Assembly (NCBI GenBank): GCA_029246545.1
Contig: JAQWMX010000013.1
Coordinates: 1-64,000 of the forward strand
Direction: 5' to 3'
Length of the DNA: 64,000 nucleotides
Source: Gammaproteobacteria bacterium
GTDB lineage: Bacteria; Pseudomonadota; Gammaproteobacteria; Pseudomonadales; Pseudohongiellaceae
In this document: positions 1 through 64,000 of the stretch, piece by piece
Layout of the letters: the number at the start of each line of letters is the position of its first letter
Position numbering within the stretch: the first letter of the stretch is position 1
Notes under the pieces: model-generated
Told to the model about the DNA's origin: nothing
Database searches by the model: none
Seen by the model: only the letters and a program-made list of their open reading frames with translations
Program-made: the position numbers and the translations under genes

Positions 1-8
1 GTACTTAT

Positions 9-560
9 TTAAGCTGCAAAAGCATCCATAGAAGGTAGGCGAGAGGCGATGTCGCTTCCGGTTTTGTCTGCAACCCAGCCGTCCTCAGTTGGGAAAAAAC
101 GAATTAGTTTAAAGTCGGGGTTATCTCCCATATCAAACCAATGGTTGATTTCAGCTGGGACACTAATCAAGTCACCTTTTTCACAAAGCAGAAGGTAAAC
201 TGTTTCATTGAGATGGAAATAAAACAAACCCCTGCCTTCAACGAAAAATCGAACTTCAAAATCGCTGTGAGTGTGCTCAAAATTGAATTGTTGGCGTATC
301 TCATTTTTCTTTGGATTGTCAGGGCTTAAAATCGCTACATCTACCAGCTCAAATCCGTAAGCATTATTGAGTTTGTCGACAGAATCCTTATAAGCTTCTA
401 GTATGGTTTCTTGTGTGGCATCTTCAGGCAAAACCGCAGTCGTCTCCCAGCGTTCAAAAATAATATTGAGCTCATTCATCTGAGTGATAATAGTGTCAAC
501 ATCAGTGGTCGATTCTGACAATGGTTGACCAGCTTCGTCAAAAACTTGTAATGAACTCAT
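9..560 (-). CDS. mtnD: acireductone dioxygenase (methionine salvage)
   Basis: Oxidises the acireductone 1,2-dihydroxy-3-keto-5-methylthiopentene in the cytoplasmic methionine salvage pathway (Fe form gives the methionine precursor, Ni form an off-pathway product). The 183-residue protein is full length. The metal ligands of the cupin fold are visible as H96, H98, E102 and H140, the same numbering as the well-studied Klebsiella enzyme, in the context HTHSDFEVRFFVEGRG and INHWFD. The stop lies 9 bases from the window edge, so downstream salvage genes may lie just outside. The upstream neighbour on this strand is an unrelated ECF sigma module about 150 bases away. Identity is very secure; metal preference cannot be read from the sequence. 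Confidence 0.96.
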   Translation of the reverse strand: MSSLQVFDEAGQPLSESTTDVDTIITQMNELNIIFERWETTAVLPEDATQETILEAYKDSVDKLNNAYGFELVDVAILSPDNPKKNEIRQQFNFEHTHSDFEVRFFVEGRGLFYFHLNETVYLLLCEKGDLISVPAEINHWFDMGDNPDFKLIRFFPTEDGWVADKTGSDIASRLPSMDAFAA

Positions 561-633
561 TTTGTGAACCTTTTTGATTCAAATTTTTAAAGAGATTAAA
601 TTTAAACCCATATTTAACACGGAGGCAAATATC

Positions 634-687
634 ATGAACTTTATAAAGCCGTTTTTAAAAGCGCACTCAACAACATGTTTATTTTGA
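634..687 (+). other. possible 17-codon ORF behind a perfect Shine-Dalgarno
   Basis: A GGAGG at 621-625 lies eight bases before an ATG that opens a 17-codon frame (MNFIKPFLKAHSTTCLF). It sits between two minus-strand genes. The ribosome-binding site is better than those of many real genes here, but the frame is very short and no promoter was recognised. It may be chance. Confidence 0.2.
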
Positions 688-709
688 GCAACAGTGCTCT
701 GTCTCAATT

Positions 710-1096
710 TTAATAGTCAGTTGACCAGTCTAATAAAACAATAGAAAGTAAACTAAGCGTCAATACACTTATAGGTAACATAATTGTGTGTAATCCTTCG
801 CTTGTAGAAAATAAGGGTAAGCTTGAGGACAGGGAAGTGGAAAAATAGGTAAAAGAAGCATTAATAGTATAATTAAAAGTAGAGACAAGAGTTTGAAGTT
901 GAGGGAATAAGAAAATAGTGCAGATTCCAATTATCACTGATAGTACAATGGTTCGAATAAGTAATTCCTGATTTATTTTTTGCATTACCCTTTGAATAAA
1001 GAGCCCACTATTTAGCTCATTATCAGTTCCTGAGTTATTATTTTTGAATAATTTCAGTAAAGTTTCTTCATCGATGATTGAATCTTCATCCATCAT
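710..1096 (-). CDS. small two-helix membrane protein, putative anti-sigma factor
   Basis: A 128-residue protein with a cytoplasmic-looking N-terminus of about 45 residues and two hydrophobic segments (roughly 47-66 and 102-122). It follows the ECF sigma gene and overlaps it by 11 bases, so translation is probably coupled. The N-terminal segment, acidic and ending in a GLFIQRVMQKI stretch just before the first helix, resembles the short cytoplasmic tails of DUF5056-type anti-sigma proteins. No zinc-binding HxxxCxxC motif is present. The start is the first of two adjacent ATGs, eight bases after AGGA. The anti-sigma role is inferred from position and topology; no family match is certain. Confidence 0.55.
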   Translation of the reverse strand: MMDEDSIIDEETLLKLFKNNNSGTDNELNSGLFIQRVMQKINQELLIRTIVLSVIIGICTIFLFPQLQTLVSTFNYTINASFTYFSTSLSSSLPLFSTSEGLHTIMLPISVLTLSLLSIVLLDWSTDY

Positions 1097-1631
1097 GATT
1101 TTTTCCTATTTTAAATTTGCTCTGAATTTTATTAATTCCACGTCTTATATGAGACTTAACTGTTCCTAAGTGTAATTTAGTTATCGTGCTTATCTCAGTA
1201 TGGCTATATCCGTGACTATAACAAAGCACCATACAGGCTTTCTCTTCCAGTGATAATACAGTCAATAGCTTCTGTAAATCTGGCAAAGCATGATTGTCTG
1301 TAGTTTGTACTTCTTCAATTTTATAAATTTTACTTTCTTGAATTATTTTATTCCTTGCTTTTGCCTTTCTAAGATATTGCAGGAAATGGGTATAAGCAAT
1401 TTTCATTAGCCAGCTTTTAAATTCGCCATCTCCTCGAAATGTATGCATATTATTCCAAGTGGAGATAAAAGTGTCCTGTGCAATGTCGTCCGCTTTACTA
1501 GAATGACCGCTAAGTTGCTTAAGCCAGATTTGAAATGCATTCTGATGCCGTCTGACTAATTCCTCAAACGCGATTGTATCTTTGGTTGCTGCAACTCTAG
1601 CGGCTAGCTCTTTATCGCTTAATTCTTTCAT
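1086..1631 (-). CDS. ECF-type RNA polymerase sigma factor
   Basis: A 181-residue sigma-70 family protein of extracytoplasmic-function size. Region 2 occupies about residues 20-90, with the core-binding and -10 recognition helices (ADDIAQDTFISTW, FKSWLMKIAYTHFLQYLRKAK). Region 4 occupies about 120-172, with the helix-turn-helix YSHTEISTITKLHLGTVKSH. Regions 1 and 3 are absent, as usual for this class. It lies between two small membrane-protein genes on the same strand, 13 bases after the upstream one and overlapping the downstream one. This suggests a membrane-sensing module, probably autoregulated. The regulon is unknown. Confidence 0.88.
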   Translation of the reverse strand: MKELSDKELAARVAATKDTIAFEELVRRHQNAFQIWLKQLSGHSSKADDIAQDTFISTWNNMHTFRGDGEFKSWLMKIAYTHFLQYLRKAKARNKIIQESKIYKIEEVQTTDNHALPDLQKLLTVLSLEEKACMVLCYSHGYSHTEISTITKLHLGTVKSHIRRGINKIQSKFKIGKNHDG

Positions 1632-1644
1632 TTAACCTAGAGGT

Positions 1645-2070
1645 TCATAAACTGATTTCTTGATTAGTATCTCTATCAGAAGATGCCATAAATTTCCAAA
1701 ACCCAATATAAGTTAAACCTAACACAATAAAGACTGTGAAAAAATTGATTAAAAATAATATGCTGCCAGTAATGGCAGATTCTGCTATGAATATAAATAA
1801 GGAAATTATAGAAATTGCAACACCTATACTTACCAGAATAACTCCACGTTTTAAATCTTTAGCTCTACTGCTGGTGAAATTGTTGCCTAGGCTTTTTAAT
1901 AATTCTGGTGAGAGCTGGTGACCCTTTTCAATCATAGCGCGCAAGGTAATTTGAATTTCCTGGTTTCTCCGGTGACGGAAATTTTGGATAATCCAAATTA
2001 TTGTCGATATAAAGATGAAAAAGCCCAGTGGTACTAAAATATTTCCGTCCATTAATATCTCCGTTTCCAT
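1645..2070 (-). CDS. DUF6249-like membrane protein of the ECF module
   Basis: A small membrane protein, 141 residues from the chosen start. The ATG at 2070 is preferred over one 105 bases upstream because GAGGA precedes it at good spacing. One helix lies near residues 12-28. A conserved-looking cytoplasmic stretch follows (AMIEKGHQLSPELLKSL), then two helices near the C-terminus. This pattern, including the IEKGH..SPELL motif and the later LKRGVILVSIGVAI helix, matches what I recall of DUF6249. It is first in an apparent three-gene operon with the sigma factor and the putative anti-sigma gene. Function is unknown; a role in the same stress circuit is inferred from position. Confidence 0.6.
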   Translation of the reverse strand: METEILMDGNILVPLGFFIFISTIIWIIQNFRHRRNQEIQITLRAMIEKGHQLSPELLKSLGNNFTSSRAKDLKRGVILVSIGVAISIISLFIFIAESAITGSILFLINFFTVFIVLGLTYIGFWKFMASSDRDTNQEISL

Positions 2071-2231
2071 TTTATTTTCCTCGTCAAAGTTAGAATAATG
2101 TGTGTTCCTATATTTAATGATGCAGGCTGAGAGTAAATTGGATGCATTAATTATAAAAAAACTCCATTTCAACAAATAATACTTGTTTTATCGGGCTTTT
2201 TGCTGTGAAAAAGTGTATCCACCCGCGGATC

Positions 2232-2244
2232 TATGCTATATTTC
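2232..2244 (+). promoter_or_regulatory. extended -10 promoter of rpsO-pnp
   Basis: An extended -10 element TGcTATATT at 2234-2242 is followed by a C-rich discriminator. No good -35 hexamer is seen 17 bases upstream, which fits the extended -10 class. It lies about 110 bases before the rpsO start. Similar elements precede argC, and tRNA-Ile has a TATAAT with a GC-rich discriminator. This is a motif reading only. Confidence 0.4.
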
Positions 2245-2355
2245 GCACCCCGTCATTATTGGCGTAGGAGCAAACCAGTTAACTATTAATATGCATGGTT
2301 AATCTGGCTTTATAAGGACATAAATAAAGTAATGGCATATTCATAGGAGAGTAAG

Positions 2356-2625
2356 ATGGCTTTATCTGTCGAAGAAAAAGCAGAAATCGTCCAAGATTTC
2401 GCCCTGGCTGAAGGTGACACAGGTTCCCCTGAAGTTCAGGTTGCATTATTAACCCATAATATCAATCACTTACAAGATCACTTCAAAGAGCATAACCATG
2501 ATCGTCATTCCCGTCGTGGACTGATTCGTATGGTTAATACTCGTCGTAAGTTACTTGATTACCTCAAGCGTAAAAACCTTGAGCGTTATAGCACGCTGAT
2601 CAAAAGACTAGGTCTACGTCGTTAA
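2356..2625 (+). CDS. rpsO: 30S ribosomal protein S15
   Basis: The 89-residue S15 binds the central domain of 16S rRNA and helps build the platform of the small subunit. The family length and core motifs are intact ([37 protein letters not shown]). A clear AGGAGAGT ribosome-binding site precedes the ATG. It is followed directly by pnp, the common rpsO-pnp pair. The usual upstream partners nusA-infB-rbfA-truB are not here; an ECF sigma module is divergent instead. S15 normally represses its own translation through its mRNA leader, and the roughly 110-base leader could serve this, but I could not identify the pseudoknot. Confidence 0.98.
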
Positions 2626-2685
2626 TCAAACCTTCTCACCTGGATGGCATTGGGTCAGCCAGGCTCATACGTTAGGAAAAAATAT

Positions 2686-4803
2686 ATGTTAAATCCGATA
2701 AGGAAAGAATTTAAATACGGCAACGATACTGTTGTCATGGAAACGGGTAAAGTTGCTCGTCAGGCTACCGGAGCAGTTATTGTATCTATTGGTGGCACTT
2801 CAGTTTTAACCACAGTTGTTGGTAGAAAAACTGCCAAATCAGGGCAGGATTTCTTCCCGTTAACCGTCAATTATCAAGAAAAAACCTATGCTGCTGGTAA
2901 AATACCAGGTGGTTTCTTTAAGCGTGAAGGCCGACCTACTGAAAAAGAAACCTTAACCTCTCGTCTAATCGATAGACCTATCAGACCTTTGTTTCCAAAA
3001 GGCTTCATGAATGAAGTACAGGTTGTTTGTTCAGTAATCTCTGCAGAAAAGAATGTTGATCCGGATATTGCCGGAATGATTGGAACATCAGCAGCACTAG
3101 CTATATCAGGTATTCCTTTTGCAGGCCCTATTGGCGCTGCTCGTGTTGGTTTTACTGAAGCTGACGGTTACGTTCTAAACCCGACTTACGAAACGCTCGA
3201 AAGTTCAGATTTGGAAATGGTAGTAGCTGGTACTGAATCTGCTGTATTGATGGTGGAGTCTGAAGCTAAAGAGCTAAGCGAAGATTTAATGCTGGGTGCT
3301 GTTTTATTTGCACATCAGGAAATGCAGGTAATTGTAAAAGCAGTTAACGAACTTAAAGCAGAAGCAGGCAAGCCTGAATGGGAATGGATAGCAGAAGAGA
3401 AAAATACTGCACTAATTGATTCTATTTCTGGTGCCTATGGTGCTGGAATTACTGAAGCCTATGCTATTTCTGACAAGATGCAGCGTCAAGATAAACTAGG
3501 TGAACTCAAAGGTCAGGCTGTAGAACAGTTTGCTAATGAAGATTCTGATCCCGCTGTAAATGCAGGTGAAGTTCAGGATATTTTCGCTTCACTAGAGAAG
3601 AGCACTGTTCGCAGCAATATTATTGCAGGGCAACCACGTATAGATGGTCGAGATAACACTACAGTTAGAGCAATTTATGTAGAAACAGATGTTCTACCTA
3701 AAACACACGGCTCTGCTCTATTTACGCGTGGTGAAACTCAGGCTTTGGTTGTTGCAACCTTGGGGCCTGTTCGTGATGCGCAAATGATTGAAGGGCTTGC
3801 AGGAACTATTAAAGATCCTTTCATGTTGCATTATAACTTTCCTCCTTTCAGTGTTGGTGAAACCGGCTTTATGAGTGGCCCAAAACGTCGTGAAATCGGC
3901 CATGGCCGATTAGCACGTCGTGGTGTTGCCGCGGTATTACCTAAAGAAGAAGATTTTCCTTATGCAATTCGTGTTGTATCTGAGATTACTGAATCTAACG
4001 GATCTTCTTCAATGGCATCAGTCTGCGGTACTAGTTTAGCTTTGATGGACGCTGGTGTGCCTTTGAAGGCTCCAGTTGCAGGAATCGCAATGGGCTTAAT
4101 TAAAGAAGATAACGGCTTTGCTGTATTGACCGATATTCTGGGTGATGAAGATCACCTTGGTGATATGGATTTTAAAGTAGCTGGTTCAGCTGCTGGTATT
4201 ACTGCACTGCAAATGGACATTAAAATTCAGGGTATTACTGAAGAAATAATGGAAACTGCTTTGGAGCAAGCCAATACAGCCAGAATGTTTATTCTGGAAG
4301 AAATGAATAAAGTGATTTCGAGTTCTCGTGAAAACGTTTCTGAAAATGCGCCAAGTATGGGCATGATTAAAGTACATCCAGATAAGATTCGTGATGTTAT
4401 CGGTAAGGGTGGTGTAACTATCCGGTCAATTACCGAAGAAACTGGGGCTTCAGTTGATATCGATGATGACGGTAATGTTCGCATTTATGGTGAAGATGCC
4501 GCCTCTCGTGATGCTGCTGTGGCAATGGTAGAAGAAATTACTGCCGAAGCTGAAATTGGGAGAATCTATAAAGGTCTTGTTTCAAACATTGTCGATTTTG
4601 GCGCCTTTGTAACTATTCTTCCTGGTAAAGATGGATTAGTGCATATTTCTCAAATCGCCCAAGAGCGCGTGGAGAAAGTAACTGATCATTTAAGTGAAGG
4701 CCAAGAAATTGCCGTAAAAGTACTTAAAGTAGATGATCGCGGCAAAGTCAGCTTGAGTATGAAAGAAGTTACAGAAGAGGAATCATCTGAAGTGTTATCG
4801 TAA
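2686..4803 (+). CDS. pnp: polyribonucleotide nucleotidyltransferase (PNPase)
   Basis: A phosphorolytic 3'-to-5' exoribonuclease and RNA degradosome component. The chosen ATG begins MLNPIRKEF as in other PNPases and follows TAGGA at eight bases, giving 705 residues (E. coli 711); the open frame extends 14 codons further upstream without support. Two RNase PH-like cores are visible (the first with [12 protein letters not shown] near residue 80, the second with the [10 protein letters not shown]-like and [13 protein letters not shown] segments). A KH domain follows ([18 protein letters not shown]), then a C-terminal S1 domain ([26 protein letters not shown]). It follows rpsO and is closed by a strong terminator. 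E. coli pnp is autoregulated via RNase III; no matching hairpin was established here. Confidence 0.97.
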
Positions 4804-4815
4804 ACTTTTTCTCTT

Positions 4816-4855
4816 AAAAAAAGCCCGATATTCTGTTTGAAATCGGGCTTTTTTG
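4816..4855 (+). terminator. rho-independent terminator of rpsO-pnp
   Basis: The stem AAAGCCCGAT (4820-4829) pairs with ATCGGGCTTT (4842-4851) across a 12-base loop and is followed by a T run. It lies about 15 bases after the pnp stop. Confidence 0.9.
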
Positions 4856-4988
4856 TGTCTGAAAAACTATTTTTGTCAGTATTCCGTCAGAATTCAATAA
4901 ACATGATTAAACTAGCAGGTAGGAATAGAAGCCTGCTGGTCATAAGATCGCGGCCTGAGTTAGCAATTATTAAATCTTCGGGAATAAT

Positions 4989-5900
4989 ATGAACGACAAT
5001 AAATTAATTTTTTCTCTAGCCATTGGGGTTATCTTTTTATTTGGCTTGTTTATTTTATTAACCGGAGATGAGCAGGAAGCAGTAACGGTAATAGTCAGTA
5101 ATGAGTCGGTACAAGAAGAAACCCAAGTAGTCTCTCAGCCTGCAATTCCTAATAATAATGAGGAAGTGTTTGCTTCTAATATAGAAGAATTAATTGAAGA
5201 AACAGTTGAAGAGATTATTGATGAAACCTTAATGCCATTAGAAGAAGTGGTCGTTGTAATTGAACCCGTGATAGAGCCTGAAGCTACAGTGCCAACATTA
5301 CCTAGTTTGAATGAAAGCGATTCTTTTGTATTTGAAGAATTAATAAATATAGAAGGTGGTTCATCAATTTTAATGCATTTGGTTTCTGAAGAGCTGGTCA
5401 GAAAATTTGTCATTATGGTTGAAAATATTAGCCGTGGAGAATTCCCTGAGCAAAATCTACCAATGCTTTTCCCAGAAGAAAGAATGTCGGTAACTGATTT
5501 GGGGAGTGAATTTTATTTGATAGATGAACAATCTTATCAACGGTTTAATGGTTTAGTTTTAAGTTTGACAAATATTAGTACTGAAACCGCAGTAGATTTT
5601 TATCAGCTAATGAAACCACTTTTTCGTGAAGCTTATGCAGAATTAGCACTTAGAGATAGTGATTTTAATGATGTATTTATGTTGGCTATCGATAATGTGG
5701 TTAATGCCAGGACTGCGCTCCAACCTCAGCAATTAATTCGGCCAAATTTGAATTATTTGTATGCTAATCCAGAAATAGAAAATTACAGCGCTGTTGATAA
5801 ATTACTACTACGCTTGGGCCCAGAAAATACAGAGAGCCTGCAGCGCAGACTTGAGTTCTTCAAACGTCGATTAGAGCTTGATGCTTCTCTCTTAAACTAA
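4989..5900 (+). CDS. DUF3014 family membrane-anchored protein
   Basis: A 303-residue protein with one N-terminal membrane helix (about residues 6-24) and a very acidic, glutamate- and valine-rich linker (about 30-100). The globular domain that follows opens with LPSLNESDSFVFEEL and continues with LVSEELVRKFVIMVENISRG, the features I recall for DUF3014. The topology suggests a periplasmic domain tethered to the inner membrane. Function is unknown. Its stop overlaps by four bases the stop of the convergent kinase gene, with no terminator between them. Confidence 0.75.
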   Translation: MNDNKLIFSLAIGVIFLFGLFILLTGDEQEAVTVIVSNESVQEETQVVSQPAIPNNNEEVFASNIEELIEETVEEIIDETLMPLEEVVVVIEPVIEPEATVPTLPSLNESDSFVFEELINIEGGSSILMHLVSEELVRKFVIMVENISRGEFPEQNLPMLFPEERMSVTDLGSEFYLIDEQSYQRFNGLVLSLTNISTETAVDFYQLMKPLFREAYAELALRDSDFNDVFMLAIDNVVNARTALQPQQLIRPNLNYLYANPEIENYSAVDKLLLRLGPENTESLQRRLEFFKRRLELDASLLN

Positions 5901-6895
5901 AGTATTTGTTTTAATAGATCTTGGTGTTGCTCTGTAGGTAAGCGTGGACCGAATTGACTTACGATAGTAGCGGCACTAAGACTTGCCAAGCGTCCTGCAG
6001 TCTCAAAATCTAAACCTGTTGAAATGCCATATAAAAAAGCACCGGCAAACATGTCTCCTGCTCCATTTGAATCAAGTGCTGTTATTTTATGAGATGAAAT
6101 ATCAATATAATTTTCGCCGTCAAATAATAAAGCGCCTTTAGAACCTAAGGTGATAACATAAGTTTTTGCGATGGTTTTTAAAGTCTCAGCAGCAGCTTCG
6201 ATAGTCTCCTCGCCGGTCCAAGTTAAAGCTTCCACTTGATTAGAAAATAGTAAATCGACACCATTTCCAATCATTGCTTCTAAACCACCACGAAAAAATT
6301 GAACCATGCCCGGGTCAGATAAAGTTATTGCGGTTAATACACCTTGTTGCTCGGCTATTTTTTTGGCCTCAACACATGCTTCAAGCGCAGTTGGTGAAGT
6401 AACTAAATAACCTTCAAGGTATAAATATTTAGAATTAGCCAAGGCATCTTTATTTATATCATTGCTAGTTAAATTTTCTGATACACCTAAATAAGTCAGC
6501 ATGGTGCGTTCTGCATCAGGGCTTACCATAACCAAACACTTTCCGGTGACGCCGTTATCACTTCTTATGCTGCCTAAGTTGGTATCTATATTGTTATCCC
6601 CCAACTCATTTAAGTAAAAATCTCCAAATTCATCATTAGCTACTTTGCAGGAATAAAAAGTATTCGCGCCAAACTGTGAGGCAGCATATAAAGTGTTTGC
6701 AGCTGATCCACCACCGGCACGTTTTTTTAAGCCATATTTTTCCATCAGACGTTGCAATAACGTGCTTTGAGATTCACCATCAACTAGAGTCATAAGACCT
6801 TTTTGAATGCTTTCGTGCTGAAAAAAATCATCTTCGACTTCAAATTCTTTATCGACAAGCGCATTACCTAATGCATAAATATGGTAGTTCTTCAT
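5897..6895 (-). CDS. PfkB-family carbohydrate/adenosine kinase
   Basis: A 332-residue ribokinase-fold kinase that phosphorylates a sugar or nucleoside hydroxyl with ATP. PfkB signature 1 is seen around GGGSAAN (61-67) and signature 2 as DSNGAGDMFAG, with the catalytic Asp in GAGD (278-281). The start was moved 16 codons inward because AAGGA sits at normal spacing before this ATG and the protein then opens with the typical YALGNALVD. The overall look (long N-terminal lid, SCKVANDEFG, FSNQVEA) is close to bacterial proteins annotated as adenosine kinase. The true substrate is not decided. It follows hemL by 55 bases on the same strand, probably by shared transcription rather than shared pathway. 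Confidence 0.8.
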   Translation of the reverse strand: MKNYHIYALGNALVDKEFEVEDDFFQHESIQKGLMTLVDGESQSTLLQRLMEKYGLKKRAGGGSAANTLYAASQFGANTFYSCKVANDEFGDFYLNELGDNNIDTNLGSIRSDNGVTGKCLVMVSPDAERTMLTYLGVSENLTSNDINKDALANSKYLYLEGYLVTSPTALEACVEAKKIAEQQGVLTAITLSDPGMVQFFRGGLEAMIGNGVDLLFSNQVEALTWTGEETIEAAAETLKTIAKTYVITLGSKGALLFDGENYIDISSHKITALDSNGAGDMFAGAFLYGISTGLDFETAGRLASLSAATIVSQFGPRLPTEQHQDLLKQIL

Positions 6896-6950
6896 GTGAT
6901 TTCCTTTAAAGAGTTTCTTCAATTTTTTATTAAGATACTTCAATAATTAT

Positions 6951-8255
6951 TTATCGAGAGAGAGACGAAAATGCAACGGCAGCTGCATCTAAAGTTAGTT
7001 GTATTTCTTTATCATTATGAGCAGAAGATAAAAAGCCTACTTCGAATGCAGAAGGAGCCAGATAGACCCCCTGGTCCAACATGCTATGAAAGTACTGTTT
7101 AAATCGTTCAACATCACATTGCATAACCTGCTCGAATGTTGAAATATTCTTTTCGCTCGAAAAGAAACAACCAAACATAGCGCCAACTTGATTGGTGCTA
7201 AATGCTATGCCGGCAGCGTCAGCCCGTTCTTGTAAGCCTTGTAATAAAACAGAAGTTTTTTCTGTTAATTTATCGTAAAAGCCCGGCTGAGAAACTTCTT
7301 TGAGCATCACCAGGCCAGCTGAAACCGCTAAAGGGTTACCTGATAAGGTTCCTGCCTGATAAACTGGACCCAATGGAGCAAGTAAATCCATATACTCTTT
7401 CTTACCCCCAAAGGCTCCAACCGGCATACCACCGCCGATAACTTTGCCTAAAGTGGTTAGATCAGGATCAATATTATAAATACTTTGTGCGCCGCCAAGA
7501 GCAACCCTAAACCCTGTCATCACTTCATCGAATATAAGCAAACTTCCAGAAGCAGAAGTAGTTTTCCGTAGGCTCTCCAAAAATCCTGGGAGTGGGGGAA
7601 CACAATTCATATTTCCAGCGACTGGTTCTACGATAATGCAGGCAATTTCATGGGCATGCTGTTTAAACAATTCTTCAACTTTTTCACTATCGTTATAAGG
7701 CAATATATAAGTTTGTAGGGCAGTGCTTTCAGGAATGCCAGCAGAGTCTGGAGAACCCATGGTTAAGGCACCTGAGCCTGCTTTAACTAATAAAGAATCC
7801 ACATGGCCGTGATAGCAACCTTCGAATTTAACGACCTTATCACGCTTAGTAACACCTCGGGCCAGCCTAATTGCACTCATGGTAGCTTCGGTGCCAGAGT
7901 TCACAAGTCTTACGCTTTCAATAGATGGTACTAACTGACAAATAAGCTCAGCCATTTCAATTTCTTTTTCAGTTGGAGCACCAAATGCTAAACCAAGTTC
8001 TATTTGTTCTTTTAGGGCATTGATTACTTTAGGGTAACAATGGCCAAGAATTAATGGCCCCCAGGCGCCGATATAATCAACATAAGCGTTATTATCTTCA
8101 TCGTAAACATAAGCCCCTTCACCGCGAGAAAAGAAAACTGGACTGCCTTCAACTCCCTTAAAAGCTCGGACAGGCGAATTTACACCACCTGGAATATGTT
8201 TCTGTGCTTGCACAAATAAAGCTTCAGAACGTGAGTAAGTTTTACTCTCAGACAT
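6951..8255 (-). CDS. hemL: glutamate-1-semialdehyde 2,1-aminomutase
   Basis: A PLP enzyme of the C5 pathway, converting glutamate-1-semialdehyde to 5-aminolevulinate for heme. The 434-residue length is typical. The PLP lysine is K271 in [18 protein letters not shown]. The FDEVMTGFR Asp that binds the pyridine nitrogen and the N-terminal [16 protein letters not shown] are present. It lies nine bases after hemJ on the same strand, a sensible pairing of an early and a late step of heme synthesis in one operon. Confidence 0.97.
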
Positions 8256-8264
8256 AGAGATTTC

Positions 8265-8693
8265 CTAAAAAGGTTTTACGACTACAAAAATAATAATGGC
8301 GAGTAATAAAATGACAGGTGCTTCATTGAACCATCGGTAAAATTTATGTGAACGTGTATTTTTATTCGCCTTGAAAATTTTCAAAAAGTGCCAGCACAAA
8401 ATATGATAAATAATGAGCAAGAATACACAAAACAGCTTGGCATGCATCCAGCCAGATTGCATGTAAAATTGGAAATTGGTGCTAAACAATAAGCAGCCAA
8501 AAATAACTGTTAAAACTGCCGAAGGGGTCATAATGCCCCAGAAAAGTTTTCGCTCCATTATTTTAAAACGATCGAGGCTTGTTTCATCATCTGCCATAGA
8601 ATGATAAACATAGAGTCTTGGTAAATAGAAAATTCCTGCAAACCAACAAGTCATTGCAATTAGATGGAAAGCTTTAAACCAGAGATATGCCAT
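8265..8693 (-). CDS. hemJ: HemJ-type protoporphyrinogen IX oxidase
   Basis: A 142-residue integral membrane protein with four predicted helices, thought to oxidise protoporphyrinogen IX in bacteria lacking HemG or HemY. Visible family features are the first-helix histidine (KAFHLIAMTCWFAGIFYLPRLYVYH) and the WMHAKLFCVFLLIIYH segment. It is first in the operon before hemL. The family was formerly called UPF0093. The assignment rests on motifs plus the hem context and is good, but distant CopD-like proteins share this topology. Confidence 0.85.
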   Translation of the reverse strand: MAYLWFKAFHLIAMTCWFAGIFYLPRLYVYHSMADDETSLDRFKIMERKLFWGIMTPSAVLTVIFGCLLFSTNFQFYMQSGWMHAKLFCVFLLIIYHILCWHFLKIFKANKNTRSHKFYRWFNEAPVILLLAIIIFVVVKPF

Positions 8694-8932
8694 TTCGTTC
8701 TTTGTTCTTAAAACAAGGAGGCAATAATAACATCATTGCATGAATGGCTGTATGCCGAGAGCGACATTAGTAATGCCTCTACTATATGGCCTAATAAGTT
8801 AAGTGAGAGTTGGTTTTTTAGGAGAAGAGTAAAGTACAGCGAACTGCAAAGCAGCTTGAAGGATGATTATTAGCCCTTTTTAGGTCTAAATATGAGATAT
8901 AGAAGCATTAGTAGTGGCTTAGGGGTGAGATT

Positions 8933-8947
8933 TGCTATTATAGCGCC
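8933..8947 (+). promoter_or_regulatory. extended -10 promoter of argC
   Basis: TGcTATTAT at 8933-8941 is followed by AGCGCCCCG, closely resembling the rpsO element. No convincing -35 is present. It lies about 40 bases before the argC start. The rest of the 290-base gap back to hemJ holds nothing I can identify. Confidence 0.4.
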
Positions 8948-8983
8948 CCGAATTTAAAGACAGAGCAGTATAGAGCTAAGAAA

Positions 8984-10015
8984 ATGATTAAAGTAGCTGT
9001 TGTAGGAGCAACTGGGTATACCGGCGTAGAGTTATTACGCATCCTGGTTCAACATCCAGAAGTTACAATACAAATGGTTACTTCCAGAGCGGAAAAAGGC
9101 AAGGCTGTGTCTTCTGTTTTCCCAAACTTAAGGGAGCATTTAGAACTAAATTTTTGTGATCCTGACCCAAAACTACTTGCTGCATGTGATTTAGTTTTTT
9201 TTGCGACCCCGCATGGTACTGCGATGGCATTAGTACCTGAATTGTTAGCAAAAGGGGTTAAAGTTATAGACTTGTCTGCTGACTTTAGAATAAAGGATGC
9301 CAAGCTTTGGGCTCATTGGTATGGGGTCAATCACACCTGTCCAGAATTATTAGATGAAGCAGTATACGGTTTGCCAGAAATAAACAGAGAGTTGATTAAA
9401 TCAGCTTCACTCATTGCTAACCCTGGCTGCTACCCCACTGCAGTACAATTAGGTTTTATTCCTTTGTTAAAAAATAATCTGGTTGATCCCAATTCTTTAA
9501 TTGCTGATGTAAAGTCAGGAGTCAGTGGTGCTGGAAGAAAAGCAGCTATGGGTACATTACTCTGTGAAACCAGTGAGAATTTTAAAGCTTATGCAATAAA
9601 TGGGCATAGGCATCAACCTGAAATTGTGCAGGGTTTAAACGAACAAAGTGATGCACCTGTTAATCTAACATTTATGCCGCATTTAGTTCCGATGATTAGA
9701 GGTATCCAAGCAAGTTTGTATGCTTCGTTATTAAATGAAGATGTGAATTTACAAAGTTTGTATGAAGACTTTTATCAAGATGAAGTATTTGTAGATGTAA
9801 TGGAGGCTGGTAATAGCCCTGAAACTAGATCAGTAAGAGGCAGTAATATGTGCCGAATTGCGATTACCCGATCAGAAGGTGGTGATAAAGTTGTGATCTT
9901 AGTTGCTGAAGATAATTTAGTGAAAGGTGCTGCAGGTCAGGCAATTCAAAACATGAATATTATGTATGGTTTTGATGAAGTGCTTGGTTTAAATATTGTT
10001 TCGGTATTGCCGTAA
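8984..10015 (+). CDS. argC: N-acetyl-gamma-glutamyl-phosphate reductase
   Basis: The NADPH-dependent third step of arginine synthesis, reducing N-acetylglutamyl phosphate to the semialdehyde. At 343 residues it is the usual bacterial size. The Rossmann motif [12 protein letters not shown] is at the N-terminus. The nucleophilic cysteine is C149 in ANPGCYPTA, and the GHRHQPEI histidine segment follows. It leads a run that includes a membrane protein and bactofilin; other arg genes are not nearby. Confidence 0.97.
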
Positions 10016-10033
10016 AAGATATGGATTAAAGAA

Positions 10034-10771
10034 ATGGCAGTAGTAAAAGGTAGTAAACAAATACAAATGGTAGTAGTTCCGCACAGACCTTGGCGGAGCA
10101 TATCGCTATCTTTGGGCGCATTCTTTGTGGCTGTAATTTTGGCTGTAGCGGGAATATATTATGGCTACACACGAGGTACTGATGAAAATATAAGTGTGCG
10201 TATTGAGCGTGATCTCTTAAGTACTAATATGAATGTTCTGCAAGCGCAAATGGAAATACTTCAACAAGATTTTGTTAATGTTGAACAAGCAAGTTTGGTT
10301 GATAGACAAGCTTTGGTGGAAGTACAAGATATGTTGGTGGGCTTGCGTGAAATAAATGCACAATTAGAAGAAGACGTATTGTTTTATCGACAAATAATGT
10401 CTCCTGAAAATGATGAAAGTGGATTAGACATTGGCCAACTTGACCTGCGTGCTACCGAAGAGGAGAATCGAATTCGTTACCATATTGAATTGAAACAATT
10501 CGCTGATAACGAAAACGTCATCAACGGTTATGCGAATGTTAATATCTTAGGCATGCAAAATGGTAATGAAGTTTCATTCCCTCTACGTAGTATCGCGCCA
10601 GAAGAGAGCCAGCTAGATATAAGATTGCAATTTAGATACTTTCAAAATATAGAAGGTGAATTAATAATTCCTGATGATTTTGTGCCAGAAACAGTTCAAA
10701 TATTGGCAGTATCTCAGGGTGAAGATTCAAAAACCATACAGAAAAATTTTGTTTGGCTAGTAGAACGTTAA
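10034..10771 (+). CDS. DUF6776-like membrane protein with coiled coil
   Basis: A 245-residue protein with a short basic N-terminus, one membrane helix (about 24-44), a strongly heptad-patterned coiled coil (about 58-120) and a C-terminal beta-rich domain. It begins 18 bases after argC and is followed by bactofilin, an arrangement seen in other gammaproteobacteria. I recall this domain layout as DUF6776. Topology implies most of the protein is periplasmic. A role with the bactofilin in envelope organisation is only a guess from position. Confidence 0.6.
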   Translation: MAVVKGSKQIQMVVVPHRPWRSISLSLGAFFVAVILAVAGIYYGYTRGTDENISVRIERDLLSTNMNVLQAQMEILQQDFVNVEQASLVDRQALVEVQDMLVGLREINAQLEEDVLFYRQIMSPENDESGLDIGQLDLRATEEENRIRYHIELKQFADNENVINGYANVNILGMQNGNEVSFPLRSIAPEESQLDIRLQFRYFQNIEGELIIPDDFVPETVQILAVSQGEDSKTIQKNFVWLVER

Positions 10772-10825
10772 TACAATATCTTTTAAAAGTAATTGTAAGA
10801 ATATTTAATTTTAAAGAGACAGCTT

Positions 10826-11314
10826 GTGAAAAATAAATTTAGTGAAACATCAACAACCTTGATTTCAAAATCAACTGAAATTAATGGTGATTTACATTTT
10901 TCTGGCGCTCTAGAAATTGAAGGTAAAATTAGAGGGAATATTTATGCGGATCCTGAAGTCCCCGCAAAAGTTAGAATCCTCGAAAGTGGGCTGGTTCAAG
11001 GTGAAATAAAAGCACCATTAATTGTTGTTAATGGTCTAGTAGAAGGTGATGTTTATTCAAGTGAACATATTGAGTTAGCGGCGAAAGCAAGAGTAGTAGG
11101 TAATGTGTATTACCATATGATTGAAATGGTCATGGGCTCAGAGGTAAACGGTAGTCTTTGCCACCGAACACCCGCTGAACTTAAACCCAAGCAACTCGAT
11201 ATTCAGCCTAATGAACAGCAGGGTTCTCAGAATGAAGTTCATCATGAAGCTCAGCATTCTTCGGTTGAACCAGAAATAGAAGTAGTGGTTGAGGTCGCTA
11301 AATCATCCAACTAA
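10826..11314 (+). CDS. bactofilin (polymer-forming cytoskeletal protein)
   Basis: A 162-residue protein with a central right-handed beta-helix of short repeats (INGDLHFSGALEIEGKIRGNIYA, GLVQGEIKA, VEGDVYSSEHIELAAKARVVGNVYY) flanked by disordered tails. This is the bactofilin fold, which self-assembles into filaments at the cytoplasmic face of the membrane. The start is GTG, preceded by AAGAGA. The C-terminal tail (about 125-162) is rich in Gln, Glu and Val and unlikely to fold. Confidence 0.9.
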   Translation: MKNKFSETSTTLISKSTEINGDLHFSGALEIEGKIRGNIYADPEVPAKVRILESGLVQGEIKAPLIVVNGLVEGDVYSSEHIELAAKARVVGNVYYHMIEMVMGSEVNGSLCHRTPAELKPKQLDIQPNEQQGSQNEVHHEAQHSSVEPEIEVVVEVAKSSN

Positions 11315-11409
11315 TACTTGACTAATTTACTTGGTTATTGCCATAATAGCCTTGTTTTAAGCATTCCATCTTGTAAAAGAATCTTTTAATTAAAGCTATT
11401 ATATAAACT

Positions 11410-11763
11410 ATGTCTGTAGTCCAAACACATGATGCTGCCGCAATGGCGCTGACCGATAGCGCAGCAGAAAAGGTCAGTACACTGATTACTGAAGAAGGTA
11501 ATCCAGAGCTTAAACTGCGCGTATTTGTTACAGGTGGTGGATGTTCAGGTTTTCAGTATGGCTTTTCTTTTGACGAAGCCGTAAATGATGATGACACTAT
11601 TATTTCTAATAATGGTGCTAAATTATTAATTGATCCTTTGAGTTTTCAATATTTAGTTGGTTCTCAGGTTGATTATACGGAAGGGTTGGAAGGATCACGT
11701 TTCATAGTCAACAACCCCCTAGCTACAACTACCTGCGGCTGCGGCATGTCATTCTCGATTTAG
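11410..11763 (+). CDS. erpA: iron-sulfur cluster insertion protein ErpA
   Basis: An A-type carrier that delivers [4Fe-4S] or [2Fe-2S] clusters to apoproteins, including isoprenoid-synthesis enzymes. The 117-residue length and three ligand cysteines are intact: C45 in [11 protein letters not shown], and C109 and C111 in TTCGCGMSF. It is convergent with anmK. The 227-base gap after it holds no gene, and I see no clear terminator there. Confidence 0.95.
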
Positions 11764-11990
11764 CTACTGCCCTCATGGATACGTCGTTATCCACTTAAAT
11801 TAGATCAGTCACTTACTGAGTTGTAAGCTCCTTCATTTAAAAAATATTTTTCCCTCGTCTTGGCTTCGCTTATTACGCCACATAAAAATTTCTATTTTCT
11901 AGTTTTAAAACGTCCCGGTTACATTTCGCTCGTGTCGCTAAATTATTAATATGAGTTTATTTTAAATTGAAAGCCAGAGATTTCTGGTGG

Positions 11991-13109
11991 TTAGTTGGGA
12001 TAATAAATTCCACCCATAATATGAGGTCTGGATGAACCTGTAATCGAGGTGAAGTCGATGAGATTTTTTTGTAGGGTTTGTTTAGCGAACCAAGCGAATG
12101 CAAATGCTTCTAGTGCATCGCTGTCGACATCGTAATTGTTACTACTGGAAACTTTAAACGGATTAAGTTGAGTAGTTAAACTTTTTATTAAGTGTTTATT
12201 CCTAGCACCACCACCACAAACTATTACTTCACCAATTTCTATCAGTTTCTTTATTTCTTGTGCAATACTTATTGCTGTTAGTTCGCACAAAGTAGCTTGT
12301 ACATCTTGTGGAGAAATTTCTTTGGCGTAATCATTAAAAACTTTATCGATCCATTTTTTATTAAAATATTCTCGGCCAGTACTTTTTGGTGGAGGAGTTG
12401 AAAAATAAGGGTCATCTAGCATGAACTCTAAGAGTTCAGAATTAAACTCTCCGCTAGCAGCCCAGTCGCCGTTACTATCAAAATTCTGATTTAAATTATT
12501 TTGAATCCAGGAATCTAAAAGAATATTGCCAGGGCCGGTATCAAATCCTTTGATCTGATTATCATCTTTACGAAGTAAAGTGATATTGGCCATTCCACCT
12601 ATATTTAAAATAATTCGATCAGTTTCAGTGCTTTTAAAAAGGCGTTGATGAAATGCTGGTAGTAATGGTGCGCCTTGACCACCTAGAGCAATATCTTTTT
12701 TTCTGAAGTCAGCAACCGTAGTTATTCCAGTTAAGGCTGCTATGGTATTAGGGTCGGCGATTTGGATAGAGAAAGGATTGTCAGATTGGCCTGGTGGTTG
12801 GTGGCGGATGGTCTGGCCATGAGAACCGATGGCTTGAATTTGTTCAGCGTTTATTTGATTTTTTTCGAGTAGAGAAATGACAGAGCTGGCGAAAAGTTTG
12901 CCAAGAGCGATATCAGTTTCACCAAGAGCCTTAATTTGGTTCTCGCCACTTTCCTGGCAAAGGTCAAGAATGTTTTGTTTTAGTGACGCTGGTATATCGA
13001 CATTGATGAAGTCAATAACTTGCATTGAGTCAGATAGGTCAGCTAAAACACAATCTACAGCATCCATGCTGGTGCCGGACATTAGACCTATATAGAGCTG
13101 GGAGCTCAT
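11991..13109 (-). CDS. anmK: anhydro-N-acetylmuramic acid kinase
   Basis: Phosphorylates and opens 1,6-anhydro-MurNAc in peptidoglycan recycling. The 372-residue protein opens with the family signature YIGLMSGTSMDAVDC. It also shows GSHGQTIRHQP, the ADFRKKDIALGGQGAPLLPAFHQ segment, and the nucleotide-binding VCGGGARNKHL near the C-terminus. It overlaps the upstream M23 peptidase gene by four bases, so the two are probably co-translated. Confidence 0.96.
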   Translation of the reverse strand: MSSQLYIGLMSGTSMDAVDCVLADLSDSMQVIDFINVDIPASLKQNILDLCQESGENQIKALGETDIALGKLFASSVISLLEKNQINAEQIQAIGSHGQTIRHQPPGQSDNPFSIQIADPNTIAALTGITTVADFRKKDIALGGQGAPLLPAFHQRLFKSTETDRIILNIGGMANITLLRKDDNQIKGFDTGPGNILLDSWIQNNLNQNFDSNGDWAASGEFNSELLEFMLDDPYFSTPPPKSTGREYFNKKWIDKVFNDYAKEISPQDVQATLCELTAISIAQEIKKLIEIGEVIVCGGGARNKHLIKSLTTQLNPFKVSSSNNYDVDSDALEAFAFAWFAKQTLQKNLIDFTSITGSSRPHIMGGIYYPN

Positions 13110-14563
13110 TCTCCAGTGCTAGCAGATAGTGTGGTAGTAGAGAGAGTATTTTGAGCGAGTGTGGGAGCTGAGGTAATGGAATTCAATTGAGTCATTAAAA
13201 TTTGCGATTGCTGATTAAAGCGATCCATTTCTTCTGCTGGGACCGACTCGGCTTTAGGTAATTGATCGTGTACAGTGCGAGGATTTCTGTGAGCGCCATC
13301 CATTATAAATTCATAGTGAAGATGTGGTCCTGTAGCGCCACCCGTCGAGCCGACATAACCAATAGTGTCCCCTTGTTTTACTCGCGAACCAACACGTACG
13401 CCACGAGCATATGATGATAGATGCGCATATTTGGTTTCAAATCTCTCGCCATGTTTAACTACAACTAGGTTTCCAAACGAGCCATTGCGTGATGCCCAAG
13501 TTACGCGCCCATCTCCGGAAGCGACAACTGGAGTGCCAGTAGGTGCAGCATAGTCAGTCCCTTTATGCGCGCGAATAGTATTTAGAATTGGGTGCCGTCT
13601 GGAAAGGGTGAAGTTAGAGCTGATACGTGTGAAATCAACAGGATTCCTTATAAAGGCTTTGCGCATACTTTCACCCAGAGGGTTATAGTAATCAACTTCG
13701 CCATTTAAATTAACATAACGTATGGCTGTAAAGTTTTCTCCTTGATTGGTGTATTGCGCCACTTGGATAGAACCATTACCGATGTATTCACCATCTAAAT
13801 GGCGCTCGTCATAAAATACGTTAAAGTTATCTCCCACCCGTGTATCCAACATAAAATCAACAACACCACCAAAAATACCAGCAATCTCCATGGTGATAGC
13901 AGCAGAGATTCCACCACGTTGAGCGGCTAAGAATAATGAATCATTAATAGTAGCCTCTTTATAAATAGGAATAAGCTGTGGGTCGCGCAGTACATGTGTA
14001 ATATCAAAATTGTAAGCGCTATTTAGTTCAAATACATAACTTTCCAGAGGGTTGATAATGACCTCGAGCTCATTTAATTCTCCTTCACTATCTATATCAA
14101 AATCTAAGCTATAACCAGGGTAAAGTCGGGTGAGAATACTTGCATCACCAGCACTATTGGAAACGCGGTATACATCCTGAGGTGATAGACCAACTCGATC
14201 AAAGATCAATGATAGATTATCGCCAGAACGAACTTCTGCAATTGTTATTGAGTCATTCTCAAGACTTTGTTGAATTCCAACATTTGCTTCAACTGTTTCG
14301 ATGGTTGCTTCTATTTCATAAACTGAATTTAATTCTGTTGCAGTGTTAAGAGGGTCGAAGGTCGACGTTGAGAAAGCAGAATTATCAAGGACTAAGTTTT
14401 GATTGGGGTTTTGTGACTCTGGGGCGATTGATTCAGAATTTGGCAATAAAAGTAAAATAAGCAGTGTAAGAACTAAGCCTAAACAAGCATTGCGGTGCTT
14501 GTATGATAGTCTAATTTTTATCAGCTTATTGAGCAGCTGTTTAGTAAAATCAATAAGATTCAT
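13106..14563 (-). CDS. mepM: M23 family murein DD-endopeptidase (MepM/OapA-like)
   Basis: A 485-residue envelope protein with a signal anchor (about 27-41), a LysM/OapA-like region (about 107-155) and a C-terminal M23 LytM domain. The zinc ligands and catalytic residues are present: H333 and D337 (HKGTDYAAP), H381 (YAHLS), and H414 and H416 (GPHLHYEF). It should cleave peptide cross-links so that new murein can be inserted. The gene sits between tyrS (divergent) and anmK, the standard gammaproteobacterial order. The symbol is by analogy; several paralogues share this domain set. Confidence 0.88.
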   Translation of the reverse strand: MNLIDFTKQLLNKLIKIRLSYKHRNACLGLVLTLLILLLLPNSESIAPESQNPNQNLVLDNSAFSTSTFDPLNTATELNSVYEIEATIETVEANVGIQQSLENDSITIAEVRSGDNLSLIFDRVGLSPQDVYRVSNSAGDASILTRLYPGYSLDFDIDSEGELNELEVIINPLESYVFELNSAYNFDITHVLRDPQLIPIYKEATINDSLFLAAQRGGISAAITMEIAGIFGGVVDFMLDTRVGDNFNVFYDERHLDGEYIGNGSIQVAQYTNQGENFTAIRYVNLNGEVDYYNPLGESMRKAFIRNPVDFTRISSNFTLSRRHPILNTIRAHKGTDYAAPTGTPVVASGDGRVTWASRNGSFGNLVVVKHGERFETKYAHLSSYARGVRVGSRVKQGDTIGYVGSTGGATGPHLHYEFIMDGAHRNPRTVHDQLPKAESVPAEEMDRFNQQSQILMTQLNSITSAPTLAQNTLSTTTLSASTGE

Positions 14564-14765
14564 TTTAATCCTATAGTATCTTATTCAGTATATAAGCTAA
14601 GCTACTGGAAACTCGATGGATTTTATCTTGGTTGAATTGATCTGCCAAGCATTTATTTCAATAAAAGATTGCAATGAGGTCAGGTATTTTGGGCTACAAG
14701 GTAATTATTCCTTGTAATTACAGAGCTATCTTGTAAAGTTGCCGCTTTTATTTTTAAGATATTTT

Positions 14766-16049
14766 ATGACAAACGTAAATTTAAATATCGTCGAAGAGCT
14801 CAAAAGCCGCGGTTTACTGGCCCAAACAGCCGGTGAAGATGAGCTAGAAGATCACTTGCTTTCAGACAGCCGCGCAGTCTACTGTGGCTTTGATCCAACA
14901 GCAGATAGCCTACATATAGGGAGTTTGGTGCCTTTATTGGCACTTAAGCGATTCCAATTAGCGGGACATAAACCTATAGCGGTTGCTGGTGGCGCTACTG
15001 GATTGATTGGCGATCCCAGCTTCAAATCACAAGAACGCAAGCTGAATACAGCTGAAATTACCCAAGCTTGGACTGCAAGCATCAAAGAGCAGCTAGAGCA
15101 GTTTATAGATTTTGACAGTGGTGAAAACTCTGCCTTAGTAGTGAATAACCTACATTGGACAGAAAACCTCGATTTAATTCCTTTCTTGCGTGATATTGGC
15201 AAACACTTCTCAGTAAATGCCATGATTCAAAAAGAAAGCGTGAAACAACGTATAGAACGTGAAGGAGAAGGTATTTCCTTTACTGAATTCACCTATATGA
15301 TTTTGCAATCTTACGACTTTGCAGAATTAAATCGAATGTTCGAGTGCACTTTACAGATTGGTGGCAGTGATCAATGGGGCAATATTACCTCTGGTATTGA
15401 TCTAACTCGGCGTCTTAATCAAAAACAGGTTTTCGGCCTTACTTTACCTTTAGTGACTAAAGCTGATGGTAGTAAGTTTGGTAAAACTGAAGAAGGCACA
15501 ATCTGGCTCGATTCGTCTCGCACATCTTGTTATGCCTTTTATCAATTCTGGATTAATACTGCTGATGCAGATGCTTATCGATTTTTAAAATATTTTACTT
15601 TCATGGATGTTGCTGAAATTGATGCTCTAGAGGAAAAAGATAAAAATGCCCAAGGTAGACCTGAAGCGCAAGGTGTTTTAGCAAAAGAAGTAACGCGTCT
15701 AGTACATGGAGAAGAGGGCCTTGTAGCGGCAGAACGTATCTCAGCAGCGCTGTTTAGTGGTGATATTTCTAAATTAACCGAGAGTGACTTTGAGCAGTTA
15801 AAACAGGATGGATTGCCAGCCTCAGGTTCAACTGAAACATTATTTCCACTGGTTCAAGCGTTAGTTGAAAGTGAATTAGCTAAATCAAACAAAATGGCAC
15901 GAGAATTTATTGGAAATGGAGCAGTCACTGTTAATGGTGAGAAGGTTTCTGATAATGCTATCGAATTAACTTGGGACACAGCCTTTTTTGGAAAATACTT
16001 TCTTTTAAAGCGCGGGAAAAAGCTTTTTCACCTGCTTTATAAAGATTAA
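14766..16049 (+). CDS. tyrS: tyrosyl-tRNA synthetase
   Basis: Charges tRNA-Tyr. With the ATG at 14766 the protein is 427 residues (E. coli 424) and opens at the expected place; nine further codons upstream are open but not conserved. The class I HIGH-like motif is seen in [12 protein letters not shown], and the KMSKS equivalent as [13 protein letters not shown]. The GSDQWGNI tyrosine-site segment and a C-terminal S4 RNA-binding domain (about the last 80 residues) are intact. Its cognate tRNA lies 26 kb away in this window. Confidence 0.97.
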
Positions 16050-16094
16050 TTTAGCTTCAATTCAACTCTAGCTATTTACCGTTCTCATAAGCTC

Positions 16095-16128
16095 TTGTCT
16101 GGAATCGCTGACTATGTATAATGCGCGT
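16095..16128 (+). promoter_or_regulatory. sigma-70 promoter of tRNA-Ile
   Basis: TTGTCT at 16095-16100, a 16-base spacer and a perfect TATAAT at 16117-16122, followed by GCGCG. A GC-rich discriminator is typical of stringently controlled stable-RNA promoters. The tRNA begins about 34 bases after the likely start point. Confidence 0.7.
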
Positions 16129-16162
16129 TCCTCATTCTGAGGACTTCCAAACATTTCAGTTT

Positions 16163-16239
<77 letters not shown>

Positions 16240-16402
16240 GTTTTTATAATATATTCAAGTGGTTGGGTATATAAAAATTGGAGCCTAATTCATCTCCTAT
16301 ACTTTTTCTTTTTTGTGTGACCAATATGTGGCCATTAGAAGTTGCCACAATTACCCTTATGTCCGCTATTGACCGAAAACGGTCCTCCCCAGAACCATTA
16401 AC

Positions 16403-16768
16403 ATGTTAATTTCTTGGCAGAATCAAGATGTAGATGCTTACTTCAATCACTACCAGAACAACTTTAGGTCATATAATTTTTTGAATACCAACGCTTGGGA
16501 ACAAGACCGTATCACTAAAATAAACCGCCCTTCCTATATTGAATTAAGGATGTCGGACTTTGAAGTGCTTCAGGAAACAACCACTGAAGCGATTATTCAA
16601 TTCAGTCTTGAATATCGTTCTGCCTATTATGCAGATAGAACGCTTAAGGAGATTCTCATCACTAGAGATAGCAGGGAGAATTTGCAGATTTCTAATGAGC
16701 TTAATCGTCAAATAGAAACCCTACCTATCTATAGACGAATGAACAATGTGGTTAGTTCAATCTTTTAA
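16403..16768 (+). pseudogene. Cds6-like C-terminal domain fragment
   Basis: The 121-residue frame resembles the NTF2-like C-terminal domain (Cds6 type) of certain L,D-transpeptidase-family proteins: SWQNQDVDAYFNHYQNNFRS, then W-E..R...I.RP..I...MSDFEV, then QYRS..Y.D...K.. near the end. The frame is open only back to a TGA at 16370, and the natural domain start would lie at or before the ATG. The catalytic YkuD domain and TPR region of full proteins are therefore absent. The 160 bases back to tRNA-Ile hold no gene, only a short palindrome at 16371-16384. It is most likely a remnant; a free-standing NTF2-like protein is the alternative. Confidence 0.45.
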
Positions 16769-16892
16769 GTTAAATTTTCATACTATTACCTAACTATACC
16801 CCCAAACTAAAATCTTTCTAATCGCCGACTTCACTAGATTTTAATGAGCAGTCCGATTATGCTTTCTTTTAAAGAATAATCTGAGAGCTTCA

Positions 16893-17912
16893 TTGAAAAA
16901 CTATTCAAGAATATCAATTTCAACCTTGCTGTTTTTACTCCTAAGTATGCAAATTCAGGCGCAACAGCTAACTACTTATGAGCGTTTACCTGCGGAAATT
17001 TTGCCTGTAAACCCACCTTCATCGAGGGTAAGTGGCGATCCCGGTCAGATGCAAATTGTTGACCGAAGCTGTAGTTCATTACCAAGATCTGAAGTTAGAC
17101 GGCGAATGGTAGATATCGCCGTTCAAGAATGGGCATATTTTGGTCTGAGTGTGGAAGATATGACCAGCATTAATGAATCAGAATTGTCACCGCGAGATGC
17201 TAATGGGCGCAGGCGTTATTATCGCCCTGGCTTTGAAGAAGCAGCTAGAGTAGCCAATTCTATTGCGGGATACTGGTCTGCGGCTCCAGATAGCAGCTGG
17301 ATTCTGGCTAAGCAGAATCAAAACTGGCAACTTGACGGGCTAGGTGCAAGGTGGCGTGATTTTTGGTCTGCGGCCTTTGTTTCTTGGGTTGCATGCGAAA
17401 GTGGATTAGGTGAAATGAGAGAGTTTTCAAGGGCAATCGCTCATCACACCTATATTGATCAAGCAATCCTGGCTAGAGATGGAATTACAACTAGCGCGGC
17501 ATATAGTGCGTTCGATATAGGTGAGGCAGAAATAAATCCTGGTGATTTGCTTTGCAGAGGCTCTAGACCAGAATACAGTAATCTAGAGCAACGCCGAGGT
17601 CATCTTGGGGAAGGTGCTCGAACCCATTGTGACATTGTAGTTTCTGTAGACGAATCTGCTGGCGAAATAAAAGCAATTGGGGGGAATGTAAGAGCTTCAG
17701 TTAGGCTTAAAATTTTTCCAGCGGCAAAGGTCGAAAATGATTATTTTGCGCCAGTACCATATGCCGGGCGACATTTATTTGCACACCTTCAATTACAGGC
17801 AGATCCAATTGAAGAGGATGCCATGAATAACAGTCCTACACTGCAAAATTTAGAATCTCTGTTATCGACAATAATTCCTGATAAAACACTAGCAAGCCGA
17901 TCAGCAAATTAG
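16893..17912 (+). CDS. DUF2272 domain secreted protein
   Basis: A 339-residue protein with a cleavable signal peptide (hydrophobic 9-20, cut near IQAQ-Q). The DUF2272 domain, a papain/NlpC-like fold, shows the expected segments: RWRDFWSAAFVSWVACESGL near 150-170 with a candidate catalytic Cys, SRAIAHHTYID, GDLLCRGSRP, and THCDIVVSVDE followed by IGGNV. The start is TTG, with a purine-rich GAGAG upstream. Function is unproven; amidase or peptidase activity at the cell wall is an inference from the fold. Neighbours are remnants, so context does not help. Confidence 0.7.
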   Translation: MKNYSRISISTLLFLLLSMQIQAQQLTTYERLPAEILPVNPPSSRVSGDPGQMQIVDRSCSSLPRSEVRRRMVDIAVQEWAYFGLSVEDMTSINESELSPRDANGRRRYYRPGFEEAARVANSIAGYWSAAPDSSWILAKQNQNWQLDGLGARWRDFWSAAFVSWVACESGLGEMREFSRAIAHHTYIDQAILARDGITTSAAYSAFDIGEAEINPGDLLCRGSRPEYSNLEQRRGHLGEGARTHCDIVVSVDESAGEIKAIGGNVRASVRLKIFPAAKVENDYFAPVPYAGRHLFAHLQLQADPIEEDAMNNSPTLQNLESLLSTIIPDKTLASRSAN

Positions 17913-17992
17913 ACTGGTTTTATTAACTATGGTTTAAATTTTGGCTTAATTATTTTAAGGGCGCAGAATATGGTAATGGTTGGAGTTGAGTA

Positions 17993-18651
17993 GTGTCTAA
18001 CAGGCAAGAGGAATCTTTAGCTAATTTACCTAATCATAAAGGCTTTCGAATGCGTGGAGAGAGTATGACACGCTTGGAGGTTTTTTCCGACGCAGCCTTT
18101 GCTTTGCTGTCACCACATTAGTTGTGACGTCTGGCGAAATTCCTGGAAATTATGAAGAACTAATACTGGCACTTAAAAAGGTGCCTAGTTTTGCACTTAG
18201 TTTTGCTCAAATTATGGTGTTTTGGATGACACATCGGTCATGGAGTCAACGCTATGGTTTAGAAGATTTCTGGACGACTTTTCTAAGTATGATTATGATA
18301 TTCACTGTTTTGGTATATGTTTTTCCAGTGCGTTTGATGTTTTCTATGTTTATAGGCTTGATAGTATCTCCAGAATTGCTAACTTCAGAATTTGAAGTAA
18401 ATAGCATAGAAGAAGTAGTTGGGCTTTTTATTATTTATGGTGTTGGCTTTGCAGTCTTAAGTGGAGTATTAATGCTTTTGTATTGGCGAGCACTTAATTG
18501 CAAAGATTTATTGGCATTAGACGAGCGTGAAGTAATTCACACTAAACTTGGGATAGGAATTTGGACTATTCAGTTTTTGACTGGAGTATTTGCAGTGCTT
18601 TTAGCTTGGCTATTTCCTGCAGAGATAGGAGTATTTTCACCTTACCTATAG
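17993..18651 (+). pseudogene. TMEM175-like potassium channel gene with a one-base frameshift
   Basis: The first frame starts at GTG 17993 behind GGAG and reads through MTRLEVFSDAAFAF, which carries the FSD signature of the TMEM175/DUF1211 family first helix, then hits TAG at 18118. The second frame continues the same helix (TTLVVTSGEIPGN) and runs to 18651 with further helices (HRSWSQRYGL, LSMIMIFTVLVYVFPVRLMF, two more). Adding one T to the TTT at 18103-18105 restores a single protein of about 219 residues reading FAFAVTTLVVTSGE. The break lies in a short homopolymer, so either a real inactivating deletion or a sequence error is possible. Confidence 0.75.
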
Positions 18652-18795
18652 CGACATCTCTTTGCGCAATACATTTTTCAAAACAGGCTAAACTGCTAGA
18701 TTGATATTTTAGGGACCTTTCGATTCCATGTAATTAGTTGACCCAAAATACACATATAGTTCTATAATCTTATTTTTGAATAATCTGTCTAATAA

Positions 18796-19688
18796 ATGAA
18801 TAAGCCGTTTCAAACCAACTCCGAAGAGCCTCTTTGGGCTGTACCAGATAAAATTTCTGAAAGGTTGCAATCAAGGCAAAGAAATTCTGAATATACTGCT
18901 TTTATATTTTGCGGTGTTTACTGTGCTGTCGTTATACTTTTCCTCATGGTTTTTGGCTTTGCAGCCTTAATGAGAGAAGAGGTATTTTATTCTTATGTGC
19001 TTTTTGGTTTTGCAATAACTACGGCATTAATATATGGCAGTATTTGGATGAGTGGTTATTATTTTTTATCAGATCATCTCATTGCTGTATTAATGGGGTC
19101 TCTTTGTCTCTATCTTTTTTATACCGGAGGAACTGAAGCTACAGGACCTGTCTTCTATATGGTTTTTCCTATGGTTGCAGTATTACTAAAAGGGTTTGCC
19201 GTAGGAATTATATATATTGCTCTTCTTGCTTTTGTATCAGTCTTTATTTATTCCGCTTCGTTGTGGGGGTTTGATAGGGAAATGTACGATATGGTTTTAA
19301 ATTTAGTATTATGCTCATTAGTATAAATTCATACTCCCGAGTCATTCAGCAGTATGGGCAAGAAGTAGCCGATTTTATGTTTAGCGATGTTGCAACAATA
19401 GTCCAAACAGAATTAAGGGAGCCGGATACCCTAGCTTTATGGGAGAGGGAAGTATTTATTTTATTATTGCCATATACAGATAAAGAAAAATCGCAATTAG
19501 TAGCAGAAAGGATATGCAATAAAATATCTGCTCATGATTTTTTTGTTGGCACAAAAATAGAAAAAGCTGTTGCGAGTGTTGGACTAACAGAGGTTAGTGA
19601 AGCAAGCTTAAAAAGTACCATTCAGAAATTAGAGCTGCAACATTATCAGGCCACCAAACAGCCGAACTCAAGTATTATTAGTGAATAA
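18796..19688 (+). pseudogene. broken membrane-anchored diguanylate-cyclase-like gene
   Basis: The first frame (18796-19326) encodes 176 residues with about five membrane helices, like the sensor part of a MASE-type cyclase, and stops inside a helix. A second frame (19311-19688, 125 residues) overlaps it by 16 bases. It looks like the middle and end of a GGDEF domain: MLISINSYSRVIQQYGQEVADFMFSD matches the LMLIDIDHFKxINDxYGH region, and VASVGLTEV the tvSiGva strand. The DELTGLxNRR stretch is missing, and the active-site GGDEF loop reads WEREVF. An internal deletion plus frameshift is the simplest reading, leaving no cyclase activity. A two-gene, enzymatically dead GGDEF receptor is less likely. 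Confidence 0.6.
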
Positions 19689-19712
19689 TTAACAAAACCG
19701 GCCTATAAAATA

Positions 19713-20660
19713 ATGCTGAAATGCACAATAATTATTCCTAATTATAATGGTGAGAAGCTCTTACAAGAAAACTTACCATTCGTTATAAAAGAAAGTGAAG
19801 TTTTCAACAGTGATTCTGAAATAATCGTTGTTGATGACGCTTCAACAGATAATAGTGTATTAGTTCTTCAAGAAAAATTCCCCGAAGTTAAGTTAGTTCA
19901 ACATGAGGTTAATAAGGGTTTTGCCGAAGGCATTCATTCTGGGGTTAGTGCAGCAAGTTATGAATTGGTATTTTTATTAAACTCTGATGTTCAATTAGTA
20001 GAAGGGTGCTTAAATAAACTAGAAAAATATTTTGGTCGAGAAGACACCTTTGCAGTAAATCCGTTAATTCTTAATCAGGATAACGAAGTTAGTCAAAGCT
20101 CTTGGACTAGATCTCAATTTTCTCATGGCCGACTAAAATTACAGCCTTGGGAAAACTCAGATTTACCTGCTATGAAACAATCAAAAAAGGGGTTTTTAAC
20201 GCTTTATTGTTCAGGTGGATCAGTAATGATGCGTAAAGCTATGTTTGAAGAGCTTGGTGGTTTTGGTGAGATGTATAAACCTTTTTATTATGAAGATTTC
20301 GATTTAGGTCTTCGTGCGTGGTATAGAGGTTGGCCATCTTACTTTAATCCTAGCGCTGAAGTTATTCATGCCGATAAAGGCACAATCGAAGATCATTTTA
20401 AATCAGATTTAATCAAAAGCACTCAACGACGTAATCGTTACTTTCTGGAGTGGACCCACTTTCCATTATCACGACTTTTATTTTCAACCATTCCTTTTTC
20501 ATTGCTGCAATTACTTGGTGAACTAGTTTTAATTGATAAAAAGAATGTAAAAGCTTTTTTTGCAGCTTTGAAGGAAGTAAGTGAAGTTAGAAAAAATAGA
20601 AAAGCTATAAAAACTAAGAAAATACAGCTTAGTGAAATTATAAAAAATATAAATAATTAA
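19713..20660 (+). CDS. family 2 glycosyltransferase
   Basis: A 315-residue GT-A fold inverting glycosyltransferase using an NDP-sugar. Visible are the N-terminal TIIIPNYNGEKLLQENL, DDAS at 41-44, the metal-binding position as NSD at 90-92 (LLNSDV), and ED at 194-195 (YYEDFDLGLRAWYRGW) as the likely catalytic base region. A C-terminal hydrophobic patch (about 255-275) may attach it to the membrane. It resembles rhamnosyltransferase-like GT2 enzymes, but acceptor and donor cannot be told. No polysaccharide cluster surrounds it. Confidence 0.85.
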   Translation: MLKCTIIIPNYNGEKLLQENLPFVIKESEVFNSDSEIIVVDDASTDNSVLVLQEKFPEVKLVQHEVNKGFAEGIHSGVSAASYELVFLLNSDVQLVEGCLNKLEKYFGREDTFAVNPLILNQDNEVSQSSWTRSQFSHGRLKLQPWENSDLPAMKQSKKGFLTLYCSGGSVMMRKAMFEELGGFGEMYKPFYYEDFDLGLRAWYRGWPSYFNPSAEVIHADKGTIEDHFKSDLIKSTQRRNRYFLEWTHFPLSRLLFSTIPFSLLQLLGELVLIDKKNVKAFFAALKEVSEVRKNRKAIKTKKIQLSEIIKNINN

Positions 20661-20732
20661 ATGTTATAGATAACCGCATAAAGGGTTTTTATATATATAA
20701 ATATATTCAAATATTTAAAAAAGGTGAGCTTA

Positions 20733-22226
20733 ATGCTTAAAAAATTTATAAATATTGCACTTTTATTTTCTAGTTGGTCTTTAGTCTCAATAGCTATGGC
20801 GCAAGATACCACTTTGTTGTGTGAAACGATGAACTCACAAACATTAAGTGGTGGAGTTATAGCTCATACCGAATTTGTTGAAGCTGGTAGTTTTAACCTT
20901 CCAGCAGGTGTTAACCCAAGAAGCTTTGATGACTATCCTAACTTAAGAGCTTTTTGCCGTATAAGTGCTGTTTTGTCTCCCGTTGAAGGGTCCAATATCC
21001 GAATTGAGCTTTGGATGCCGGCTGAAAATTGGAATGAAAAATTGCTTGCAGTTGGTAATGGCGGTTTTGCTGGTTCAATTAGCTATAATGCATTAGCTGA
21101 AGCGCTTGTCGATGGCTTTGCTGCTGTTAGTACCAATACAGGCCATGAAGGAAATGATCCCGACTTTTTATTGAACGATGAGCAGCTGACAGATTTTGCT
21201 CACCGGGCAATTCATGAAATGACAGTAGCTGCTAAAAGTCTAGCGGCAAGCTATTACTCGGTGACTCCACGTTTTACTTATTTTAATGGCTGCTCGACTG
21301 GCGGTAGGCAGGCTTTGACTGCAGCGCAACGTTATCCCAATGATTTCGATGCCATTGTGGCAGGCGCTCCTGCTAACTCAACAGTACGTATGACTATGCA
21401 GCAGTTGTGGAATAGTCGCATCGTTAACGATACGCCTGGTTTAGATTTATCCGTTGATGATTTTGCTCTATTAAATGATGAAGTATTAAAAACCTGTGAT
21501 GGCCTAGACGGGCTTTTAGATGGAATTATTGAGAATCCATCTATTTGCATGGCTGAACCTTCAAGTATAGAAGGATTGAGCGCTTTTGAGGTCGACGCGA
21601 TTAATAAAGTTTACCAAGGTGCTATGAATCCAGAAAGTGGGGAATTAATTCTTCCCGGTTTTGCTAAGGGCAGTGAGCTTGGCTGGACTGCAGTAGTTAA
21701 CCGACAGCCTTTTGCTTATTCAAATGGGATACAAAGTTATGTGGTGAATCAAGATCCTACTTGGGATTTTATGAACCTGAATTTTGCCAGAGACCTAAAT
21801 GTATTAGATGAACGAATTAATGCGCTTGGTATGCAAGCTATAGACCCTGATATTAGTGATTTCATTAATAACGGCGGGAAATTGCTACTTTATCATGGTT
21901 GGAATGACCCGCTAATCTCACCTTTTAATTCGATCAACTACTATAACGAGGTGTTAGCAACGGTTACTGCGAGCGCAGCAGAGTCAGTGCGTCTTTTTAT
22001 GATGCCTGGCGTTAATCATTGTCGAGGTGGAATTGGGTTCGATACCTGGAGCAAACTTCAAACAATAGCCGACTGGCGCGAATCTGGAGTAGCTCCTGAA
22101 CGTATAAATGCAGCGCATATTGAAGATGGAGTTGAAAGCACACGGCCTCTTTGTGCATATCCACAAGTAGCAGTATATACTTCTGGCGCAGATAGTAGTG
22201 CTGCTGCAAGCTTTCAATGTAGATAG
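20733..22226 (+). CDS. tannase/feruloyl esterase family protein
   Basis: A secreted serine esterase of 497 residues with a signal peptide (cut near AMAQ-D). The family CS-D-HC arrangement is complete: C187-S188 in NGCSTGG, D392 in HGWNDPLISP, and H429-C430 in GVNHCRGG, where the two cysteines normally bond next to the triad. A calcium-site-like DGLDGLLDG lies near 257-265. The ATG at 20733 is chosen because AAGGTGAG precedes it; a GTG three codons upstream is the alternative. The likely substrate is an aromatic ester from plant or algal matter, but tannin, ferulate or MHET-like esters cannot be distinguished. Confidence 0.88.
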   Translation: MLKKFINIALLFSSWSLVSIAMAQDTTLLCETMNSQTLSGGVIAHTEFVEAGSFNLPAGVNPRSFDDYPNLRAFCRISAVLSPVEGSNIRIELWMPAENWNEKLLAVGNGGFAGSISYNALAEALVDGFAAVSTNTGHEGNDPDFLLNDEQLTDFAHRAIHEMTVAAKSLAASYYSVTPRFTYFNGCSTGGRQALTAAQRYPNDFDAIVAGAPANSTVRMTMQQLWNSRIVNDTPGLDLSVDDFALLNDEVLKTCDGLDGLLDGIIENPSICMAEPSSIEGLSAFEVDAINKVYQGAMNPESGELILPGFAKGSELGWTAVVNRQPFAYSNGIQSYVVNQDPTWDFMNLNFARDLNVLDERINALGMQAIDPDISDFINNGGKLLLYHGWNDPLISPFNSINYYNEVLATVTASAAESVRLFMMPGVNHCRGGIGFDTWSKLQTIADWRESGVAPERINAAHIEDGVESTRPLCAYPQVAVYTSGADSSAAASFQCR

Positions 22227-22264
22227 AGTTAATTAGAGTAGAAAAATCGTAATACATTCATTTT

Positions 22265-22298
22265 GAAGCTTCTTTTGGAATTAAAGCTTCTGTTTTTT
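22265..22298 (+). terminator. terminator after the esterase gene
   Basis: The stem GAAGCTT (22265-22271) pairs with AAGCTTC (22284-22290), with a 12-base loop, followed by TGTTTTTT. It lies about 40 bases after the esterase stop and just before the next gene's ribosome-binding site. Confidence 0.65.
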
Positions 22299-22312
22299 AA
22301 TTGAGGATAAAT

Positions 22313-23269
22313 ATGGGGTTACTAGTAAAGGGTGTGTGGAGTACGCAGTGGTATGATACGGAATCGTCTGGTGGAGAGTTCGTCCGTAAGGACGCTCAAT
22401 ACAGAAATCAAATTGGTGATGTAAATTTCCCTGCTGAAGCGGGCCGCTATCATTTATTTGTATCTCTTGCCTGCCCTTGGGCTCATCGTACTTTAATATT
22501 ACGCACCATAAAGAAGCTAGAATCTATTATTGGGGTGAGTGTTGTAGAAGCTGAAATGCTTGATCATGGATGGGTTCTAAGTGATAAAGAAAGCATTAAA
22601 TATGGATTTGAAGCCAGCCCTATCCCTAATATTAAATATATGTATGAAGTGTATACGACGCACCAGTCCGACTATTCCGGCCGGGTAACAGTGCCAGTAT
22701 TATGGGATAAAAAGAATAACTGCATCGTGAATAATGAATCTTCTGAAATTATTCGGATGTTAAACACAGAGTTCAATGATTTTACTGATGATCAGACTGA
22801 CTATTACCCAGAACCCTTGCGTGTTGCTATAGATGAGATTAATGAGCTGGTTTACCACAATATTAATAATGGGGTTTATAAGTGCGGTTTCGCCACGAAG
22901 CAAGATGTCTACGAAAAACACTATGAAAATTTATTTACTGCAATGGATCAAGTTGAAGATATTTTAAGCCAGCAAAGATACCTTGCTGGAAGCCAGATAA
23001 CAGAGGCTGATTGGCGTATATTTACAACCTTAATTAGATTTGATTGTGTTTATTATGGTCACTTCAAAACGAATAAAAAGCGCATTGAGGACTACCCAAA
23101 TATATCAAACTACGTACGAGAGCTATATCAAGTGCCTGGTGTGAAGGAAACTGTAAGCTTTAGACATATAAAGGTTCACTATTATTACAGCCACGATATG
23201 ATTAACCCAACTCAAGTGGTCCCTGCGGGACCTGAATTAGACTACGATAGGGCACATAACAGAAATTGA
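22313..23269 (+). CDS. glutathionyl-hydroquinone reductase (Xi-class GST)
   Basis: A 318-residue glutathione transferase of the Xi class (YqjG/PcpF-like), which reduces glutathionyl-hydroquinones to hydroquinones. The nucleophilic C54 lies in SLACPWAHRTLI, the class hallmark. The NNESSEIIRMLN glutathione-site segment and the C-terminal TEADWRIFTTLIRFD and HYYYSHDMINPT stretches are also present. The ATG at 22313 follows GAGG; a TTG four codons earlier is the alternative. It sits after the aromatic-ester hydrolase, which fits a role with quinones from phenolics, though this is inference. Confidence 0.9.
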   Translation: MGLLVKGVWSTQWYDTESSGGEFVRKDAQYRNQIGDVNFPAEAGRYHLFVSLACPWAHRTLILRTIKKLESIIGVSVVEAEMLDHGWVLSDKESIKYGFEASPIPNIKYMYEVYTTHQSDYSGRVTVPVLWDKKNNCIVNNESSEIIRMLNTEFNDFTDDQTDYYPEPLRVAIDEINELVYHNINNGVYKCGFATKQDVYEKHYENLFTAMDQVEDILSQQRYLAGSQITEADWRIFTTLIRFDCVYYGHFKTNKKRIEDYPNISNYVRELYQVPGVKETVSFRHIKVHYYYSHDMINPTQVVPAGPELDYDRAHNRN

Positions 23270-23547
23270 TATATAATACTTTTTATTGGGAAACAGCCTA
23301 GAAGGCTTTATTTGAGAGCAAAGTAGGCGTATTTTAATTATTTTAAGTTATTGATAAATATAAATAAAAGTTAATTATGCAGTAATTAGCATCTGATTGT
23401 GTAAATACCGTGAAACTATAACTATCAAGCAGATTTATGTTGCAGTTCTATCTGGCTTTAGTAATAATCGGATTCAGGTGTTATTAGAAGTACAAAGACA
23501 AATTTAGTTAAACTTTAAAAAGATCAATCGGAAAGGGGACAAAAATA

Positions 23548-24891
23548 ATGTTCATCACTAAAAAATCACTACCAAGACGTACAGTTTTAAAAGGCGCTGG
23601 TGTAGCTATGGGCTTGCCAATGTTGGAAGCAATGATTCCAGCAGCTAGTGCGCAAGACTCAGCTGATCCACAGCTTAGATTTGCTTCTATATATACTCCT
23701 CATGGTGTGATACTTGATGAGTATGTTCCTACAACAGAAGGTTCAGATTATGAGATGACTCAAATTCTGAAGCCTCTTGAACCTTTCCGTGATCAGATGC
23801 AGGTTTTCAGTAATATGAAACTGAATACTGATAATATTACAGGTTCAGGCCATGCTACTTCTAGCTGTACTTGGATGAGTGGCGCTATCGCTAAAGACAC
23901 CTCTGGTGCTGACGTTGAAGCGGGTAAAACAATTGACCAAATGATCGCAGATCAAATTGGTCAAGATACGCCATTGCCTTCTCTTGAATTAGCTATTGAA
24001 GATGCTGGTGCAATGATTGGTGCCTGCGATGGAACCAGTAGTTGTGGCTACATCAATACAATTTCTTGGGCTGAGGCTACTAAGCCATTACCAATGGAAA
24101 TTAATCCTCGTGTCGTTTTCGAACGTATGTTCGGATATGGCGCTACAACTGCAGAACGCCTGTCTAGAGCTCAAACAGATAAGAGTTTATTAGATTCAAT
24201 CATGGTTTCTGCTGCTAATATGGAAAGCAGGCTTGGTATTCGTGACCAACAGCGCATTAATGACTTCTTAGAGAATGTTCGTGAAGTTGAGCGTCGTATT
24301 GGTAACCTTGAAAGTCGCATGAGAGAGCAAGGTTCTAACTTGTCGGCTGCTCCAGTTGAAATTCCAGAGCTTTATGATGATCACGTTCGTACACAGTTTG
24401 ATTTAATGGCTTTGGCTTTCCAAACTGATACTACTCGTGTTACTTCTATGATGCTTTCTAGAGAGCTGAACCAGCGTACTTATCCACAAATTGGAGTACC
24501 TGAGCAGCATCATGGTGTTTCTCACCATGGCTATAATCCAGAAAGAGAACAGTTACATGCATTAATTAACACTTATCATGCAAAACTAGTTTCTGACTAC
24601 TTAGTTGCGAAGCTGGCTGATATTGAAGATGTTAATGGCAGCCTTCTAGATAACACTGTTATTTATTACGGTGCTGGCATGGGCGATGGTAACGTGCATA
24701 GTAAAGATCCTTTGTCTAATGTCATTATTGGTGGCGGTGCTGGTCAACTTCGCAGTGGACATCATACTGATGTAATCGCTGAGAATGGTGACTCTACTCC
24801 AAATGCTAACTTGCTACTAAGCATCTTGGACGTATATGGTATCCACCTTGATGAGCTAGGACACAGTACTGGTCGTATCAGTATTACTTAA
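23548..24891 (+). CDS. DUF1552 family Tat-exported protein
   Basis: A 447-residue protein with a twin-arginine signal (PRRTVLKGAGVAMGLPMLEAM, cut near ASAQ). The DUF1552 body follows, seen in FASIYTPHGV, the SGHATSSCTWMSG segment, RDQQRINDFLENVREVERRI, VSHHGYNP and GAGMGDGNVHSKDPLSNVIIGG. The family is related to sulfatase-like DUF1501 proteins and normally sits beside a large DUF1587/1592/1588/1585 haem protein. No such partner is within reach here. The 278-base gap before it holds only a weak hairpin near 23293-23310. Function is unknown. Confidence 0.85.
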   Translation: MFITKKSLPRRTVLKGAGVAMGLPMLEAMIPAASAQDSADPQLRFASIYTPHGVILDEYVPTTEGSDYEMTQILKPLEPFRDQMQVFSNMKLNTDNITGSGHATSSCTWMSGAIAKDTSGADVEAGKTIDQMIADQIGQDTPLPSLELAIEDAGAMIGACDGTSSCGYINTISWAEATKPLPMEINPRVVFERMFGYGATTAERLSRAQTDKSLLDSIMVSAANMESRLGIRDQQRINDFLENVREVERRIGNLESRMREQGSNLSAAPVEIPELYDDHVRTQFDLMALAFQTDTTRVTSMMLSRELNQRTYPQIGVPEQHHGVSHHGYNPEREQLHALINTYHAKLVSDYLVAKLADIEDVNGSLLDNTVIYYGAGMGDGNVHSKDPLSNVIIGGGAGQLRSGHHTDVIAENGDSTPNANLLLSILDVYGIHLDELGHSTGRISIT

Positions 24892-24921
24892 GCTTTAACA
24901 AGTATCTGATAGAGAAATATT

Positions 24922-24959
24922 AAAACCCGTTATACCTTAAGGTATAACGGGTTTTTTTT
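24922..24959 (+). terminator. strong terminator after the DUF1552 gene
   Basis: A 15-base perfect stem AAAACCCGTTATACC (24922-24936) pairs with its complement at 24941-24955 across a TTAA loop, then runs into T8. Confidence 0.95.
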
Positions 24960-24982
24960 GCTCTATGAGTTATCAAATCTGC

Positions 24983-25011
24983 TTGGCTACGTGATATTGA
25001 ATGTATATACT
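24983..25011 (+). promoter_or_regulatory. sigma-70 promoter of the RHH-like gene
   Basis: TTGGCT at 24983-24988, a 17-base spacer and TATACT at 25006-25011. It lies 35 bases before the ATG of the small gene. A motif reading only. Confidence 0.5.
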
Positions 25012-25046
25012 TATTCCACTTGTTTTAATCCTTTTTGGAATTATCC

Positions 25047-25211
25047 ATGGGCAAAGAAAAAAAGAAGAAAAAAAATAGTCAGTTGATAATTCGCCTTAAT
25101 AAAGAGGAAAAGGATGCGTTTATTGATCTTTGCGAAGATCTTGATACTAGCGCAGCAAGAGAAGTACGGCATTTTATTCGAAAGTTTCTAATACAGAATG
25201 AAGAAGATTAG
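25047..25211 (+). CDS. 54-residue ribbon-helix-helix-like protein
   Basis: The short frame encodes a lysine-rich leader (GKEKKKKKN), then a strand-like SQLIIRLNKEEKDAFIDLCEDL and a helix (SAAREVRHFIRKFLIQN). This is the strand-helix-helix layout of MetJ/Arc-type DNA-binding proteins; the RLNKEEKDAFIDLC pattern is common in RHH antitoxins and copy-number regulators. It has its own promoter and lies alone between a terminator and the secretion operon. The ribosome-binding site (GGAA) is weak. No toxin partner is next to it. It could be a small transcription factor; the fold call rests on pattern only. Confidence 0.55.
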   Translation: MGKEKKKKKNSQLIIRLNKEEKDAFIDLCEDLDTSAAREVRHFIRKFLIQNEED

Positions 25212-25410
25212 GTTTACTTTCGATTCCAAGAATTTAAACCTGTAAATATAAAGCCCTATGATCTAGTAAATTATCGGGTGTTCTGCTGCATAAACCTTAG
25301 CTTAATAATAAACGCATAAACCCCCTGCTGTCATTGATGTTTCTTCAATTAGAAGTAAACTGTGAAGAACTACTATCTATCTGGGACAAAGCGTTATATT
25401 GAACCTTGTG

Positions 25411-26871
25411 ATGCCTAATAAATTAACTTTGTTACCTTATGAGTTTGCACGTACTAACAGAGTGCTAGTTCGTCCTGGTCAAAGTGAGCTTTTACATACG
25501 TCGACAATTGAAAATTGGGTTATTAACGAGGTCAGCCGTTGTAATAATTCAGATTTATATCTTGTCAAGGTTAATGATGAGGTATTTGATGAGCTACTAA
25601 GTGAGCTATATCAAAACCAGCAATCTTCGTCAGAAGTTGTTATGGCTGGAATTAAAGATTTTGTCGATCTTGAAGAAGCCGCAGCAGAACTTGAAGAGTC
25701 AGCTGATTTACTTGATTCTGAAAATGATGCTCCAATAATTCGTCTACTAAACTCCATCTTGGCTGAAGCATTAAAAGAACATGCCTCAGATATCCACATC
25801 GAGCCCTATGAGAAGCAAGCCGCAGTGAGATTTCGCCTTGATGGTGTATTACGGACGGTATTAAACCCTTCCGTACAAATTGCGCCATTTCTTATATCGA
25901 GAATAAAAGTAATGTCTCGGCTGGATATAGCTGAAAAACGTTTACCACAAGACGGGCGTATGGCAGTCAAACTTGGAGGCAGGAGTATTGATTTACGTGT
26001 TTCTACCATGCCTTCTAGTTATGGTGAAAGGGTAGTTATGCGTTTACTGGATAAGGATGCCGGTAAAATGCAGACAGAAGATTTGGGTATGCCTGCAGAT
26101 ACTAAAGCTAGATTAGAAGAGCTTATTCAACGCCCACACGGAATTATCCTAGTAACAGGGCCAACTGGTTCAGGTAAAACTACAACTCTGTATGCTGCTT
26201 TACAGCAAATGAATCGTCAGGAACGAAATATCATGACGGTAGAAGACCCTGTGGAATATGACTTGCCAGGCATTAGTCAAACACAAATTAACATCCGTGC
26301 AGGCATGACTTTTGCGAAAGGTTTACGGGCGATATTACGACAAGATCCAGATGTCATTTTAATTGGCGAAATTAGAGATAAAGAAACCGCCGAAATTGCT
26401 ACTCAGGCAAGCTTAACTGGTCACTTGGTATTGTCGACTTTGCATACAAATACTGCTTCAGGGGCAATTACTCGGCTACAAGATATTGGTATTGATAGTT
26501 TTTTACTGGCCTCTACGATAAGAGGAATAGTTGCACAAAGGTTGTTGCGAAAACTTTGCCAGCATTGCCGACAAGAAATTGGCTGTGATGAATTTCAATC
26601 TAAACTGTTAGAGGTTGAAAAAGATACTAGCATCTTCCAGGCTGTAGGTTGCCAACATTGTAATAATACTGGGTTCCATGGACGACAGGCTTTATTTGAA
26701 TTAATAGAGATTGATACAGAGCTACAGCACCTCATTCATGAAGACGCTGGAGAAATTGCTTTAGAAGCAGCAGTTCGTAGAAAAACGCCAAGTATTAAAA
26801 ATGCAGGTTTTGAACAAGTAAGGCTTGGTGCAACAACAATTGAAGAAGTGCTAAGAGTGACCTCACTTTAG
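25411..26871 (+). CDS. gspE: type II secretion ATPase GspE
   Basis: The cytoplasmic hexameric ATPase powering the type II secreton, 486 residues from the chosen ATG (a TTG four codons earlier is possible; neither start has a clear ribosome-binding site). It has an N-terminal GspL-binding domain, Walker A GPTGSGKT (250-257), Walker B LIGEIRD (317-323), Asp and His boxes, and a tetracysteine zinc motif C383/C386/C414/C417. First gene of an eleven-gene operon. The 187 bases back to the RHH gene show nothing certain. Confidence 0.96.
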   Translation: MPNKLTLLPYEFARTNRVLVRPGQSELLHTSTIENWVINEVSRCNNSDLYLVKVNDEVFDELLSELYQNQQSSSEVVMAGIKDFVDLEEAAAELEESADLLDSENDAPIIRLLNSILAEALKEHASDIHIEPYEKQAAVRFRLDGVLRTVLNPSVQIAPFLISRIKVMSRLDIAEKRLPQDGRMAVKLGGRSIDLRVSTMPSSYGERVVMRLLDKDAGKMQTEDLGMPADTKARLEELIQRPHGIILVTGPTGSGKTTTLYAALQQMNRQERNIMTVEDPVEYDLPGISQTQINIRAGMTFAKGLRAILRQDPDVILIGEIRDKETAEIATQASLTGHLVLSTLHTNTASGAITRLQDIGIDSFLLASTIRGIVAQRLLRKLCQHCRQEIGCDEFQSKLLEVEKDTSIFQAVGCQHCNNTGFHGRQALFELIEIDTELQHLIHEDAGEIALEAAVRRKTPSIKNAGFEQVRLGATTIEEVLRVTSL

Positions 26872-26880
26872 GTTAATGAT

Positions 26881-28095
26881 ATGCCAGCATATGATTACTC
26901 AGCTTATAACATAACTGGCAAACAGGTCAGCGGCATCATTGAAGCAGATTCGGATCGCCAAGCCCGGCGCTTGCTTAAAGATAAAAAATTATTGCCATTA
27001 GATGTTAGTGAAATTAACCAATTTGAGAAAGCTATTGGCAAAGGTACTAGACAGAAGACAAATCGCCTTAGTACCTTTGATTTATCCCTTCTATTAAGAC
27101 AGTTAGCAATTTTGATTCAATCGGGTCTTTCTGTAGAAGAAGCTATGAGAATGACTATTGAACAAGCTGAGACCGTCAAGCAAGCCAGAATCATGCAAAG
27201 TTGGCGTAGCGAGATTGTTGAAGGTAGAAGTTTTTCAGAAGCCCTAAGTCGTTGCCCTTATAAAATTCCAGACAGTGTTATTGCTGGCGTGGGCGTTGGA
27301 GAAGAAAGTGGCCATTTGCATGAAATTCTTATGCGACTGGCAGACGAACTAGAAAGCAACATGGAGAATCGACAAACTGTATCGCGAGCACTGATTTATC
27401 CACTAACATTAATAGCGACATCCATCGTCGTAGTGACAGTTATGATGTTATGGGTAGTGCCGAAAATCACTGTAGTATTTGCGTCATCAAATCGTGAACT
27501 GCCATTTATTACAAAAGTAATTATTGGATTGAGCGAGTTCACTCAAAACTACGGTTTATACTTATTTCTCTTAGCAATGTTGGGTTTTATATTGGCGCAG
27601 CAAGCTTTAAAAAATCCTCTAAGAAAGAAGCGTTGGCATGCTTTTATATTAGGCCTTCCAGGAATTGGCTCATGGACACGCATGTCAAATATTGCCGACT
27701 GGTCGCGCAGCTTAGGAATTTTACTTTCTAGTGGTGTGCCTGCGTTATCAGCTTTGAAGATTTCATCTGCAACAATGAATAATTTATTTCTAAGAAATAA
27801 AATGGAAGCTGTAACAGAAAGTATGCGTCAGGGTAGTAGCCTACAAAAAGCACTCACAGAAAATGAATTAGGTAGCGGTTTTTTAAATCATATGGTGGGT
27901 AGTGGAGAAGAATCCAGTCAGCTAGATCAAATGTTATTGAGAGTTGCTGATTATTATTCTTTACGTTTAAAAAATGCAGTAGAAGTATTTTTGAAAATAT
28001 TTAACCCCATACTCATCATAATTATGGGAATGATTATTCTGTCTATTGTTGCCGCAGTTATGTTGCCAATAATGGATATGAACAACATGATTTAA
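26881..28095 (+). CDS. gspF: type II secretion inner-membrane platform protein GspF
   Basis: The polytopic platform protein that couples ATPase motion to pseudopilus growth. The 404-residue length is typical. It has two GspF/PilC cytoplasmic repeats (LLRQLAILIQSGLSVEEAM and WSRSLGILLSSGVPALSAL) and three membrane helices (about 170-192, 220-240, 374-396). It starts nine bases after gspE. Confidence 0.95.
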   Translation: MPAYDYSAYNITGKQVSGIIEADSDRQARRLLKDKKLLPLDVSEINQFEKAIGKGTRQKTNRLSTFDLSLLLRQLAILIQSGLSVEEAMRMTIEQAETVKQARIMQSWRSEIVEGRSFSEALSRCPYKIPDSVIAGVGVGEESGHLHEILMRLADELESNMENRQTVSRALIYPLTLIATSIVVVTVMMLWVVPKITVVFASSNRELPFITKVIIGLSEFTQNYGLYLFLLAMLGFILAQQALKNPLRKKRWHAFILGLPGIGSWTRMSNIADWSRSLGILLSSGVPALSALKISSATMNNLFLRNKMEAVTESMRQGSSLQKALTENELGSGFLNHMVGSGEESSQLDQMLLRVADYYSLRLKNAVEVFLKIFNPILIIIMGMIILSIVAAVMLPIMDMNNMI

Positions 28096-28123
28096 CTAGT
28101 TAGCTGGTTAACTGGAGAGACTA

Positions 28124-28555
28124 ATGAATAGAATATACAAATCGCACAATGGGTTCACCTTGATTGAGATAATGGTTGTCGTTGCAGTTATTGCTTTGTT
28201 AGGAGCGATGATCGGACCTACTCTATTTAACAAGGTGCAACAAGCAGAAGAAACGAGAGTTGCACAAGATATTCGTGCTATAGAAAGTGCGCTTAGGTTC
28301 TATCGATTGGATAATTATCGTTATCCAACCCAAGGTCAGGGGCTTAATGCCTTAATAAATACACCCGCCGATGCAGAAGATAGATGGAATGGGCCATATC
28401 TTGAATCAATGCCACTTGATCCTTGGGGGCAAACTTATCTATATGCATACCCTAGTACAAATGGCAGAGATTTTGACGTTTATACCCTAGGCGCTGATCA
28501 ACAAGAAAATGGTGAAGGTACTGATCAAGATTGGGGTAACTGGAACATTCAATAA
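28124..28555 (+). CDS. gspG: major pseudopilin GspG
   Basis: The main subunit of the type II pseudopilus, 143 residues. The prepilin cleavage site is G-FTLIE after a ten-residue leader, followed by the hydrophobic MVVVAVIALLGAMI helix. The T2SS-G family body is clear (ALRFYRLDNYRYPTQGQGL, GTDQDWGNW near the end), including the calcium-binding loop area. A GGAGAG site precedes the ATG. It needs a prepilin peptidase, which is not encoded in this window. Confidence 0.96.
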   Translation: MNRIYKSHNGFTLIEIMVVVAVIALLGAMIGPTLFNKVQQAEETRVAQDIRAIESALRFYRLDNYRYPTQGQGLNALINTPADAEDRWNGPYLESMPLDPWGQTYLYAYPSTNGRDFDVYTLGADQQENGEGTDQDWGNWNIQ

Positions 28556-28560
28556 CAATT

Positions 28561-29088
28561 ATGTTGCGTAATTCAAAACAACTAGGCTTTACCCTTTTAG
28601 AAATAATGGTCGTGGTATTTATTGTTGCGACTATGGCAGGTCTTAGCTTTTTTGCTTTAAATCAGGCTAGTGATAGACGATATTCTAGTCAAGCAAAAGA
28701 CTTTTTAGTTTGGCTCGAGCAACTTTCTGATCTTGCAATGCTTGAAGGGTCTGCATATGGAGTTGCAGCTGCTGAGCAAGGTTTCCAGGCTGTGGTTTTT
28801 TATAATTATGATTGGTATGAAGTTAGTTTGCCTGAGCCATTTTATTTCGATGATGAAGTAAGATTATCACTTGTTGAAGGAAATGATTATGAAGGAGAAG
28901 TCATTAATCGGAAGAATAACAGTGTTAACCAAAATCGTGCTCAGCTTCCGAGTATTATTATGCAGGCTGATGGCTACATTGAACCTGATGCCAATTTGAG
29001 TCTAGCTTTTGAAAACTATTCCCCAATGTTTATTTATCGCCAAGAGGAAAACGGTTTTGAACTTGCGATTGAGCGTAGCCTTAGATGA
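28561..29088 (+). CDS. gspH: minor pseudopilin GspH
   Basis: A 175-residue pseudopilin with the prepilin motif G-FTLLEIMVVV after a short leader and a GspH-type beta body that ends with FELAIERSL. It is placed between gspG and gspI as in other secretons, and its stop overlaps the gspI start. It is thought to join the pseudopilus tip complex to its shaft. Confidence 0.88.
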   Translation: MLRNSKQLGFTLLEIMVVVFIVATMAGLSFFALNQASDRRYSSQAKDFLVWLEQLSDLAMLEGSAYGVAAAEQGFQAVVFYNYDWYEVSLPEPFYFDDEVRLSLVEGNDYEGEVINRKNNSVNQNRAQLPSIIMQADGYIEPDANLSLAFENYSPMFIYRQEENGFELAIERSLR

Positions 29089-29531
29089 GAAAATTCAATA
29101 GAGATCATGGGTTCACGTTAATAGAAGTGGTTGTGGCTTTAACAATTCTGTCATGGGTGCTAGGCAGTGTGCTTTTTTTGGTTTCGCAATACGCCGATGA
29201 ACGCCTCATGATGAGGGAACGTTTTTATGGTAATCAAGTAGCATGGAATCAATTGTTAAATAATTATCAAAAATCCAAGGGTTGGGTTTCTCTTACTCAG
29301 AGTATAGAGGTAGAACTTAACGGCCGCGAACAACAAGGAGGTCAAGACTGGGATTGGCAATTAGAGGTTGCTCCTGCCATGGGAAGAGATCTTTTTAGAT
29401 ACCAGACAAATGTCAATTCAGCTTCAGGGAGTGATATTGAAAGTTCTTTAACAATGTATTTGCAAAGTGCCCAGAGTGGACAAGAAGGTGGACAAAGCAG
29501 AATTGCGGAAGAGGGTAATGTGAATCCATGA
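29085..29531 (+). CDS. gspI: minor pseudopilin GspI
   Basis: A 148-residue pseudopilin. The prepilin motif G-FTLIEVVVALTIL follows a basic leader (RKFNRDH). It has the small GspI body with the typical RMMRERFYGNQVAWNQL-like region. It overlaps gspH by four bases and gspJ by four, so translation is coupled. It forms the tip complex with GspJ and GspK. Confidence 0.88.
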   Translation: MRKFNRDHGFTLIEVVVALTILSWVLGSVLFLVSQYADERLMMRERFYGNQVAWNQLLNNYQKSKGWVSLTQSIEVELNGREQQGGQDWDWQLEVAPAMGRDLFRYQTNVNSASGSDIESSLTMYLQSAQSGQEGGQSRIAEEGNVNP

Positions 29532-30145
29532 GCTTTAAAAACTCACAAGGTTTTACATTACTGGAAACAATAGTCTCTTTGTTTTTATTGGCAGTGATGT
29601 CAGTTATGGCATACCAGGCGATTGAGTCTGTATTAGGTGCTAATCAACGCAGTCAGGAAGAATTGGAAGATGAGCAACAATTACAATTAGCTTGGCAAAT
29701 TATTTCCAACGATTTTTTGCATCTGCGAGCTAGGCAATACCCTGATGGGTTTGGCGGTATCGAAGCCGCTTACCAGACAAGCAATAGTGACATTCTTTTA
29801 AGCTTTACCCGTGGGGGAGGCGCCTTACTGGAATCTAATCCAACGGGTCTGACAAGAATTCAATATAGTCTTGATGATGAAGGTCGCTTAGTTCGAACAG
29901 TTTGGCCGGTATTCGTCTCTATAAGAGATTCAGAAGGGCAACAACGTGTATTGTTAAATGAAGTCAGTAATGTTGATTTTAATAATTTAACCGCACTGGG
30001 ATATTACTCGTTGAATTGGCCGCCAATAGATGTTGATTTTGAAGATAATCTTTTGAGCTTGCCATTGATGGTTGAAGTTAGCATCTTACTGGAAGATGGC
30101 ACATTGAGTAGCCGGTTACTTCCGGGTGTAGAAAGTAATGGTTAA
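29528..30145 (+). CDS. gspJ: minor pseudopilin GspJ
   Basis: A 205-residue pseudopilin with leader, G-FTLLETIVSLFLLAVMS helix and the GspJ body (QEELEDEQQLQLAWQIISNDF, then the ARQYPDGFG and LLSFTRGGG regions). It overlaps gspK by eight bases. Tip-complex component. Confidence 0.9.
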   Translation: MSFKNSQGFTLLETIVSLFLLAVMSVMAYQAIESVLGANQRSQEELEDEQQLQLAWQIISNDFLHLRARQYPDGFGGIEAAYQTSNSDILLSFTRGGGALLESNPTGLTRIQYSLDDEGRLVRTVWPVFVSIRDSEGQQRVLLNEVSNVDFNNLTALGYYSLNWPPIDVDFEDNLLSLPLMVEVSILLEDGTLSSRLLPGVESNG

Positions 30146-31205
30146 AGTTAGCTTACAAAAACAAACTGGCGTGGCCTTACTTGCTGCGCTAATTTTTATG
30201 TTGGCGATAGTATTAACACTGGGAAATATTTTTTATTCTCACCAACTCGATGTAGCTAGATTAACTAAAAATTTACATAGTGATCAGGCTTTATTATTAG
30301 CGTTAAGTGCAGAGAGCTGGGCACGACAATTATTGTCATCTGATCAAGATGATAGGACCGTCGACAACTTACAGGAAAATTGGGCTATCGCTGTACCTGT
30401 CTTACCAGTAGAGGGTGGTTTTTTGAGAGGATGTTTGCAAGATTTACAGGGCAGAGTAAATCTAAGTTCTTTTTCAACATATGATGGTGAAAAACTCAGA
30501 GCTGAGATGGAAAATCAGGCTAATGGTTTAGTTAGGGTTTGGTTAGCTTTACTTCGGGCCAGAGAGCTGCCGTTTAATGAGGCTTCTGTAGCAACGATAA
30601 TTGATTGGGTAGATAGTGATAATGCAGTAGTCAGTGAATGGGGCGCAGAACAACAAAATTACGAGGCGAATCGAGAGCTAGTTATGGTTGCTAATTCTGC
30701 ATTAACAGATGTTGAGGAATTAGCAATAATGAGAGGTTATGGAGCAACTACAGTTAGTTTGTTAAAACCATGGATTTCAGCGCTGCCTAAAGCTACCAGC
30801 ATTAATATTAATACTGCACCAGAGCAATTGTTATTTGCTATGGGAGGAGAGTCTCCCCAAGTTTTTACTGATTATGTATTAAGGCAAAGACCTTTTTATA
30901 GCCTGGATAATTTCCATGAAGGCTTGAGTGTCGCCTTAAACATGGAGCAACAACAAGTTGTAGCGTTCTGGCCAAATGATTTCGTGGGAATTACGACAGA
31001 CTATTTTCAGCTTCAATTAGAAGTTACTCTTGGTGAATCACAGCTAAGAATTAATAGTGTATTAAGCCGTTCAGACAGAGATGAACCGGTAGTTATCTCA
31101 AGAACAGTAACAATGGTACCAGCAATAATTGGTCGACTTGGCGATGATCAAGACAATGCACCAATATTACCAACTGGATTTTGTGAGCATTTGGAATCAA
31201 GTTAA
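30138..31205 (+). CDS. gspK: minor pseudopilin GspK
   Basis: The large pseudopilin capping the pseudopilus, 355 residues. The leader ends in QTG-VALLAALIFML, without the Glu+5 typical of other pseudopilins, as is normal for GspK. Two SAM-like helical repeats are expected (ATIIDWVDSDN; SININTAPEQLLFAMGG). Its last base is shared with the gspL start. Confidence 0.92.
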   Translation: MVKVSLQKQTGVALLAALIFMLAIVLTLGNIFYSHQLDVARLTKNLHSDQALLLALSAESWARQLLSSDQDDRTVDNLQENWAIAVPVLPVEGGFLRGCLQDLQGRVNLSSFSTYDGEKLRAEMENQANGLVRVWLALLRARELPFNEASVATIIDWVDSDNAVVSEWGAEQQNYEANRELVMVANSALTDVEELAIMRGYGATTVSLLKPWISALPKATSININTAPEQLLFAMGGESPQVFTDYVLRQRPFYSLDNFHEGLSVALNMEQQQVVAFWPNDFVGITTDYFQLQLEVTLGESQLRINSVLSRSDRDEPVVISRTVTMVPAIIGRLGDDQDNAPILPTGFCEHLESS

Positions 31206-32299
31206 TGAACAGTCATTTGGGTGACATAGCAAATTTTTCTCAAGCCTTAATTTCTACTAAGGATGTGTGTATTTGGGTGCCATCAAAATTAATTGTGGTG
31301 CATCATTTGCCTGTGCCTAAAGCTCCAAGGCGCAAATGGTCAGAATTGGTGCCTTGGATGTTGGAAGATAAACTTTTACAAACGCCTGAAGATATGCATT
31401 TTGTAATTGTCGGTAAAAGTAAAGATAAACTGACTGTTTATGCCGCTGCTAAAAACCAAATGCAGGAATGGCAAGGCAGCGTGAAGACTTTAGGCTCAGA
31501 AAGTTTTCAATTTATTCCAGACTATCTGGCCTTACCCTGGCATTCAGGATTGTTGAGTATAGGTAAACGTGATGAGCATTACTTAGTACGCTACGGCGAG
31601 TATGAAGGATTTTCGACGAACGCAGAATTAGCTTGGCACATGATAGAAGATATATTACAAGAATCAGAAACCCCGTTGAGTTTATCGATAAGCATGCCAA
31701 TTGATGAGTTACCTGAAGGGATTCCAGAAGAGCTAATTGACAAAATTGAAATAAAACATCTAGAAATTGATTGGCAACAATCCAGCTTTCCTAAAAATGC
31801 TAATTTGCTGCAAGGTGAATTCTCTCTTGGGCCTAACTCATACGGTTTAATGTCATGGTTAAAAACAGCTGCATTGTTGGTACTAGCACTTATTTTGAGT
31901 TTCGCTACTTTGAATATAGAAAATAATCGATTGGAAGATGAAATCGTTTACTTAGGAGAGCAAAACCGTTCTGCTTTTTACAGCTTATTTCCTGGCCTTA
32001 CAATACGGGCAGGTGATATCCGTGCAACTGTAGAGACTTATATTTCTAATCGCTTCAGGCAACGAGAAAGTTTAGAAAGTGAAGCTATGCAAACTTTAAC
32101 AATATTGGATAGTGCCATGTCAGAATGTGACTGTGAAATAAAGGGCATAAGGTGGAATAATAAAAGTTTGGAATTAATATTACCGCAATCTTTAATAAGT
32201 GTGGTTGAGCAGTTAGATTTTGATGGATATAGAAAACAGATCAATACCGAGCCTGGAGATAATATTAGGCTAACTCTGAACCAGGAGTATGGGCGATGA
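31205..32299 (+). CDS. gspL: type II secretion protein GspL
   Basis: A bitopic inner-membrane protein that holds GspE at the platform. 364 residues: an actin-like cytoplasmic domain (about 1-215, with WSELVPWMLEDKLLQTPED), a single helix (about 220-236) and a periplasmic ferredoxin-like domain. The motif PWMLED is diagnostic. It overlaps gspM by four bases. Confidence 0.9.
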   Translation: MNSHLGDIANFSQALISTKDVCIWVPSKLIVVHHLPVPKAPRRKWSELVPWMLEDKLLQTPEDMHFVIVGKSKDKLTVYAAAKNQMQEWQGSVKTLGSESFQFIPDYLALPWHSGLLSIGKRDEHYLVRYGEYEGFSTNAELAWHMIEDILQESETPLSLSISMPIDELPEGIPEELIDKIEIKHLEIDWQQSSFPKNANLLQGEFSLGPNSYGLMSWLKTAALLVLALILSFATLNIENNRLEDEIVYLGEQNRSAFYSLFPGLTIRAGDIRATVETYISNRFRQRESLESEAMQTLTILDSAMSECDCEIKGIRWNNKSLELILPQSLISVVEQLDFDGYRKQINTEPGDNIRLTLNQEYGR

Positions 32300-32787
32300 G
32301 TGATAAGTTTTTACAGTTTTGGTCAAATTTACAAGCTCGGGAACAAATGACTATTGTCATTGGCAGTACACTCGTCATAGCAACGGCTCTTTTTTTACTT
32401 TTTTCTGGTCTATGGGAGGTTCGTACTTCACTTATTCAAGAGAGAACCGAACTCATTGAAGAAAGAGAATGGATGCAGGAACAAGTGGTTTTAACAGAGC
32501 AGTTAACAAATAACTGCCGGGAAAGTCAGTTTCTAGCATTAGGGAATTCGGAACTGCTCGAATTACTTGCTAGTAGAAATCAGTTGGTACTAGCAAATTT
32601 CAGAGAGAGTTTGATAAATAATGGTACAACTTATTCAATGAGTGTTGAGAGCAATGATGGTAATAGTATTTTAAGCTTTATCCATCAAAGTGCATGTCAG
32701 GGATTTGGTTTGGCAAATGTACAGATAAACATAGGTGATTCAGAGTCCTCATATTCTGGTCAAGTGGAATTCAGTCATGAAGGTTAA
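32296..32787 (+). CDS. gspM: type II secretion protein GspM
   Basis: A small bitopic partner of GspL, 163 residues. It has a short cytoplasmic tail with the LQAREQMT motif, one helix (about 19-37), a coiled-coil segment and a periplasmic ferredoxin-like domain. Sequence conservation in this family is low; size, topology and position make the call. Confidence 0.85.
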   Translation: MSDKFLQFWSNLQAREQMTIVIGSTLVIATALFLLFSGLWEVRTSLIQERTELIEEREWMQEQVVLTEQLTNNCRESQFLALGNSELLELLASRNQLVLANFRESLINNGTTYSMSVESNDGNSILSFIHQSACQGFGLANVQINIGDSESSYSGQVEFSHEG

Positions 32788-33607
32788 TACTCTGCAATTG
32801 AGTTTAAATATTATTTTATCAGTGGTTTGTTTGACCTTGATGGTTTTAATGCTTTGGCAATACTTATTCAATACAGATCAAAATGATCAAGCTGGGATTC
32901 AACTGATACAAGCAACAGTAACTTCAGAAGAAAACTATAGTTGGCGCTGGTTTGGGACAAACAATGCATCTACTGAGCAGAGTATGAGATTGCGGCAGGA
33001 AGCCGAAGAACAACTTGCAGAAGCAAGTATCAATGCCGAATTAGTCGGTGTTGTAATGACACAAAATTTTGCTACGGCGACAATAAGGGTAAATGGCCAA
33101 CTGGGAAAAGTTTTTTCAATCGGTGATGAGCTTCAACCAGGTGTAGAACTATTGAATGTAGGTACTTCCAGAGTTGTTTTGAGAGAGCGAGGTAGAGAAG
33201 TGCAATTAACAATGAGAAAGCCGGATGAAATGCCAGTACAACTAAGCAATCAATTAAGAGCTAATGTTAGTAATTCAGCATTACTTCAAGATGGATTTTC
33301 GCTGGCTAACATGTTTGATGCTCTACCAGTGCAGTTAGACAATGCCGCTACGGGTATTCAGCTGGGAGGTATTTCTGAAGAAATGCTGTCTCTTAGTGAG
33401 TTGCAAGATGGCGATGTAGTGATTCAAATTGGCGAGACCTCAATGGATGAATTGATGTCAAATCCGGGTCAATGGATGAGCTATACCACTGAGACAACTT
33501 TGCCAGTGACTGTCATGCGAAATGGGCAGGAAACTACTTTATTTGTGAATGCTTTTAGTTTGTCCGCAAGAATATTACCTAATTTAACTAGCGAGTTGAT
33601 GCAATAA
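32777..33607 (+). CDS. gspC: type II secretion protein GspC
   Basis: Inner-membrane protein linking the platform to the secretin. 276 residues from the ATG at 32777: one helix (about 10-28), a homology-region domain (about 80-155: AELVGVVMTQNFATATIRVNGQLGKVFSIGDEL) and a PDZ-like C-terminal domain (about 185-275: GIQLGGISEEML, LQDGDVVIQIG). It overlaps gspM by 11 bases. It lies between gspM and gspD instead of heading the operon, an order like the xps cluster of Xanthomonas. The longer upstream frame is inside gspM and unlikely. Confidence 0.85.
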   Translation: MKVNTLQLSLNIILSVVCLTLMVLMLWQYLFNTDQNDQAGIQLIQATVTSEENYSWRWFGTNNASTEQSMRLRQEAEEQLAEASINAELVGVVMTQNFATATIRVNGQLGKVFSIGDELQPGVELLNVGTSRVVLRERGREVQLTMRKPDEMPVQLSNQLRANVSNSALLQDGFSLANMFDALPVQLDNAATGIQLGGISEEMLSLSELQDGDVVIQIGETSMDELMSNPGQWMSYTTETTLPVTVMRNGQETTLFVNAFSLSARILPNLTSELMQ

Positions 33608-35497
33608 ATGAAACAAAGTCATTTTAAATTATTAGTACTCTTTATAGCGCTTACCTTTTCAGCTTTATTGCGGGCACAGGAACAAGCCAGCATAAATTTC
33701 CGTGATGCTGATATAAATACATTGATAGAAAGTGTTGCAGAAATTACTGGCAGGTCTTTTGTAGTAGATCCTCGCGTTCGTGGCAACGTCACCATTATCG
33801 CTCCAAATACAATAGATGCCGATATGCTTTACCAAGCGTTTTTATCAGCGCTTCAGGTGCAGGGATTTCAGGCAGTAGATGATGGAGCCATCGTCCGTAT
33901 AGTGCCGTTTAACCAGGCCTTTGGTGTGATGGGTGGTGGTGATAATGAAATCGAAACTAGATTGATTAAAGTTGAATATGTCGATGCCCAAGGATTAGCC
34001 CCAGTTATCAGGCAAGTGATTAGCACAAACGCAAGAGTTCAGGCTTTTGCCGAAAGTAATTATCTAGTGGTTTCAGATATTCGTTCTAACGTAGAAGAAG
34101 TAGTGCGTATGATTGCAGAAATGGATCAGCCTTCTGAGGCGGAAATCGAAGTAATCAACCTCGAGAATATTTCAGCAGGAGAAGCGGTTTATATTGTAGA
34201 AGAGCTACAACAAATTCAAGAACAAGGTTTATCGATTGTTGAAGACACTTTAAATAACCGCGTCATAATTTCTGGTCCCAGTTCTTTGCGCTTAGCGTTT
34301 AGGAATATGTTGAGATCCCTGGATATTCCGAATGAACGTGAATCAGGCGTTGCAGTTATTAATTTAAATTATGCAAGAGCACTTAGTTTAAAACCTATTT
34401 TAGATAGCATGATGCAATCAGAAACTTTTTTGATGTCTGCTGGTGAGAGTGATGGAGGAGAAACAGGCCAGGGCCAAGGTTCTTATCGTGTGGAAGTAGA
34501 TGAATCGAATAACGCCTTAGTCATTGCTGCTTCACCTAGTGTGCTTCGGGAAATAAGATCGGTCATTGCACAATTAGATATTCGTAAACCTCAAGTGTTG
34601 ATCGAGGCCGTGATTGCCGAAGTTTCACGAGATCAGGCACAAAGAATGAGTGCCCAATTAATTTATGCAGATCAACAAGCAGGCGGTTATTTAACTCAGT
34701 TTGATAACCTGCTTACTACCATCATCGGAGTTGGCAGTGGCGAGCTTGAATCTACTTCTGATACTGCGACTGCAGCACTTAGTGCTGTCCAGGGTGTAGC
34801 TATTGGTGGAGGAGATTTCGATTCTGCTGATGGTAGCGGTTTTGGTTTATTAATACAGGCATTAGAAACTGATACCAGTACAAGAGTATTGTCGACTCCT
34901 TCCATTGTTACGCTGGATAATGAAGAAGGCTATATAGCTGTAGGTACTGAAGTGCCATTTATTACCGGTAGCTTCACTTCCTCTAACAATAACGCCAGCA
35001 ACCCTTTCCAGACTATTGATCGTGAAACAGTTGGTATAGAACTAACAGTAACTCCGCAAGTAAGTGAAGGCACCTTAGTACGTCTTACAATACAGCAGAA
35101 ATCATCAAGCTTGCTGGCTACGCCTGCTCAGTTAGGTACAGCGGATGTTGTTACTGCAGAGCGTGAAATTACGACGAATGTGTTAGTGGAAGATGGTCAA
35201 TTTCTTATATTGGGTGGCCTAATGGATGATCAATACGAGAATATAGAATCCAGAGTGCCTATTCTCGGCAGTATACCTTTGTTGGGCCCGTTGTTTCGCT
35301 CAACTAGTAATGGGGATGATCAAGGTGTATTAATGGTTTTTATTCGTCCAACGATTATTCGGGATAGCCAAAGTGCTAATGATTTATCTGCAGATCGATT
35401 TCAGTATTTGATTAGCCGCGAATTGGAAGTTAGTGATGAAGATGAAGAATCCACACCGTTTAGCGAAAGTATTGAAGAAATAAGAGATCAAGAATAA
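33608..35497 (+). CDS. gspD: type II secretion secretin GspD
   Basis: The outer-membrane channel, 629 residues. It has a signal peptide (about 1-23), an N0 domain (INFRDADINTLIESVAEITGRSFVVDPRVRG), three N domains with N1-type SNYLVVSD, a Gly/Ser-rich spacer (about 275-290), and the secretin core with VLSTPSIVTLDNEEGYIAVGTEVPF and the VPILGSIPLLGPLFRS signature. No lipobox is seen. No GspS pilotin gene is nearby. It ends the operon and is closed by a terminator. Confidence 0.96.
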   Translation: MKQSHFKLLVLFIALTFSALLRAQEQASINFRDADINTLIESVAEITGRSFVVDPRVRGNVTIIAPNTIDADMLYQAFLSALQVQGFQAVDDGAIVRIVPFNQAFGVMGGGDNEIETRLIKVEYVDAQGLAPVIRQVISTNARVQAFAESNYLVVSDIRSNVEEVVRMIAEMDQPSEAEIEVINLENISAGEAVYIVEELQQIQEQGLSIVEDTLNNRVIISGPSSLRLAFRNMLRSLDIPNERESGVAVINLNYARALSLKPILDSMMQSETFLMSAGESDGGETGQGQGSYRVEVDESNNALVIAASPSVLREIRSVIAQLDIRKPQVLIEAVIAEVSRDQAQRMSAQLIYADQQAGGYLTQFDNLLTTIIGVGSGELESTSDTATAALSAVQGVAIGGGDFDSADGSGFGLLIQALETDTSTRVLSTPSIVTLDNEEGYIAVGTEVPFITGSFTSSNNNASNPFQTIDRETVGIELTVTPQVSEGTLVRLTIQQKSSSLLATPAQLGTADVVTAEREITTNVLVEDGQFLILGGLMDDQYENIESRVPILGSIPLLGPLFRSTSNGDDQGVLMVFIRPTIIRDSQSANDLSADRFQYLISRELEVSDEDEESTPFSESIEEIRDQE

Positions 35498-35513
35498 TAT
35501 TTTTTGAAAGAAA

Positions 35514-35542
35514 AAAACGCCACTCTTAGAGTGGCGTTTTTG
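35514..35542 (+). terminator. terminator between gspD and amtB
   Basis: The stem AAAACGCCACTC (35514-35525) pairs with GAGTGGCGTTTT (35529-35540) across a TTA loop, followed by T. The flanking A and T runs let it serve both the gsp operon and the convergent amtB. Confidence 0.92.
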
Positions 35543-35593
35543 TTTCTATCTAAAAAGTTAATAGCTTAGATAGTTAAGTGCTAAGAAGGGAGT

Positions 35594-36865
35594 TTAGTTG
35601 ACAAACTCAGGATAGGCTTCTACACCACACTCTGCCAGATCAACACCTTCTGCTTCTTCTTCTTCCGATACTCGGATACCCATGACCATTTTGAGTATGA
35701 ACCAGACAATAAAGCTGGCGCCAAATACCCAGACAAAGATAGTAAGTAAACCAACAAGCTGCCCGGTAACACTAGCGCCGCCGGTTACACATACTGCCAT
35801 CACACCGAATATACCAACTACACCATGAACTGACATTGCACCGACTGGGTCATCAATTCTTAATTTATCAAAAGTGATGATGCTAAATACAACAATGATG
35901 CCGCCGATGAGACCAACAATAGTTGAAACCAGAGGGCTTGGAGATGCAGGATCAGCAGTTATTGCAACCAAGCCAGTCAATGCGCCGTTCAAGATCATAG
36001 TTAAATCAGCTTTACCAAACATAAGGCGAGATACGATCAAGGCGCCTATTAAACCGCCGGCCGCTGCAGCATTAGTATTAAGAAATACATTAGCGACTTC
36101 GTTAGCGACACCTATACCACCCAGTTTCAGAGTTGACCCGCCATTAAATCCAAACCATCCCATCCAGAGGATGAAAGTACCTAAAGTAGCCAATGGCATA
36201 TTGGCTCCTGGGATTGGCCTAACTGAACCATCGGCAGCATATTTACCTTTACGTGGGCCTAAAATAAGCACACCGGCAAGAGCAGCAGATGCACCAGCTA
36301 AATGCACAATTCCTGAACCAGCATAATCACTGTAATTCAAATCAAACAGTCCAAAAACCGAAGCGCCACCCCAAGTCCAACTACCTTCGAGAGGATAGAT
36401 CAAACCTGTCATGACAACGGCAAATGCAAGGAATGCCCAGAGTTTCATGCGTTCCGCGACGGCGCCAGATACAATCGACATGGCCGTTGCAACGAAGACA
36501 ACCTGGAAGAAGAAATCAGATGCGCCTGAATACTCGGCCATATCAGCAAAACCTGCTTCAGCAGAGGCTGCTAATATTGCAGCAGTAGCTGCGTCATCCA
36601 TTTCGGCAACAGTTGTTATGCCACTTAGGAAAATGCCACCGTCATACATAATGGCATATCCACAAACCATGTACATGGTGCAAGCGATTGCAAACAAGGA
36701 CACGTTTTTAGCAAGTATTTCTGTTGTGTTTTTAGAACGAACCAATCCCGCTTCCAACATTGCAAAGCCGGCGGCCATCCACATAACTAAGGCACCAGTC
36801 ACCAAGAAATAAAAAGTATCCATGGCGTACTGAAGTTCAAAAATATAATCTAAGTTGTTTTCCAT
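35594..36865 (-). CDS. amtB: ammonium transporter AmtB-type
   Basis: A polytopic inner-membrane ammonium channel, 423 residues and about eleven helices. The pore twin histidines are visible (GIVHLAGASAAL and MSVHGVVGIFG). It has no cleaved signal peptide and ends in an acidic tail (EGVDLAECGVEAYPEF), unlike the second transporter further right; the two belong to different Amt branches. It lies 53 bases after glnK on the same strand, and PII gating by GlnK follows from that pairing. Expression should be NtrC- and sigma-54-dependent through the promoter upstream of glnK. Confidence 0.95.
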   Translation of the reverse strand: MENNLDYIFELQYAMDTFYFLVTGALVMWMAAGFAMLEAGLVRSKNTTEILAKNVSLFAIACTMYMVCGYAIMYDGGIFLSGITTVAEMDDAATAAILAASAEAGFADMAEYSGASDFFFQVVFVATAMSIVSGAVAERMKLWAFLAFAVVMTGLIYPLEGSWTWGGASVFGLFDLNYSDYAGSGIVHLAGASAALAGVLILGPRKGKYAADGSVRPIPGANMPLATLGTFILWMGWFGFNGGSTLKLGGIGVANEVANVFLNTNAAAAGGLIGALIVSRLMFGKADLTMILNGALTGLVAITADPASPSPLVSTIVGLIGGIIVVFSIITFDKLRIDDPVGAMSVHGVVGIFGVMAVCVTGGASVTGQLVGLLTIFVWVFGASFIVWFILKMVMGIRVSEEEEAEGVDLAECGVEAYPEFVN

Positions 36866-36918
36866 ACTAAGCCCTCCTAAAAGCTTGGTATAACAGTGAG
36901 TTCAACAAGTTCAATTGC

Positions 36919-37272
<354 letters not shown>

Positions 37273-37361
37273 TTAGTTTTAGCAGCTATTTCTTGATTGA
37301 TAATTGGCTGCTGTGTAACAAAGTGTTAATTATTAGCTTCTGAAAGCTGCATTATAGAAAT

Positions 37362-37378
37362 AGCAATCGCTATGCCAA
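37362..37378 (-). promoter_or_regulatory. sigma-54 promoter of glnK-amtB
   Basis: Read on the minus strand the site is TTGGCATAGCGATTGCT, matching the -24/-12 consensus TGGCAC-N5-TTGC with the invariant GG and GC ten bases apart. It lies about 105 bases before the glnK ATG. This spacing and its pairing with an NtrC-type site make it one of the better supported control elements in the window. Confidence 0.8.
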
Positions 37379-37450
37379 CATTAAAATACTTTTAAAAAAC
37401 AAATAGTTATGTTTATTTTAATGATTATTGGTTGATAAAGTGGCTAGGAA

Positions 37451-37467
37451 TGCACACCTTTGGTGCG
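37451..37467. promoter_or_regulatory. NtrC-type binding palindrome
   Basis: TGCACACCTTTGGTGCG matches the NtrC consensus TGCACC-N5-GGTGCA at 10 of 12 fixed positions. It lies about 75-90 bases upstream of the sigma-54 promoter of glnK, the usual enhancer distance. It sits in the 471-base gap between glnK and the second amt gene. That gap otherwise shows only a spurious 65-codon frame; no sigma-54 promoter was found toward the amt gene. Confidence 0.75.
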
Positions 37468-37728
37468 ATTACTGTAGTAAATGCTCTCAAAAAGGTTGGT
37501 TTAATTTTCGGTCTGAATTTGAATAGAATGTTTTTAAAGTTAGCTATGGCTATTTCAGAAAATGAAACAGCCAAAACTCTTGTCTTTAGAACAGCCTTTA
37601 CTTTATGCTCTATCTTACATTTGCTTTAACAGTTTTTAGTTTTATAGTTCTAAGAATGGAGCATGGCTAGACTATCTAAAACACCTATCAATTAAATTAG
37701 AATAAAAATGATTCTGAAGGGGAAAATA

Positions 37729-39021
37729 ATGAGGAATATATTTAATCCAAGCTTATTGATACTGGGTCTTATAATGTTGCCAGGTTTTAGCTTTGCTCAG
37801 GAAGTCGATGGAGCAGATACTGCCTGGATAATGACTTCTACCGCCTTAGTTCTTTTTATGACTATCCCAGGTTTGTCACTTTTCTATGGTGGACTTGTTA
37901 GAGTTAGAAATGTTCTTTCAGTATTAATGCAATGCTTTGCAATTACTTGTGTAGCTTCAATTGTTTGGTTGGTATGTGGATATAGTTTAGCCTTTGGTGA
38001 GGGAAATGCCTTTATTGGTGACTTTAGTAATGTGATGTTTGCTGGTATTCAAGAAGACACAGTTTCTGGCACTATTCCAGAATCTGTATTTGCATTATTT
38101 CAAATGACTTTCGCGATTATTACACCGGCACTCATTTTTGGTAGTTTTGCTGAGCGAGTGAAATTTGGCTCTGTTATGTTATTTAGTATCCTTTGGTTGC
38201 TATTGGTTTATGTCCCAATTACTCATTGGGTTTGGGGCGGCGGATGGCTAGGCTCTATGGGCTTACTGGACTTTGCTGGTGGAACAGTTGTACATATTAC
38301 AGCTGGCGTAGCAGCACTGGTTTGTGCTCTTACCATAGGTACTAGAAGTGGCTTTGGTAAAACGCCAATGCCACCACATAACATGACGATGACTGTTACA
38401 GGTGCAGGTATGCTCTGGATAGGTTGGTTTGGTTTTAATGGAGGTAGCGCCTTGGCGGCTAATGGTGATGCGGGTATGGCGATGCTAGTAACTCACATTT
38501 CTGCAGCGGCGGGTTCAATTGCCTGGATGATGATGGAGAAAATTAAATTTGGTAAGCCATCAGTGTTGGGTATTGTTACCGGAATGGTAGCAGGCCTAGG
38601 CACTATCACTCCTGCCTCAGGTTTTGTTGGTCCTGGCGGAGCGCTTGTTATTGGGTTATGTGCTGGTGTAGTTTGTTTTTTCGCCACTCAGTATTTAAAA
38701 CAGGTATTGAAAATTGATGATTCGCTTGATGTTTTTCCAGTGCATGGTGTTGGCGGAATGCTAGGTACATTTTTTGCGGGCATATTTGCTTCTGCCGGCT
38801 TAGGTGTTTTTAGTGGTCAAGGTTATAACGAAGGTATGACAATGGGTTCCCAAGTTGGTGTTCAATTTGTTGGAATAATAAGTACTGTCGTTTATACAGC
38901 ACTTTTAACATTCATTATTGTAAAATTTGTTACTGCAATAAATGGTTTCCGAGTTGCTGAAGACGATGAGAATTCAGGGCTGGACATCGTACTACATGAT
39001 GAAAAAGGTTATGATCTTTAA
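37729..39021 (+). CDS. amt: second ammonium transporter, E. coli AmtB branch
   Basis: A 430-residue ammonium channel with a cleavable signal peptide (cut near SFAQ-E), as in E. coli AmtB. Twin histidines are in GTVVHITAGVAALV and VFPVHGVGGMLGT. The C-terminal tail GLDIVLHDEKGYDL matches the GlnK-binding tail of the AmtB branch. The ATG at 37729 follows AAGGGG; a start seven codons upstream is the alternative. No glnK is beside it on this strand; the divergent GlnK could serve both. Confidence 0.93.
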   Translation: MRNIFNPSLLILGLIMLPGFSFAQEVDGADTAWIMTSTALVLFMTIPGLSLFYGGLVRVRNVLSVLMQCFAITCVASIVWLVCGYSLAFGEGNAFIGDFSNVMFAGIQEDTVSGTIPESVFALFQMTFAIITPALIFGSFAERVKFGSVMLFSILWLLLVYVPITHWVWGGGWLGSMGLLDFAGGTVVHITAGVAALVCALTIGTRSGFGKTPMPPHNMTMTVTGAGMLWIGWFGFNGGSALAANGDAGMAMLVTHISAAAGSIAWMMMEKIKFGKPSVLGIVTGMVAGLGTITPASGFVGPGGALVIGLCAGVVCFFATQYLKQVLKIDDSLDVFPVHGVGGMLGTFFAGIFASAGLGVFSGQGYNEGMTMGSQVGVQFVGIISTVVYTALLTFIIVKFVTAINGFRVAEDDENSGLDIVLHDEKGYDL

Positions 39022-39087
39022 ACCTATCTTTAACAACTCTTATTAACTTTGTCCAAAATTCATTCTAAACTTTGGATGTAAAATTAT

Positions 39088-39118
39088 AAATTGGGAAGCT
39101 TTAGCTTCCCAATTTTTT
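39088..39118 (+). terminator. terminator after the second amt gene
   Basis: The stem TTGGGAAGCT (39091-39100) pairs with AGCTTCCCAA (39103-39112) with a TT loop, then TTTTTT. Confidence 0.9.
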
Positions 39119-39131
39119 ATCTATAAATCTT

Positions 39132-40187
39132 ATGCATTTTGAATTACTCAAATTACTTGCGGATGGTAAATTTCACTCTGGTGAAGATCTTGCGACTATG
39201 CTCGAAGTTAGTCGAACATCTATTTGGAATATGGTTTCAAAGATTGAGAAGTTAGGCCTTGAATTGCATTCAGTAAAAGGCAAAGGATACAAACTTCTCG
39301 AACCGTTAAACTTACTAGAACAAGAAAAAATATTTAAATTTATTCCTGCAGATTCAAAAGAGAAAATTCAAGACCTTCAAATATTTCAAAGTATTGCTTC
39401 AACCTCGACCCATGTTATGGAGCTTTCACGAAAAGGTGAATTAAGCTTAAGTGAAAAGAAAATATTTGTATGTATAGCTGAACAACAAACTGCGGGCAAA
39501 GGTAGAAGGGGAAGGCCTTGGGTTAGCCCATATGGGCACAATCTTTATTTTACTATTGCGCGCGAGTTCAATGCGGGAATTAGCGAACTTGAAGGGTTGA
39601 GTTTGGTTATTGCATTAGCTGTTACTAGAGTGTTGGGGCGAAAGCAGGTTCAAGGATTGGGTATTAAGTGGCCCAATGACATTCTCTGGCAGGGTAAAAA
39701 ACTCGCGGGAATATTATTGGAAATTTCTGGAGATCCAACTGGTCTCTCCCAAGTGCTTATTGGACTAGGTTTGAATGTCAGTGCAAATCCCGATTCAATG
39801 GTAGATGTAGATCAAGCATGGGTGGACTTAAAAACTATTTCTGGCAATGTTCCTGACAGGAATGAAGTTATGGCAGATTTAATTGTTGAGATTGCTAAGG
39901 TGATCGACGAATTTGAAGAAAAAGGTTTTACTACTTTTAAAAGTGAGTGGGATAATAACGATGCGCTACGAAATCAAGAAGTGGAATTAAAGACGCACAG
40001 TAATCAGCCGACTGGAATTGTGGGCAAAGTATTGGGCGTTAATAACCAAGGAGCGCTGTTGTTACAAACAAAGGATGGTGAAGAAACATTTCACGGTGGT
40101 GAATTGTCGCCGAGGATAGTTGAGAAAAAGCAAGGCCAAGAAAATCAAGTGCAAGGAAGGCAAGAGAAAGGAAGTGAGTCTCTATGA
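39132..40187 (+). CDS. birA: biotin-protein ligase and biotin repressor
   Basis: Attaches biotin to the acetyl-CoA carboxylase carrier and, with its N-terminal helix-turn-helix (residues about 16-50, EDLATMLEVSRTSIWNMVSKIE), can repress biotin genes. The biotin-adenylate loop is GKGRRGRPWVSP, and KWPNDILWQGKKLAGIL follows. A C-terminal SH3-like domain ends near residue 333. The 351 residues exceed the E. coli length by about 30, through a polar tail (KKQGQENQ...). It overlaps coaX by four bases. Confidence 0.94.
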   Translation: MHFELLKLLADGKFHSGEDLATMLEVSRTSIWNMVSKIEKLGLELHSVKGKGYKLLEPLNLLEQEKIFKFIPADSKEKIQDLQIFQSIASTSTHVMELSRKGELSLSEKKIFVCIAEQQTAGKGRRGRPWVSPYGHNLYFTIAREFNAGISELEGLSLVIALAVTRVLGRKQVQGLGIKWPNDILWQGKKLAGILLEISGDPTGLSQVLIGLGLNVSANPDSMVDVDQAWVDLKTISGNVPDRNEVMADLIVEIAKVIDEFEEKGFTTFKSEWDNNDALRNQEVELKTHSNQPTGIVGKVLGVNNQGALLLQTKDGEETFHGGELSPRIVEKKQGQENQVQGRQEKGSESL

Positions 40188-40975
40188 ACATACTTGAAAT
40201 AGATGCTGGTAATACTCGTATAAAGTGGCGCTTAATAGAATATAAAAAACAACAAAAGAAAAAAATTCATTCTGGTGATGCTTTGGCTCAAAACCTGATA
40301 GATGAATTACCTCAAGATTTTTGCCGGCAGCTTCTCGAATTAACTAATAAAAATATTAAAAAAATAAGCGTATCAAATGTACGAGATGTAGGCTTTGCCA
40401 ATGCTCTATCTTCTTTTTGTGAAAAGCATTTCTCAGTAAGCGTTAATTTCGCTCTTGTTAGTTCAGAACATGCTGGATTAACGAACGCCTATCAAAATTT
40501 TGAGACTTTAGGCGTGGATCGTTGGTTAGCCATGCTGGCTGCCTGGGATTCTGCGAAATCAGCAATTTGTATTGTAGATTGTGGTAGCGCAATTACCATA
40601 GATTTAATAAGTGCTGAGGGCCAGCATGAAGGCGGCTATATAGTACCCGGTTTGCAAACGATGCAGCGTAGTCTAGGGGATCAAACGGTAAATTTAACAT
40701 ATCAACCTGAGTCGATTAGTAACCTTGAGCCCGGTAAAAATACAGTAGATGCTATAAACCATGGTGTCTTAAATATGGTGTTGGGAATGTTGGAAAAGGT
40801 AGATCAAAAAAGGAGGACAGATAAGGCCGTAGATAGGAGTTGGTATTTGTGTGGTGGTGACGCAGCTACTCTTTCCAAATTTATTAAATGGGAACATGAA
40901 GTTAAGCCAGAATTAGTTATGGACGGTCTAGTAATTGCCTGTGTTTATTCGGAAGATGGTGATCAAGTTAAATGA
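40184..40975 (+). CDS. coaX: type III pantothenate kinase
   Basis: First step of coenzyme A synthesis in organisms lacking CoaA. 263 residues of the ASKHA fold: DAGNTRIKW at the N-terminus, GVDRWLAMLAAW, DCGSAITIDLI (the usual DxGTA motif has Ser in place of Thr here), and GGYIVPGLQTM. It overlaps birA and the next gene by four bases each, so the three are translationally coupled. Resistant to feedback by CoA as a family trait. Confidence 0.92.
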   Translation: MNILEIDAGNTRIKWRLIEYKKQQKKKIHSGDALAQNLIDELPQDFCRQLLELTNKNIKKISVSNVRDVGFANALSSFCEKHFSVSVNFALVSSEHAGLTNAYQNFETLGVDRWLAMLAAWDSAKSAICIVDCGSAITIDLISAEGQHEGGYIVPGLQTMQRSLGDQTVNLTYQPESISNLEPGKNTVDAINHGVLNMVLGMLEKVDQKRRTDKAVDRSWYLCGGDAATLSKFIKWEHEVKPELVMDGLVIACVYSEDGDQVK

Positions 40976-41703
40976 GAAACTTTGCGATCTGTTTAGTGGT
41001 ATTGAACCTGCTTTATCTAACTTGGAATATGGGTTTTTTGCCTGGTTTGAGTAATGAAGATGTCATTGTCATTCGAGAGCCTACTCAACAAGCACCTCAA
41101 AGTTTAGTCATGCTAAATAAGCTTTCAGATCTTCAGCCTGCAGAAACTAGTCTATCTGACTCAGTAATTGAAGAAGCTGTTGAAGATGTAGCCCTAGAGC
41201 CGACTAATACAGTTGCAAGCGGTGAATCAAATCTTGTATGTCTTGCAATTGGTGATTTTGAAAATGCCGCTGTAAGTAATGCATTAGTGAGTGAGTTAAG
41301 GAGTCAGGGCTTACAAGCTAGGATTGAATTACAGGAGCAAATTGAATCTGAATATCGAGTATATATGCCACCTTTTAGCTCTGATGCTGCTGCTAGGCAG
41401 ACATTGGCAAGTTTATTAGGAAGTGGCATAGATAGTTTTCTAATAACGGATGGTGATCTTGCACGTGGTATATCTTTAGGCGTATTTTCAGTGCAAACAT
41501 CTGCTTTCATTTTACAAGAAGAACTAGCTTCAGAAGGTTATGCCACAAATATTCAAGAAACTGTTCGTAGCAATACAGAGTTTTGGATTGTAATAAACTC
41601 AACAAGCTCAGAACTAGAGGCTTTGTGGCTAACTTTGTTAAATTCCCGGCCAGCATTAAAACAATCAGAAAATCTCTGTCAAATCATTGCACCTGAAGAC
41701 TAA
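40972..41703 (+). CDS. SPOR-domain-related membrane protein
   Basis: A 243-residue protein with an N-terminal helix (about 2-20), a variable linker and a C-terminal SPOR-like repeat region (about 80-220: VCLAIGDFENAAVSNALVSELRSQGLQARIE, then YRVYMPPFSSDAAARQTLASLLGSGID, then a second half with LGVFSVQTSAFILQEELASEGY). SPOR domains bind denuded glycan strands at the septum. Third in the birA-coaX operon, as in Pseudomonas. The -35 of the tRNA-Tyr promoter lies inside its last codons. Confidence 0.75.
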   Translation: MRNFAICLVVLNLLYLTWNMGFLPGLSNEDVIVIREPTQQAPQSLVMLNKLSDLQPAETSLSDSVIEEAVEDVALEPTNTVASGESNLVCLAIGDFENAAVSNALVSELRSQGLQARIELQEQIESEYRVYMPPFSSDAAARQTLASLLGSGIDSFLITDGDLARGISLGVFSVQTSAFILQEELASEGYATNIQETVRSNTEFWIVINSTSSELEALWLTLLNSRPALKQSENLCQIIAPED

Positions 41704-41721
41704 TTCCCATAGAATGCCGCC
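41687..41721 (+). promoter_or_regulatory. sigma-70 promoter of tRNA-Tyr
   Basis: TTGCAC at 41687-41692, a 17-base spacer and TAGAAT at 41710-41715, then GCCGCC. The GC-rich discriminator fits a stringently controlled stable-RNA promoter. The -35 overlaps the 3' end of the SPOR-type gene. Confidence 0.65.
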
Positions 41722-41767
41722 TCTGTGTAAAAGAGAGCCAGAAAAAAGCTTGTCTGATGTTCTTTTT

Positions 41768-41851
41768 GGAGGGGTTCCCGAGTGGTCAAAGGGATCAGAC
41801 TGTAAATCTGACGCGTAAGCTTCGGTGGTTCAAATCCACCCCCCTCCACCA
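41768..41851 (+). tRNA. tRNA-Tyr (GTA)
   Basis: An 84-base class II tRNA with a long variable arm. Acceptor stem GGAGGGG/CCCCTCC, anticodon loop with GTA (CTGTAAA), GGTTCAAATCC T-arm and encoded CCA. It is first in the tRNA-Tyr-Gly-Thr-tufB arrangement but is separated from the rest by a terminator. Confidence 0.97.
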
Positions 41852-41910
41852 GTCAGATAGAGGGTTTCTGGATTATCCAGATGGGGTTTAACCCAAGGAT
41901 TGAATAGCAG

Positions 41911-41971
41911 AAAACAGTGGACCAGGGAAGTAATGACTTATAGTTTAATAGTTCCTGGTCCTCTGTTTTTT
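41911..41971 (+). terminator. terminator between tRNA-Tyr and tRNA-Gly
   Basis: AAAACAG and GGACCAGG (41911-41926) pair with CCTGGTCC and CTGTTTT (41954-41969) around a T-T mismatch and a loop of about 27 bases, ending in TTTTTTG. In E. coli the three tRNAs and tufB share one transcript; here tRNA-Tyr appears separable. I found no convincing promoter for tRNA-Gly in the 85 bases after it. Confidence 0.75.
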
Positions 41972-42057
41972 GTATGTGAGCCTTGTGTAATGGCGCGGTG
42001 AGGGTTGGTTTTGCGGTTGGATTTCGCGATCTGCCGTAGATTTAGCTCGGGATTAAA

Positions 42058-42131
42058 GCGGGTATAGTTCAATGGTAGAACTCCAGCCTTCCAAGCTGAT
42101 CATGCGGGTTCGATTCCCGCTACCCGCTCCA
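42058..42131 (+). tRNA. tRNA-Gly (TCC)
   Basis: A 74-base cloverleaf with acceptor GCGGGTA/TACCCGC, discriminator T, anticodon loop CTTCCAA (anticodon TCC) and CCA encoded. The outermost anticodon-stem pair is C-A. Confidence 0.97.
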
Positions 42132-42204
42132 GAGTCGAGTTTTAGGCTGTTTGGATTGAGAGTTGAACAAAGTTGAAACAGGATGATGTGAGATCTTTGT
42201 TAGA

Positions 42205-42280
42205 GCTCGCATAGCTCAGGTGGTAGAGCGCATCATTGGTAATGATGAGGTCCCCAGTTCGACTCTGGGTGTGAGCACCA
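42205..42280 (+). tRNA. tRNA-Thr (GGT)
   Basis: A 76-base cloverleaf with acceptor GCTCGCA/TGTGAGC including one G-T pair, anticodon stem CATCA/TGATG around TTGGTAA (anticodon GGT), and CCA encoded. It directly precedes tufB, as in E. coli. Confidence 0.97.
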
Positions 42281-42379
42281 TCTCTCTTTAACATAGAAAA
42301 TTAGATTGTAAGTTTAAGCAAGATAAAATAAGTAAATACACATATTAAATAGTTATTAAATAAGTCGGAGGCATTTTCG

Positions 42380-43570
42380 ATGTCAAAGGAAAAATTTGAA
42401 AGAAATAAACCCCACGTAAATGTGGGCACAATTGGTCATGTTGACCATGGTAAAACAACACTTACAGCAGCGTTAACACGTGTATGTGCTGAAACCTGGG
42501 GCGGTGAAGCAGTTGACTTCGCTGGTATCGATAATGCACCTGAAGAAAGAGAACGCGGTATTACTATCGCTACTTCTCACGTTGAGTATGACTCTCCAAA
42601 CCGTCACTATGCTCACGTTGACTGTCCTGGCCATGCCGACTACGTAAAAAACATGATTACTGGTGCGGCACAAATGGATGGTGCAATTTTGGTTTGTTCT
42701 GCAGCTGATGGTCCAATGCCTCAGACGCGTGAACACATCCTGTTGTCACGTCAGGTTGGTGTACCTTACATCGTAGTATTCATGAATAAAGCCGACATGG
42801 TTGATGATGAAGAACTGCTTGAGTTGGTTGAAATGGAGATTCGTGAGTTATTGGATCAATATGAATTCCCAGGTGATGATACGCCTATTATTATCGGTTC
42901 TGCTTTAAAAGCATTGGAAGGTGATACTTCTGATATTGGTATGCCTGCTGTACAAAAACTCGTGGAAACTCTAGATTCATACATTCCTGAACCAGAGCGT
43001 GATATTGAGAAACCATTCTTGATGCCAATTGAGGACGTATTCTCTATTTCTGGTCGTGGAACAGTAGTGACTGGTCGTATTGCTCGCGGACTTGTTAAAG
43101 TTGGTGAGGAAATAGAGATTGTTGGTATTAAGGATACAAATACTACTACCTGTACTGGTGTAGAGATGTTCCGTAAATTACTAGACGAAGGTCGTGCTGG
43201 TGAAAACGTTGGAGTTCTATTACGTGGCACCAAGCGTGAAGAAGTTGAGCGCGGTCAAGTACTAGCTAAGCCGGGTTCAATCACTCCGCATACCAAATTT
43301 GAAGGTGAGGTTTATGTTCTATCTAAAGATGAGGGTGGACGTCATACCCCTTTCTTTAAAGGATATCGTCCTCAATTCTATTTCGAAACTACTGATGTGA
43401 CTGGCGCTTGTGAGTTACCAGAAGGTGTAGAAATGGTTATGCCTGGTGATAATGTGAAGATGGAAGTTGAACTGATTGCTCCTATTGCGATGGAAGAAGG
43501 TCAGCGTTTTGCTGTTCGGGAAGGTGGTAGAACAGTTGGAGCTGGTGTAGTCGCTAAAATCATTAAATAA
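42380..43570 (+). CDS. tufB: elongation factor Tu
   Basis: The GTPase that brings aminoacyl-tRNA to the ribosome, 396 residues. G1 is GHVDHGKTT, the switch II motif is [12 protein letters not shown] and SAL complete the nucleotide pocket. Domains 2 and 3 are complete ([22 protein letters not shown]). GGAGG precedes the ATG. This copy occupies the tufB position after the tRNA cluster; no tuf follows fusA in this window. Confidence 0.97.
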
Positions 43571-43588
43571 ATCGTTTTAGCTTTAAGT

Positions 43589-43630
43589 TAAGCCGAGATC
43601 GCTGCTAACAGTTTTCTCGGCTTAGTTGTC
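43589..43630 (+). terminator. terminator-like hairpin after tufB
   Basis: A ten-base stem TAAGCCGAGA (43589-43598) pairs with TCTCGGCTTA (43615-43624) around a 16-base loop, followed by GTTGTCTTTTG, an imperfect T tract. It probably ends or attenuates the tufB transcript before tRNA-Trp. Confidence 0.55.
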
Positions 43631-43668
43631 TTTTGAAATAAGATGAAGAACGATGATAAGAGTTGTAT

Positions 43669-43744
<76 letters not shown>

Positions 43745-43769
43745 TTAAATAAAAGTTAAAGTCAGCAAA

Positions 43770-44159
43770 ATGAACGAAAAAGTTGGAAAAGCGGCAAAAA
43801 GCCAGGGTGGTAAGGACGGAAGTTTAGATCCTGTGCTTTGGGTAATCGTGGTGCTACTGGTAGTAGCAGGCGTTTATGGCAATAGCTATTTTGCTGCAGA
43901 GTCCACTTTGTATCGAGTTATAGGTTTGTTGGTACTAGCTGGTGTTACTGGCTGGTTAGCAACACTTACTGCAAAAGGTAAAGCCTTTGTTACTTTATGT
44001 CTGGAAGCTAAGACAGAAATTAGAAAGGTAGTATGGCCAACTCGAGCAGAGACTACACAAACGACATTAATCGTTGTTGTAGTTGTCATGATAGTGGCTT
44101 TAATTCTTTGGGCCTTGGACTCACTCTTAAGTTGGGTGATCACGTTTATTATTGGTTAG
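43770..44159 (+). CDS. secE: preprotein translocase subunit SecE
   Basis: The clamp subunit of the SecYEG channel, 129 residues in the three-helix gammaproteobacterial form. The conserved amphipathic segment and hinge (EAKTEIRKVVWPTRAETTQTT) precede the last, essential helix. It starts 25 bases after tRNA-Trp and 12 bases before nusG. Confidence 0.95.
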   Translation: MNEKVGKAAKSQGGKDGSLDPVLWVIVVLLVVAGVYGNSYFAAESTLYRVIGLLVLAGVTGWLATLTAKGKAFVTLCLEAKTEIRKVVWPTRAETTQTTLIVVVVVMIVALILWALDSLLSWVITFIIG

Positions 44160-44171
44160 GAAAAAATAAGA

Positions 44172-44720
44172 ATGTCTGCTTCTGAAAATGATAAGCGTTG
44201 GTATGTAGTTCATGCTTATTCAGGTTATGAGCGCAAAGTTAAACAAGCGCTAGAAGAAAGAATTGCCTTATCCGGTAGTCCGGAGATGTTTGGCGATGTG
44301 TTGGTGCCAACAGAAGAAGTGTTGGAAATGCGTGGTGGTCAAAAGCGAAAAAGTGAACGTAAATTTTTCCCTGGCTACGTATTAATTAATATGGAGTTAA
44401 ACGATATAACTTGGCATTTAGTTAAAGATACGCCAAGAGTCATGGGTTTTATTGGTGGTAAAGCAGATAAGCCAGCGCCGATTACTCAGCGCGAAGTGGA
44501 TGAGATTGTAAATCGCTTGGAAGAGACGGTTGATAAACCTACTCATAAGACAGTTTATGAGCCTGGTGAAATGGTACGTGTTACTGACGGTCCGTTTAAC
44601 GACTTCACAGGTACAGTAGAAGAAGTAAATTACGGAAAAAGCCGCGTAAGAGTAGCGGTATTGATTTTTGGTAGATCTACACCTGTCGAGCTTGAATTCT
44701 CTCAAGTTGAGAAAGGTTAA
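44172..44720 (+). CDS. nusG: transcription termination/antitermination protein NusG
   Basis: Binds RNA polymerase and couples it to Rho or to ribosomal S10. 182 residues: an NGN domain (about 1-115, [19 protein letters not shown]) and a C-terminal KOW domain (about 128-160, [21 protein letters not shown]). Same operon as secE. Confidence 0.97.
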
Positions 44721-44772
44721 GAATTAAAGAAATTTGGCTGAAACTTTCTTTTAGAAAGTTTCTTAAATAAAA

Positions 44773-44830
44773 AGTCGTCTCATTGAGGCGCCAGGGGAGC
44801 TGAAAGGCGTTAATACCCGCAGGAGTAAGA
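44773..44830 (+). promoter_or_regulatory. candidate L1-binding leader of rplK-rplA
   Basis: The leader contains the GGGAGC/TGAAAGGCG and TACCCGC segments just before the rplK ribosome-binding site. This resembles the loop that ribosomal protein L1 uses to repress its own operon. A weak GAAACTTTCT hairpin at 44740-44762 precedes it. The assignment is from position and general likeness; I did not fold it rigorously. Confidence 0.4.
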
Positions 44831-44831
44831 A

Positions 44832-45266
44832 ATGGCTAAAAAAGTACTAGCTTACATAAAGCTGCAAGTTGCCGCAGGTAAAGCTAACCCTAGTCCGCCA
44901 GTTGGTCCAGCACTTGGTCAGCATGGTGTGAATATCATGGATTTTTGTAAAGCGTTCAATGCTGAAACTCAAAGCGTTGAGCCTGGGTTACCAATCCCGG
45001 TAGTAATTACTGTCTATGCAGACAGAAGCTTTACCTTCATTACTAAAACACCGCCAGCCGCCGTTTTGTTGCAAAAAGCAGCGGGTCTGAAAAAAGGTAG
45101 TGGTCGTCCTAATACTGAAAAAGTTGGCAAGGTAACTCGTGCCCAGCTTGAAGAAATAGCGACTTTAAAAATGCCTGATCTCACAGCAGCTGATATGGAT
45201 GCTGCAGTTCGTACATTGGCAGGTAGTGCCAGAAGTGCGGGAATAGAAACTGAGGGGGTCAAGTAA
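44832..45266 (+). CDS. rplK: 50S ribosomal protein L11
   Basis: Part of the GTPase-associated centre and needed for RelA activation. 144 residues with the N-terminal proline-rich [28 protein letters not shown] and the C-terminal rRNA-binding domain. Its last base overlaps the rplA start. Confidence 0.98.
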
Positions 45267-45961
45267 TGGCTAATTTATCCAAAAAAGCTAAATTAATTGC
45301 TGAAAAGGTTGAGTTTGGTAAATCTTACTCGATAACAGAAGCTGTAGCCTTAATTGCTGAGTTTTCAACTCCAAAATTCAAAGAATCAATCGATGTCAGT
45401 ATTAATCTAGGCATTGATGCACGTAAATCTGACCAAGCTGTCAGAGGCGCAACTAATTTGCCGCACGGTACAGGTAAAGATATAAAAGTGGCTGTTTTCG
45501 CTCAAGGCGAGAATGCTGATAAGGCTAAGGCTGCTGGTGCTGATGTGGTTGGCTTTGAAGATTTAGCCGAAAGCATCAAGGGCGGCGACCTTAATTTTGA
45601 TGTAGTGATTGCAAGCCCAGACGCTATGCGCGTAGTTGGTCAATTGGGCACAATTCTTGGTCCTAAAGGTTTGATGCCAAATCCTAAAGTTGGAACTGTG
45701 ACGCCTGACGTTGAGGGCGCTGTCAAAAATGCTAAATCTGGCCAAGTGCGCTATCGAACAGATAAAAACGGTATTGTTCATGGTGGCATCGGTAAATCTG
45801 ATTTTGATGTAAATGCGGTAAAAGGTAATTTAGAAGCTTTGCTAGTTGACTTAAAGAAAGCTAAACCAGCTTCTGCTAAAGGAACCTATTTTAAGAAGAT
45901 TGTACTGTCTTCAACAATGGGTCCAGGCATACAGATAGATCAATCAACACTAGAGTTTTAA
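45266..45961 (+). CDS. rplA: 50S ribosomal protein L1
   Basis: Forms the L1 stalk at the E site and represses rplKA translation. 231 residues, with the diagnostic [19 protein letters not shown] and the two-domain alternation of the family. Followed by the L10 leader. Confidence 0.98.
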
Positions 45962-46050
45962 TAGGTATTAAAAGAATTAGGAGGTTTTGAATAAGTTTTC
46001 AAAATTTCCACAAAGACTTTGGGGTGTTGTTTTCTTCGGAAAACAAGACT

Positions 46051-46155
46051 GTCAAAGACCGCAGGTGAAGGTAGATGTTGAAGTATTGTCTGCTTTCTTA
46101 ATCTCCTGCGCAGATGGTGAAACCCGACTCAAGAAGGTTTGAGTTATTCACCGAA
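46051..46155 (+). ncRNA. L10 leader (autoregulatory mRNA element)
   Basis: The 418-base gap between rplA and rplJ carries the conserved AAAGACCGCAGGTG...TTAATCTCCTGCGCAGATGGTGA. GCAGG (46061-46065) pairs with CCTGC (46105-46109). GGTGAA (46116-46121) pairs with TTCACC (46147-46152) and encloses a smaller CTCAA/TTGAG hairpin. The L10-(L12)4 complex binds this structure to repress rplJ-rplL translation. The 225 bases after it up to rplJ show no gene and no promoter I trust. A 51-codon TTG frame across it is not a gene. Confidence 0.88.
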
Positions 46156-46379
46156 TAAGAGCCTGCTTTTATTTAAATAAAAACAGGAAATTGAGATCGG
46201 TTTACCGATTTCTTAACTGGTTGTCGACTTAATAGCGTTATAAGTGAAACTAGGACTAGGCAAAAAGCTGTGAATAGGCGGAATTTACACTTTAGTAAAT
46301 GAGCACTACGAGTAGATTTTTAACGACGTACTGGTGAGTGTAGTAGCTATAGTGATGATCAAAACTTAGGAGTATTAGA

Positions 46380-46910
46380 GTGGCTATTCGTATAGAGGAC
46401 AAAAGGCAGATAGTTGCCGAAGTCAACGAAGCTGCTAAAGGTGCTTTATCAGCAGTACTTGCCGATTATCGGGGAGTTTCTGTTAGTGAGCTTACTGATC
46501 TGCGAAAAACAGCACGTGAAAACAATGTGTATCTGAGAGTTGTAAGAAACACTTTGTTAAAACGCGCTATTGAAGGTACTGAATATGAGTGCCTGAATGA
46601 AGCTTTGGTAGGCCCTACAATTTTAGCATTTTCTCAGGAAGATCCAGGTGCCGCTGCACGCGTACTTAAAGACTTTTCTAAAGAGAATGATGAATTTGAT
46701 GTTAAAGCCCTTGCTGTTGGTGGAAGCTTGCTAGCTGCAGACCAGATCGATGTATTGGCGAAACTGCCAACTTATGATCAGGCAATCGCGACCTTAATGA
46801 GCGTGATATTAGCACCAGTTACCAAACTGGTTAGAACAGTCAATGAGGTGCCTACTAAGGCTACTCGTGTTGTAGCAGCTGTTCGTGACCAGAAACAGGA
46901 AGCAGCTTAA
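46380..46910 (+). CDS. rplJ: 50S ribosomal protein L10
   Basis: Base of the L12 stalk, 176 residues, with [36 protein letters not shown]. The C-terminal helix that binds L12 dimers follows. The start is GTG, after TTAGGAG at good spacing. Translationally controlled by the leader upstream. Confidence 0.97.
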
Positions 46911-46989
46911 GGCGTAAAAGACACATAACAATCAACATAGTTTTTTAAATGTTGTTTAAATTAATTAAAAATTGAAAAGGAGAGTCTAA

Positions 46990-47370
46990 ATGTCTCTATC
47001 TAAAGAAGAAATATTAGAAGGTATTGCTGAACTGTCGGTCATGGATGTGGTCGAACTAGTTTCATCTATGGAAGAAAAATTCGGTGTTTCTGCTGCGGCT
47101 GCTGTTGCCGTTGCTGCTCCAGCTGCTGGTGGAGACGCCGGTGGATCTGCTGATGAGCAAACTGAGTTTGATGTAATTCTTACTGCTGCTGGAGAAAAGA
47201 AAGTTAGTACCATTAAAGCTGTTCGGGGAATTACTGGACTTGGCCTTAAAGAAGCTAAAGATTTGGTTGATGGCGCGCCATCTCCAATCAAAGAAGGTGC
47301 TACTAAAGAAGAAGCAGAAGACTTTAAAAAGCAGCTTGAAGAAGCTGGTGCTTCAGTCGAGCTTAAATAA
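46990..47370 (+). CDS. rplL: 50S ribosomal protein L7/L12
   Basis: The multicopy stalk protein that recruits translation factors. 126 residues: an N-terminal dimerisation region, an Ala/Gly hinge ([18 protein letters not shown]) and the C-terminal domain with [15 protein letters not shown]. Its coding follows rplJ by 79 bases. Confidence 0.98.
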
Positions 47371-47393
47371 ATCAGCCGTAAAAGTTGATTTAG

Positions 47394-47433
47394 AAGGTGG
47401 AAGTCCATTGTGTCTAAATGGCTTCCGCCTTTC
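47394..47433 (+). terminator. attenuator hairpin between rplL and rpoB
   Basis: AAGGtGGAAG(T)CCATT pairs with AATGGCTTCCGCCTT around GTGTCTA. The stem is nearly perfect, with one bulged T. The following T tract is weak, which suits a partial terminator that lowers rpoBC relative to rplJL as in E. coli. Confidence 0.6.
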
Positions 47434-47598
47434 TGCGCTTTATCAATATGCTTATTAGCTTATTGGATGTATCAAGAAATGATGTATCAAAAAATAAAGT
47501 GCGATAGAAAATGCTGGGGCTACTTTTTAAACAAGATTTATTTTAGACAAGATTAAAAAGTAACAAGATTCAGAAAATTCGCTGATTAGGGACCACTG

Positions 47599-50500
47599 AT
47601 GGCATATTCATATACTGAGAAAAAACGTATCCGTAAAGACTTTAGCAAACTGCAAAGTCCAATGGATATACCTTACCTTCTGGCTATCCAGATTGATTCA
47701 TATAAACAATTTACCCAGGCGACTACTAAACCAGAAGATCGTATGGAGCAAGGCCTGCATGCCGCTTTTAAATCAGTATTTCCAATAGTTTCATATTCCG
47801 GTAAAGCCTTACTGGAATATGTAAGTTATCGTCTTGGTAAGCCTGAGTTTGATGTCAGTGAATGCATGTTGCGTGGCGCGACATATGCTGTTTCTTTACG
47901 CGTTAAAGCTCGGTTGATTATTTACGAAAAAGAATCTACTGACAAAGTTATAAAAGATATAAAAGAACAAGAAGTCTACATGGGTGAGATTCCTTTGATG
48001 ACTGATAGTGGCACATTTGTCATTAATGGGACTGAGCGTGTAGTAGTTTCTCAGCTGCATCGTTCGCCAGGTGTGTTTTTTGATCACGATAAAGGTAAAA
48101 CGCATAGTTCAGGTAAACTCCTGTATTCAGCTCGTATTATTCCTTACCGTGGCTCTTGGTTGGATGTTGAATTTGATCCGAAAGATCAGGTTTTTGTGCG
48201 AATTGACCGCAGAAGAAAACTTCCAGCATCTATATTGTTAAAAGCGCTTGATTATAGTGCTCAGGACATTCTTGAAATGTTCTATGACAATAATAAATAT
48301 TTTATCGGAAAAGATGGTGCTCTTTCAGTTGAACTGGTGCCTTCACGTTTACGTGGTGTCGTTCTTAATTTTGATGTTAAAAATAAACGTACAGTAATTG
48401 TTCCTTCTGGTTCGAGGATTACAGCGCGTCATATTCGTGATATTGAGAAAGCTAAGCTAACCAAGCTGGATGTTCCTGCTGAGTTTTTATTAGGTAATGC
48501 TATAGCAACCGATATCATCGATACTGATACCGGTGAAATTTTGGTGCCGTGTAATGCTGAAATTACAGAAGAAGTATTAGAGGCTTTAGTCAGTTCAGGA
48601 ATTAAAGAGTTTGAGACCATTTACACTAACGATCTAGATTGTGGTCCTTTTATTTCACATACCTTAAGAACTGACTCAACTACAAATAGGCTTGAGGCGC
48701 TGGTAGAAATTTATCGAATGATGCGTCCAGGGGAGCCTCCGACAAAAGAATCTGCAGAGAATTTATTCTCTAATCTGTTTTTCTCAGAAGATCGCTACGA
48801 CTTATCAGTTGTAGGTCGTATGAAATTTAACCGTCGTCTTGGCAGAGAAGAATCTGAAGGCTCTGGTGTCCTTAGTAAAGAAGATATCGTCGCGGTTATT
48901 AAAACCTTGGTTGATATCCGAAATGGTTTTGGCACAGTAGATGATATTGATCATTTAGGTAATCGCAGAATTCGTTCTGTTGGTGAAATGGCTGAGAATC
49001 AATTCCGTGTTGGATTAGTACGTGTTGAACGTGCAGTAAAAGAGCGTTTATCAATGGCTGACAGTGAAGGCTTAATGCCTCAGGATATGATTAATGCAAA
49101 ACCTGTCGCTGCAGCGATCAAAGAATTCTTTGGTTCTAGCCAACTGTCACAGTTTATGGATCAAAATAACCCCTTATCAGAAGTTACCCATAAACGTCGA
49201 ATTTCTGCTTTAGGGCCTGGTGGTTTAACGCGTGAACGTGCTGGTTTTGAAGTGCGTGACGTACATCCGACTCACTATGGTCGCGTATGTCCAATTGAAA
49301 CACCTGAGGGTCCAAATATTGGTTTGATTAACTCTTTAGCAACATATGCGCAAACCAATAGATATGGCTTTTTAGAAAGTCCGGTGAGGAAAGTTGTCAA
49401 GGGCATTGTGACTGATGAGATTGTTTATCTGTCCGCTATTGAAGAAAGTAATTATGCAATTGCTCAAGCAAGCTCGCCTTTAAATAAGAAAAGTAAATTT
49501 ACTGAAGATATGGTGTCAGTACGTCACCAAAATGAATTTACCTTGGTAAGTAATGATCAGATTGATTTCATGGATGTAAGCCCCCAGCAGGTTGTATCAG
49601 TTGCTGCTTCTTTGATTCCTTTCCTTGAGCATGATGATGCTAACAGAGCCTTAATGGGATCGAACATGCAACGTCAAGCTGTACCTACTTTGATTGCACA
49701 AAAGCCATTGGTAGGAACAGGCATGGAAAGATACGTAGCACGTGATTCCGGCGTCTGTGTGGTTTCAAATCGTGGTGGAGTTATTGATAGCGTTGATGCA
49801 GCACGCATTATCGTGCGTGTACATGATAAAGAAACTGTGGCTGGTGAAGCCGGTGTTGATATTTACAACCTGACTAAATATACCCGTTCAAATCAAAATA
49901 CCTGTATAAACCAGCGTCCATTGGTGAAAGTCGGCGATTCTATAGCGACTGGCGATATTATTGCTGATGGGCCATCCATTGATATGGGCGAATTGGCATT
50001 GGGTCAAAATATGCGCATCGCGTTTATGCCTTGGAATGGTTATAACTTCGAAGACTCGATTTTGATCTCTGAGCGTGTCGTTAAAGAAGATCGTTTTACT
50101 TCTATTCATATACAGGAATTAACTTGTATCGCTCGTGATACTAAGTTGGGGTCCGAAGAAGTTACTGCTGACATCCCGAATGTTGGTGAGAGTGCTCTGG
50201 GACGCTTAGATGAATCCGGTGTTGTGTATATCGGTGCAGAAGTAAACGCAGGCGATATTCTGGTTGGTAAAGTAACGCCAAAAGGCGAAACTCAGTTGAC
50301 ACCAGAAGAAAAACTATTACGCGCAATTTTCGGTGAAAAAGCCTCAGATGTGAAAGATACTTCACTGCGTGTACCTAGCTCGGTAAAAGGTACAGTTATT
50401 GATGTACAGATTTTCACACGTGACGGACTAGAAAAAGATAAGCGTGCGCTTGAGATTGAAGAAGAACAACTTTCTAAAGTTCGAAAAGATATAGAAGACG

Positions 50501-51681
50501 AGTTTAGAATTGTAGAAGAAGCTACTTTTCAGCGTTTACGCAAAGCCTTAAGCGATAAAAAAGTTTCTGGTGGACCTAAATTGAAAAAAGGTGACACACT
50601 AAGCGCTGAATATTTAGATGATCTTGGTTCTGAAGAGTGGTTTAAGCTGCGCTTGGTTGATGACAAGCTTAGTGAACAATTAGAAAACGCCGCTGTACAG
50701 TTAAAAGAACGCCGTGAAGAATTAGATGAGCGCTTTGAAGATAAGAAACGCAAACTAACTCAAGGCGATAACCTAGCACCAGGCGTGTTGAAAATTGTTA
50801 AAGTTTATTTGGCAATCAAACGCCGTATTCAACCTGGTGACAAGATGGCTGGTCGTCATGGTAATAAAGGTGTTATCTCCGTCATTATGCCGGTTGAAGA
50901 TATGCCCTATGACGAAAAAGGTAACCCGATTGATATCGTATTGAACCCCTTAGGTGTTCCATCACGTATGAACGTAGGTCAGGTACTGGAAACGCATTTA
51001 GGTGCAGCAGCTAAAGGCTTAGGTGAAAAAATTGACGGCATGGTGCAGCAGCAACAAAAAATTGCTGACATCAGGAAGCTCTTAGACCAAATCTACAATG
51101 GCATCGGTAATTCTATACGTCAGGAAGATCTGTCTAGTTTAAATGATGCTGAAATTATGGAGCTAGCCGGAAATTTAAAAGATGGTGTGCCTATGGCAAC
51201 TACCGTTTTTGATGGCGCCAGTGAAGCAGAAGTAAAGCAGATGTTACAACTTGCTGATATGGATGATGATGGTCAGATCACTCTTTATGATGGCCGTACT
51301 GGTGATACATTCGACCGTAAAGTGACTGTAGGCATCATGTACATGTTGAAATTGAATCATCTGGTTGATGACAAAATGCATGCACGTTCTACAGGATCGT
51401 ACTCTCTTGTTACACAGCAACCACTGGGCGGTAAAGCACAGTTCGGTGGTCAGCGTTTTGGTGAAATGGAGGTTTGGGCACTAGAAGCATATGGAGCTGC
51501 TTACACTCTACAGGAAATGCTTACTGTGAAATCTGATGATGTCGCAGGTCGTACTAAGATGTATAAAAACATCGTTGATGGCGATCACCGAATGGAACCT
51601 GGTATGCCAGAATCCTTTAACGTACTAGTTAAAGAGATTCGTTCTTTAGGCATCGACATGGATCTAGAAAGCGAAAACTAA
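47599..51681 (+). CDS. rpoB: RNA polymerase subunit beta
   Basis: Catalytic beta subunit, 1360 residues (E. coli 1342). The rifampicin pocket [32 protein letters not shown] is unaltered. The active-site [12 protein letters not shown] and the C-terminal [32 protein letters not shown] clamp contacts are intact. It follows the attenuator and precedes rpoC by 55 bases. Confidence 0.98.
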
Positions 51682-51736
51682 AACCAATTTTTCCTGGCTG
51701 TGTACTTACTAGAGTAGCAGCAGGCGGAGGACGAGA

Positions 51737-54700
51737 ATGAGAGACCTATTAGGTTTATTAAAGTCACAATCACAAGCTAAAGACTTTGATTCGATTCGAA
51801 TTGGTTTGGCGTCGCCACAATTAATTCGTTCTTGGTCATTTGGCGAAGTTAAAAAGCCTGAGACCATAAACTATCGTACGTTTAAGCCAGAAAGAGAAGG
51901 TTTATTCTGCGCGAAAATATTTGGTCCAGTAAAAGACTACGAATGTTTGTGCGGCAAATATAAACGCCTGAAACACAGAGGTGTCATTTGCGAAAAATGT
52001 GGCGTGGAAGTCGCTCTTTCAAAAGTGCGCCGTGAACGTATGGGGCACATTGATCTAGCAAGTCCTGTTGCACACATCTGGTTTCTCAAATCCTTACCAT
52101 CGCGTATTGGATTATTGTTGGATATGACATTGCGTTATATCGAACGTATTTTGTATTTTGAGTCTTTCGTTGTTACTGAACCAGGTATGACTACCTTAGA
52201 AAGAGGTCAGTTGTTAAATGACGAACAGTATTACGATTCACTAGAAGAATTTGGTGATGATTTTCAAGCGAAAATGGGTGCTGAAGCTATCCAAGATCTG
52301 ATGACAGATTTGGATATAAATGATGAAGCAAACACTCTTCGTGAAGAAATTCCAAACACTAACAGTGAAACTAAACTGAAAAAACTTTCCAAACGATTGA
52401 AGTTATTAGATGGCTTTATTAATTCAGGTAATAAGCCTGAATGGATGGTTTTATCAGTTTTACCAGTATTACCACCTGATTTACGTCCTTTAGTTCCGCT
52501 AGACGGCGGCCGCTTCGCCACATCAGATCTGAATGATTTGTACAGACGAGTTATTAACCGTAATAACCGTTTAAAACGTCTACTGGATTTAAATGCGCCA
52601 GATATTATTGTACGGAACGAAAAACGTATGTTGCAGGAATCGGTTGATGCGCTGCTAGATAATGGTCGTCGTGGACGAGCTATTACTGGATCTAACAAGC
52701 GTCCATTAAAATCATTAGCTGACATGATTAAAGGTAAGCAAGGACGTTTCCGTCAAAACTTACTGGGTAAACGTGTCGACTACTCTGGTCGCTCCGTGAT
52801 CGTAGTTGGGCCAACCTTGAAACTGCATCAAGCAGGTCTGCCTAAGAAAATGGCTTTGGAGTTATTCAAACCATTTATTCTGGGTAAATTGATTCTACGT
52901 GGTGCTGCCACAACAATTAAAGCTGCCAAGAAAATGGTAGAAAAAGAAACATCAGATGTTTGGGATATTCTTGCTGAAGTTATCCGTGAGCATCCGATTC
53001 TTTTAAACCGTGCTCCAACTCTTCATAGATTAGGTATTCAGGCTTTTGAGCCAGTACTAATTGAGGGTAAAGCAATCCAGTTACATCCTTTGGTTTGTGC
53101 GGCGTATAACGCTGACTTCGATGGTGATCAGATGGCTGTGCATATTCCTCTGACAATTGAGGCTCAGTTAGAAGCTCGAACCTTGATGATGTCAACCAAT
53201 AACATATTATCTCCAGCATCTGGAGAGCCAATTATTGTGCCGTCTCAGGATGTTGTACTTGGGCTTTACTACATGACTCGCTCTCGTGTTAATGCTCAAG
53301 GTGAAGGCATGATTTTTGCTGACACTGATGAAGTGTTGAAAGCTTATAGTTCTAAGAATGCACACTTGCAGGCGCGTATTAAAGTTCGGTTGAAAGAAGT
53401 ACTGTTCACTGAAGATGGAGAGCGTACTGAAACAACTTCAATTGTAGATACTACAGTTGGACGCGTACTGTTCTTTGATATTGTTCCTGATGGCCTGCCT
53501 TTTGAATTGGCTAACCAGAAAATGTCGAAGAAACAAATTTCCAACATTATTAATACTTGCTATCGCAACGTTGGTTTGAAAGAGACAGTTATTTTTGCCG
53601 ACCAATTAATGTACATGGGATATAAATATTCTACATATTCTGGCTCATCAATCGGTGTGAATGATTTTGTTATTCCTGATGAGAAAGCTACTTTAATTGC
53701 AAAAGCTGAAGCTGAAGTGGCAGAAATAGAATCACAATTTTCTTCAGGTCTAGTAACTCAAGGCGAGAAATACAATAAAGTTATTGATATTTGGTCGCGT
53801 GCTAATGATCAAGTAGCTAAGTCTATGATGGACGGTCTTTCTACTGAAAAAGTAATTAACAGTGAAGGTGAAGAGGAAGATCAAGAGTCTTTTAACTCGG
53901 TCTATATTTATGCTGACTCTGGTGCCAGGGGTTCCCCCGCACAGATTCGACAGTTAGCAGGTATGCGCGGTTTGATGGCCAAGCCAGACGGCTCGATTAT
54001 TGAAACGCCTATTACTGCAAACTTCCGTGAAGGTTTGAATATTCTTCAATACTTTATTTCGACTCACGGAGCGCGTAAAGGTTTGGCTGATACGGCACTA
54101 AAAACTGCTAACTCAGGTTACTTAACACGTAGACTGGTAGACATTTCTCAAGACTTGGTTATCAAGGAAGCTGATTGCGGAACTGAGACTGGATTAATCA
54201 TGACGCCTGTCATCGAAGGTGGCGACATCATCGCACCTCTAGGTGAACGTGTGTTGGGCCGAGTTGTGGCACAGGATGTGGTTAACGGTGAGAATGAAAC
54301 AGTTATTGCTGCCGGCACATTGATTGACGAAAAAATGATCGACACTTTGGAAACTAATAGTATTGACCAAATTATCGTACGTTCAGCTATTACCTGTGAA
54401 GCTGATCAAGGTATATGCCGACTTTGTTACGGTCGTGACTTGGGTCGTGGTCATCTAGCTAATATAGGTGAGGCAGTTGGTGTTGTTGCTGCTCAATCTA
54501 TCGGTGAGCCAGGCACCCAGTTAACTATGCGTACCTTCCATATTGGTGGTGCGGCCTCTAGAGCAACTGCTGCTGACAGCGTTCAGGTTAAAACTACGGG
54601 TACTATTCACTTACACAATATGAAAACTGTGAAAAAAGTGAGTGGCGAGCTAGTCGTGGTATCACGCTCTGGTGAGTTGTATATTAATGATACTCATGGT

Positions 54701-55975
54701 CGTGAGCGCGAACGTTACAAATTACCCTATGGTGCCGTTATTAATGGCGAAGATAAATCTGAAGTGGAAATTGGTCAAGTTGTTGCTACCTGGGATCCAC
54801 ATACTCATCCAATCGTCGTTGAAGTAGCAGGCAAAGTGAAATTCGATGGTATGGAAGAAGGTTTGAGTGTGACACATCAGACTGATGAAATTACTGGATT
54901 ATCTAGTATTTCAGTGATGGATACTGCTGAAAGGTCTTCCGCTGGTAAAGATTTGCGTCCAGCTATCACTTTATTGGATGGTAAAGGTAAAGAACTTACC
55001 CTGCCGGGCACTACAGTTCCTGCACATTACTTTCTTCCTGCAAAAGCTATTGTTGGTGTGGAAGATGGCGTTAAGGTCAATATTGGTGACGTTATTGCGC
55101 GTATACCTCAGGAAGGTTCTAAAACACGTGATATTACTGGTGGTCTGCCACGAGTAGCTGATTTATTTGAAGCACGAAAACCGAAAGAGCCAGCCATACT
55201 GGCTGAAATATCCGGTACGGTTAGTTTTGGTAAAGAAACTAAAGGTAAACGACGACTGGTTATTACACCAACTGATGGCAGTGATCATTATGAAGTGTTG
55301 ATTCCAAAATGGCGTCAGATGACCGTGTTTGAAGGTGAGTTTATTGAGAAAGGTGAGATTGTTTCTGATGGACCTCCTACTCCGCATGACATTCTACGGC
55401 TTAAAGGTGTTGAAGCATTAGCAAATTTTATTGTTAATGAAGTGCAAGATGTTTATCGCTTACAAGGTGTACGCATAAACGACAAACACATCGAAGTTAT
55501 TGTACGGCAGATGCTGCGTAAAGCTGAGATCACAGATATGGGAGATTCTTCTTTCATTAAAGGTGAACAGGTTGAGTACATCAGAGTAAGAACTGAAAAC
55601 AAAAAGCTGAGAGAAGAAAGCAAGCAGCCTGCTAAATTTGAACGTGTGCTTTTAGGTATTACGAAAGCGTCTCTGGCAACAGAGTCATTCATTTCGGCAG
55701 CTTCTTTCCAAGAAACAACTCGAGTACTTACAGAAGCAGCAGTTACAGGGAAAAAAGACTTTTTGCATGGTTTGAAAGAGAACGTAGTAGTAGGACGTTT
55801 GATTCCTGCCGGTACAGGTCTGACTTATCATGAAACTAGACGTTTACAAGCCGAAGCTAAACGTAATGCTGCACAAGAATCAGACAGCGTATCGGCGAGT
55901 GATGTTGAAGCAGCGTTGAGTGAAGCTTTGAAGTCTGAAGTTGAATCTGCTTCTGCTGAAGGTACTGAAGACTAG
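51737..55975 (+). CDS. rpoC: RNA polymerase subunit beta prime
   Basis: The largest subunit, 1412 residues (E. coli 1407). The N-terminal zinc site is [20 protein letters not shown]. The catalytic magnesium motif is [12 protein letters not shown], with the bridge helix and trigger loop further on ([21 protein letters not shown]). A second zinc cluster lies in [16 protein letters not shown] precedes the ATG. Confidence 0.98.
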
Positions 55976-56037
55976 ATTTAGATAATGGTATTAGAGTAAA
56001 AACAATTTACTCTGATGCCTTGTTTAAGTTGACTATA

Positions 56038-56068
56038 GAGGTGCGGCTCTTTAAAATCGCGCCTCTTT
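56038..56068 (+). terminator. terminator-like hairpin between rpoC and rpsL
   Basis: GAGGtGCG (56038-56045) pairs with CGCgCCTC (56058-56065), one G-T pair, 12-base loop, then TTTGTG. A weaker hairpin AGAGTAAA/TTTACTCT lies at about 55993-56015. They may mark partial termination at the end of the rpo operon. Confidence 0.45.
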
Positions 56069-56146
56069 GTGAAGGATCGAAGAAATAATATAAATAATGC
56101 GTTGGTTAAAAATTAAGTGACGCATTAAAAAGTGCAGGAGTTATGA

Positions 56147-56521
56147 ATGGCAACCGTTAACCAATTGGTTAGAAAGCCTAGAAAAAGCAAAATTGAAAAA
56201 AGTGATGTGCCAGCCCTTCAGGGTTGCCCACAGCGTAGAGGTGTGTGTACTCGTGTTTATACGACTACACCTAAAAAACCTAACTCGGCACTTCGAAAAG
56301 TTTGTCGTGTACGTCTTACTAATTCTTATGAAGTAACTTCATATATTGGTGGTGAAGGCCATAACCTACAAGAGCACTCGGTGGTATTGATTAGAGGCGG
56401 TAGGGTAAAAGATTTGCCTGGTGTGCGTTATCACACTGTTAGAGGCAGCCTAGATACTTCTGGCGTTGCTGATCGAAAACAAGGTCGATCCAAATACGGA
56501 ACCAAACGACCTAAATCTTAA
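56147..56521 (+). CDS. rpsL: 30S ribosomal protein S12
   Basis: A decoding-centre protein, 124 residues. The streptomycin-sensitive lysines appear in KKPNSALRK and [14 protein letters not shown], so the sequence is wild type there. First gene of the str operon, 171 bases after rpoC. Confidence 0.98.
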
Positions 56522-56602
56522 TTTATCTTTATTGTAATTTTATAACAGTAAGGCCAGGTGAGGAATCATCCTTAATCCTGGATAACCTGAAGAGAGGAAA
56601 GC

Positions 56603-57073
56603 ATGCCTAGAAGACGAGTCGTCGCCAAACGCGAAGTTCTGCCTGATCCAAAATTCGGTAATAAAATTCTTGCTAAGTTCATGAATCATGTAATGGTTGA
56701 TGGTAAGAAATCTGTTGCTGAAAAAATTGTTTATGGTGCCTTAGATGTAGTTTCTGAAAAAGCAGAGACTGAAGCATTAGAAACTTTTGAAACTGCTCTA
56801 GATAATATAGCTCCCCTGGTTGAAGTTAAATCACGCCGTGTTGGTGGTGCTACTTATCAAGTGCCTGTAGAAGTAAGACCAGAACGCCGAAATGCTCTAG
56901 CAATGCGCTGGTTAGTTGAGCATTCACGTAAGCGTGGCGAAAAATCTATGGCCTTACGTTTAGCAGGTGAGATTATTGATGCTGCACAAGGTCGCGGTAG
57001 TGCTGTGAAAAAACGTGAAGATGTGCATCGCATGGCTGAAGCTAACAAAGCTTTCTCGCATTATCGTTTCTAA
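56603..57073 (+). CDS. rpsG: 30S ribosomal protein S7
   Basis: Initiator of 16S 3'-domain assembly and, in E. coli, translational repressor of the str operon. 156 residues with [26 protein letters not shown] and the [19 protein letters not shown] hairpin. It lies 81 bases after rpsL. Confidence 0.98.
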
Positions 57074-57118
57074 GAATTTTTTATTTTTATAATCAACTTA
57101 TTTATTGAGGTCTAGACT

Positions 57119-59209
57119 GTGGCTAGAAAAACCCCCATCAATCGCTATCGTAATATTGGTATTGTTGCCCATGTGGACGCGGGTAAAACCACGACTACCG
57201 AGCGTGTGCTTTTTTATACTGGTATTTCTCACAAAATCGGTGAGGTTCATGACGGTGCTGCGACAATGGACTGGATGGAGCAGGAACAAGAGCGTGGTAT
57301 TACCATTACTTCTGCTGCTACTACCTGTTTCTGGCAAGGGATGAACAAACAGTTCGATGAATACCGTATTAATATTATTGATACACCTGGACACGTTGAC
57401 TTCACCATTGAAGTAGAACGTTCATTACGAGTACTTGATGGGGCTGTAGTAGTACTTTGTGCTAGTTCTGGTGTTCAACCACAAACTGAAACTGTATGGC
57501 GCCAAGCAAATCGTTATGAAGTGCCTCGCATGGTATTTGTTAACAAGATGGATCGCGCGGGTGCTGATTTCCTAAAAGTAGTACAGCAGATGAAAGAAAG
57601 ATTAGGCGCTAACCCTATTCCTATTCAGTTAGCTATTGGTGCCGAAGATGAGTTTAAGGGTGTTATTGACCTAGTAAAAATGAAACAAATTCTATGGAAT
57701 GAAGACGATCAAGGTGCAACTTTTGAATATACCGACATTCCTGAAAATATGGTTTCAGAATCTGAAAAGTGGCATGAAGTAATGGTGGAAGCCGCTGCTG
57801 AAGGTACAGATGAATTAATGGAGAAATATCTTGATGGCGGTGTTTTAACTGAAGAAGAGCTTAAAGAAGGATTGCGGGCTCGTACTCTTGCCAATGAGAT
57901 TGTCCCGACTCTATGTGGTTCTGCATTTAAAAACAAAGGTGTCCAAGCTGTATTGGATGCGGTAATTGAATATCTGCCATCGCCAACTGAAGTAAAAGCC
58001 ATTCAAGGCGTATTAGAAGATGAAGAAACAGTTGAAGCGCGTGAAGCTGAAGATGATGCCCCTTTTGCAGCATTAGCCTTTAAGATTGCTACTGACCCCT
58101 TTGTCGGTACATTGACCTTCTTTAGAGTTTACTCAGGTACTCTGAAGTCTGGTGATACTGTATATAACCCGATAAAACACAAAAAAGAACGTGTGGGACG
58201 TATGGTACAAATGCACGCCAATTCCCGTGAAGAGATTAAAGAAGTATTGGCAGGAGATATAGCTGCTGCGATTGGTTTAAAAGATGTCACTACGGGTGAG
58301 ACTTTATGTGCTGAGAATAAGCAAATTACCTTAGAGAAAATGGATTTCCCGGAACCGGTAATATCGGTTGCTGTTGAGCCAAAAACTAAAGCAGACCAAG
58401 AAAAAATGGGTATCGCTTTAGGCAAACTTGCACAAGAGGATCCGTCATTCCGAGTGGAAACTGACGAGGAATCAGGTCAAACAATCATCTCTGGTATGGG
58501 CGAATTGCATTTGGATGTACTAGTCGACCGTATGCGTCGTGAATTCAGTGTTGAAGCTAATATTGGTAAACCTCAAGTTGCTTACCGTGAAACCATTCGT
58601 AAAATCGTGGAAGTTGAAGGTAAGCACGTTAAACAGTCTGGTGGTCGCGGTCAGTATGGTCACGTATGGCTCAAACTAGAACCATTGCCAGCAGATTCTG
58701 AATACGAATTTGTTAATGAAATTGTCGGTGGAACAATTCCACGTGAATATATTCCTGCCGTTGATAAAGGCGTACAAGAACAAATGAAAAACGGTTGTTT
58801 AGCTGGTTATCCTTTGTTGGCTATGAAAGTTACCTTATATGATGGTTCTTTCCATGATGTCGACTCTTCGGAAATGGCATTTAAAATTGCAGGCTCTATG
58901 GCTCTGAAAAAAGGCGCTTTGGATGCTGATGCTGCTTTACTTGAACCTATATTTGCTGTTGAAGTTGTGACGCCTGAAGAATACATGGGTGATGTGATGG
59001 GCGATTTAAATCGTCGTAGAGGTATTGTTCAAGGTATGGAAGATACCGTAGCAGGTAAAGTTATTACTGCAGAAGTACCTTTAGCCGAAATGTTTGGTTA
59101 TTCAACTGATTTACGTTCTGCTACGCAGGGTAGAGCTACTTATACGATGGAATTTAATAAGTATGCTGAAGTACCAACAAATGTAGCCGAGACTGTAATG
59201 AAAGGTTAA
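57119..59209 (+). CDS. fusA: elongation factor G
   Basis: The translocase GTPase, 696 residues from a GTG start preceded by GAGG. G1 [10 protein letters not shown]3 DTPGHVDF and G4 NKMD are present. Domains II to V are complete, with [15 protein letters not shown] in domain IV and a normal C-terminus. It is followed within 20 bases by a terminator and an opposing gene, so the tufA that normally ends this operon is absent. Confidence 0.98.
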
Positions 59210-59225
59210 TAGCTTTTCTTTTATT

Positions 59226-59256
59226 AAAAAAAAGCCCTCAATTGAGGGCTTTTTTA
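59226..59256. terminator. bidirectional terminator after fusA
   Basis: A perfect palindrome centred on CAATTG: AAAAAAGCCCTCAA then TTGAGGGCTTTTTT. The A and T runs on both sides serve fusA and the convergent PQQ gene. Confidence 0.93.
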
Positions 59257-59273
59257 TGTCTAGCTTTTCTTAT

Positions 59274-61439
59274 TTATTGCTCAGGTAATTCAAATACCCA
59301 AACTGATGAACTTGAGGTTGCTGGTAATGAAATTTCAGGTACTAATCCAGGAAAGGATGCAGCTTGAGCTCCGCCATAACCAACGACCATTGCAATATAT
59401 TGTTTACCACCGACAGCAAATGATATTGGGTTAGAGTTCGGCACATCAGAAAGTTTAACTTGCCATAATGGCTCACCAGTCATGTCATCATACGCTGTGA
59501 GGTTTCGGTCGAGCGCACCAGCAAAAATCAGACCACCAGCTGTCGCCAATATGCCAGTAGATTGAGGTGCACGTTGGCGTTCAGTCCACGACTGAGTCAT
59601 AGTCTCATTTACATTGAAAGCTTGGATATGACCATATAGACCATCACTATCTGGGCGTGGGCGAAGAGTCCAATTATACCCAGCAGATAGAGCGCCAGAA
59701 CCCAATCCCTCTCCAGTTGGAATCATGTCCATACAGACTTCTACGGCAGGGACATACATAGTTTGGGTTTCTGGGTTATAAGCGCCAGGAAGCCAACTAC
59801 GCCCACCACCTGCATGCGGACAAACCATTTTTCGTTCGCCATCTGGGTAGAGTGACATATCGACAATTTTCATGTCGGTTTCTGGGTCGACCCCAAGTAT
59901 GAAGTTTTGCAGGCCCATATCGTAAGAAAGTAGATATTCGCCAGTTACAGCATCATTGGCATCATAAAAGCCTTGCTTACCAGCAGTCATAGAGACTCGT
60001 CGGTCAGTGCCGCCTATATTGATATCCATGATAATTCGTTCAAAAATCCAATCGGCATCGAACTGATCATTATTCATATGTTGGAAATACCAGACCAGTT
60101 CACCAGTTTCAGGTCTCAAAGCCAGGGTTGCGTTGGTAAACAAAGCGTCATTTGTAATACCGGGCTGATTTATAGGGTTTACCGTTAAAGCGGTGTCATA
60201 AGTTGGTGAAGGAGCGAAATAAGCCAGGCCGGTTTCAGAGTCAAATGAGCCCGATACCCAAAAAGACCCACCATTTCTTTCATCATAGGGCACTCCATTC
60301 CAAGTATTACCACCTAATTCGTCAGGTTCTGGAATAGAATTAAAACGCCAAAGTTTTTCGCCGGTCTCTGCATCCAAACCTTGAACAAAGCCGCCTCCAG
60401 GTACAACATTTGGTTTTCGAGTCATCATTGTGCCTTGCATAACTACGCCATTTGCTACTGTTGGTCCGCCTGATATAGCACCGTCAATTTCAGTTTCCCA
60501 AACCAGGGCGCCAGTCCGCATATTGAGAGCGATAACTTTCCTGTCAGAAGTTGCTGCATATATTTTGTCATCATAAATGGAAATATTGCGCATCAGCCTG
60601 GGGTTTATACCCTCTGCTAAATTATTACTGTAATGCCAAAGTTCATCACCTGTAATCGCATTTAAAGCCATGATGTGATCACCATAACTATGCACAAACA
60701 TAACACCTTCATGAATCAATGGTGTCGATTCATTAGGTCCTGCTGGAAGCGCCAAACTCCAAGCAAGGCGAAGGTCATCAACATTATCTTTGTTGATTTG
60801 ACTCAGTGGGCTGTAACCAGTTGCGTTATGAGTTCCACGCCATGTCAACCATGATTCTGCAGGCGGGTTAGCCAGCATACTATTAGTTACATCAGAGATA
60901 TTTGCTAGAGGGCTTAGAGCTGTTTCCCATTCAGGGATCACCACACCAGGAGCAAAACCACCGGCAGGACCACCTCTTCTTCTTGCTGCTTGGCCAGAAT
61001 TCAGGGAGTCGCCTGGTACGAACAATGTTGCTAACTGAGTTGCATTTGTAGGTAAGGCATCGTCACCAGCAGGAATATCGTTTTCTTGCAGTATAAAAGC
61101 AATCAAATCGGCGTATTGCTCTCTACTCAAACTATTTGTTTGGCCAGGTGGCATTTCAGTTGTTTCTTCAAATAAGGCATCCATGCTAGCGCCAGCCCAA
61201 CGAATAGAGAAAGAAGTTCCCCTTAAAGGCGCGCCAAATTCACCATCATTTAAATTCTCGCCATGGCAAATGACACAAGATTCTCTGTAAAGTGCCTCAC
61301 CTCGCTCAGCCTGCTCAGCTGTGAAGTGTGCGGGGTCTTCAGGCAATGGAGCGAGTCCAGGTTGTGCTGTGGCACTATAAGACACACTCATAGCCATAAG
61401 AGCGCCTACTATCAGGGAATAAATTTTTCTAGTTTTCAC
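59274..61439 (-). CDS. PQQ-dependent dehydrogenase with N-terminal cytochrome c
   Basis: A periplasmic quinohaemoprotein of 721 residues. The GTG start at 61439 is chosen because AGGAG lies eight bases upstream and a clean signal peptide follows (cut near ATAQ-P); a GTG seven codons earlier is possible. A cytochrome c domain comes first: C55-V-I-C58-H59 with candidate axial M96. The eight-bladed PQQ propeller follows from about residue 195 (WLTWRGTHNATGYSPL, repeated AxTGxxxW motifs). The active-site region QFDADW places D461 and D463 two apart, as in lanthanide-type alcohol dehydrogenases. The adjacent-cysteine pair of many alcohol dehydrogenases is absent. Substrate unknown; the known quinohaemoprotein order is reversed. 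Confidence 0.85.
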   Translation of the reverse strand: MKTRKIYSLIVGALMAMSVSYSATAQPGLAPLPEDPAHFTAEQAERGEALYRESCVICHGENLNDGEFGAPLRGTSFSIRWAGASMDALFEETTEMPPGQTNSLSREQYADLIAFILQENDIPAGDDALPTNATQLATLFVPGDSLNSGQAARRRGGPAGGFAPGVVIPEWETALSPLANISDVTNSMLANPPAESWLTWRGTHNATGYSPLSQINKDNVDDLRLAWSLALPAGPNESTPLIHEGVMFVHSYGDHIMALNAITGDELWHYSNNLAEGINPRLMRNISIYDDKIYAATSDRKVIALNMRTGALVWETEIDGAISGGPTVANGVVMQGTMMTRKPNVVPGGGFVQGLDAETGEKLWRFNSIPEPDELGGNTWNGVPYDERNGGSFWVSGSFDSETGLAYFAPSPTYDTALTVNPINQPGITNDALFTNATLALRPETGELVWYFQHMNNDQFDADWIFERIIMDINIGGTDRRVSMTAGKQGFYDANDAVTGEYLLSYDMGLQNFILGVDPETDMKIVDMSLYPDGERKMVCPHAGGGRSWLPGAYNPETQTMYVPAVEVCMDMIPTGEGLGSGALSAGYNWTLRPRPDSDGLYGHIQAFNVNETMTQSWTERQRAPQSTGILATAGGLIFAGALDRNLTAYDDMTGEPLWQVKLSDVPNSNPISFAVGGKQYIAMVVGYGGAQAASFPGLVPEISLPATSSSSVWVFELPEQ

Positions 61440-61709
61440 TTGTAAAACTCCTATGTACACGATGCTTGGATTTCAGTCGAACAAGCATACCAATTCTAGG
61501 GCTTTGTTCAATATTAATCTTTTGATTCCTTTGAATTTGAACAATTCTGGCTTGATTATTTGCTCTAATGGTTGAATGATTACACCTTAATGTAATTGTG
61601 ACCACAGAAAGTAGAAGTTAACTAATAAAAAGAGTCTTAAGCGACATACTCGATTTGATCAGTTAAAGTCTAATAAAACAAAACCATGTCGATTCTCATA
61701 GGGGGAAAT

Positions 61710-62744
61710 ATGACCTTATCTAAACACTTTAAAATTATTGTGCTGAGTGCAAGCTTGACTACTTCAGGTGCTGTCTTTGCTCAACCTGGGCAAGGTAGCC
61801 TGCCTGATGCCATTCCATTTCCGATGGAATTTGAATCTTCAAGAGAACATTACGATTATTTATTGGATCATTACAAAGGTGGTGTTCAGCATGATTATCT
61901 GAGTGTGCCTAAATGGGAAGGGCTTTGGTCTTCTGCAGCCCATCAAGCAAGGAATAACATATTATTTATGGATGAAGATGATGAAATTCTTCCGGGCGTG
62001 TTAACTGATGAATATGAAGCTGCTTTTCGATATCGTCTTGACCTGGGGAATGAGGCTTTTAACGCGGGAGTGGATTATGACCGATTGACCACCTGTGAAC
62101 CAGCTGGCATCCCACGTTGGTATCGAGAGCCATATGTCCGAGAATTTATAAACACGCCGACATATTCTTTATGGCATAACGATTTAGCCAATGACACGCG
62201 ACGAATTTATATTAATCAAGAGCATCTCAATGTTGATGGGACCCATTATGCCGTTGGAGACAGTATTGGGTTTTGGGCGGAGGATGATGAACTTGGTGAT
62301 GTTTTGGTTATACATACAGTAGATATCTACCCGGGAGATTTTTTCCGTGGGATGCCGCCGACTAGTAATCAGGCCGAGACAGTAGAGGTTTGGTATGAAT
62401 GGTGGGATGCGGAAAGTGATCAAATGAAGGTAGTGGCTAATATCTATTTTTATGATGCCTTGATGCTAGAAGAGCCGCTGAATATCATTTATTCCTTTCG
62501 TCATCGTCAAGATATGGAAGATGCGGGCTTAAGAATACGCTATTGGGAATGCGCGCAAAACCAAAATACCTATCTGACTTTTGATGAAGAAGGTCGCCCG
62601 AACACGCAATACCGTTTACCAGGTGATCCAGGGTATCTTGATCCACGGGGCACGCCTGCGACTCGAAATCCAGATTTGCCTGCAGACTTAACTGGTCAGG
62701 AAAAAAGCCCTGTATTTGACGATCAATTTGATTTTGTCTTTTAG
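61710..62744 (+). CDS. DUF6152-associated periplasmic protein
   Basis: A 344-residue secreted protein (signal peptide cut near VFAQ-P) with no named function. The core TCEPAGIPRWYREPYVREF, then RRIYINQ, GDSIGFWAEDD...LVIHTV and SNQAETVEVW resembles an unnamed periplasmic family that often accompanies DUF6152 genes (C-P-G-P...EF, RRIY, G-SIG-W, S-A-E). The start follows AGGGGG; an ATG eight codons earlier is less likely. It is divergent from the PQQ dehydrogenase across a 270-base gap with no recognised control site, and followed 30 bases later by DUF6152. Confidence 0.65.
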   Translation: MTLSKHFKIIVLSASLTTSGAVFAQPGQGSLPDAIPFPMEFESSREHYDYLLDHYKGGVQHDYLSVPKWEGLWSSAAHQARNNILFMDEDDEILPGVLTDEYEAAFRYRLDLGNEAFNAGVDYDRLTTCEPAGIPRWYREPYVREFINTPTYSLWHNDLANDTRRIYINQEHLNVDGTHYAVGDSIGFWAEDDELGDVLVIHTVDIYPGDFFRGMPPTSNQAETVEVWYEWWDAESDQMKVVANIYFYDALMLEEPLNIIYSFRHRQDMEDAGLRIRYWECAQNQNTYLTFDEEGRPNTQYRLPGDPGYLDPRGTPATRNPDLPADLTGQEKSPVFDDQFDFVF

Positions 62745-62774
62745 TATAGCTATAAAAATTCGAGGAAATATTTT

Positions 62775-63248
62775 ATGAAAAATTCATTAAAAACATTATC
62801 AACTCTTACACTAGCAGCGCTAACATTTGGAGCTGTAGACCTTGCTTCTGCACATCATAGCTTTGCCATGTTTGATCGCAGTAAGGAAGAAGTCTTGTCT
62901 GGTGAGGTGGTTCGTTGGGCATTTAATAGCCCGCATGTTGCACTTTATATAAGAGATGAAGCTGGTACAATTTTCGCGTTTGAAGGTGCTGCACCACCAC
63001 GAATGATTGAATCTAGTCCATCGATGACGGGTTTTACTTTTCAACCGGGCGATCAGGTCATGGTTGTTAAATGCCCTTTACGCGATGGTAGAAACGGTGG
63101 TGCTGTTGGTTTAGTTTTAAAAGATGATATTTGGTATGACCCTAGTGACGGTGGTTGTGGCGCGGATAGCGATGCATGGCAGGATTGGTATGCCAAAGGC
63201 TATACCTCTAAGCAGGAAGCTATGGACGCTGGCGAAGAGGTGCCCTAA
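62775..63248 (+). CDS. DUF6152 family periplasmic protein
   Basis: A 157-residue secreted protein with a signal peptide (cut near LASA-H). The family opening AHHSFAMFDRSKEEVLSGEVVRWAFNSPHVALYIR, with its double histidine directly after the cleavage site, is clear; later GDQVMVVKCPLRDGRNGG is also typical. The exposed N-terminal HH could bind a metal, which is inference. Co-directional with the preceding gene and closed by a terminator. Function unknown. Confidence 0.85.
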   Translation: MKNSLKTLSTLTLAALTFGAVDLASAHHSFAMFDRSKEEVLSGEVVRWAFNSPHVALYIRDEAGTIFAFEGAAPPRMIESSPSMTGFTFQPGDQVMVVKCPLRDGRNGGAVGLVLKDDIWYDPSDGGCGADSDAWQDWYAKGYTSKQEAMDAGEEVP

Positions 63249-63265
63249 CAATTTGATTCTGTTAG

Positions 63266-63296
63266 AAAAAAGGGCTTCAATTGAAGCCCTTTTTTA
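63266..63296 (+). terminator. terminator after the DUF6152 gene
   Basis: A perfect palindrome, AAAAAAGGGCTTCAA (63266-63280) with TTGAAGCCCTTTTTT (63281-63295), ending in T6. It closely resembles the fusA terminator in layout. Confidence 0.93.
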
Positions 63297-63349
63297 TTAA
63301 TCAATAAGCAGCTTGCTAGGGTTTTACTTTTCAGGCTAGAGTTAGGCTG

Positions 63350-64000
63350 ATGTTTAACAAAACAATTTTCCGATTAAATATATTGTTCTGCAGCATTTGT
63401 ATAGCTGCTTTATCTTCTGCTGCAAATTTCACCTACGATGGTGTTCACCGGCGTGATCCAATTAGTGAGGTGGAGCGAAATACAATTGAGGCAACCGGCG
63501 AGATATTTTGCAGATCTCCAATAACAAATGATTTAAAAGCTAGCACTGGATTCTTAATCGATTTGGGTCAAATCAGCGGGGATACTATATTGATCACATC
63601 AGGTCATAGCTTTCGTGAGATAAGTGATAATGAAAATCGCACTGATTGTAACTTCAAGCCTTATGGCTCTGAGCAAAGAATCCCACTAAACAACAATGTT
63701 ACTGGAAATATTGTGCAGGAAAACCCTGCTGCATTCATTAAGAATGATTGGGGTGTGAGTATTTTGCCTCCTGACATAGGTGTTGCCAGAAACGCTATCC
63801 CAATTAGCAATAAAAGCCATGAAGAATTACATAATTTACTTCGAGCCGGTCTAGCCGAAATTAAATTCTATGGCGGGAATCAAATACCAGAACTAGGTGA
63901 AGCCCGAATACAAATTTCAGATAACTGCTCTATTTGGGAGGCAACGCCCAGAGCTATCTTAGGTGCAGGTCATTCTATTTATACAAATTGCGATTCAACC
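63350..64000 (+). CDS. trypsin-like serine protease, cut by the window end
   Basis: An open frame from ATG 63350 to the last base, 217 codons so far. A signal peptide (about 1-24, cut near SSAA-N) is followed by a chymotrypsin-fold region: GEIFCRS, STGFLIDLG, ILITSGHSF with candidate catalytic H86, and KNDWGVSIL with D133. The nucleophile region should begin just where the window stops (TNCDST, often continuing to GNSGSP). Cysteines at 54, 100 and further along fit disulphide bonding. Family call is good; activity cannot be judged without the serine. Confidence 0.7.
   Translation, partial: MFNKTIFRLNILFCSICIAALSSAANFTYDGVHRRDPISEVERNTIEATGEIFCRSPITNDLKASTGFLIDLGQISGDTILITSGHSFREISDNENRTDCNFKPYGSEQRIPLNNNVTGNIVQENPAAFIKNDWGVSILPPDIGVARNAIPISNKSHEELHNLLRAGLAEIKFYGGNQIPELGEARIQISDNCSIWEATPRAILGAGHSIYTNCDST

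Follow-up and report, generated by a model that had tools for sequence, protein, structure and literature searches.

The window analysed here is a stretch of 64,000 nucleotides from contig JAQWMX010000013.1 (assembly GCA_029246545.1) of a gammaproteobacterium of the family Pseudohongiellaceae. The host is a marine bacterium, and its genus is likewise marine. The locus holds three genes: a gene for a propeller dehydrogenase and, divergent from it, a gene for a secreted protein that we call F followed 30 bp downstream by a DUF6152 gene. The three are flanked by fusA and rpsJ, which were absent from the first-pass annotation. Open reading frame calls confirmed the genes as real and laid out as described there, and the Pfam domain positions bore out the reported domain order.

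Features of the dehydrogenase–F–DUF6152 locus, in window coordinates
Feature	Position	Strand	Remarks
Dehydrogenase ORF	59274..61460	-	728 aa; cytochrome c domain at the N-terminus and PQQ-type propeller; in-frame GTG at 61439 as alternative start
Cytochrome c (CBB3-type) domain	61092..61313	-	residues 50-123, CVICH at 62-66 (Pfam)
PQQ-type propeller	59280..60851	-	residues 204-727
F gene	61686..62744	+	352 aa, secreted; predicted FABP/calycin-like barrel; no Pfam family
DUF6152 gene	62775..63248	+	157 aa, predicted OB fold
His-His, predicted mature N-terminus	62853..62858	+	DUF6152 residues 27-28
Pro-His	62931..62936	+	DUF6152 residues 53-54
A/T-flanked hairpin, terminator-like in both directions	59228..59255	.	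between fusA and the dehydrogenase gene; z -6.1
Terminator-like hairpin	63266..63295	.	after the F-DUF6152 pair; z -5.5
Divergent intergenic region	61461..61685	.	presumed to hold the promoters of both units

The congeners carry all three proteins, with identities of 63-85% for the dehydrogenase, 71-88% for F, and 64-87% for DUF6152, and these are therefore not chance reading frames. The CVICH motif falls at residues 55-59, as first annotated, when it is counted from the in-frame GTG at 61439, and at the tabulated residues when it is counted from the GTG at 61460. Two congeners begin the F protein at the ATG equivalent to 61710, which is likely the true start. The N-termini look signal-peptide-like by eye, and the earlier description of both divergent neighbours as secreted and undescribed was supported. 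A pattern scanner listed neither of the two hairpins and no promoter-like site in the divergent intergenic region, and its promoter scan gave a site count not above that of shuffled sequences.

Pfam placed a Cytochrome_CBB3 domain (39.1 bits) at residues 50-123 of the dehydrogenase and a PQQ propeller (206.3 bits) at residues 204-510, so that a CxxCH cytochrome c domain and a propeller lie in one chain, the arrangement that defines a quinohaemoprotein. Two NCBIfam matches were below their curated cut-offs: TIGR03075, the methanol/ethanol PQQ dehydrogenases, at 329 bits against 480.05 and, second, TIGR04528, acido-empty-quinoprotein group A, at 272.9 bits against 650. The nearest solved relatives, 22vi (ADH-IIG), 4cvb, and 4mh1 (sorbose dehydrogenase), align with approximately residues 183-727 (E values of 7e-74 to 4e-71), but their matches begin after the N-terminal cytochrome. 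The searches revealed no enzyme with a known substrate close to the window dehydrogenase, the nearest solved enzymes matching its propeller only.

The N-terminal cytochrome had been presented as exceptional. In this bacterial family, relatives whose alignment includes the N-terminal domain are frequent, and we therefore rejected it as the surprise of the locus. In polyvinyl alcohol dehydrogenase the haem domain is also placed first. A passage in PMC6472588 lists that enzyme among the c-type PQQ enzymes, and a passage in PMC4133262 describes an N-terminal cytochrome, of b-type, in the Coprinopsis PQQ pyranose dehydrogenase.

Whether the propeller works with PQQ was considered from its residues. 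In an alignment with two paralogues from the same genome, the Trp, Asp, and Lys positions were kept, whereas the vicinal Cys pair and the usual Glu and Asn positions were altered in the window clade and kept in both paralogues. We take the Glu and Asn to be calcium ligands, the Asp to be catalytic, and the Trp to stack on PQQ. Measured against a classical Ca-PQQ alcohol dehydrogenase, the protein has the Asp and Trp positions but not the Cys pair or the Glu and Asn. PqqC was undetected in all five genomes of the genus, and no PqqE was found above the cut-off in this genome. The lack of PqqC and PqqE, together with the altered calcium-ligand positions, places the dehydrogenase activity in doubt. 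The protein could instead be a quinoprotein-like propeller that holds no PQQ and has a binding or structural role, with the cytochrome doing the redox work or none, and the acido-empty-quinoprotein match is in line with this. However, the Trp, Asp, and Lys positions are retained, and the nearest solved relatives, named as alcohol and sorbose dehydrogenases, also lack the Glu in the printed alignments as read. PQQ import is moreover described as widespread in part of PMC12124388. We consider a propeller without PQQ unlikely, though deserving of weight; if the dehydrogenase holds PQQ, the cofactor is probably imported.

Searches with the F protein gave no match in Pfam, NCBIfam, the PDB, or plasmid records, and only a very weak one in PHROGs (E 0.031). 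F nonetheless belongs to a large family, for which there is no Pfam model. An N-terminal GxW is a signature of the calycin superfamily, and F carries it: among 77 distinct domains aligned, the G was present in 52 and the W in 51 of the 53 with letters at those positions. In the structural model, of moderate confidence (pLDDT 73.8), a strand and two helices seem to precede antiparallel barrel strands, which would be the order of fatty-acid-binding proteins (FABPs) and other calycins. FABPs filled nearly all the top rows of the structure comparison, with a best Z of 8.0, a score near which matches can arise by chance. F is predicted from its model to be an FABP-like barrel, differing from known calycins in its identity of ~10%, its extra N- and C-terminal parts, its conserved Cys pair, and in being bacterial and secreted.

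The DUF6152 protein scored 50.2 bits against PF19649, above the gathering score of 27. In mature numbering, H1, H2, P27, and H28 were invariant in all 79 distinct DUF6152 sequences, and the residue preceding the His-His, at the predicted cleavage point, was A, S, or G in 79/79. A mature N-terminal histidine, as in a histidine brace, is present in 79/79 by predicted cleavage only. The His-His and Pro-His make up a candidate metal site with an N-terminal histidine. Prolines and histidines may also be invariant for structural reasons, and the motifs might be kept for capping of the OB fold or recognition of a partner; however, both histidines stand exactly at the predicted cleavage point and the partners are CopD-like (see below), and we regard a non-metal role as improbable.

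The DUF6152 model (pLDDT 94.5) matched OB folds in structure searches, with 497 of 998 chains at Z >= 5, a top Z of 8.2, and mostly OB proteins in the rows listed; a five-stranded OB barrel is predicted. The periplasmic haem chaperone CcmE (1lm0) was a Foldseek row at TMt 0.56, and CusF is a periplasmic OB-fold copper chaperone. The ligand residues of CcmE and CusF sit elsewhere than the DUF6152 histidines, and no sequence match between these proteins and DUF6152 was seen. CusF, CopC, and LPMOs were absent among the fold matches listed, which is uninformative either way. CopC, YcnI/DUF1775, and LPMOs are copper proteins with an N-terminal histidine and a beta-sandwich fold. DUF6152 resembles them in its predicted mature N-terminal His and further invariant His and, in one subgroup, in a CopD-like neighbour of the kind described in part of PMC8424229, but differs in its predicted OB fold and in having no Pfam match to those families. 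Membership of CopC was rejected, as Pfam listed DUF6152 alone at E values up to 0.1. The signal-strapped metalloproteins (DUF4198, DUF6702, Ang-1/2) are likewise secreted proteins of unassigned function with an N-terminal His, in a HupE/UreJ_2 context. They belong to Pfam families other than DUF6152, a name that the main text of PMC12537917 does not give, and that text reports their N-terminal His as 79% and 65% conserved, in contrast to 79/79 here. A full-text search for DUF6152 in the literature library used found no paper.

Of 398 genomes sampled from the phylum, 42 carried DUF6152, and genomes of this genus have 18-25 copies each; the present genome (2.25 Mb) has 19 DUF6152 and 31 F copies. 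A search of phage records with a DUF6152 protein from a viral contig gave no match.

Pairing was counted with domain-trimmed DUF6152 and F profiles, as untrimmed ones cross-matched through fused proteins. In this genome, 15 of the 19 DUF6152 genes lay within 1 kb of an F gene or were fused to one (0.7 expected). Of 16 loci recovered with the window F, 13 had DUF6152 directly behind it. The 60 matches elsewhere in the phylum yielded 43 DUF6152 proteins in 40 loci, the other 17 being mostly lower-scoring or partial. F was paired or fused with DUF6152 in 20 of the 21 loci that were not of the HHGW type, which come from 11 genomes and are thus non-independent. F and DUF6152 are a tight unit, sometimes one polypeptide. 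Their neighbours in various genomes included a carboxylesterase, an esterase, Abhydrolase_10, AtuA, and a ring hydroxylase.

The HHGW-type DUF6152, by contrast, adjoined a CopD-like DUF6644 gene in 18 of 19 loci (19 genomes), without F. One DUF6644 protein exceeded the CopD cut-off, and a single 570-aa protein fuses DUF6152, F, and DUF6644. The invariant mature His-His and the CopD-like partner suggest a first testable function for DUF6152, namely metal binding. The system might even serve metal acquisition rather than catalysis, with DUF6152 capturing copper or nickel for DUF6644/CopD-like or HupE/UreJ-like membrane proteins and F binding a hydrophobic metal chelate. By analogy, CopC and YcnI are thought to hand metal to CopD. 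The HHGW loci, the CopD-like protein, and the HupE/UreJ_2 permease of the broader cluster described below favour this, and there are precedents in YcnI beside CopD (in part of PMC8424229) and in N-terminal-His proteins with HupE/UreJ_2 (in part of PMC12537917). However, no DUF6644 gene was found near DUF6152 in this genome, and the many copies of DUF6152 and F in so small a genome, with esterase and hydroxylase neighbours, suggest many substrates, not one metal. Metal acquisition alone thus appears rather unlikely.

The exact trio was adjacent and divergent in three of five congeners. Another congener keeps the dehydrogenase in the corresponding place between fusA and rpsJ, where the F-DUF6152 pair is missing, and in yet another the dehydrogenase and the pair were on separate contigs. 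Among 16 regions around related N-cytochrome dehydrogenases, five held DUF6152 or F and 11 did not (one of these being a 4.1-kb contig). The first-pass annotation had tied its shared function to the three genes keeping together in most relatives and, read literally, that expectation failed. Seen more broadly, the association is nevertheless real. Three genomes from a different class each had a cluster in which an N-cytochrome dehydrogenase of 42-44% identity was accompanied by F, two DUF6644 genes, and DUF6152, although these clusters, from one family and retrieved for holding DUF6152, weigh about as one event. Genes of the same kinds are grouped in distant bacteria as well. A propeller gene stood beside 5 of the 21 F-type loci, and at two loci the F-DUF6152 pair accompanied other propeller proteins. 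In this genome the dehydrogenase link was seen in 4 of 7 cases within 5 kb (P 0.013, with the 5-kb cut set after seeing the data). The idea that the dehydrogenase is an accidental neighbour only was dropped when the scan of phylum loci showed recurrent propeller company.

With the trio in three of five congeners and similar dehydrogenases in the other-class clusters, the link of the dehydrogenase to F-DUF6152 is old but loose. A small oxidation system of fixed composition acting on a single substrate, as first proposed, would fit the adjacent, divergent trio of the three congeners and the other-class genomes in which all three kinds share a cluster. But the two congeners that lack the arrangement, and the F-DUF6152 pairs, which mostly stand without this dehydrogenase, make a fixed trio quite improbable. 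The earlier interpretation as a whole is partly supported, and the main value of the locus lies in the F and DUF6152 neighbours rather than in the N-terminal cytochrome.

Our own reading, which we hold to be about evenly balanced between right and wrong, is a periplasmic system oxidising hydrophobic compounds in which dehydrogenase, DUF6152, and F are three kinds of part. Electrons from the propeller dehydrogenase would travel by way of the cytochrome c at its own N-terminus. Mature DUF6152 is predicted to bind a transition metal, copper first, with nickel or zinc possible, the ligands being the N-terminal amine, the histidine of Pro-His, and His1 and/or His2, and the secreted F barrel would hold a hydrophobic ligand. 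The three parts might act jointly. Dehydrogenases, esterases, and CopD-like membrane proteins join F-DUF6152 in varying combinations. DUF6152 is coupled with a barrel family that has no name and with propeller dehydrogenases, and this hints at a possible bacterial route for the periplasmic oxidation of hydrophobic compounds.

A bolder version, which we regard as a long shot, is that DUF6152 and F form a novel type of secreted copper enzyme. Its histidine-brace-like site, carried by an OB fold, would oxidise a hydrophobic molecule presented by F, and the haem-bearing propeller dehydrogenase would perform the next oxidation step or supply electrons. If so, the 18-25 DUF6152 copies per genome would amount to a general periplasmic tool for oxidising lipids or terpenoids.

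ORF and domain searches of the window confirmed the three genes and the layout described in the first-pass annotation, namely a propeller (PQQ-type) dehydrogenase divergent from a pair encoding a secreted protein, F, and a DUF6152 protein. The window is a portion of contig C10 of a 2.25 Mb genome (97% complete). Searching the named collection for relatives turned up uncultured gammaproteobacterial MAGs, UBA5109 among them; the family name is Pseudohongiellaceae and the habitat marine. With gene names assigned by eye, the trio was placed between fusA and rpsJ, an interval usually occupied by tuf, and was followed by a 305-aa gene without a Pfam match. The arrangement was identical in the congeners G002 and G004. 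G003 retained the dehydrogenase and the 305-aa gene at this site and lacked the pair, while the G001 dehydrogenase (63% identity) lay at a different site, with no DUF6152 or F gene in the 15 kb read around it. The same site was occupied by non-translation genes in three congeners.

Coordinates of the features discussed
Feature	Location	Strand	Description
Dehydrogenase	window 59274-61460	-	728 aa
F	window 61686-62744	+	352 aa, secreted
DUF6152	window 62775-63248	+	
fusA-rpsJ interval	window 59210-64000 (G000:C10 to about 64447)		non-translation genes
Membrane protein	window 8265-8693	-	142 aa, HemJ-like by eye
L101	G000:C13 near 36808		DUF6152 beside a remnant of F
Triple fusion	L143:2466-4178		570 aa
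DUF6152	L105:5676-6260		C-terminal membrane-like segment
DUF6152, viral-classed contig	L163:3914-4303		His-His start
Permease	L172:6171-6881		HupE/UreJ_2
Permease	L174:15241-16026		HupE/UreJ_2

The window genome carries 19 DUF6152 genes, of which 12 adjoin an F gene and three are fused to one, against a chance expectation of 0.7 within 1 kb of F. Beside one of the other four, at L101, is the remnant of a decayed partner: 27 residues that match the end of F at 89% identity. Among 16 named loci found using the window's F, DUF6152 lay immediately behind F in 13. Forty loci across the phylum separated cleanly into two types: F was present in 20 of the 21 loci outside the HHGW type (the subgroup whose predicted mature chain starts HHGW), but in none of the 19 HHGW loci (Fisher 3e-10, loci treated as independent). 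DUF6644, a family of small membrane proteins, adjoined DUF6152 in 18 of the 19 HHGW loci and 8 of the 21 others; one of six DUF6644 proteins tested passed the CopD cut-off (36.1 vs 32.1 bits) and a second matched CopD weakly. A single protein fuses DUF6152, F and DUF6644. The DUF6644 profile also matched the HemJ-like protein of the window.

Of the seven propeller dehydrogenases of the window genome, four had DUF6152 or F no more than 5 kb away (P 0.013, with the cut chosen afterwards). Five of 16 regions around N-cytochrome dehydrogenases contained one or the other. A propeller gene occurred in 5 of the 21 F-type phylum loci vs none of the 19 HHGW loci; three of these five lacked a haem motif, one had a C-terminal and one an N-terminal cytochrome. 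Reading outward from three propeller-bearing phylum loci led to one related set of three clusters, one in each of three genomes of a single family of another class. In each cluster, DUF6152 is accompanied by several F genes, two DUF6644-like genes and an N-cytochrome dehydrogenase that shares 42-44% identity with that of the window along some 700 residues; each also has three more propeller genes. These genomes give 13-21 propeller-gene matches each, so some company with F-DUF6152 is expected from numbers. HupE/UreJ_2 permeases, checked in two clusters, have a predicted mature start of HDV after a signal-like stretch, and a carboxylesterase was found in the one cluster checked for it. The best reading is a putative modular periplasmic oxidation system, for which we infer a metal, a ligand, a substrate and joint action.

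The first-pass annotation, which set the N-terminal cytochrome against the C-terminal one of characterised quinohaemoprotein alcohol dehydrogenases and read three periplasmic genes in one locus as a small oxidation system, pointed to the right neighbours, DUF6152 and F, but its reason was weak. Pfam placed the cytochrome at the N-terminus, ahead of the propeller; of 57 genomes searched, 46 had relatives at E 1e-30 or better, and for many of these relatives the alignment ran through the cytochrome domain. The closest solved proteins, alcohol and sorbose dehydrogenases, match the propeller only. In a 14-protein alignment, two same-genome paralogues have a vicinal Cys pair and Glu and Asn positions that are missing from the window clade, except that Asn is present in the more distant member G016; the Trp, Asp and Lys positions are preserved in the clade. 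PqqC was detected in none of the five genus genomes and PqqE fell below its cut-off in the window genome, which suggests that PQQ is imported or unused; across the 33 genomes searched, five had a PqqC match that reached the cut-off. PQQ import is common among Gram-negative bacteria (PMC12124388).

The least known part of the system is DUF6152 plus F, which resembles a metal protein combined with a lipid-type barrel; both the metal and the ligand are presumptive. DUF6152 was present in 42 of 398 genomes of the phylum sample, with 18-25 copies in each of the other four congeners. Among 23 aligned proteins, some just 17% identical to the window's, invariance was limited to four columns, those of Pro-His and of a His-His pair where the signal peptide ends. 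Both motifs were invariant in all 79 distinct proteins from the window's family and the 40 phylum loci, which were selected by profile score independently of the motif; Ala (71), Ser (5) or Gly (3) preceded His-His. AlphaFold2 modelling of the window's DUF6152 protein in its mature form gave an OB fold (pLDDT 94.5, pTM 0.89). Chelation of transition metals by a free N-terminal histidine does not depend on the fold. The same reasoning had brought others to YcnI/DUF1775 (PMC8424229) and to DUF4198, DUF6702 and the anglerases (PMC12537917). A literature search, with most subscription papers and supplements outside its scope, found no paper on DUF6152, DUF6644 or their Pfam accessions. By eye, genes near the L105 protein resemble those for nitrile hydratase subunits. 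IMG/VR contigs classed as viral (L163-L168) also contain DUF6152, again starting His-His and possibly phage-carried; in L163, a homing-endonuclease-like gene lies nearby and the adjoining gene matches PHROGs of unknown function.

The F family has 31 members in the window genome and matched no Pfam model. In the moderate F model (pLDDT 73.8), a strand is followed by two helices and then the barrel strands, and the leading structure matches were nearly all fatty-acid- or retinoid-binding proteins (best E 5e-3, Z up to 8.0). A GxW motif, two cysteines and positions R, G, W, E and D were conserved across 77 distinct F domains. Metallo-beta-lactamase-fold genes recurrently adjoin F-DUF6152 pairs (L096, L097 and L098; Pfam run on two). 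A public MAG titled Klebsiella pneumoniae holds a contig (L119) with F and DUF6152 of the window's bacterial family, and this record is probably mislabelled.
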